A stretch of 37,410 nucleotides of DNA from Alphaproteobacteria bacterium (GCA_021776275.1 JAJFGH010000163.1:1-37410), one strand, 5' to 3'; counted from the first letter of the stretch, positions 1-37,410 are shown. The notes: a model not told the origin generated them from the sequence alone. Numbers and translations are program-made.

Positions 1-2
1 CC

Positions 3-1286
3 TTTCTCCTCGTTCTTTTCCTGTTAAGCCCGTTGCTCGGCACCATCGCGCTGATCGCCCTGCCGATGTTCGCGCTGGTTTCCTTCGCGTTGTATCGAAT
101 CCAGCGCGGATTTTACGCGGACCGCTTTCAAGCCCTTAGCGAACGCACGTCCACCTATCTTGAGACGCTGCAAAATGCGCTGACGGTAAAATCCCTTGGC
201 CTTGAGCCGGAAATCACCCGCCGCTGGGAAGCGCGCGTGGCGAAGGCCGCGGCCATCGGCTTTCAAGCCGGCAACCTCACGGCGATGGCGAACGCCGCCG
301 CCGCTTTGCTGCAACAGGGGGTAAGCCTGGCGATCGTTTTTCTTGGCGCCAAACTCGTCATCGGCGGCGACCTCAGCATCGGCGCGCTGGTTGCGGCAAA
401 CCTGCTTGCCATGCGGGCCATTGCCCCGATGCGCCAAACCGTCCTTGCCTGGAACCAGTTGCAGGAAACGCGCCATGCCCTTCGGGAGTTGGAGGCGTTC
501 TTCGAACCGGGCCCGCAGGAAGCGCCCGGCGCCGATGCCCCCTTTTCCCCCGCCGGCGCAATCCGGCTTGAGAATGTAAGTTTTCGTTATGCCCCCGATA
601 CAAGCCCCGTTCTGGACCGCGTCCAGTTGGAGGTCCCAAAGGAAAGCATCCTGGCCGTCGTCGGCCCGGCCGGGTCCGGGAAAAGCACCTTGGCAAAATT
701 GCTGCTGGGACTCTATGCCCCCTCCGAAGGCCGCGTCCTGTTCGACGAAACGGACCTTGCCCATCTCCCGCCCGCGGCGCTGCACCGAAACGTGGCAAGC
801 GTGCCTCAGGAAAACCAACTCTTTTCCGGAACGGTTCAGGAAAACCTTCTTTTCGGGCTTCGCGACGTGCCGGCGGAGCGCGCCATCGCGGCGGCAAAAT
901 TTGTCGGCGCCCATGCTTTTATTCAACGCCTTCCGAAAGGCTACGAGACGCCCATTGGCGAGGGCGGGCAAAATCTTTCCGCCGGGCAAAAACAAATGCT
1001 CTGCGTCGCCCGCACCCTGGTCCGGAACCCGAAAATTCTTTTGCTCGACGAGGCGACGAACGCCATCGACCCGGCCGCCGAAGAAGCGCTGCTGCGCAAG
1101 CTTCGCCAAAAGGCGAAAGGGCACACGCTGTTGCTGCTGACGAACCGGCTGGCGCCCGCCTCGATCGCCGATCGCATCGCCCTGCTTGTCGACGGCCGGA
1201 TCGAACGCGTCGGCACACGCGCGGAAATGATCGATTTCACCCGCGCGCGCCTTGCCGAGCTTGCGGAAAAGAGGGCGCCCGGATGA
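3..1286 (+). CDS. ABC transporter permease/ATP-binding protein of type I secretion type (5' truncated by window edge)
   Basis: Frame is open to the window edge upstream of the called start at 33; TM segment, Walker A GPAGSGKST, signature LSAGQ, Walker B ILLLDEATNAID; followed directly by an HlyD-type gene. Confidence 0.9.
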   Translation, partial: FLLVLFLLSPLLGTIALIALPMFALVSFALYRIQRGFYADRFQALSERTSTYLETLQNALTVKSLGLEPEITRRWEARVAKAAAIGFQAGNLTAMANAAAALLQQGVSLAIVFLGAKLVIGGDLSIGALVAANLLAMRAIAPMRQTVLAWNQLQETRHALRELEAFFEPGPQEAPGADAPFSPAGAIRLENVSFRYAPDTSPVLDRVQLEVPKESILAVVGPAGSGKSTLAKLLLGLYAPSEGRVLFDETDLAHLPPAALHRNVASVPQENQLFSGTVQENLLFGLRDVPAERAIAAAKFVGAHAFIQRLPKGYETPIGEGGQNLSAGQKQMLCVARTLVRNPKILLLDEATNAIDPAAEEALLRKLRQKAKGHTLLLLTNRLAPASIADRIALLVDGRIERVGTRAEMIDFTRARLAELAEKRAPG

Positions 1287-2617
1287 ACAACCCCGCCGGC
1301 AAAGCGCCCCGCTTTCCCCCCGCATCCATGGCGTCCATAGCGGCCATGGAAGCCGAGCCCGCGCCGCTTGCCCGCCTGCTGCTGCTGACGATTGCGCTTT
1401 TTCTTGGGCTTGCCCTGGTCTGGGCAAGCCTTGGCACCGTCGAACAGGTGGCCAACGCTTCCGGGCATGTGCGGCCCTTTGGCCGGGTCAAAATCGTCAA
1501 CCATCCGGAAGGCGGCCGCATCACCGCCATCCATGTCCGCGAGGGCGAGGCGGTCGAACGGGGCCAATCCCTGCTCGCCCTCGACGCCGGCGCGCTGAAC
1601 GAAGAAATCGCCCATCTCACGGATCGATGGCAAAACCTCGCCGTCGAGATCGCGCGCCTCGAAGCGGAAGCCGCCGGCACGGCGCCCGCCTTCGATCCCT
1701 CCATCGCCGAGGCCCGCGCCGATCTTGTGCGGTTGCACACCCGCCTTTTCGATTCCCATTTGAACGCCCTTGAAGGCGAAAAAGAAATCGCCGAGCGCAT
1801 CGTCGAACAGCGGCACAGCGATGCCGAGGGGCTGACGCGAAAAGTCGAGGAATACAAAGGCAGTCTCGCCATTCTGAAAAAGCAGGAGCGTTCCGTCGGC
1901 GCCCTCGCCGATAAAGGCTATTTCCCGGAACTGCGCTACCTTTCCATGCAACGCCAGCGGGCCGAGGCGGAAGGGTCGCTGGCAAAAACCCAGGAAGAAT
2001 TAATCGCCGCCTTCGCCGCCCTGGCCGAGGCGAGAGAGCGGCGAAAAACCCTCGACCGCAAATGGCAGGCGGACACCCTCGACCAGCTGGCCGCGGCGAA
2101 GAGAGAGCACGACCAAACCTTCGGCGCACTGACCCAGTTGCAAACGCGGCGAAAAGCCCTGGTGATCGCCGCCCCGTCCGCAGGCATCGTCCAGAATTTG
2201 CAGATCACCAGCGTCGGCCAGGCGATCGGAAAGAACGAACCCTTGATGAATCTCGTGCCGACGGCGGATCGTCTCATCGTCGAAGCGCGCGTTCAAAACC
2301 GCGACATCGGCTACGTCTCCGTCGGACAAAAGGCGCGGATAAAATTTCGCACCTATGATTTTCTTCGCTTCGGCAGCCTCGATGGCACCGTCGAACAGGT
2401 GGCGGCAAATGCCCTGAACCCACCGGGCGGGGGCGCGTCTTATTTTCCGGTCGTCATTCGTACGTCGCGCGACTATCTCGGCAGCCTGCCGGAAGAAAGG
2501 CCGGTGCAGCCGGGCATGGCGGTCGATGTCGATCTTCGAATCGGCGAGAAATCCGTTCTCTCCTACCTTACGGATCGGATTTTCCGGACCCGGGCGGGCG
2601 CGTTTCAGGAGCGATAA
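1283..2617 (+). CDS. HlyD family type I secretion periplasmic adaptor
   Basis: N-terminal TM, GHVRPFGRVKIVNHPEGGRITAIHVREGEAVERGQ biotinyl-lipoyl-like motif, long coiled coil, C-terminal beta domain; ATGA overlap with the upstream ABC gene. Confidence 0.93.
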   Translation: MNNPAGKAPRFPPASMASIAAMEAEPAPLARLLLLTIALFLGLALVWASLGTVEQVANASGHVRPFGRVKIVNHPEGGRITAIHVREGEAVERGQSLLALDAGALNEEIAHLTDRWQNLAVEIARLEAEAAGTAPAFDPSIAEARADLVRLHTRLFDSHLNALEGEKEIAERIVEQRHSDAEGLTRKVEEYKGSLAILKKQERSVGALADKGYFPELRYLSMQRQRAEAEGSLAKTQEELIAAFAALAEARERRKTLDRKWQADTLDQLAAAKREHDQTFGALTQLQTRRKALVIAAPSAGIVQNLQITSVGQAIGKNEPLMNLVPTADRLIVEARVQNRDIGYVSVGQKARIKFRTYDFLRFGSLDGTVEQVAANALNPPGGGASYFPVVIRTSRDYLGSLPEERPVQPGMAVDVDLRIGEKSVLSYLTDRIFRTRAGAFQER

Positions 2618-2885
2618 CGACCAGTCCCCGTGCGATCATGTCCTCGAAGGCGGCGGCAACGTCACGGGTAATTTCCTCCGCCGCCACTTCGGGAAAGGCC
2701 TCCGAATAGATGCGCAAAATGGCGTCGCGCGGCAGCGGCGTCTCCAGCAAACGCCAGATGCCGCTGGTAACGGCGTCCAGGTAATAAACGTCCTGGCCTT
2801 CGGGCTCGACAAGAAAAAGATCGGCTTCAACCGCCGTCGCGCTGACGGCGGGATTGCGCCAATAGCTTTTTTCATCTGCCGTCAT
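2568..2885 (-). CDS. PqqD-like peptide-binding protein (RiPP recognition-element fold)
   Basis: 105 aa; DVYYLDAVTSGIWRLLETPLPRDAILRIYSEAFP...AAFEDMIARGLV resembles the PqqD winged-helix pattern; 3' end overlaps the HlyD gene by 50 nt. Confidence 0.75.
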   Translation of the reverse strand: MTADEKSYWRNPAVSATAVEADLFLVEPEGQDVYYLDAVTSGIWRLLETPLPRDAILRIYSEAFPEVAAEEITRDVAAAFEDMIARGLVVIAPETRPPGSGKSDP

Positions 2886-2996
2886 GGCCCGCCTTTCCCA
2901 ACAAAAATGCCCGTCAAACTATGAAACGCCGGCACAGGCGATGCAAGGCGGCAGATCCCCCTTGCCAGAACGCCGGCAGGACTTCTTACTTGCGGG

Positions 2997-3740
2997 ATGA
3001 CGGAAATGGCAGTCCAGGTCGAAGGCCTCACGAAACGCTACGGCGCGATTCACGCCATCGATGGCATTGCCTTCACCGTGCGGCGCGGCAGCACCATGGG
3101 CATCCTCGGCGGCAATGGCGCCGGCAAGACGACGACCCTGGCCATCTTGCTTGGCCTGCTGCTGCCCACCAGCGGGCGGACCCTGGTGCTTGGCTGCGAC
3201 ATGCAAAAGCACCGCTACCGCGCGCTGCCCGACATGAACTTTTCCTCGCCTTACGTAGATTTGCCGCGGCGGCTGACGGCGGCGGAAAATTTGAAAGTCT
3301 ATGCCCGCCTCTATGGCATTCCCAATGTGCGCGAGCGGATCGAGACCTTGGCCGGCGAGCTCGACCTGCACGCCTTTTTGCACCGGCCCATCGGCAGCCT
3401 TTCTTCCGGCCAGCGCACGCGCGTCGCCCTGGCCAAGGCCATGCTGAACCGGCCGACGCTGCTGCTGCTTGACGAGCCGACCGCCTCCCTCGATCCGGCG
3501 ACGGCCGATTGGGTGCGCGGCTATCTGGAACGTTACCGCGTGCAAACGGGCGCTACTATTTTGCTTGCGTCCCACAACATGGCCGAGGTGGAGCGGCTCT
3601 GCGACGACGTGATCATGCTGCGCCAGGGCCGGGTCGTCGACCGGGGAAGTCCCGACACCCTGATCGAACGCCATGGGCGCACCTCCCTCGAAGAAGTGTT
3701 CTTGGCGATCGCGCGCAACGAACGGGCGGAACGAACATGA
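2997..3740 (+). CDS. ABC transporter ATP-binding protein (ABC-2 exporter)
   Basis: GGNGAGKTTT, LSSGQRTRVALAKAML, LLLLDEPTASLDP, ASHNM H-loop. Confidence 0.95.
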   Translation: MTEMAVQVEGLTKRYGAIHAIDGIAFTVRRGSTMGILGGNGAGKTTTLAILLGLLLPTSGRTLVLGCDMQKHRYRALPDMNFSSPYVDLPRRLTAAENLKVYARLYGIPNVRERIETLAGELDLHAFLHRPIGSLSSGQRTRVALAKAMLNRPTLLLLDEPTASLDPATADWVRGYLERYRVQTGATILLASHNMAEVERLCDDVIMLRQGRVVDRGSPDTLIERHGRTSLEEVFLAIARNERAERT

Positions 3741-4552
3741 CGGACCGGTCAAACCCGTTTTTCTCGTGGACACGCACAACCGCGTTGCTGCTTCGCTATC
3801 TCTACCTGCTTCGGGGCTCCTGGCCGCGCCTTCTTGAACTTGCCTATTGGCCGACGGTGCAGATGATCCTCTGGGGTTTGATCACCCAGTTTTTTCTTAC
3901 CAACAGCGCCTGGCTGATGCAGGCGGGCGGCGTGTTGATCGCCGCAGTGCTTTTGTGGGACGTGCTGTTTCGAAGCCAGCTTGGCGTTTCGATTTCCTTT
4001 CTCGAGGAAATGTGGTCGCGCAATCTGGGCCAGCTTTTCGTAAGCCCGCTCCGGCCGTGGGAATTTGTTGCCTCGCTTCTGGCGACGAGCCTGCTTAGAA
4101 CCCTGATCGGCGTCATCCCGGCGGCCTTTCTGGCAATTTTGCTGTACCGCTATTCCGTTTTCGATCTGGGGCTGCCTTTGCTTGCGTTCTTTACGAACCT
4201 GCTCGTCATGGGATGGGCCATCGGCCTTTTCGTCTCGGCCGTCATTTTGCGCTACGGCCTCGGCGCGGAAAGCCTGGCCTGGCTTGCCATCTTTGCGATC
4301 GCGCCCTTAAGCGGCATTTACTACCCCATCGACGTTCTGCCGAACTGGCTTCAACCCATTGCCTACGCGCTGCCCGCGTCCCACGTGTTCGAAGGCATGC
4401 GGGCCGTGATGTTCGAGCAAGTTTTCCGTTGGGACCATTTTGCCTGGGCGGTGGCGCTCAACCTTTGCTACCTCGGCGGCGGCATCGCCAGCCTGCTGTT
4501 TGCCTTCCGCATCGCCCGCATCCGCGGCCTGTTGCTGCAAATCGGCGAATAG
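3737..4552 (+). CDS. ABC-2 type transporter permease
   Basis: ATGA overlap with the upstream ATPase; multiple TM helices; ABC-2 pattern ending IYYPIDVLPNWLQPIAYALPASHVFEGMRAVMF. Confidence 0.92.
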   Translation: MTDRSNPFFSWTRTTALLLRYLYLLRGSWPRLLELAYWPTVQMILWGLITQFFLTNSAWLMQAGGVLIAAVLLWDVLFRSQLGVSISFLEEMWSRNLGQLFVSPLRPWEFVASLLATSLLRTLIGVIPAAFLAILLYRYSVFDLGLPLLAFFTNLLVMGWAIGLFVSAVILRYGLGAESLAWLAIFAIAPLSGIYYPIDVLPNWLQPIAYALPASHVFEGMRAVMFEQVFRWDHFAWAVALNLCYLGGGIASLLFAFRIARIRGLLLQIGE

Positions 4553-4692
4553 CGCGCAAAACCCTTCGAACCCGCAAACATCTGGAGCAAAATTGGCGGT
4601 TGGCAAAAAACTGCCCTATAACAAAATCGGACGCACCCGGGCCGGATGAGCAAGCTTTTGATATTCCCCGTTTTTTATCTTTCGAGGCAGCC

Positions 4693-5328
4693 ATGACCGG
4701 CCCCACCCGCTGGTGGTGGATCCGCCACGCCCCGGCGCAGTATCACGATGGGCGCGTTTACGGCAGTTCGATCGACGTCGACGTCGACACGACGGACCCC
4801 GGCCCCTTTCGCGCGCTGGCGCAACATTTGCCGAAGGACGCCGTCTTGGTGCAATCGGCGCTCCGCCGTACCCAGCAAACGGCGGCGGCGATTTGCGCAC
4901 AAGGGTTTCAACCTGCCCTTTCGCGCATCGCCGAAACCATGGGCGAGCTGAACTTCGGCGATTGGCAGGGCATGACCTATGCCGACCTTCACAAAATCAG
5001 CGGCGGCCATCCGGTTTGGTTCACGCCCCTCGACGCGGTGCCGCCAGGGGGTGAAAGCTTTCTCCAGATGCGCACGCGCGTCCTTTCCGCCATCGAAGCG
5101 CTAACGGAAGAATTCGCCGGCCGCGACATCGTCTCCGTCTCCCATGGCGGGCCCATTCGCGCCGCCATCGGCCATGCGCTTGGCCTAACGCCGGAACGTT
5201 CCGTGCATTTCCGGATCGACAACCTTTCCCTTACCCGGACCGACTACCGCCAGGCGGCGGATGGCGAAAAAGGCACTTGGCACGTTGGCTGTGTGAACAA
5301 ACGAACCGAGGAATTGGCGCAGCCCTAA
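4693..5328 (+). CDS. Histidine phosphatase family protein (phosphoglycerate-mutase-like)
   Basis: WWIRHAPAQ (RH motif), LRRTQQTA, FGDWQGMTY, VSHGGPIRAAI; in-frame ATG at 4693 chosen over the long upstream extension. Confidence 0.9.
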   Translation: MTGPTRWWWIRHAPAQYHDGRVYGSSIDVDVDTTDPGPFRALAQHLPKDAVLVQSALRRTQQTAAAICAQGFQPALSRIAETMGELNFGDWQGMTYADLHKISGGHPVWFTPLDAVPPGGESFLQMRTRVLSAIEALTEEFAGRDIVSVSHGGPIRAAIGHALGLTPERSVHFRIDNLSLTRTDYRQAADGEKGTWHVGCVNKRTEELAQP

Positions 5329-5375
5329 GGCCGCGCCGGGCAAAACTTCTTTCTTGCAAGCCGGAGGGCATTTCG

Positions 5376-6059
5376 ATGCGAAAACAGATCCGTAGATTGG
5401 CCGCTTTTTTTCTTGTGGGCGCAATGCTTGCGGCAAACAGCCTGCCGGCGAAGGCCGGTTCCGAACAGCAAGAGCTGATCGACAGCGCCAAATACACCAT
5501 GAAGCGCATGCTGGAGGACAAATTTTTCTCGCAAGTGCCAGCCTATCTGACCCGGGCGAAGGCCATTTTGATTGTGCCCTCGTTGTTCAAGGCCGGTTTC
5601 TTCTTCGGCGCCGAAGGCGGAAACGGCGTGCTGCTTGCCAAGGATGGCGATGGCGCGTGGAGCTACCCCGCCTTCTACACGATGGCCGCCGCCAGTTTCG
5701 GCTTGCAGTTCGGCGCCCAGGATTCGGAAGTGCTGCTGGTTATCCTGACCGATGGCGGCCTTGATTCCGTGCTGAGTTCCGAGGTCAAGCTCGGCGCCGA
5801 TGCCAGCTTTGCCCTGGGGCCCGTCGGCGCCGGCATCGAAGGCGCCACGACGGCCAATCTCGGCGCCGATATCATCGCCTTCTCGCGAGCCGTCGGCCTC
5901 TTTGGCGGCGTCGCCGGCGAAGGCACGGTGATCTATGCCCGGGATTCGTGGAATCAGCTTTATTACGACCCGGAAGCGACGCCCCGAAAAATTGTCCGGG
6001 AAAACGCGGCCCAAAACAGCGGCGCGGATGCGCTTCGTGGCGTCCTCGCTGGGAAATAA
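5376..6059 (+). CDS. SYLF-domain (lipid-binding, Ysc84-like) exported protein
   Basis: Signal peptide [67 protein letters not shown]. Confidence 0.88.
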
Positions 6060-7542
6060 CGCCTCGCGCGTCCCGGCCCTGATGCTCCAGGGCACCGGGT
6101 CGGACGTCGGAAAATCGCTTCTCGTGGCCGGGCTTTGCCGCGTCTTTGCCAGGCGCGGGCTGCGCGTTCAGCCCTTCAAGCCCCAGAACATGTCGAACAA
6201 CGCCGCCGTGACCGTCGAAGGCGGCGAGATCGGCCGGGCCCAGGCCTTGCAGGCACGCGCCGCCGGCATCCCCCCCAGCGTGCACATGAACCCGGTTCTC
6301 CTAAAACCCGAGACGGACACCGGCGCCCAGATCGTCGTGCAGGGGCAAATTGCCGGCCGCGCCGAGGCGCGCGCCTATCAAGGGAAGAAGCCGGACCTGC
6401 TGCCAAGCGTGCTCGAAAGTTTCGCCGCCCTTTCTGAAGATGCCGACCTTATCCTGGTCGAAGGCGCGGGCAGCCCGGCCGAGGTAAACCTGCGCGCAGG
6501 CGACATCGCCAATATGGGATTTGCCGAGGCCGCCGATCTGCCGGTCGCATTGGTTGGCGACATCGAACGCGGCGGGGTCATCGCCGCCATCGTCGGCACC
6601 AGAGAAGTCATTGCCCCTTCGGAGCGGAACCGCATTCGGGGCTTCATCGTCAACAAATTCCGCGGCGACGTGACGCTGTTCGAAGATGGCGTCACGATTT
6701 TAGAAGCGCGCACCCACTGGCCCTGTTTCGGCATCGTGCCCTTTCTTTCGGAGGCGCGGTTGCTGCCGGCGGAAGACTCCCTTCCCCTTGCCGCCTATCG
6801 GGAAAGCGAAGGCCGCCCCATTCGCGTGCTCGTCCCCGTGCTTTCGCGGCTTGCCAATTTCGACGATTTCGATCCGCTCCTTGCCGAGCCGGATGTCAGC
6901 ATCGAAATCGTACCGCCCGGCAAGCGGCTGCCCGAAGGCGCCGACCTGGTCATCCTTGGCGGCACGAAGGCAACCCTTGCCGATTTGCGTTTCTTGCGCG
7001 CTCAGGGGTGGGAGGAAGATTTGCACGCCCATCATGCCCATGGCGGGCGGATTCTGGGCATCTGCGGCGGCTATCAGATGTTGGGCCGGCGTGTGCGCGA
7101 CCCGTCCGGAATCGAGGGCGAACGCGGCGAGGCGCCGGGGCTTGGCTTCCTAGATTTTGAAACCGTGCTGGACCGGGAAAAGCGGCTCCACTCCATTGCC
7201 GGGACCGAAATCGCAAGCGGCGCGCCCGTGCAGGGCTATGAAATGCATGTCGGCGTTTCGAAAGGCCCGGCCCTGGCGCAGCCGCTTTTCAAGCTTGCGG
7301 GCCAGCCGGAAGGGGCCTGTTCCAAGGACGGGCGCATCCTTGGCACCTATCTCCACGGCCTTTTCGCTTCGGATGCCTACCGCCACGCGTTCCTCAACCG
7401 CATCCGGCCGCGCGAACCGAGCCGCGTGCATTTCGAACGGCGGGTCGATCAATTGCTGGGCCAGCTTGCCGATCGGCTGGAGGATGCGCTGGACGTCGAA
7501 CGGCTTTACGCCATCGCATCGGCGCGAGGCAAAAAAAACTAA
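6028..7542 (+). CDS. cobQ: Cobyric acid synthase
   Basis: [58 protein letters not shown]; overlaps the SYLF gene by 32 nt. Confidence 0.96.
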
Positions 7543-8546
7543 ACCGCGTACAGGGCCGCCGTCGCACCGAAAAGAAGAAAGGCGGCAACGACAAAAAGGT
7601 AAAGGGTGCGGCGAAGGTCCTGAAAGCCCAGGCGCGCCCGGCCGGTTCCGATCCAGGGAACCCCATGCGCTTGGGCCGTTTCTTCCCCGCCCTCGCCAGG
7701 CTCGCCATGGCCGGGGCCAAGCAGGGCAAAGTCCAGGGCGCCGGCTGTCGCCGCCATCGGCCAGCCGGCGTTGCCGTCCGGATGCCGGCCGGCCACGTTT
7801 ATCAGCACGCGAAAACTTCGGATCGGGTTGGCCGTCGGCGTGAAAATCGCCGCGCCTACGAAAAAAATGCCCGCCAGACGAACCGGCAGCAGGCCAAGCG
7901 CCGCGTCGAATTGCCGGGCCGCAAAACCAAAGGCCTGATGGCGAGGGTCCGTGCCGCCAAGGCGCGTGCAAAGCACGCGCGCCGCGCGGGAAAGCATCAC
8001 GCCCGGAAGGCCTAAAAGCACAAACCAGAAAACGGGCGCCAGGACGTCCTTGCCGAAACGCACGCTTACCCGTTCGATCCCCAGACGGGCATAGAGATGC
8101 GGATCGCCCGTCGGCCCGCCGGCCAGGAAGGGAAACGCGGCCGGCGAAACGCGGCCGGCTTTGAGGGCCTTCGCAAGCGCCCGGCCCTCGTCGAAAACCG
8201 GCCGCAAGGGGATGAGCAGAGCCAGCAGAAAAACCTCGCCATACCGCCCAAAGGGCGCATCGCTGGCAAAATCGAGCAGCGCCATGCCGACGCCGAAGGC
8301 AAGGGCGACCAGCATCAAAACGACGAGGGCGCCGCGGATGGTGCGGTTCCGCGCGCTGCGTTTCTCGCGGTTGAGGCGCCGATCGAACCCGTCTGTCAGC
8401 CGCCCGAAAAACGCCTCCGGATGCCAGGGCCGGAGGACGGGAAGCGAAAGCCCGCCGAAAAGCGCGTTGACGGCCAGGGCAATCAGAAGGAAAAACAGGG
8501 AGTCGGGGCTCCCGCCGGGCAAGGAAATCGGCATGGAGCGCAGCAT
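7539..8546 (-). CDS. cobD: Adenosylcobinamide-phosphate synthase (CobD/CbiB)
   Basis: Polytopic; [28 protein letters not shown]...; next to cobQ; CTAA tail-to-tail overlap with it. Confidence 0.82.
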
Positions 8547-8610
8547 GGGCCGAAGCGCACCGGGGCGTCAATGCCGGACCCAAGGCCCCGGCCGGAGAGC
8601 GTGGAAACAG

Positions 8611-9378
8611 ATGAACGAACCCTTCGCCGTTCTTCTTTGCGGCCATGGCAGCCGCGAGGCGGAAACCCTTCGGGAAGTCGACGTGCTCGTGAACGTTTTG
8701 CGCGATCGCCTTTCCAGCATGCGCATCGGCCACGGCTTTCTCGAATTTGCCGAACCGACCATCGCCCAGGGCCTGTCCCGATTGCACCAGGAAGGCGCAC
8801 GCGAAATTCTCGTCCTGCCGCTCACCCTGTTCGAGGGCAAGCACGCACGAAACGACATGCCGGCGCGGCTTCGCGATTTCGGCGCGACCCATCCGGGGCT
8901 TCGCCTGCGTTACGGCCAGGGCTTCGGCGCCGAGGAAACCTTCTTCGCCATCGCGGCGGACCGCGTCCGGGCGGCGGCAGCGGCAAACCCGGCGGCAAAA
9001 CCGGAAAGCACGTTTCTTTTGCTCGTTGCCCGCGGCGCGAGCAAGGCCGGCGCGGAAGACGCCATGGAGAAAATGGCGCACCGCCTGCAAAAAACCTTCG
9101 GCTTCGCCGACGCCCTGGCCGCCTTCAGCGGGCTGGCCGCGCCTTCTTTGGCGGAAGGCTTGGCGCGCGCCGCCCGGTCTGGCGCCGCGCAAGTGTTGGT
9201 CGTTCCCTATTTTCTATTTACCGGCAGGCTGCTGCAGGAAGTGCACGCAAAGGTCCAAACCGCCGCGAGGGCAAGCGCCACGCGCTACCATGTTGCCAAA
9301 CATCTTTTCGGCCATCCTCTTCTCGAAGCCGCCCTGATCGCCCGCATTCGGGAAAACGCCGGGGACGGCGGCGCCTAA
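8611..9378 (+). CDS. cbiX: Sirohydrochlorin/precorrin chelatase of CbiX type (two-domain)
   Basis: LLCGHGSREAETL, LVLPLTLFEGKHARNDMP, second half VVPYFLFTGRLLQEVH; cobalamin neighbourhood. Confidence 0.87.
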   Translation: MNEPFAVLLCGHGSREAETLREVDVLVNVLRDRLSSMRIGHGFLEFAEPTIAQGLSRLHQEGAREILVLPLTLFEGKHARNDMPARLRDFGATHPGLRLRYGQGFGAEETFFAIAADRVRAAAAANPAAKPESTFLLLVARGASKAGAEDAMEKMAHRLQKTFGFADALAAFSGLAAPSLAEGLARAARSGAAQVLVVPYFLFTGRLLQEVHAKVQTAARASATRYHVAKHLFGHPLLEAALIARIRENAGDGGA

Positions 9379-10457
9379 TTCCGGCCGCCCAGCTGCTTCA
9401 ACACGCGCGCGGCACCCCTTTGGCCTTCCGCTTCCGCAATCGTGCGTGCTGTCTTGCCCGCATGGTTGCGATGGTCAAGCTTCGCCCCCGCCAAAAGCAA
9501 GCGCCGCAGAACCGCCGTCTTCCCCGCCGCCGCCGCCCAGAACAAGGCCGTCTCGCCATTGGCGTCTTCCACGTCGGGTTGGGCGCCACGGGCAAGCAAA
9601 ATTCGCACCCCCTCTTCAAAGCCCATCCACGCCGCCATGATGAGGGGCGTGACGCCCATGTCATAATTCGTCGCCCGCACGTTCGCATCCGCACCGGTCT
9701 CCAACATTGCCTGCACCAGCGCCACATCCCCCGTCAGCACCGCCCAGATGAAAACGGGGCGGCCGTCCCGATCGCGAACATTCGGGTTCGCGCCGCGCCG
9801 CAACAACGCCAGGACCAGATCGCGCCGATCGCTCAACACCGCATGCAGCAGCGGAACCCTGCCGTTCACATCTTGCTGATGGACGTTTGCGCCAGCCCGG
9901 ATGAGAAGCGCCGCGCTTTCCCAATGCTCTCTTTCCATTGCAATCAGAAGCGCCGTCTTTTTTTCCGACGTTTCATGTTCAAGACCGGCGCCGGCGCCGA
10001 TCAAACGGCGGACAACGTCCTGCCTTCCCACCCGTGCCGACAGCATCAACGCGCTATAGCCGTTTCGGTTGCGTGCTTCGGGATTTGCGCCCGCGCCAAG
10101 CAACAATGCGACGCTTGCCTCATGGCCACCCATGGCCGCCCACAGCAGCGCCGTAACGCCGCCACGGCAACTAAGCTCCGTCTCCGCCCCCGCCACCAGC
10201 AGCCGCTCCGCAACGCCGGCATGCCCGGCGATGGCCGCCCGCACCAGCGGCGTAAAGCCGGCCTTGTCGGCAACGTTCGGGTCCACGCCGGCGGCAAGCA
10301 ATTCGTCCACCTTGGCAAGCTTCCCGCCCCAGGCCGCCATTAAAAGCGTGGCGGCCTTTTTCTCTTCCGTCGGCGAACATGGGGCGGCCATGGCCGGGCG
10401 GACGAGAAAGACGGCAAGCAACAGGCCAAGAGCCAAACAAAAGAAACGGTTCGGCAT
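9375..10457 (-). CDS. Exported ankyrin-repeat protein
   Basis: Signal peptide MPNRFFCLALGLLLAVFLVRPAMA; many G-x-TPL-x-A-A...LL-x-x-GA-x-x-(N/D) repeats. Confidence 0.93.
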   Translation of the reverse strand: MPNRFFCLALGLLLAVFLVRPAMAAPCSPTEEKKAATLLMAAWGGKLAKVDELLAAGVDPNVADKAGFTPLVRAAIAGHAGVAERLLVAGAETELSCRGGVTALLWAAMGGHEASVALLLGAGANPEARNRNGYSALMLSARVGRQDVVRRLIGAGAGLEHETSEKKTALLIAMEREHWESAALLIRAGANVHQQDVNGRVPLLHAVLSDRRDLVLALLRRGANPNVRDRDGRPVFIWAVLTGDVALVQAMLETGADANVRATNYDMGVTPLIMAAWMGFEEGVRILLARGAQPDVEDANGETALFWAAAAGKTAVLRRLLLAGAKLDHRNHAGKTARTIAEAEGQRGAARVLKQLGGRN

Positions 10458-10598
10458 GGATAGAACCCCAAGCGCGGAAGGTTTCGGCCATCCTGGCGGT
10501 GCGCCTGGAAACGCGCAAGTGGATCCCGGTTGATCCTTACGCCCACCAATTTACGGAACAGGCTTCTCGGCGTTTGCGCGGCAGAGTACTCTTGCACC

Positions 10599-11411
10599 AT
10601 GAACGACGTTTCCTTGACCCTTCCCCCTTTCCAGGCGGGCTCGGTATGGCTGGTGGGCGCCGGACCGGGAGACCCCGGCCTTTTGACCCTGTTGGCAAGC
10701 CACGCCCTTCAATTCGCCGATGTCGTCATCTACGACGCGTTGGTGGATCGGCGCATCTTGAAGCTCGTCAACCCAAAGGCGGCGCTCGAAGCCGCCGGCA
10801 AGCGGGGCGGGCGCCCATCGGCGAAGCAGCCGGATATTTCAAAAAGCCTGATTGCCAGGGCGCGGGAGGGAAAACGCGTCCTGCGTCTGAAGGGCGGCGA
10901 TCCCTTCGTCTTTGGGCGCGGCGGCGAAGAGGCCCTGGCCCTGGCCCAAGCGGGCATCCCCTTCCGCCTGGTGCCGGGCGTGACGGCGGCCATCGGCGGC
11001 CTCGCCTATGCCGGCGTGCCGGCCACCCATCGCGGCACGAATTCCGCCGTGACGTTTCTCACCGGCCACGCCGATGACGGCGGCCTGCCCGACGACGTCG
11101 ATTGGGAAGGGCTGGTAAAAGGCTCCCCCTTGCTGATCGTCTACATGCCGATCGGCAATCTCGAGCGCCTCTCCCAACGCCTGATCGAGGCCGGCCGGCC
11201 GGCGGACGAACCCGCCCTGTTGATCAGCAAGGCAACGACCCCGGACCAAAACGTCGTCGCGACGACCTTGGCCCAATGCGTTACCGACGCCGCAAAAAGC
11301 GGCATCGTGCCACCCGCGCTTTTCGTGGTGGGACCCGGCGTCGCCTTGCACGAACAGCTGGATTGGTACCGCGCCTGGCTTGCCGGAAACGAAAAAGGAG
11401 GAAGCACGTGA
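10599..11411 (+). CDS. cobA: Uroporphyrinogen-III C-methyltransferase
   Basis: VWLVGAGPGDPGLLTL, LRLKGGDPFVFGRGGEEA, VPGVTAAIGGLAYAGVPATHRG, VVGPGV. Confidence 0.95.
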   Translation: MNDVSLTLPPFQAGSVWLVGAGPGDPGLLTLLASHALQFADVVIYDALVDRRILKLVNPKAALEAAGKRGGRPSAKQPDISKSLIARAREGKRVLRLKGGDPFVFGRGGEEALALAQAGIPFRLVPGVTAAIGGLAYAGVPATHRGTNSAVTFLTGHADDGGLPDDVDWEGLVKGSPLLIVYMPIGNLERLSQRLIEAGRPADEPALLISKATTPDQNVVATTLAQCVTDAAKSGIVPPALFVVGPGVALHEQLDWYRAWLAGNEKGGST

Positions 11412-12001
11412 ACAAATCCCCCGCACGTCTTTGGCTGCCCCTGGCCTTTCTCGCCGCCATTGCCCTTGGCTTTCTTCTGCTGCAGATGCTGCCGCCGGTC
11501 GAGCCGGAAAGAACCGAGGGAGAGGCGCAAATCGGCGGCCTCTTCGAGCTCATCGACACGACCGGCACGCAGCGCAAAGCCAGCGACTTTCGCGGCCAAT
11601 ATATGCTTCTTTTCTTTGGCTACACCTTCTGCCCGGACGTCTGCCCGGTCACGCTGCAAACGGTCAGCCGCGCGATGGAAAAACTGGGCGCCAAGGGAAA
11701 AAAGGTCACGCCGATTTTCATTACCCTGGATCCGGAACGCGACAGCGTCGAAATCATGCGCGCCTATATCGGCAATTTCCACCCCCGTTTCGTCGGCCTG
11801 ACCGGAACGCCGGAGCAGATTGCAAAGGCCGCAAAGGCCTATCACGTCTATTACGCGAAAGCGGGCGAAGGCGAGGACTACCTCGTCGATCACAGTTCCA
11901 TTCTTTTTTTCATGGGCCCGGACGGCAAATTTCAAACCCATTTCAGCCATGGGGCAACGGCCGAGAAAATCGCCGGGGAAATTTCGCGCCGGGTCGATTA
12001 A
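11408..12001 (+). CDS. SCO1/SenC family protein
   Basis: GTG start overlapping the cobA stop (GTGA); LLFFGYTFCPDVCPVTLQ CxxxC motif, FITLDPERD, VDHSS. Confidence 0.94.
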   Translation: MNKSPARLWLPLAFLAAIALGFLLLQMLPPVEPERTEGEAQIGGLFELIDTTGTQRKASDFRGQYMLLFFGYTFCPDVCPVTLQTVSRAMEKLGAKGKKVTPIFITLDPERDSVEIMRAYIGNFHPRFVGLTGTPEQIAKAAKAYHVYYAKAGEGEDYLVDHSSILFFMGPDGKFQTHFSHGATAEKIAGEISRRVD

Positions 12002-12020
12002 GGCCTTCGAAAAAAACGCC

Positions 12021-14513
<2,493 letters not shown>

Positions 14514-15701
14514 TCATGCCTCGGCGACGGCCGCCCCGTCGAGCACGCGGAAAAACTGGGCGCGTCCCTTCAGCGGCTGAAAAAAGGCATTTTCCGTACC
14601 CGTCATCCAGGCTTGCGCGCCCAAGGCCGCGATCGCCTCAAAAAGTGCGTGGCGCCGCGTGGCGTCCAGATGCGCCGTCACTTCGTCCAGCAGCAGCAAA
14701 GGCGCCACGCCGTGGCGCTCGGCCTGCATCCGTGCATCGGCAAGCAAAATGGCAATCAACAACGCCTTTTGCTCGCCGGTCGAGCATTGGGCCGCCGGCA
14801 CGTCCTTGGCGAGATGCCGGACGGCGAGGTCGCTGCGATGCACCCCTTCCGTGGCCGTTCCCGCGTCGCCATCCCGGCCCCGAAGCGCCGCCAGGCGTTC
14901 TTGAAACGCCATGGCGACGGAAGCGGGCGAGCCCGCCTCCAATCTGCCTTCGAGCGTCCCCTTGACCGCGAGGGCAACGCCCGGAAAAGGGCCTGCCGCG
15001 GCCGCCACCGCTTCGCCGAGACGCTCGACATAGGCGCAGCGCGTATGGGCGATCGCCGCCCCGGCAACCGCCATCGTTTCTTCCAGCGCCGCCAGCCAGC
15101 CCCGATCGGCACCGCCGTCCTGAAGGAGGCGCGCGCGCTCGCGCATGGCGCGGGTGTAATCGGCAAGCCGGGTAGCGTGCAGCGGCTCGAAGCCGAAGGC
15201 AAGCCGGTCCAGGAAGCGCCGCCTTCCCGCCGCCCCTTCCAGAAAGATGCGGTCCATTTCCGGCGTCAGCCAGCTTGCATGCAGCACCTGGCCAAGGGCG
15301 GCCTGGCTGCGCTGGTCCTGCCCGTCGATGCGCAGCAGGCGCCGCTCGCGGCCAAGTTCCGCGGCCTTCGGGTCGCGGCCGATGCCAATTTCCACGGTGC
15401 CTTCCGGCGTCCGCAGGCCAATGGCAACCGCCCAATGGCCGGCTGCCTGCTGACAGCCCAAATCCGCGATGCGGGCGCGGCGCAGGCCTCGGCCGGGCAC
15501 CAACAGCGAAAGCGCCTCCAGCAAATTCGTTTTGCCCGCCCCGTTTGAACCCGTCAGCACGACCGGCGTCCCCTCAAGGGAAAGTTTTAAGCTTCCGTAA
15601 TTGCGAAAATCCGTAAGCCGCAGCCGCATCACCGCGAGGGGCTCGGCCGCTGGAGGAATCTCGGCAAGGGGGCCTCCGTCTATGGCCGCCCCCGCCCTCA
15701 T
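14514..15701 (-). CDS. recF: DNA replication/repair protein RecF
   Basis: LRLTDFRNYGSLKLSLEGTPVVLTGSNGAGKTNLLEALSLLVPGRGLRRA; STGEQKALLIAILLA; LLLLDEVTAHLD. Confidence 0.96.
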   Translation of the reverse strand: MRAGAAIDGGPLAEIPPAAEPLAVMRLRLTDFRNYGSLKLSLEGTPVVLTGSNGAGKTNLLEALSLLVPGRGLRRARIADLGCQQAAGHWAVAIGLRTPEGTVEIGIGRDPKAAELGRERRLLRIDGQDQRSQAALGQVLHASWLTPEMDRIFLEGAAGRRRFLDRLAFGFEPLHATRLADYTRAMRERARLLQDGGADRGWLAALEETMAVAGAAIAHTRCAYVERLGEAVAAAAGPFPGVALAVKGTLEGRLEAGSPASVAMAFQERLAALRGRDGDAGTATEGVHRSDLAVRHLAKDVPAAQCSTGEQKALLIAILLADARMQAERHGVAPLLLLDEVTAHLDATRRHALFEAIAALGAQAWMTGTENAFFQPLKGRAQFFRVLDGAAVAEA

Positions 15702-16816
15702 ACGCGCATCGGCATCAGGACAAAAAGCACGCTGCCTTCGGCAGGGTCCTGCACGATCGTCGGCGAGCTCGAATCCGCCAAGATCAGCGTGATGTCTTCC
15801 CCCGCAATCTGCTGGGTAATATCCAGCAGATAGCGCGCATTGAACCCGATCTCGACCGGGTCCGAATCATAGTTTGCCGACAGCTCTTCCGACGCGGCGC
15901 CGCTTTCCTCCGAGCTGGCCGACAGCATCAGCTTGCCTGGCGAAAGCTCGAGCTTGATGGCGCGGGACTTCTCGATCGAAATGGTCGACACCCGGTCGAC
16001 CGCCGCCGCGAATTCCTTGCAATTCACAACCAGTTTCTTGTCGTTGCCGCGGGGGATGACCCGCTCATAATCCGGAAAGGTGCCGTCGATCAGCTTCGAT
16101 GTCAGCACGGCCTCACCGATGCGAAAGCGAATTTGCGTTTCTGAAAGCCCGATTTCGACGGGGTCCGTCGTTTCCTCGATCAGCTTGCCAAGCTCCAGCA
16201 CCGCCTTGCGCGGCAGGATGACGCCGGGCATGCCGGCGGCGCCATCGGGGATCGGCATCTCGACCTGGGCCAGGCGGTGGCCATCCGTCGCCACCGCGCG
16301 CAGGACATCCGCCTTGCCGCTTTCGGCCGCGTGCAGATAAATGCCGTTCAGGTAATAGCGCGTTTCCTCGGTCGAAATGGCGAAGCCCGTATGCTCGACC
16401 AAATTGCGAAGGTCGGCCGCCGCAACGGTGAAATTGTGGCCAAGGGTGTCCCCGGCCGTCGCGGGAAACTCCTCGACCGGCAGCGTGCTCAGCGCAAATT
16501 TTGACCGGCCGGCGCGTAAGGCCAGCCGGGCGCGCTCGGCATCCAGCTCGAAGACGATCTGGGCGCCCTCGGGCAGCTTGCGGACGATGTCATAAAGCGT
16601 ATGGGCCGGCGCCGTGGCCTGGCCTTTTTCCGCGACGTCCGCCGCCAGGGCCTCGACGATCGTGAGGTCCATGTCCGTCGCGGTGAGGCTCAAGCCGCCC
16701 TTCTCGGCGGCGAGCAAAACATTCGAGAGAACGGGGATGGTTGTCCGGCGCTCGACCACCCGCTGAACATGCCCCAAGGACTTGAATAGCGCCGTGCGTT
16801 CGATGGTAAATTTCAT
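15698..16816 (-). CDS. dnaN: DNA polymerase III beta subunit (sliding clamp)
   Basis: MKFTIERTALFKSLGHVQRVVERRTTIPVLSNVLL...; ending EGSVLFVLMPMRV; ATGA overlap with recF; start moved to 16816 from the longer ORF. Confidence 0.97.
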   Translation of the reverse strand: MKFTIERTALFKSLGHVQRVVERRTTIPVLSNVLLAAEKGGLSLTATDMDLTIVEALAADVAEKGQATAPAHTLYDIVRKLPEGAQIVFELDAERARLALRAGRSKFALSTLPVEEFPATAGDTLGHNFTVAAADLRNLVEHTGFAISTEETRYYLNGIYLHAAESGKADVLRAVATDGHRLAQVEMPIPDGAAGMPGVILPRKAVLELGKLIEETTDPVEIGLSETQIRFRIGEAVLTSKLIDGTFPDYERVIPRGNDKKLVVNCKEFAAAVDRVSTISIEKSRAIKLELSPGKLMLSASSEESGAASEELSANYDSDPVEIGFNARYLLDITQQIAGEDITLILADSSSPTIVQDPAEGSVLFVLMPMRV

Positions 16817-16979
16817 GAAAGGCCAACGGTTTCCAAAGCGGTTTTTCGGGCGGGCGACACCGCCCATTTTCTTCCCGATTGCTGCCTTTGGCGGCGAAAA
16901 AAACAGCCCCCCCAAATGCGCCCCGCATTATAGCACAAGCCGTTGGTTTTCGAAGTCTTTTCGCGAATGTCCGGGTGTC

Positions 16980-17002
16980 AAAAAAGGGCGAAAAACCGCC
17001 CC
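16980..17002 (-). terminator. Intrinsic terminator downstream of dnaA
   Basis: Minus strand GGGCG-loop-CGCCC stem followed by a T7 tract, about 30 nt past the dnaA stop. Confidence 0.6.
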
Positions 17003-17030
17003 TTTTGCCCCCCTCGCGCAAAGCCTGCGC

Positions 17031-18440
17031 CTAGCTCTCCAACATGCGCCGAAGCAGATCGACATCCTCTGAAAAATTGGGGTCCGATCCGCGCAATTCC
17101 TCGATCTTGCGCACGGCATGCATGACGGTCGTATGGTCGCGGCCGCCGAATTTGCGGCCGATTTCGGGAAGCGAGCGTTGGGTCAGTTGCTTCGCCAGAT
17201 ACATCGCCACCTGCCGCGGCCGGGCGACGACGCGGGAGCGCCGGTCCGAATGCATGTCTGCCACCCGGACGTTGAAATGCTGGGCAACCTGCTTTTGAAT
17301 TTCTTCGATCGTGACCCGGCGTTCGTTTGCCCGCAAAAGGTCGCGCAGGACCTCCTGGGTGGTTTCCAGGGTGATGTCCCGGCCAACCAGGGTCGCATGG
17401 GCGATGCCCCGGGTCCGCGCCCCTTCGAGCTCGCGGATATTCGAGGTGATCCGGTGGGCGAGGAATTCCATCACCTTCGCCGGAACGGCGATTCCCATCT
17501 GTTCCGCCTTGGAATGCAGGATGCCCAAACGCAGCTCGTAGGTGGTGGCATGAATGTCGGCCACCAATCCCCAGCCCAGGCGCGAGCGCAGGCGCTCCTC
17601 CAGCCGGTCCAGATCGGACGGGGATTTGTCGGCGGAAATGATGATCTGGCGCTTCTGATCAACCAGCGCATTGAAGGTGTGGAAAAATTCTTCCTGGGTT
17701 GCTTCCTTGTCGGCCATAAATTGCACGTCGTCGATCATGAGAACGTCGACGGAGCGGAACAAATCCTTGAAAGCCATCGTGTTTTTGAAACGAAGCGCCC
17801 GGATGAAAAGATACATGAACTTTTCCGCGGACAAATAGACAACCTTGCGCTTGGGCGCACGCTCGCGGATGTGCCAGGCAATGGCGTGCATGAGATGGGT
17901 CTTGCCAAGCCCCACGCCCCCATAAAGGAAGAGCGGGTTAAAGGGCACCTCGTCCGCCTCGACGACGCGCCGCGCCGCGGCATGGGCCAATTCGTTGGGC
18001 TTGCCGACGACAAAATTGTCGAAGGTAAATCGGGGGTCCAGGGGCGCCACCACCTCTTCCAAGGTCCAGGCGCGGTTTCCCGCCGGATGCGTCACGCTTT
18101 CAACGGCAATGCCGGCCTCGGCGGCCACCCGCTCGGCGTTCACTTCCCCGCCGTCCGGCTTCGAAGCGAGGCCCCGCACCACAAAATCAACGTTGCGCAA
18201 GGACGGGTTTTTTGCCGCCCAGAGATCGCGGATGCGTCCTGCATATTTTGATTGAATCCAGTCGCGCATAAAACGCGTCGGCACGGAAAGCGTAACGCCC
18301 TCGCTTTTCACGGATTCAACTTCCAGCGGACTTAGCCAGCTTTTGAAGATCGCCGCGCCGAGCTCCGTCTCAAGCTCTTTACGCACATGGGACCATTCGG
18401 CCGCCAGCCCATCCCCAATATCTTTACCCGTCATCGGCAA
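17031..18440 (-). CDS. dnaA: Chromosomal replication initiator protein
   Basis: NPLFLYGGVGLGKTHLMHAIA, VLMIDDVQFM, C-terminal GRDHTTVMHAVRKIEEL DnaA signature. Confidence 0.98.
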   Translation of the reverse strand: MPMTGKDIGDGLAAEWSHVRKELETELGAAIFKSWLSPLEVESVKSEGVTLSVPTRFMRDWIQSKYAGRIRDLWAAKNPSLRNVDFVVRGLASKPDGGEVNAERVAAEAGIAVESVTHPAGNRAWTLEEVVAPLDPRFTFDNFVVGKPNELAHAAARRVVEADEVPFNPLFLYGGVGLGKTHLMHAIAWHIRERAPKRKVVYLSAEKFMYLFIRALRFKNTMAFKDLFRSVDVLMIDDVQFMADKEATQEEFFHTFNALVDQKRQIIISADKSPSDLDRLEERLRSRLGWGLVADIHATTYELRLGILHSKAEQMGIAVPAKVMEFLAHRITSNIRELEGARTRGIAHATLVGRDITLETTQEVLRDLLRANERRVTIEEIQKQVAQHFNVRVADMHSDRRSRVVARPRQVAMYLAKQLTQRSLPEIGRKFGGRDHTTVMHAVRKIEELRGSDPNFSEDVDLLRRMLES

Positions 18441-18521
18441 ACCTCACAGGCCCGGAAACGCCGGGCACTCGCCGATAAAGGCGAAAAACGCTGGAATTTC
18501 AGCAAAAAATGCGGCGCGACG

Positions 18522-18561
18522 GCGCCAAAGAAAAAGCACAGCGCAGCAGCGCCAAAGAAAA
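18522..18561. repeat. Direct repeat GCGCCAAAGAAAA x2 (27-bp period) upstream of dnaA
   Basis: Exact copies at 18522-18534 and 18549-18561. Confidence 0.85.
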
Positions 18562-18598
18562 TGTCGGATTGGGAGGGGTGGAGAAGATGCGATTCGTT

Positions 18599-18626
18599 TT
18601 TTTGTAAAACAACTTTTTGTAAAACA
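18599..18626. repeat. Tandem 13-mer TTTTTGTAAAACA x2 (15-bp period) upstream of dnaA
   Basis: Exact copies at 18599-18611 and 18614-18626. Confidence 0.85.
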
Positions 18627-18754
18627 GCCGATACGCGCCACGCCTTGCGCTTTGCCCAGAGCGACATGCCCCTCTCCCTATAAGCGACCCCAACAACGTC
18701 ACACGGGTAAAAACGTTCCGTGCGTTTCGCGCAAAAATTCTCGGGAAAACTTTT

Positions 18755-18784
18755 AAAAAAAAAGACGCATCAAAAAAAGATGCG
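18755..18784 (-). terminator. Intrinsic terminator (6-bp stem, U7 loop, T9 tract)
   Basis: Minus strand CGCATC TTTTTTT GATGCG TC TTTTTTTTT. Confidence 0.6.
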
Positions 18785-18882
18785 ACGTCACCCCGGAATT
18801 TACAGTCGGCTGCTTAGTCCCCGAAGACTCTAAAACGGTAGCGGTGAATTTTTTTAACGACCCGCCTTTGCCCGCAACTGAC
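18755..18882 (-). ncRNA. Candidate small RNA between rpsT and dnaA
   Basis: Predicted promoter TTGCCA-N17-TAGTCT (minus strand, 18889-18917), about 125 nt of structured non-coding sequence, then a CGCATC/GATGCG hairpin with a T9 tract. Confidence 0.42.
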
Positions 18883-19004
18883 GCGTCAAGACTAGCCACC
18901 CTCGGCGCAATTGGCAACTCGCCCGAAAGGGGAACAGACGTTTTTTTGCGCCCATTTTTTAGGCTCGACAACAAAGTGTTGTGGTGCCCGCGCGCCAAAA
19001 GACA

Positions 19005-19032
19005 AACGCCGCGAAGGCGATGACGCGGCGTT
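19005..19032 (-). terminator. Probable rpsT terminator hairpin
   Basis: Perfect 9-bp stem AACGCCGCG/CGCGGCGTT, 10-nt loop, 28 nt past the rpsT stop; weak T-rich tail. Confidence 0.5.
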
Positions 19033-19059
19033 GCTAGAATTAACTTTAAGGAAATGCCG

Positions 19060-19320
19060 TTAAAGCGTTTTTACTTTTGCAGAAAGACGCGAGATTTTGC
19101 GGGCCGCCGTATTTTTTTTGAGGATTCCCCTCGTCACGCCACGCATGACTTCGGGCTGGGCCGCGCGAAGCGCTTCCGATGCCTCTTTTTTATCGCCGCC
19201 CGCAATCGCGGTTTCGACCTTTTTCAAAAAGGTGCGAATCCGTGTCCGCCGGGCGCGGTTGATGGCCGTGCGGTCTTCGACCTGACGGGCGCGTTTCTTT
19301 GCCGATTTCGTGTTCGCCAT
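19060..19320 (-). CDS. rpsT: 30S ribosomal protein S20
   Basis: [36 protein letters not shown]... Confidence 0.97.
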
Positions 19321-19393
19321 GGTGTCTTCGGTCCTTTTCAATTGGCCGCGGGGTTATAGCCTCCCCGCCCCCAACCGTCAAGGCAGGCGGGGC

Positions 19394-20167
19394 CTAGCGG
19401 TGCTTCCAGGTCGGCGGCCGCTTGTCCACAAAGGCCCCCATTCCCTCGGCCTGGTCCTCCATGGCCATGGTCAGGTTGAACAGGCGGTGCTCGAACTGGA
19501 GGCCCGCCTTCAGCGGCATCTCATAGGTGATGTTCACCGCCTCTTTCACCATGCGGCTGATGGGAAGCGAGAAAGAGGCGATTTTGCCGGCAAGCGCCAC
19601 GGCCTCGGCGACGAGATCCGCCGCCGGCACGACCCGGACGGCCAACCCGGCGCGCTCGGCTTCTTCCGCCGCCATCATCCGCCCGGTGAGGCACATCTCC
19701 ATCGCCTTCGATTTGCCGATGGCGCGGGTCAGACGCTGGGTGCCGCCACCGCCCGGCACGGCGCCGATGGTGATCTCGGGCAGGCCCAGCTTGGCATTGT
19801 CGCCAAGCAGAAGCATGTCGCACATCATGGCAATTTCCAGCCCGCCGCCAAGCGCATAGCCCGCCACCGCCGCGATCGTCGGCTTGTTGCAGCGGGAAAT
19901 GCATTCCCATGTGTTCGTAAAGGTGCGCGCATGGGCCTCCGCCGGCGTCATGAGGCGAATTTCCTTAATATCGGCGCCGGCGGCAAAGGCCTTCTCGCTG
20001 CCGGTGAGCACGATCGCGCCAATCCCGTCATCCTCGATAAAGGCGTCCAGCGCCTGGCTAAGCTCGGCGATCAGCGCGGCGCAAAGCGCGTTCAGCGCCT
20101 CCGGCCGGTTCAACGTGATCAAGCCCACGCGCCCACGCGTTTCGACGAGAATGTTTTTATAGGTCAT
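19394..20167 (-). CDS. Enoyl-CoA hydratase
   Basis: NRPEALNALCAAL, GSEKAFAAGADIKE, AVAGYALGGGLEIAMMCDM, GAVPGGGGTQRL; full-length crotonase. Confidence 0.95.
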   Translation of the reverse strand: MTYKNILVETRGRVGLITLNRPEALNALCAALIAELSQALDAFIEDDGIGAIVLTGSEKAFAAGADIKEIRLMTPAEAHARTFTNTWECISRCNKPTIAAVAGYALGGGLEIAMMCDMLLLGDNAKLGLPEITIGAVPGGGGTQRLTRAIGKSKAMEMCLTGRMMAAEEAERAGLAVRVVPAADLVAEAVALAGKIASFSLPISRMVKEAVNITYEMPLKAGLQFEHRLFNLTMAMEDQAEGMGAFVDKRPPTWKHR

Positions 20168-20200
20168 GGATGGCTCCTGTTTGTTTCCTACCCGCCCCGC

Positions 20201-20599
20201 TCAATCCGGTGAAAGCGAAAAACGGACACGCAACGGGGAGACGTCCGTCTCGAATTCAATTCGCAGCACCTCGCCTTCGCGATGAAAGAGGCCTGCGCCT
20301 TCCGGGCGCCAGCCAAGCTGGGGAAGCGTCTTCGCATAAAAAGCGCGCACCTCCGCTGGCGTCACCTGCCCTTCCGCCAAAGAAATAACAATGCGACCGG
20401 CCGGTTTGTCAAAGACGATTCCGGCATCGTCCAATTCCGTCAGCGCCGGCATCAAGGGCAAATCCTCAATGCCGTGCAAATAGGCCCGCCAAGGGGCCGC
20501 TTCTTCCCCATGGCCCGGCCCGGCCCAGACGGCCAGGGCAAAAAGAAAAATAGCGGCAAGGCGAACGGGCCTGCGCGAAAAGGCGGTGCGGGCGGGCAT
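20201..20599 (-). CDS. Hypothetical exported protein (132 aa)
   Basis: Signal-peptide-like MPARTAFSRRPVRLAAIFLFALAVWAGPGHG; lies between ech and mutM, same strand; start chosen at 20599. Confidence 0.7.
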   Translation of the reverse strand: MPARTAFSRRPVRLAAIFLFALAVWAGPGHGEEAAPWRAYLHGIEDLPLMPALTELDDAGIVFDKPAGRIVISLAEGQVTPAEVRAFYAKTLPQLGWRPEGAGLFHREGEVLRIEFETDVSPLRVRFSLSPD

Positions 20600-20615
20600 G
20601 AGACCGAGTGTACCC

Positions 20616-21446
20616 CTATCGCTGCCGCTTCGGACAATAGAAGGTCGAGCGGCCGCCCTGCCGAAGGCGGCGCACGCCCCGGGCGCAATCGCACCCGGGA
20701 CAGGGCTGGCCCTCCCGGTCGTAGACCGCGAAGCGATGTTGAAAATAGCCAAGCTCGCCGGAAGGCTGCGCGTGGTCGCGAAGGGTGGAACCGCCGGCCT
20801 CGATGGCGCGGCCGAGCACGCCCTGAATGGCCGCCGCCAATTTCGCGGCCCGCTTCGGGCCCAGGCTGCCCGCCGGTCGGTTGGGCGAAAGCCCCGCTTC
20901 GTAAAGGCTCTCGCACACATAGATATTGCCAAGCCCCGCGACGACATGCTGGTCGAGCAGCGCCGTCTTCAGCGGCCGACGGCTAGCTCCAAGGCGGGCC
21001 CGCAGCGCCGCGCCGTCGAAGCCTGCCTCCAGGGGTTCCGGGCCCATCGCCTTCAGCAAGGGATGCGCCGCCAGCGACGCCGCCTCGGCGAAGGCGAAAA
21101 GACCGAAGCGTCTTGGATCGCGATAGCGCAACAAAACGCCCTTTTCCGTTTCGAAATCGAGATGATCGTGGGCCGAGGGCGCCGGCGGCGGGCCTTCGAA
21201 CACGGCCATGCGGCCCGACATGCCGAGATGTTGAAGCAAAACGAGGCCGCCTTCGAAATGCCAAAGCAAATATTTGCCGCGGCGGCCCAATTCGCGGATG
21301 CGCCGGGCGGTCACGCTCTCGGCAAAATCCGCCGGCAGGGGCCGGCGAAACGCGCCGCAACGCACATGCACGCGCGCAAGGCGCTGGCCTTCAAGATAAG
21401 GGTGAAGCCCGCGGCGGGTGGTTTCAACTTCGGGAAGTTCGGGCAT
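20616..21446 (-). CDS. mutM: Formamidopyrimidine-DNA glycosylase
   Basis: MPELPEVETTRRGL; GLGNIYVCE; C-terminal zinc finger CPGC...FYCPKRQR. Confidence 0.97.
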   Translation of the reverse strand: MPELPEVETTRRGLHPYLEGQRLARVHVRCGAFRRPLPADFAESVTARRIRELGRRGKYLLWHFEGGLVLLQHLGMSGRMAVFEGPPPAPSAHDHLDFETEKGVLLRYRDPRRFGLFAFAEAASLAAHPLLKAMGPEPLEAGFDGAALRARLGASRRPLKTALLDQHVVAGLGNIYVCESLYEAGLSPNRPAGSLGPKRAAKLAAAIQGVLGRAIEAGGSTLRDHAQPSGELGYFQHRFAVYDREGQPCPGCDCARGVRRLRQGGRSTFYCPKRQR

Positions 21447-21494
21447 GGGGCAAGGTAGCGCCTCGATTGCAGCTCGGCTATCTTCGCAGGCAGC

Positions 21495-22292
21495 ATGACC
21501 CCACATGAACCGGAAAACCGCCAGGAAGAGACCAGCGATTTTGGGTTTCGCCGGGTGGCGACGGCGGCAAAACCAAAGCTGGTGAACGACGTCTTCGCCC
21601 GGGTGGCGACGCGCTACGACCTCATGAACGACCTCATGAGCGCGGGCGTGCACCGCTTGTGGAAACGCGCCCTCATCGACCATCTCGACCCCAGGCCGGG
21701 GATGCGCCTGCTCGACGTGGCGGGGGGCACGGGCGACATTGCGCTAAGGTTCCTGGCCCGCGCCGACAAGGTGGCAAGAGCGCGTCCTGGCAAGGCCCCA
21801 GCCCAGGCCATCGTCTGCGATCGCAATGCGGACATGCTGCGCGTTGGGCGCGGCCGGGCGGTGGACCGGGGCCGTCTTCAAAACATTGCCTGGACTGAGG
21901 CCGAAGCGGAAGCGCTGCCCATCGCACCGGCAAGCATGGACGCCTATACGATTTCGTTCGGGCTTCGCAACGTCACCGGGATCGACGGCGCGCTACGCGA
22001 GGCCGCCCGCGTGCTGAAGCCCGGGGGCCATTTTCTGTGCCTGGAGTTCAGCCACGTCGTCCTGCCGGCCCTGGCCGAACTTTACGAAGCCTATTCGTTT
22101 CGCGTGATCCCGCTGCTGGGCCAGTGGGTCGCCAAGGACCGCGAGGCGTACCGCTACCTGGTCGAAAGCATTCGCCGCTTTCCTGCCCAGGAAGCGTTGG
22201 GCGAACGGATCCACGCGGCGGGCCTGGAACGCGTGCGCGTGCGCAACCTTTCCGGCGGCATCGCCGCCATCCATTCCGCCTGGCGCCTGTAA
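21495..22292 (+). CDS. ubiE: Ubiquinone/menaquinone biosynthesis C-methyltransferase
   Basis: VATRYDLMNDLMSAGVHRLWKRALID, LLDVAGGTGDIALRF, ISFGLRNVT. Confidence 0.97.
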   Translation: MTPHEPENRQEETSDFGFRRVATAAKPKLVNDVFARVATRYDLMNDLMSAGVHRLWKRALIDHLDPRPGMRLLDVAGGTGDIALRFLARADKVARARPGKAPAQAIVCDRNADMLRVGRGRAVDRGRLQNIAWTEAEAEALPIAPASMDAYTISFGLRNVTGIDGALREAARVLKPGGHFLCLEFSHVVLPALAELYEAYSFRVIPLLGQWVAKDREAYRYLVESIRRFPAQEALGERIHAAGLERVRVRNLSGGIAAIHSAWRL

Positions 22293-22423
22293 GGCCGCCA
22301 TGCCCCATAAAAAACAGAAAATCAAAGCCCTTAAAAAGGGGCCTTGTCTGGGCCCGCGCCGCCACTTAAATTAATCACGACTTTCTTGCGTAGTTTATGG
22401 CATTTCGGAGCTTCCGCGCATCC

Positions 22424-23626
22424 ATGCTCGACGGCAAACGCATCTTATTGATCATCTCCGGCGGCATCGCCGCCTATAAGGCGCTGGACCTCATCCGCCG
22501 CCTGAAGGAGCGTGGCGCAACCGTACGCGTCCTGCTCACGAAGGGCGGCGCCCAATTCGTTACGCCCCTTTCCGCGGCGGCCTTAAGCGGCGAGAAGGTT
22601 TATCAGGACCTGTTCTCGCTCACGGACGAAAGCGAGATGGGGCATATCCGCCTTTCCCGCGAGGCGGATCTGGTCGTCGTGGCGCCGGCCAGCGCCGATC
22701 TGATGGCCCGGATGGCCGGCGGCATCGCCGACGATTTGGCGGCGACGGCGCTGTTGGCCACCGACAAGCCCATCCTTCTGGCCCCGGCCATGAACGTGGA
22801 AATGTGGGCCCATCCGGCGACAAGGGCGAACGTGGCGCTGTTGGAGGCCCGCGGCGCGCGCCGCGTCGGCCCCGGCACGGGCGATCTGGCCTGCGGCGAG
22901 ACGGGGCCCGGACGGATGGCGGAGCCGGACGAAATTCTACAGGCGATCGCGGATTTCTTCGCCCGCCCAACGCCCCTTCGCGGCCGGCGCGCCCTAGTGA
23001 CGAGCGGGCCGACCCGCGAGGCGATCGACCCGGTTCGCTACCTCACGAACACGTCTTCCGGCAAGCAGGGCTATGCCATTGCAAGGGCGCTTGCCTATCT
23101 TGGCGCCGAAACCGTGCTGGTCTCGGGCCCGACGCGGTGCACACCGCCGCCCAACGTCACCGTGCAGAACGTCACCACCGCCGAGGAGATGCTGGCGGCC
23201 TGCGAAGCCGCCCTCCCCGTTGAAGTGGCCGTTTGCGCCGCTGCCGTCGCCGATTGGCGCCCCACCACCAAGCCCAACCAGAAGCTGAAAAAAGAGGGCG
23301 CGGCGCCGGTGCTGGAACTTCAGGAAAATCCCGACATTCTGGCGCGCCTAAGCGCGGCCGGACCGAAGCGGCCGCCGCTTGTGATCGGCTTCGCCGCCGA
23401 AACCGAAAACCTTGTCGAAAACGCCAAGGCAAAACGCACCCGCAAGGGCTGCGATTGGCTGCTCGCAAACGACGTCTCGCCGGAAAGCGGCGTTTTGGGA
23501 GGGGATTGCAACCAGATCCATTTCCTGACCCCCCAGGGCGTCGAGGATTGGCCCAGCCAAAGCAAGGACGCCGTCGCGCGAACCCTGGCGGATCGCATCG
23601 CCGCCCATTTCGAAGGCGGCGCATGA
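22424..23626 (+). CDS. coaBC: Bifunctional phosphopantothenoylcysteine decarboxylase / phosphopantothenate-cysteine ligase
   Basis: [62 protein letters not shown]; internal ATG 22424 preferred over 22397. Confidence 0.96.
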
Positions 23627-24093
23627 CCGCCATCTCGATCTGCGTCGAGCGCCTTCCCCACGGCAAGGACCTCGACCTCCCCACCCATGCGACGGACCGA
23701 AGCGCCGGCGCCGACCTCGTGGCGGCGAACGCGACGACGACGGTGCTGCCGCCGGGCGGGCGCCTGCTGGTTCCCACCGGCATCCGCATCGCCCTTCCCG
23801 AGGGTTTCGAGGCGCAAATCCGGCCCCGTTCCGGCCTTGCCCTTCGCCATGGCGTCACCGTGCTGAACGCCCCCGGCACCATCGACGCCGATTATCGCGG
23901 CGAGATCGGCGTGGTGCTCATCAATCTTGGCGAGGCGCCCTTCACGATCGAACGCGGCATGCGAATCGCCCAATTGGTGGTGGCGGCTTGCGCGCGCATC
24001 GCCTGGCAGGAAGTCGCGGACTTGCCAGCAAGCGGCCGTGGCGAAGGCGGCTTCGGATCAACCGGGCTGGATGCCAAACGCGTAGGCGAATAA
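23623..24093 (+). CDS. dut: dUTP diphosphatase
   Basis: [50 protein letters not shown] overlap with coaBC. Confidence 0.96.
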
Positions 24094-24545
24094 TGCGAAT
24101 TTCCAAAAAACTGCTCTTCGCCCTCGAGGCGGTTCTCGACATCGCCTACCATTCCGGTGGCGAACCGGTCCAATCGAGCGACATCACCCGCCGCCAGAAA
24201 ATCCCGAAACGCTATCTCGAACAGGTGCTGCAACAGCTTGTTCGCGCCGGCGTGCTGACCGGCGTGCGCGGCCCGCGCGGCGGCTATCGCTTGGCGCGGG
24301 AACGCCGGCGCATTTCGCTCGGCGAAATCACGCGCATCGTACGCACCCTGGAAACGTCGCAAGACCCCTTGCAGGACACCGCCGGGTCCGAACTTGGCCA
24401 TCGGATCCTGCGGCCGGTCTGGACGGAATTGCTGGAAGAGACGATGCTGCGCCTCGACCGGATCAGCCTCGAAGAGCTGTGCAACCGCGGCAATGCGGCC
24501 GGAATCGTCAGCGAAGCCGCCGAAAAGGTGGATTTCAGTATTTGA
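24093..24545 (+). CDS. Rrf2-family transcriptional regulator without a three-Cys cluster motif
   Basis: [23 protein letters not shown]...IPKRYLEQVLQQLVRAGVLTGVRGPRGGYRLAR; only one Cys; TAATG overlap with dut. Confidence 0.93.
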   Translation: MRISKKLLFALEAVLDIAYHSGGEPVQSSDITRRQKIPKRYLEQVLQQLVRAGVLTGVRGPRGGYRLARERRRISLGEITRIVRTLETSQDPLQDTAGSELGHRILRPVWTELLEETMLRLDRISLEELCNRGNAAGIVSEAAEKVDFSI

Positions 24546-24621
24546 TGTCCCCCCGCGCCACGGCCAAATAACATAGGGGATCGTGGGTCGGACAAAATCA
24601 CCGGGTCCTTGGGAGAAAACA

Positions 24622-25602
24622 ATGTCTGCTGCCAAACTTTCGAGCTACGACGCCAGCCAAATGGGGCGCGGGCGCGTCTATGAAAACTTTCTCGACACGA
24701 TCGGCAACACGCCGCTCGTTCGCATTGCCAAATTTGCGAAAGCCCATCGCTGCGAAGCGGATTTGCTCTGCAAGCTTGAATTTTTTAACCCGCTTGCCTC
24801 CGTCAAGGACCGGATCGGCCTCGCCATGATCGAGGCGGCGGAAAAGACCGGCGCCATCAAACCGGGCGCCGTCTTTATCGAACCCACGTCTGGCAACACC
24901 GGCATTGCGCTGGCCTTCGTCTGCGCGGCGAAGGGCTACCGGCTGATCCTGACCATGCCGGAAAGCATGTCGATGGAACGGCGCAAGATGCTGCAATTGC
25001 TTGGCGCCGAGCTGGAACTGACGCCGGCGGCGAAGGGGATGAAGGGGGCCGTGGCCCGCGCCGAGGAATTGCGCGAGGAACATCCGGAAATGGTCATGCT
25101 GCAGCAATTCATGAACGCGGCGAACCCGGAAATCCACCGGCGCACGACGGCGGAAGAAATCTGGCGCGACACGGATGGCGGCGTCGATGCCGTCATCAGC
25201 GGCGTCGGCACGGGCGGCACGCTTTCCGGCGTCGGCGCCGTTCTTAAAGAGCGCAAACCCGGATTGAAAATGATCGCCGTCGAACCGGAGGACAGCTCTG
25301 TCCTGAGCGGCGGCGCACCGGGGCCCCACAAGATTCAAGGCATCGGCGCCGGTTTCGTGCCCACGATCCTCGATCAAGGCCTGATCGACGAGGTCCTGCG
25401 CATCGGCAACGAGACCGCCTTTTCGATGGCCCGTGAAATCGCCCGGGTCGAAGGCATGCCGGTCGGCATCTCGTCGGGCGCCGCCCTTGCCGCCGCCCTT
25501 GAGGTGGGTTCGCGGCCGGAAATGAAGGGCAAGCAGATCGTCATCATCATTCCCTCTTTCGCCGAACGCTATCTTTCGACGGCGCTGTTCGAAGGGCTTT
25601 GA
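24622..25602 (+). CDS. cysK: Cysteine synthase A
   Basis: [59 protein letters not shown]. Confidence 0.95.
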
Positions 25603-25635
25603 TCCTTCCGGCCGGCAGCCCAAAGGGATCCGGAA

Positions 25636-26451
25636 ATGGCCTTTAACGAGACCCAGGTTCAGCGTTATGCCCGCCACATCGTCCTTCCCGAAGTGGGCGC
25701 GCGCGGCCAAGAAAAGCTCTTTCACGCGAAGGTGCTGGTGGTGGGCGCCGGCGGGCTTGGCTCGCCAAGCCTGATGTACCTTGCCGCCGCCGGCGTCGGT
25801 ACGCTCGGCGTCATCGACGACGACACCGTCGATTTAAGCAACCTTCAGCGCCAAATCGTGCATCCGACAAGCCGCATCGGCACGCCCAAGGTGGCAAGCG
25901 CCGCCGCGACCCTGGCCGAGATCAATCCGGACGTTCGCGTCGTTCAGCATGGCACGCGCCTAACGTCCGAAAACGCGCTCGCGCTTTTCAAGGAATACGA
26001 TTTGATCGCCGATGGCAGCGACAATTTTCCGACCCGCTTCCTGGTCAACGATGCGTGCTATTTCGCGCGCAAGCCCCTGGTCACGGCGGCGGTCTTGCGT
26101 TTCGACGGACAGCTTGCGGCCTTCCGCGCCTATGAAGAGGGAAATCACCCCTGCTATCGGTGCATTTTCCGCGAGCCGCCGCCGCCGGGCTCCGTGCCGA
26201 ATTGTGCGGAAGGGGGCGTTTTTGGGGCCATCGCCGGGGTCATGGGGACGCTGCAGGCGACGGAGGTCGTAAAAGAGCTGCTGGGGATCGGCGAAAGTCT
26301 GGACGCTCACATGCTGATCTATGACGGCCTCAGCAGCACCTTTCGAAAAATTGCCGTCCGGCGCGATCCGGGGTGCCCCCTATGCGGCGACGCGCCAACC
26401 ATTCTAGAAATCGTGCAAGGCGAGGAAGCGGCCTGCGCCACGAAAGGCTGA
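25636..26451 (+). CDS. moeB: HesA/MoeB/ThiF family adenylyltransferase
   Basis: RYARHIVLPEVGARGQEKL, VVGAGGLGSPSLMYLAAAGVGTLGVIDDDTVDLSNLQRQ, CYRCIF...CPLCG zinc motif. Confidence 0.93.
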   Translation: MAFNETQVQRYARHIVLPEVGARGQEKLFHAKVLVVGAGGLGSPSLMYLAAAGVGTLGVIDDDTVDLSNLQRQIVHPTSRIGTPKVASAAATLAEINPDVRVVQHGTRLTSENALALFKEYDLIADGSDNFPTRFLVNDACYFARKPLVTAAVLRFDGQLAAFRAYEEGNHPCYRCIFREPPPPGSVPNCAEGGVFGAIAGVMGTLQATEVVKELLGIGESLDAHMLIYDGLSSTFRKIAVRRDPGCPLCGDAPTILEIVQGEEAACATKG

Positions 26452-26455
26452 ATTT

Positions 26456-27454
26456 CTAGCTTTCCGTTCCGATGACGCGATCCGGCGGCGAATGGCCGTC
26501 CACAAAGGTCTTGATGTTGATCAGGACTTTTTCGCCCATGTCGACCCTGGCTTCCAGGGTCGCCGAGGCCATGTGCGGCAGCAAGACGACGTTGTCGAGC
26601 TTCAAGAGCTTGGGATTGACGGCGGGTTCGTGTTCGAAGACGTCGAGGCCGGCACCGGCAAGTTCGCCGCGTTCCAGCATCCGCGTCAGCGCGTTTTCGT
26701 CCACCACTTCGCCCCGCGCCGTGTTGACGAGATAGGCTTCCGCGCGCATCAATTTCAGCCGCCGCGCCGAAAGCAGATGATAGGTCGCCGGCGTATGGGG
26801 GCAATTGACGGAAACGATGTCCATATGGGCCAGCATTTGATCGAGGCTTTCCCAATAGGTCGCGTTCAGCTCGCGCTCGCGCGCTTCCGGCAGGCGGTGG
26901 CGGTTGTGGTAATGGATGGAAAGCCCAAAGCCTAGGGCACGGCGGGCAACGGCCGAACCGACCCGTCCCATGCCGACAATCCCCAGGCGTTTTCCGGAAA
27001 TGCGATGGCCCAGCATCCAGGTCGGGCGCCACCCTTCCCATTTGCCGGAGCGCATGATGCGCTCGCCCTCGGCCAGGCGGCGCGGCACGGCCAGAAGCAG
27101 CGCCATGGTCATGTCGGCCGTGTCTTCCGTCAACACGCCGGGCGTGTTCGTGACCGTAATCCCGCGCTGGCGGGCAGAACCGAGATCGATGTGATCGACG
27201 CCGGCCCCGAAAGAGGAAATCAGCCGCAGAGAAGACCCCGCATGGGCCAGCACGCCGGCATCGATGCGGTCCGTCACGGTGGGGACGAGCACGTCCGCCT
27301 GCTCGACCGCCTGGATCAACTCGGCCTGGCTCATCGGATGGTCGTCGAGGTTCAGCCGCGCCTCGAACAATTCCATCATCCGCGTTTCAGTCGGTTCCGG
27401 AAGTTTCCGGGTAACGACGACCAGGGGTTTTTTTGCGGCCATCTCGTTTCTCAA
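26456..27454 (-). CDS. D-isomer-specific 2-hydroxyacid dehydrogenase (glyoxylate/hydroxypyruvate reductase-like)
   Basis: GIVGMGRVGSAVARRALGFG, VSVNCPHTPATYHLL, NTARGEVVDENAL, GLDVFEHEP, LLPHMASATLEAR. Confidence 0.94.
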   Translation of the reverse strand: MRNEMAAKKPLVVVTRKLPEPTETRMMELFEARLNLDDHPMSQAELIQAVEQADVLVPTVTDRIDAGVLAHAGSSLRLISSFGAGVDHIDLGSARQRGITVTNTPGVLTEDTADMTMALLLAVPRRLAEGERIMRSGKWEGWRPTWMLGHRISGKRLGIVGMGRVGSAVARRALGFGLSIHYHNRHRLPEARERELNATYWESLDQMLAHMDIVSVNCPHTPATYHLLSARRLKLMRAEAYLVNTARGEVVDENALTRMLERGELAGAGLDVFEHEPAVNPKLLKLDNVVLLPHMASATLEARVDMGEKVLINIKTFVDGHSPPDRVIGTES

Positions 27455-27602
27455 CTCCTTGATTTGTGCCCTCCCATAGCAAGGATGCCACCGCCTTGTC
27501 CACCGCCTGTCTGCGAGAAGAGAGATGGCGCGCTTTCCTTGACCCGTTCCATTCTCCTTTATCTAATGGGCACACGCCAGCAATGCGGTAAAACTCTTTT
27601 TC

Positions 27603-28115
27603 ATGCGCTTCTCTTGCCGACCCCTTCTTCTTGCCCTTGCGGTGTTTTTGGCCCCAGGCCCAGACATCGTGGATCCGGGCGACGCCCGGGCGGCAACGGG
27701 GTTGCCCCTGCCGCGCTTTGTCAGCCTGCGCGCATCGGAAGTGAACGTCCGCACCGGGCCGGGCGTACGCTATCCCGTCGATTGGGTGTTCCACCGCCAT
27801 GGCCTGCCGGTCGAGATCGTGGCGGAATTCGATACCTGGCGGAAAATCCGGGACGCCGAGGGAACGGAAGGCTGGGTCCATCAAAGCCTGCTGTCCGGCA
27901 AACGCACGGTCCAGATTATCGGCAAGACGCGTTCGTTGCGCCGAAAGCCATCCGGGGACGCAAAACCCGTGGCGACGGCCGAAGCGAACGTCGTCGGCAA
28001 GCTACTGGCCTGTCCGGAAAAGTCGGATTGGTGCCGCCTGCGCCTCGGCGCCTTCGAAGGGTGGATGCGGCGAAACGCCTTTTGGGGCGTCTATCCGGAC
28101 GAAATCATCCAATAA
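27603..28115 (+). CDS. Exported SH3-domain protein
   Basis: Signal peptide; RASEVNVRTGPGVRYPVDWVFHRHGLPVEIVAEFDTWRKIRDAEGTEGWVHQSLLSGKR bacterial SH3 repeat. Confidence 0.9.
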   Translation: MRFSCRPLLLALAVFLAPGPDIVDPGDARAATGLPLPRFVSLRASEVNVRTGPGVRYPVDWVFHRHGLPVEIVAEFDTWRKIRDAEGTEGWVHQSLLSGKRTVQIIGKTRSLRRKPSGDAKPVATAEANVVGKLLACPEKSDWCRLRLGAFEGWMRRNAFWGVYPDEIIQ

Positions 28116-28713
28116 CGCCGGCTTCGTCGAAATCCTCTGCCAGCGCGGCCCGGACATGCGCGGGAATTTCCGCCATATGGGCATAGCCCTTGTGGCGAAT
28201 GCCGAGAATCACTTCCGTCTCGGGATCGCGGAAAGCGCGAACGGCCTCTTTCGGAAAAGCAAAGCGCAGGAAGTGCACGGAAGAAGCCTTGCCGCCTTGG
28301 GTCGAGCGTTCCACGTCCGATTCCGGCACGGCGGGAATTTGCGTTTCGCCCACATGCAAAACAACCGTCTCTTCAATGCCGCCGATGGTTCTTAGAAACG
28401 CGTCCCGGCGGTCCGCGTTTTCGACCTCGAACATCAAGGTGGCAACCAGCTCGCTGCCCTTTGGAATCAACGGGTTATAGGTCTCCAATTCGCCCGCGAT
28501 CTGGGCCTCGCCCCCCTTTTCGATGTAGAGCATCTCGTGCACCTGCCACCACATCGTGTCGTAGCTTTCAAAATAAAACATCGCGTAGGGGCCGACGGCC
28601 GTGCGCCGGTCTTTTTTGATGTCCGAAATTTCCGTGCGCCGGTCTTTGCGAATTTTCGCATATTCCGCCATCGGCAAAATATCTTCCCGGGTAAGCGCGC
28701 GCTTTTTCGTCAT
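28105..28713 (-). CDS. DUF3501 family protein
   Basis: [72 protein letters not shown] overlap with the Fe-S gene. Confidence 0.88.
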   Translation of the reverse strand: MTKKRALTREDILPMAEYAKIRKDRRTEISDIKKDRRTAVGPYAMFYFESYDTMWWQVHEMLYIEKGGEAQIAGELETYNPLIPKGSELVATLMFEVENADRRDAFLRTIGGIEETVVLHVGETQIPAVPESDVERSTQGGKASSVHFLRFAFPKEAVRAFRDPETEVILGIRHKGYAHMAEIPAHVRAALAEDFDEAGVIG

Positions 28714-30056
28714 GTCAGAGAAATCCCATAGGCATGGGCAAAAAGTTCGATCGGATGATACGATTCTTTTGGCGCCGCGCCGGCATCCAGCCGTTCGACC
28801 CCTTGCACGATATGCGCCCCCGCAAGCGGGCATTCCGATGCCAGATAGGTTTTCTTCGCCTCGGCCGCCTGGCGGGCGACGGGTTTTCCAACCTTTAGGG
28901 CGGTCTCGAAATTCGCCTTCATCACCCCCCACGAGCCGCCATGGCCCGAGCAACGCTCGATCACCTTCACGTCCGCCTTCGGCAGCAAGCGAAGCATTTC
29001 CGCCGCTTTCTGGCCCATGTTCTGGGCCCGGGCGTGGCAGGCCAAATGCAGCGCGACGCCCCCTTCCAGGGGCTGCAGCCCTTCCGCCAGGCCCTCTTTC
29101 GTCGCCAGATCGACGACATATTCCGTGATGTCGAAGGTGGCTTTCGCAAGCTTTGTCACCGCTTCCGCTTCGGGAAGCAGCAACGGCCATTCGGCTTTCA
29201 ACATCAACGCGCAGGAAGGCACGAGCGCGATCACCGCATAGCCTTTGTCGATCCAGGGCGCCATCTCGCCCGCTACTTTCTGGGCGCGCGCCGCCACCGC
29301 TTCCAGATCGCCATGCTCAAGCTTTGGCATGCCGCAGCATGCGGGGTAGACGATTTCCGTCTCGACGCCGTTCTTGGCCAGAACGGCGCGGGCCGCAAGG
29401 CCGATTTGCGGGTTGTTGTAATTTGCGAAGCAGGTCGCATAAAGAACGGCCTTGCGCCCGAAGGCCGGCGCGTCGCGGTTTACGGTAGCCGGTTCGTCCG
29501 CCGCGCGGGCGGTAAAGCTTTTGCCCTGAAATTTCGGCAGCGCCGCGTCGCGGTGAACGCCGGCAACGCCTTCAACCACGCGCCGTGTCCATTTGTTTTC
29601 CGTGTCACTTGCCCAATTGACCAGCGGCGCAACGGGCGCGGCAAGCTTGCCGTTTCGGTCCGTCTCCGCCAGCTGGCGCGAAGCAAGCGGGATTTTTTTC
29701 TCCTTCCGCTCCATCGCCCGGTAGCGCAGCATCAGATGGGGGAAGTCGAGATCAAATTCGTGGGGCGGCACGTAGGGACATTTCGTCATGAAGCACATGT
29801 CGCAAAGCGTGCACGCGTCCACGACCGGCTTAAACGCTTCGTTCGGAACGTCCTCCAATTCGCCGGACGGCGTCGCGTCGATGAGATCGAAAAGTTTGGG
29901 AAAGCTGTCGCAAAGATTGAAACAACGCCGGCAGCCATGGCAAATATCAAAGACGCGGCGGCATTCCGCCTCGATCTCCTGCCGGTCCGTATAGCTGGCC
30001 TCGGTCCACGGAATGGGGTGACGCGTCGGTGCGCCGGAATGCCCGTCTGCTGCCAT
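28710..30056 (-). CDS. Fe-S oxidoreductase with two 4Fe-4S motifs and CCG-type domains (HdrCB/GlpC-like)
   Basis: [27 protein letters not shown]-type C-terminal region YPACCGMP and [13 protein letters not shown] ribosome site upstream of ATG 30056. Confidence 0.92.
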
Positions 30057-30082
30057 GTCCTTACCTCCGGTTGCCGGCGGTC

Positions 30083-30118
30083 AAAAAAGAAGGGGATGCC
30101 AAATGAAGCATCCCCTTC
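30083..30118 (-). terminator. Strong intrinsic terminator between rubrerythrin and the Fe-S gene
   Basis: Minus strand GAAGGGGATGC-TTCATTTG-GCATCCCCTTC (perfect 11-bp stem) followed by TTTTTT. Confidence 0.88.
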
Positions 30119-30142
30119 GCATTCACGCTTATGGCCGGGGGG

Positions 30143-30565
30143 CTATTGGCCAAGCGTGTCGAGAGATTTTTGGAAGCGTCCCGCGTGGGACTTTTCGGCC
30201 TTCGCCAAGGTTTCAAACCAATCGGCGATTTCGTCGAAGCCCTCTTCGCGGGCGGATTTTGCCATGCCCGGATACATGTCCGTGTATTCATGGGTTTCGC
30301 CGGCAATCGCCGCCTTCAAATTGTTGTCCGTCGCGCCGATCGGCTCGCCGGTTGCCGGATCGCCGACCTCTTCCAGAAATTCGAGGTGGCCATGAGCGTG
30401 GCCCGTTTCGCCTTCGGCGGTCGAGCGAAAAACGGCGGCGACGTCGTTGAAGCCTTCCACGTCCGCCTTCTGGGCAAAATAAAGATAGCGCCGGTTCGCC
30501 TGGGATTCGCCGGCGAAGGCCGCTTTCAAATTTTCTTCGGTTTTCGTTCCTTTGAGCGACGGCAT
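30143..30565 (-). CDS. Rubrerythrin-family diiron protein lacking a rubredoxin domain
   Basis: [28 protein letters not shown]...[15 protein letters not shown]...[12 protein letters not shown]...[12 protein letters not shown]; no cysteines; ATG at 30565 or 30577. Confidence 0.95.
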
Positions 30566-30579
30566 GTTTTCCTCCATAG

Positions 30580-30606
30580 CCTGTTGTCTTGATGAACCTG
30601 TTGTCT
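30580..30606. repeat. Direct repeat CCTGTTGTCT x2 in the rubrerythrin leader
   Basis: Exact 10-mers at 30580-30589 and 30597-30606 (17-bp period). Confidence 0.8.
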
Positions 30607-30686
30607 GGATAGCGTTGCCGGGGCCCTGGCCAGGCCCCGCGAAGATTTCCCGGGTCGAAGGCCTTAAAAGACCGCCACCCCATAAA

Positions 30687-30701
30687 TTAGAATGGTTCTA
30701 A
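30687..30701. promoter_or_regulatory. Irr/Fur-superfamily operator-like palindrome TTAGAA-TGG-TTCTAA
   Basis: Perfect 6-3-6 inverted repeat resembling the alphaproteobacterial ICE/Irr box core; between irr and rubrerythrin. Confidence 0.68.
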
Positions 30702-30728
30702 CATATGCCCGGATAACCTGATACGCAA
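30700..30728 (-). promoter_or_regulatory. Predicted rubrerythrin promoter
   Basis: Minus strand TTGCGT (30723-30728)-N17-TATGTT (30700-30705); -10 overlaps the palindrome. Confidence 0.5.
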
Positions 30729-30752
30729 TGCTTATTTTTGAAGTTTGGGAAA

Positions 30753-31175
30753 TCAGCCGTCCGAATCGGCGACGTGCAATATCACGTCCACCCGCTTCAA
30801 AAGCTTGCCGGCCGGCGGTTCGGGCAAGCGGCTGAGAACCAGCTGGTCGGCCGGAACGTCGCGAAGCTCGCCGCTGGCTTCGTAAAAGAAATGATGGTGG
30901 TCACTGATATTCGTATCGAAATAGGCGCGGCCCGATTCGACCACGACCTCGCGAAGCAGGCCGACCTCGGTAAACTGATGAAGGGTATTGTAGACCGTCG
31001 CCAGGGAAACCCGGATGCCGGCGGTCAAGGCCTCGCCATGCAATTGCTCCGCCCGCACATGGCGGTCCGAACCATCAAACAACAGCTTCGCCAGCGCCAG
31101 GCGCTGGCGGGTCGGGCGCAGGCCCGATTCCCTCAAGAGGTCGTAGGCGTTTGCATAGGGACGATCGGGCACCAT
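30753..31175 (-). CDS. irr: Fur-superfamily transcriptional regulator, Irr-like
   Basis: LRESGLRPTRQRLALAKLLFDG, RVSLATVYNTLHQFTEVGLLREV, YFDTNISDHHHFFYE (HHH motif); Irr vs PerR call is by motif only. Confidence 0.85.
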   Translation of the reverse strand: MVPDRPYANAYDLLRESGLRPTRQRLALAKLLFDGSDRHVRAEQLHGEALTAGIRVSLATVYNTLHQFTEVGLLREVVVESGRAYFDTNISDHHHFFYEASGELRDVPADQLVLSRLPEPPAGKLLKRVDVILHVADSDG

Positions 31176-31199
31176 GGCATCCTCGCGTTAATTTCCCTA

Positions 31200-31229
31200 A
31201 AAATAATAGGGGTACCCCTTAAAAGTCAA
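31200..31229 (-). promoter_or_regulatory. Predicted irr promoter with an internal palindrome
   Basis: Minus strand TTGACT (31224-31229), -10 candidates TATTAT (15-bp spacer) or TATTTT (18-bp spacer); AGGGGTACCCCT at 31208-31219. Confidence 0.48.
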
Positions 31230-31272
31230 GGGATAGCATCGGCTTTATTCGCTTTTTTGGAAGTATCCTAAA

Positions 31273-32670
31273 TTAATCGCCGGTGAGCAACCGCTCAAAC
31301 AGCTCGCGCACCGTCGGAACGTAGCCATTGGCGTAGAAAGGGTCCGATTTGAAGCGAAAGGCGTTGTGCCCGGCGAACATCAGCTCGTTGTTCAAATCGC
31401 CCCCATGGGCGATGGCTTGCAACGTTTTCTGGATGCAATAGGAGCGCGGGTCCGGCTTCTTCCCGGTCGTGCCCGTTCCTTCCTGGGACCAATTGCTGAA
31501 CTGGCAGGCTGAAAGGCACCCCATGCAGCCGGTCTGGTCCGCGCGAATCTGTTTTGCGTTCTCCGGGGTGACGAATACGAGAGTCGAATCCGGCGTGCGC
31601 AGTGCCTCCGTGTACCCCGCCTGCACCCAGCCATCCGCCCGGGTCTTGTCGGGGGCCGTCAGAAAGACGCCCTTCTTGCGCGCGCCGATGCTGAAAGCAA
31701 CCTGGTGCTCGCCTACCGGCTCGACCGTATAGGCAATTTGGCGCTCGCTCCGCCCTTGAAGATCGCGAAGAAACGCATTGCCCACGCAGGAAGAATAAAA
31801 GCCCGTCGGGCTGAACCGGTTTAGCTCAACGTCGCCCTCGCTCAATTGCAGCAGGCGGCGTTTCCATTTTTCCGGGATCGGGCTTTCCTTCGTCAGCAAG
31901 GGCCGTGTACCGAATTGAAAACAGATCGGGCCCAATTCCGGGTTGTCGATCCAGTCTTCCCACTCGCGCAAACACCAAACCCCGCCGGCCATCACGATCG
32001 GCGTATCGCCGAGGCCGAATTCGCGCATTTGTTCGCGCATGGCGCGCACGCGCGGATAGGGGTCTTCCGGCATTTCCGGGTTCTCGCTGTTGCTGAGGCC
32101 GTTGTGCCCGCCGGCGCGCCAGGGGTCTTCGTAAACGACGGCGCCCAGAAGATCCGAGAATTTGTGATAGGCCCGTTTCCACAGCGCCCGAAAAGCGCGG
32201 GCCGACGAAACGATCGGGTAATAATAGATGCTGTAGCGCGCGCTGATCTCGGCCAGGCGATATGGCATCCCCGCGCCGCAGGTGACCCCGTGAACGAGCC
32301 CTTTCGCGCCCTCGAGAATGCCGCGAAGCACGATTTCCGCGCCGCCCATCTCCCACAGCACGTTGACGTGCAGCCGGCCCTGGCCGTTCGACATCTCATG
32401 GGCGATCCGCGCCTGCTCGATGCCGCCACGAATGGATTGTTCGATCAGTTCCTGATGGCGTTCGCGGCGATTGTGACCTTGATAGACATAAGGAATGGGA
32501 TGGCCGTCGGCATCGTAACTATCCGCGTTCACACCGGAGAACGTGCCGATGCCGCCCATCGCCGCCCAGGCGCCCGAACTTTCGCCATTGGAGATGGCAA
32601 CCCCTTTGCCGCCCTCGACAAGAGGAAGCGTCTCTCTTCCGGAAAGAAGAAGGGGGTTCAAGGCCTTCAC
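31273..32670 (-). CDS. Nitronate monooxygenase/NAD(P)H-dependent flavin oxidoreductase family protein with a C-terminal Cys motif
   Basis: GGIGTFSGVNAD, VHGVTCGAGMPYRL, PIVMAGGVW, GPICFQFGTRPLLT; C-terminal CMGCLSAC-x22-C. Confidence 0.85.
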   Translation of the reverse strand: MKALNPLLLSGRETLPLVEGGKGVAISNGESSGAWAAMGGIGTFSGVNADSYDADGHPIPYVYQGHNRRERHQELIEQSIRGGIEQARIAHEMSNGQGRLHVNVLWEMGGAEIVLRGILEGAKGLVHGVTCGAGMPYRLAEISARYSIYYYPIVSSARAFRALWKRAYHKFSDLLGAVVYEDPWRAGGHNGLSNSENPEMPEDPYPRVRAMREQMREFGLGDTPIVMAGGVWCLREWEDWIDNPELGPICFQFGTRPLLTKESPIPEKWKRRLLQLSEGDVELNRFSPTGFYSSCVGNAFLRDLQGRSERQIAYTVEPVGEHQVAFSIGARKKGVFLTAPDKTRADGWVQAGYTEALRTPDSTLVFVTPENAKQIRADQTGCMGCLSACQFSNWSQEGTGTTGKKPDPRSYCIQKTLQAIAHGGDLNNELMFAGHNAFRFKSDPFYANGYVPTVRELFERLLTGD

Positions 32671-32736
32671 GCAGCGTCCTCCTTGCCTTTCATGCCGTTC
32701 CCAGCATTGCTTGCAACCGGAAAGCCGTCCTCCGGC

Positions 32737-34860
32737 CTAACCGGCCTTCGCTTCCGCTTTTTGAAGATCCTCGCCCGTCTCTTGGTTGACGGCGCGGAGG
32801 CTCAACTTCACCTTCCCGCGGTCGTCCACGGCAAGCACCTTCACCTTCACCACGTCGCCTTCCTTGACGACGTCCGTCACCTGGGCCACGCGCCCCTGTG
32901 CCAATTCGCTGATATGCACCAGGCCGTCGCGGGCGCCGAGGAAATTCACGAATGCGCCAAAATCGACGACTTTCACGACCTTACCGGAATAGATATGGCC
33001 GATTTCCGGTTCCGCAACGATATCCTTGATCCAGTTGATGGCCGCTTCGGAAGATTCGTTGTCCACCGAGGAAACCTTGATCGTCCCGTCATCGTCGATA
33101 TCAACCTTCGCGCCGGTCGTTTCGCAAATTTCGCGAATGACCTTGCCGCCGGTGCCAATCACTTCCCGAATTTTGTCCTTCGGTATGGACAGCGTCGTGA
33201 TGCGTGGCGCGTGGCTGCTGACGCCCTCGCGGGCATGGTCCAGCGCTTTCGTCATTTCACCAAGAATGTGCAGCCGCCCCCCATTCGCCTGGGCGAGGGC
33301 CGTTTTCATGATCTCTTCCGTGATGCCGGTAATCTTGATGTCCATCTGCAGCGCCGTGACACCCTTGTCGGTGCCGGCCACCTTGAAGTCCATGTCACCA
33401 AGATGGTCCTCGTCGCCGAGAATGTCGGAAAGCACGGCAAATTTATCGCCTTCCTTGATCAGCCCCATGGCAATGCCGGCAATCGGCCGCGGCAGCGGCA
33501 CGCCGGCATCCATCAACGCAAGGGACGATCCGCAAACGGTGGCCATCGAAGACGACCCGTTGGACTCGGTAATTTCGGAAACGACGCGGATCGTATAGGG
33601 GAAATCTTCCTTCGGCGGCATCAGGGCGCGCAGCGAACGCCAGGCCAGCTTGCCAAGGCCAACTTCCCGGCGCCCGGTGAAACCGACGCGGCCCGTTTCC
33701 CCAACGGAGAAGGGCGGAAAATTGTAATGCAGCAGAAAATGCTCGCGATATTCCCCGTCCAGGGCATCGATGAACTGTTCGTCCTGACCGGTGCCAAGGG
33801 TGGCCACCACAAGGGCCTGGGTCTCGCCGCGGGTGAAAAGCGCGCTCCCATGGGAACGCGGCAGGATGCCGACTTCCGCCTGAATGGGACGAACCGTTTC
33901 GGTGTCGCGCCCGTCGATGCGAATGCCGGTTTCGAGAATCGCATTGCGAACGATCCCCTTCTCCACTTTCTTGGTGGCGTTGCCGACGGCGTTCTCGCCG
34001 ATTTCTTCCGTCGCCAGGGCGCTCGCAAGCGCCTTGCGAATTTCGCTCAACCGAGTAGAACGGGCCTGTTTTTCGGTAATTTTATAGGCCTCGCGGAAAT
34101 CGGCTTCGCCCTTTTCCCGAACGGCGGCGCCAAGGGTCTCGGCGGTCGCGTCAGGCGGCGCCAATTCCCACGGCGTCTTGCCGCACTCGCTTGCCATTTC
34201 GGCGATTGCCTCGATGACCGGCTGAAATTCCCGATGGCCGAACATCACGGCATCCAGCATCACCTCTTCGGAAAGCTCGCTCGCCTCCGATTCGACCATC
34301 AGCACGCCGTCCTTCGTTCCGGCGACGACCAGGTTCAAATCCGTGTTCGGGATTTCATCGATCTGCGGGTTCAACACCAGCTTGCCATCGATGTAGCCCA
34401 CCCGGGCAGCCGCGACCGGCCCCTGGAAAGGGATGCCGGAAATTGCCAGCGCCGCCGAGGCGCCAACCAGGGCGACTATGTCCGGATCGTTTTCAAAAAC
34501 GTGGCTAAAAACGGTGCAGAGAACCTGCACTTCGTGGCGAAACCCATCCGGAAACAAGGGACGGATCGGCCGGTCGATCAGGCGGGAAACCAGGACTTCC
34601 TTTTCCCCCGGCCGGCCTTCGCGCTTAAAAAAGCCGCCGGGAATTTTTCCCGCGGCATAGGTCTTTTCTATGTAGTTCACCGTAAGGGGAAAGAAATCCA
34701 GCCCTTCCCGCGGCGATTTCTCGCCGACAACGGTACACAGTACGGAGGTTTCGCCATAGCTTGCCAGCACGGCGCCGTCCGCCTGTCTTGCAATCTTTCC
34801 GGTTTCTAAAACGAGCTTCCGGCCGCCCCAATTAACTTCCTTACGAGTCACGTTAAACAT
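32737..34860 (-). CDS. pnp: Polynucleotide phosphorylase
   Basis: [42 protein letters not shown] domain [16 protein letters not shown]1 domain [28 protein letters not shown]. Confidence 0.98.
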
Positions 34861-34884
34861 TCAGATATTCCTTCCATCCGACAA

Positions 34885-34904
34885 TCGGCCGTTTTTGCGG
34901 CCGA
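34885..34904. promoter_or_regulatory. Hairpin in the rpsO-pnp intergenic region
   Basis: TCGGCCG-TTTTTG-CGGCCGA perfect 7-bp stem, 25 nt upstream of the pnp start. Confidence 0.4.
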
Positions 34905-34975
34905 AGCTCTTTCCTGTTTTTCAAAGGGTGGCCTTACCGGGTGAGCCCTTCCCGAAAAGGCCCGTAACGTTATCG

Positions 34976-35245
34976 CTACTTCCTCAATCCAAGCCGCTTG
35001 ATCACATTCTCATAGCGCCCGCCGTCGATCTTCAGCAGATAGTCGAGAAGCCGACGCCGTTGGCCGACCATCTTCAAAAGGCCGCGGCGCGAATGGGTGT
35101 CTTTGTTGTGATCCTTAAGATGCTCCGTCAGGTTTTTGATCCGTTCGCTTAGGATCGCGACCTGCACTTCAGGCGAACCCGTGTCGCCGTCTTTTTGAGC
35201 ATATTCCTTGATAAGGTCTTGTTTTTTATCCGGTGCAATCGACAT
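34976..35245 (-). CDS. rpsO: 30S ribosomal protein S15
   Basis: [51 protein letters not shown]. Confidence 0.98.
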
Positions 35246-35258
35246 CGTCTCTCTATCC

Positions 35259-36197
35259 CTACAAATTTAACACACGCAACGCGCGAAGCTGGCCTTTGGC
35301 CAAGCGGGCAACGGCAACCGGCCGACCCGCCAACATGGCGCAAACAACCGCGCCCTCCTCCTCGGTGGCCGCACGCGTACGAACCTGCCGGTGATCTTCG
35401 CGCAAGAGCATCTGAACCGCCTGTCCATGCCGAAGCTGGACCGCTTGTTGTTCCGTCAAGGCCAGAGCCGGGATGTCGTCCAGCCCGGTCTCAACGGGAA
35501 GTAGGTGCTCCGTCGCGGGCGCATCATGCCCGAGGGAAGTTAGATAATCCAGTGAAATTGCCTGTTTTTCCGTGAACGGACCGCTGGCCAAACGGCGCAA
35601 TTCCGCGACGCAGCCAAGGGTGCCGAGGGCGGCGCCAAGGTCGCGGGCGAGGCTGCGGATATAGGTGCCCTTGCCGCAAACGGCCTCGAAAACCGCATGG
35701 TCCGCGTCCGGCATGGCCGCCAGCGTCAGGCCATGGATTTGGACCGTCCGCGCCGCAAGGGTCAGGCTTTCCGCCGCCCGCGCCCGGGCATAGGCCCGCT
35801 TGCCCGCCACTTTGATGGCGGAATAGACCGGCGGCACCTGTGCGACGGCGCCCCGAAAGGCCGGCAGCGCCGCCTCGATCTGTGCCCCGGTCGGACGCAC
35901 CGGGCTTTCCGCCGTCACGGCGCCCTCCAGATCGTCCGTGTCCCGGGTCTCGCCCCAACGGACCTGAAAACGGTAAGTTTTTGGGCCTTCCATGGCATAG
36001 CCCACCGTCTTCGTCGCCTCGCCGAGGGCAATGGGCAGCACGCCGGTCGCCAGCGGGTCGAGGGTGCCGCCATGGCCCGCCTTCGCCGCGTCCAGTTGCT
36101 TGCGGACGGCCGCCACCGCCTTGGCCGAGGTCAGGCCCTTCGGCTTGTCGAGCACAAGCCAGCCATGGATCGGCAGCCCTTTGCGTTTACGTGGCAT
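35259..36197 (-). CDS. truB: tRNA pseudouridine(55) synthase
   Basis: [59 protein letters not shown]. Confidence 0.97.
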
Positions 36198-36199
36198 CT

Positions 36200-36595
36200 T
36201 TACGTGTCGTCGCCCTGGCCGCCCTTGGGCGGGCTTTTCGGGTGCAGCAACGCGTCGATCTTCGCCACCTCTTCAAAGGTAACGTCCGGCTCGAAGGCAA
36301 GTTCCGGCAAAAAGCGAAGCTTGGCGTGATGGCCGAGCTGGCCGCGCAGATAGGGGGCGGCGCGGCGAAGCGCCGAAAGGCTTTCCTCCATGCCTTCGCC
36401 GCCCAGGGGCGTGACAAAAACAATGGCGCGGCGCAAATCCGGCGTGGCGCGCACCTCGGTCACCGTGATCGGCGTGGCGCGCAACACCGGGTCGCGGAAA
36501 TGCCCGCGGCTTAGAATCTCGACGAGGGCGTGCCGGATTTCTTCGCCGATGCGAAGTTGCCGCTGGGAGGGGGCCTTGCCCCGGGAAGAAGCCAT
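36200..36595 (-). CDS. rbfA: Ribosome-binding factor A
   Basis: RQLRIGEEIRHALVEILSRG...ITVTEVRATPDLRRAIVFVTPLG; between infB and truB. Confidence 0.95.
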   Translation of the reverse strand: MASSRGKAPSQRQLRIGEEIRHALVEILSRGHFRDPVLRATPITVTEVRATPDLRRAIVFVTPLGGEGMEESLSALRRAAPYLRGQLGHHAKLRFLPELAFEPDVTFEEVAKIDALLHPKSPPKGGQGDDT

Positions 36596-36636
36596 AATTG
36601 TTTCCGAATGTCGGGCGGGGCGCGAAGACGCTTTGC

Positions 36637-37410
36637 TTAAAACTTCCCGGCGGTCTCGGTGACCTCAAAGCATTCGATCACGTCCCCGACCTGGATGTCC
36701 TGATAGTTTTCAAATGCCATCCCGCAATCGTTGCCGCCGCGGACTTCTTTTACTTCGTCCTTGAACCGCTTCAACGTGCTCAGCTTGCCTTCGTGGATGA
36801 CGACGCTGTCCCGCAACAGCCGGACGCCGGCGCCGCGCCGAACCAGGCCATCCGTCACCATGCAGCCCGCGATCTTTCCGACCTTCGAGATGTTGAACAC
36901 CTCGCGAATTTCGGCGTTGCCGATATATTCCTCACGGCGAACCGGCGACAACATGCCTTCGAGGCCCGCCTTCACATCGCTGGTGACATCGTAGATGACC
37001 GAATAATAGCGGATGTCGACCCCGGCGCTCTTTGCCAGGTCGCGCGCCTGGGGATTTGCCCGCACGTTAAACCCGACGATCAGGGCGTTGGAAGCCGTCG
37101 CCAAGGTCACGTCCGATTCGTTGATGCCGCCGACGGCGGAATGCAGCACGACGACGGAAACTTCGTCGCTTTCTTGCGAAAGCTTCTCCAGGCTGTTGAC
37201 GATGGCCTCCACGGAGCCGTGCACATCGCCCTTGATGACCACCGGCAGCTCTTTCGCCGCGCCGCTGGCAATCTGGGAAAGCATTTCCTCAAGCGTGCCG
37301 CGCGTTTTCGTTGCCGCGTCCAATTTGCGTTCGCGCCGCTGGCGGTATTCCGCAATCTCGCGAGCATGGGCCTCGTTGTCGGCAACGACAAACTCGTCGC
37401 CCGCCATCGG
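36637..37410 (-). CDS. infB: Translation initiation factor IF-2, C-terminal part (5' end beyond window)
   Basis: [78 protein letters not shown]. Confidence 0.97.

Follow-up and report, generated by a model that had tools for sequence, protein, structure and literature searches.

Results and discussion

Gene content and organisation of the locus

The window (the whole 37,410-nt stretch of DNA analysed here, from Alphaproteobacteria bacterium) carries four minus-strand genes in the order irr, rbr, rfo and the DUF3501 gene, together with a small set of predicted regulatory features (Table 1). Both the gene calls and the family profiles agree with the gene order given in an initial annotation of this DNA, and the junction that it had described between the last two genes was seen at 28713/28710, where the ATG of the DUF3501 gene overlaps the RFO stop codon as ATGA. 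Translation of rbr more likely starts at 30565 than at 30577, since a GGAGG motif conserved in the genus lies just upstream of the former position, at which all four genomes of the genus also align.

Table 1 Features of the irr-rbr-rfo-DUF3501 locus (window coordinates)
Feature	Position	Strand	Description	Basis
irr	30753..31175	-	Fur-family iron/heme response regulator	NCBIfam NF045678 (IrrA), PF01475, alignment
Irr box (ICE-like palindrome), predicted	30687..30701	none	TTAGAA-CCA-TTCTAA	conserved in relatives' irr-rbr gaps
Putative sigma-70-like promoter	30700..30728	-	TTGCGT-N17-TATGTT	similar pair in 3 other genus genomes
Weak Irr-box-like site	31257..31271	none	upstream of irr	2 mismatches
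rbr	30143..30577 as listed, start probably 30565	-	aerobic-type rubrerythrin	PF02915, 108 bits
Terminator-like hairpin, rbr-rfo gap	30089..30118	-	12-bp stem then T6	
rfo	28710..30056	-	CCG Fe-S oxidoreductase (RFO)	PF02754; GlpC models below cut-off; alignment, fold
DUF3501 gene	28105..28713	-		PF12007, 201.6 bits

The rubrerythrin, RFO and DUF3501 proteins

Besides its PF02915 match, the rubrerythrin gave a weaker, overlapping ferritin match. No rubredoxin domain was detected in the protein, in keeping with the initial annotation, and this follows also from the fact that the window rubrerythrin contains no cysteine anywhere. Its best relatives in the PDB were a Burkholderia rubrerythrin and sulerythrin; the similarity to the latter would agree with placement among the aerobic-type rubrerythrins.

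RFO contains two ferredoxin-type motifs, one of them reading CTLCDMCx4CP, and two CCG domains. Both ferredoxin-type motifs and the first CCG module are complete. The two 4Fe-4S motifs previously assigned to this protein were thus recovered, as was the first of its CCG-type domains, whereas the second is degenerate: it reads CSGH, the second cysteine being missing, and its final CxxC is down to one cysteine. More specifically, the second module reads CSGH...(E/D)C(P/A) in RFO and CCG...DCETC in E. coli GlpC, and the CSGH reading is common to the RFOs of alpha- and other proteobacteria. RFO lacks the two intact CCG modules by which GlpC is recognised, and it scored below the cut-offs of both GlpC equivalog models (196.7 vs 278 and 117.3 vs 279.9 bits). 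Its predicted structure (pLDDT 90.4) has a fold like those of LutA, EtfD and HdrB; the CCG core fold is common to RFO and to GlpC, EtfD, HdrB and LutA, and the ferredoxin-type motifs are as in GlpC.

The DUF3501 protein was modelled by AF2 with a mean pLDDT of 94.5, and a fold search of the PDB returned its own Burkholderia homologue, 3fjv, as the sole match. A match to DarT (E = 0.13) was dismissed as noise, and an Fe-S or thiol role was rejected as the alignment contains no conserved cysteine.

Conservation of the gene neighbourhood

To place the locus in its class we drew 289 alphaproteobacterial genomes, 138 of which encode DUF3501; 135 neighbourhoods were taken from this draw and, with the window, gave 136 loci. 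The initial annotation had proposed a search for co-occurrence of these genes and for their link to Irr, and the neighbourhood proved to be conserved, with irr, rbr, rfo and the DUF3501 gene lying in this order on one strand in 109 of the 136 loci. A set of named genera (Azospirillum, Sneathiella, Oceanibaculum, Dongia, Parvibaculum and others), which was fetched separately and may overlap with the class draw to an extent that is not known, showed the linked order in 64/80 loci. The irr-linked arrangement spans 60 alphaproteobacterial families and, judged from these gene orders, is therefore far beyond chance. Irr itself was encoded in 124/138 genomes with DUF3501 vs 53/151 without it, counts that ignore phylogeny.

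The trio of rbr, rfo and DUF3501 gene was found without irr in 13/136 loci, and part of the remaining loci are interrupted by contig ends. A phylum-wide draw, in and outside the class, gave 19 further loci in which the trio is intact and irr does not lie upstream. Inspection by eye of the listed upstream open frames revealed no recurring adjacent regulator in loci without irr. At two irr-unlinked loci, translations of the neighbouring genes read as peroxiredoxin-like (L235) and catalase-like (L241).

Relation to the aerobic-type rubrerythrin system

In 2016 Cardenas et al. described aerobic-type rubrerythrins that have no rubredoxin and whose genes lie together with those for DUF3501 and for a COG0247 protein, which they named RFO; they identified GlpC as the nearest relative of RFO and proposed that RFO makes up for the lost rubredoxin (PMC5114695). 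The same trio occurs in protist mitochondria, in Andalucia, and has been called an aerobic-type rubrerythrin system there too (PMC7050145). The window locus resembles the published system in gene content, gene order, absence of a rubredoxin domain and the GlpC-like RFO for which that role was proposed: both DUF3501 (PF12007) and a GlpC-related COG0247-type RFO are co-located with rbr. It is thus almost certainly an ordinary alphaproteobacterial member of the system. The electron-supply role that the initial annotation had put forward for the Fe-S protein had, accordingly, already been published (PMC5114695) and is plausible.

Three features go beyond the known trio: a conserved Irr box, the two ways in which it is placed relative to the promoter, and the hairpin. 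The text of PMC5114695 makes no mention of Irr, and no Irr box, promoter geometry or terminator following rbr was seen there. We found no report of the box, the two promoter arrangements or the hairpin in the literature covered, the main ICE literature lying outside that coverage.

A hairpin between rbr and rfo

The window hairpin folds with a z-score of -3.1. Using one fixed criterion, such a hairpin was detected in 53/216 rbr-rfo gaps, vs 1.6 expected from shuffles; the same criterion gave 6/169 irr-rbr gaps (1.7 expected) and 1/222 rfo-DUF3501 gaps (0.2 expected). A terminator-like hairpin downstream of rbr weakens the model of one simple transcript for the whole operon, and transcription of the genes may be more complex. 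The hairpin could possibly act as a partial (leaky) terminator, by which rubrerythrin would be made in larger amounts than RFO and DUF3501; rfo may also be transcribed separately.

Peroxide chemistry and the electron donor

Published relatives point to a role in peroxide defence. Ferriperoxin from Hydrogenobacter thermophilus is, like the window protein, an aerobic-type rubrerythrin with no rubredoxin; it has peroxidase activity, and its disruptant fails to grow at 10% O2 (PMC3317640). In that organism the RFO gene is not beside the other two (PMC5114695). In Sulfolobus solfataricus, H2O2 induces the rubrerythrin, the adjacent glpC-like gene SSO2643 and the neighbouring SSO2644-2645 (PMC2739297); this SSO2642-SSO2645 cluster differs from the window locus in being archaeal and in having no Irr described. 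The ferriperoxin disruptant phenotype and the induction of the Sulfolobus cluster together support peroxide defence, and by analogy with these relatives the di-iron site of the window rubrerythrin would reduce H2O2, perhaps also organic peroxides.

A family-by-family search of four genomes from the window's genus, two with a completeness of 99% and two of 89-91%, gave no match to rubredoxin, catalase or PF00141 peroxidase. A PF10417 peroxiredoxin was detected in only one of the four. Proteins of the AhpC-TSA superfamily are present in the genus, so the rubrerythrin may not be its main peroxidase. As rubredoxin is absent from the genus, it is unlikely to be the electron donor there. RFO is the only dedicated redox partner adjoining rbr.

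RFO resembles GlpC and HdrB and combines two ferredoxin-type clusters with a modified CCG module; it would most likely pass electrons to the rubrerythrin in place of rubredoxin. The absence of rubredoxin, catalase and PF00141 peroxidase from the genus fits this route, and is no proof of it; on the sequence evidence we consider it somewhat better than an even bet. DUF3501 would most likely aid this transfer, or else the loading or assembly of rubrerythrin. Any stated role for this protein is tentative, and that of accessory subunit, offered in the initial annotation, is a guess.

Alternatively, ferredoxin/FNR or another general reductase would serve the rubrerythrin, with RFO and DUF3501 repairing or maturing the di-iron site or clearing another oxidised product. 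Ferriperoxin reduces H2O2 in vitro with NADPH and FNR and without RFO (PMC3317640), so that RFO may be neither donor nor obligatory. Some archaea, the Thermoproteales, have rubrerythrin and DUF3501 with no RFO (PMC5114695), and RFO and DUF3501 would be scarcer than rubrerythrin if the hairpin terminates transcription. The RFO family (GlpC, EtfD, HdrB) nevertheless moves electrons in complexes, linkage of the trio is near-universal and the genus is without rubredoxin, and we therefore regard a general reductase as the rather unlikely choice, with RFO remaining the preferred donor.

The Irr regulator and its predicted box

The first gene product scored 201.9 bits against the NCBIfam IrrA model NF045678 (cut-off 150) and 179.7 bits against a second curated Irr model (cut-off 170). 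The HxH heme-binding motif is present (SDHHHF), and H93 and H95 are invariant in the alignment. The protein contains no cysteine and hence no heme regulatory motif of the Bradyrhizobium type. This motif does not define all Irr proteins, the Rhizobium leguminosarum type working via the HxH site (PMC7762939).

The irr-rbr gap of the window contains an exact TTAGAA-N3-TTCTAA palindrome, the sole exact copy in the 1.7-Mb genome. In the class draw, the best box had at most two mismatches in 93/109 linked irr-rbr gaps; at the same threshold the count was 0/109 for control segments within RFO and 1/109 for the rbr-rfo gap, and the mean best match in shuffled gaps had 4.6 mismatches. In the named set, a box with at most two mismatches was present in 52/64 irr-linked vs 1/12 unlinked loci, and pooling the linked gaps gave 145/173. 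From its palindromic form, its linkage to irr and the iron control element of the literature, we infer that the palindrome is an Irr box. Irr would bind it, so that transcription of the operon would track iron/heme status, and on this evidence control of the rubrerythrin operon by Irr is highly probable. The initial annotation had suggested an iron- or peroxide-responsive system: the irr gene order and the conserved box fit its iron/heme part, while peroxide-responsive control by Irr would be conjectural.

The weak site upstream of irr, to which a 1-mismatch copy corresponds in the same region of locus L087, weakly hints at possible autoregulation of irr. Two near-matches elsewhere in the window's own genome, C21:6114, which falls within a bioF-like gene, and C21:12762, were uninformative. 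Irr as a purely local regulator in all species was rejected, as trio-bearing genomes contain further exact boxes.

Known Irr/iron control element regulation in Bradyrhizobium, Rhizobium and Rhodobacter shares with the window locus a Fur-family Irr, the HxH motif, an A/T-rich box and a sign of control set by position (PMC7762939, PMC3413700). Unlike in these systems, irr adjoins its putative target operon in the window. In addition, the known Irr-controlled rubrerythrin-like gene mbfA (blr7895) encodes a membrane protein, whereas the window rubrerythrin is soluble.

Promoter geometry and the sign of control

Among the 145 linked loci with a box, a -35/-10 pair begins 10-15 bases past the box centre in 129, against a background of 5.5%. 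The box in these 129 loci abuts the -35 element, the commonest distance from box centre to -35 being +12. The other 16 loci have no -35 directly downstream of the box. In seven of them (L138, L140, L156, L159, L171, L281 and L285) an exact TTGACA lies upstream, so that the box falls within the spacer or beyond the -10. Also among the 16 are the genomes from the window's genus, all four of which have a weaker upstream pair whose -10 (TATnTT) lies over the 5' half of the box. In the window, the -10 thus appears to overlap the 5' half of the Irr box, a repressor-type position. The window -35 is poor, having three mismatches, and with a -35 this weak the repressor geometry rests on the four genomes.

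Rudolph in 2006 reportedly linked positive control to boxes upstream of the promoter, and negative control to those overlapping the -10 or the start. Irr has been described to activate or repress according to box location (PMC7762939). By this analogy, a box abutting the -35 would be an activator-type position and predicts activation by Irr at iron scarcity in most alphaproteobacteria. For the window's genus, where the box seems to lie over the -10, repression when iron is scarce is predicted, with the odds evenly poised. The simple activator rule does not fit R. sphaeroides ccpA, which starts about 40 nt after its box and shows a slight increase in the absence of Irr; in that species both mbfA and ccpA respond modestly to Irr (PMC3413700). 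In SAR11, rbr is up 1.57-fold on iron limitation (PMC2864753), a gene that may not belong to a trio. It is conceivable, if rather doubtful, that Irr is the ancestral, dedicated local regulator of the alphaproteobacterial aerobic rubrerythrin operon, the sign of control having switched in some lineages, the window's genus included, as a box that had lain immediately before the -35 came to lie over the -10 or the spacer.

Genes for iron storage and export are typically under Irr control (PMC7762939), and SAR11 Rbr has been called a putative ferroxidase (PMC2864753). The rubrerythrin could thus mainly handle iron, by ferroxidase activity or iron detoxification as in Irr-controlled bacterioferritin and MbfA, with peroxide merely the oxidant. 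However, a gene raised at iron scarcity is no storage gene, knock-out of ferriperoxin results in sensitivity to peroxide and O2 (PMC3317640), and the presence of RFO next to it implies that reducing rather than oxidising power is needed; we consider a main role in iron handling improbable. It is more improbable still that irr controls iron genes elsewhere and owes its place beside rbr to inheritance of the gene order alone, with the palindrome serving irr autoregulation or another Fur-family regulator: gene order can persist without function and many Irr-bearing genomes have other exact copies of the motif (0.75 per genome vs 0.16 for the reversed control), but the box follows irr and precedes rbr, mostly at the fixed +12 from the rbr -35, is rare where irr is unlinked and has no other exact copy in the window's own genome.

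Conclusions

Overall, the locus is best explained as an aerobic-type rubrerythrin system of Alphaproteobacteria that the adjacent Irr controls directly, a reading to which we assign a probability of roughly two in three. Which protein supplies electrons to rubredoxin-less rubrerythrins, and what DUF3501 does, have been at issue since 2016, also for several protists whose mitochondria retain the trio, and the window's genus, in which no rubredoxin, catalase or PF00141 peroxidase was found, offers a natural case with rubredoxin an unlikely donor. From the conserved Irr box one can predict the conditions in which the operon is active and the lineages whose responses to iron should be opposite. 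If control by Irr is true, heme/iron sensing and peroxide removal would be joined at one locus across much of the class, and iron status probably sets peroxide defence directly in most alphaproteobacteria with the system. If the switch in sign is also true, most species would step up peroxide defence when iron is scarce, and the switched lineages when iron/heme is sufficient.

Neighbouring genes

The SH3-domain protein gene that converges with the DUF3501 gene was found to be a repeated neighbour of the rubrerythrin (rbr), Fe-S oxidoreductase and DUF3501 genes (the trio) in many loci, mostly on the opposite strand, with 73 matches across the fetched loci. At the other end of the window module, the immediate upstream neighbour of irr was a nitronate-monooxygenase-like gene, and such a PF03060-like gene also lies directly 5' of irr in several alphaproteobacterial loci (e.g. 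L072, L076, L077, L080 and L087-L089). Elsewhere in the window, the cysteine-synthase-like and MoeB/ThiF-like genes appear to be preceded by an Rrf2-family regulator-like frame.

Features of the window and of genome G049
Feature	Position	Strand	Remark
Rrf2-family regulator-like frame, then cysteine-synthase-like and MoeB/ThiF-like genes	23988-26451	+	translations only
SH3-domain protein gene	27603-28115	+	convergent with DUF3501 gene
Nitronate-monooxygenase-like protein gene	31273-32670	-	weak PF03060 match
Exact Irr box copies, G049	C7:94960 and C7:94992		beside trio

Palindromes upstream of rbr and possible transfer of DUF3501

In locus L191 of genome G049, two exact Irr boxes 32 bases apart were located 5' of rbr, adjoining the trio, and could constitute a tandem site. 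In L232 and L239, where the trio is present but irr is not linked to it, the palindrome TTAGATTGATTCTAA lies near rbr on its upstream side and may be a site for another Fur-family regulator. The DUF3501 proteins of L234 (G377; E-value 1.5e-74) and L239 (G460; 1.4e-71), both alphaproteobacterial, gave scores on a par with those of DUF3501 from other proteobacterial classes, which suggests horizontal transfer of this gene in both genomes.
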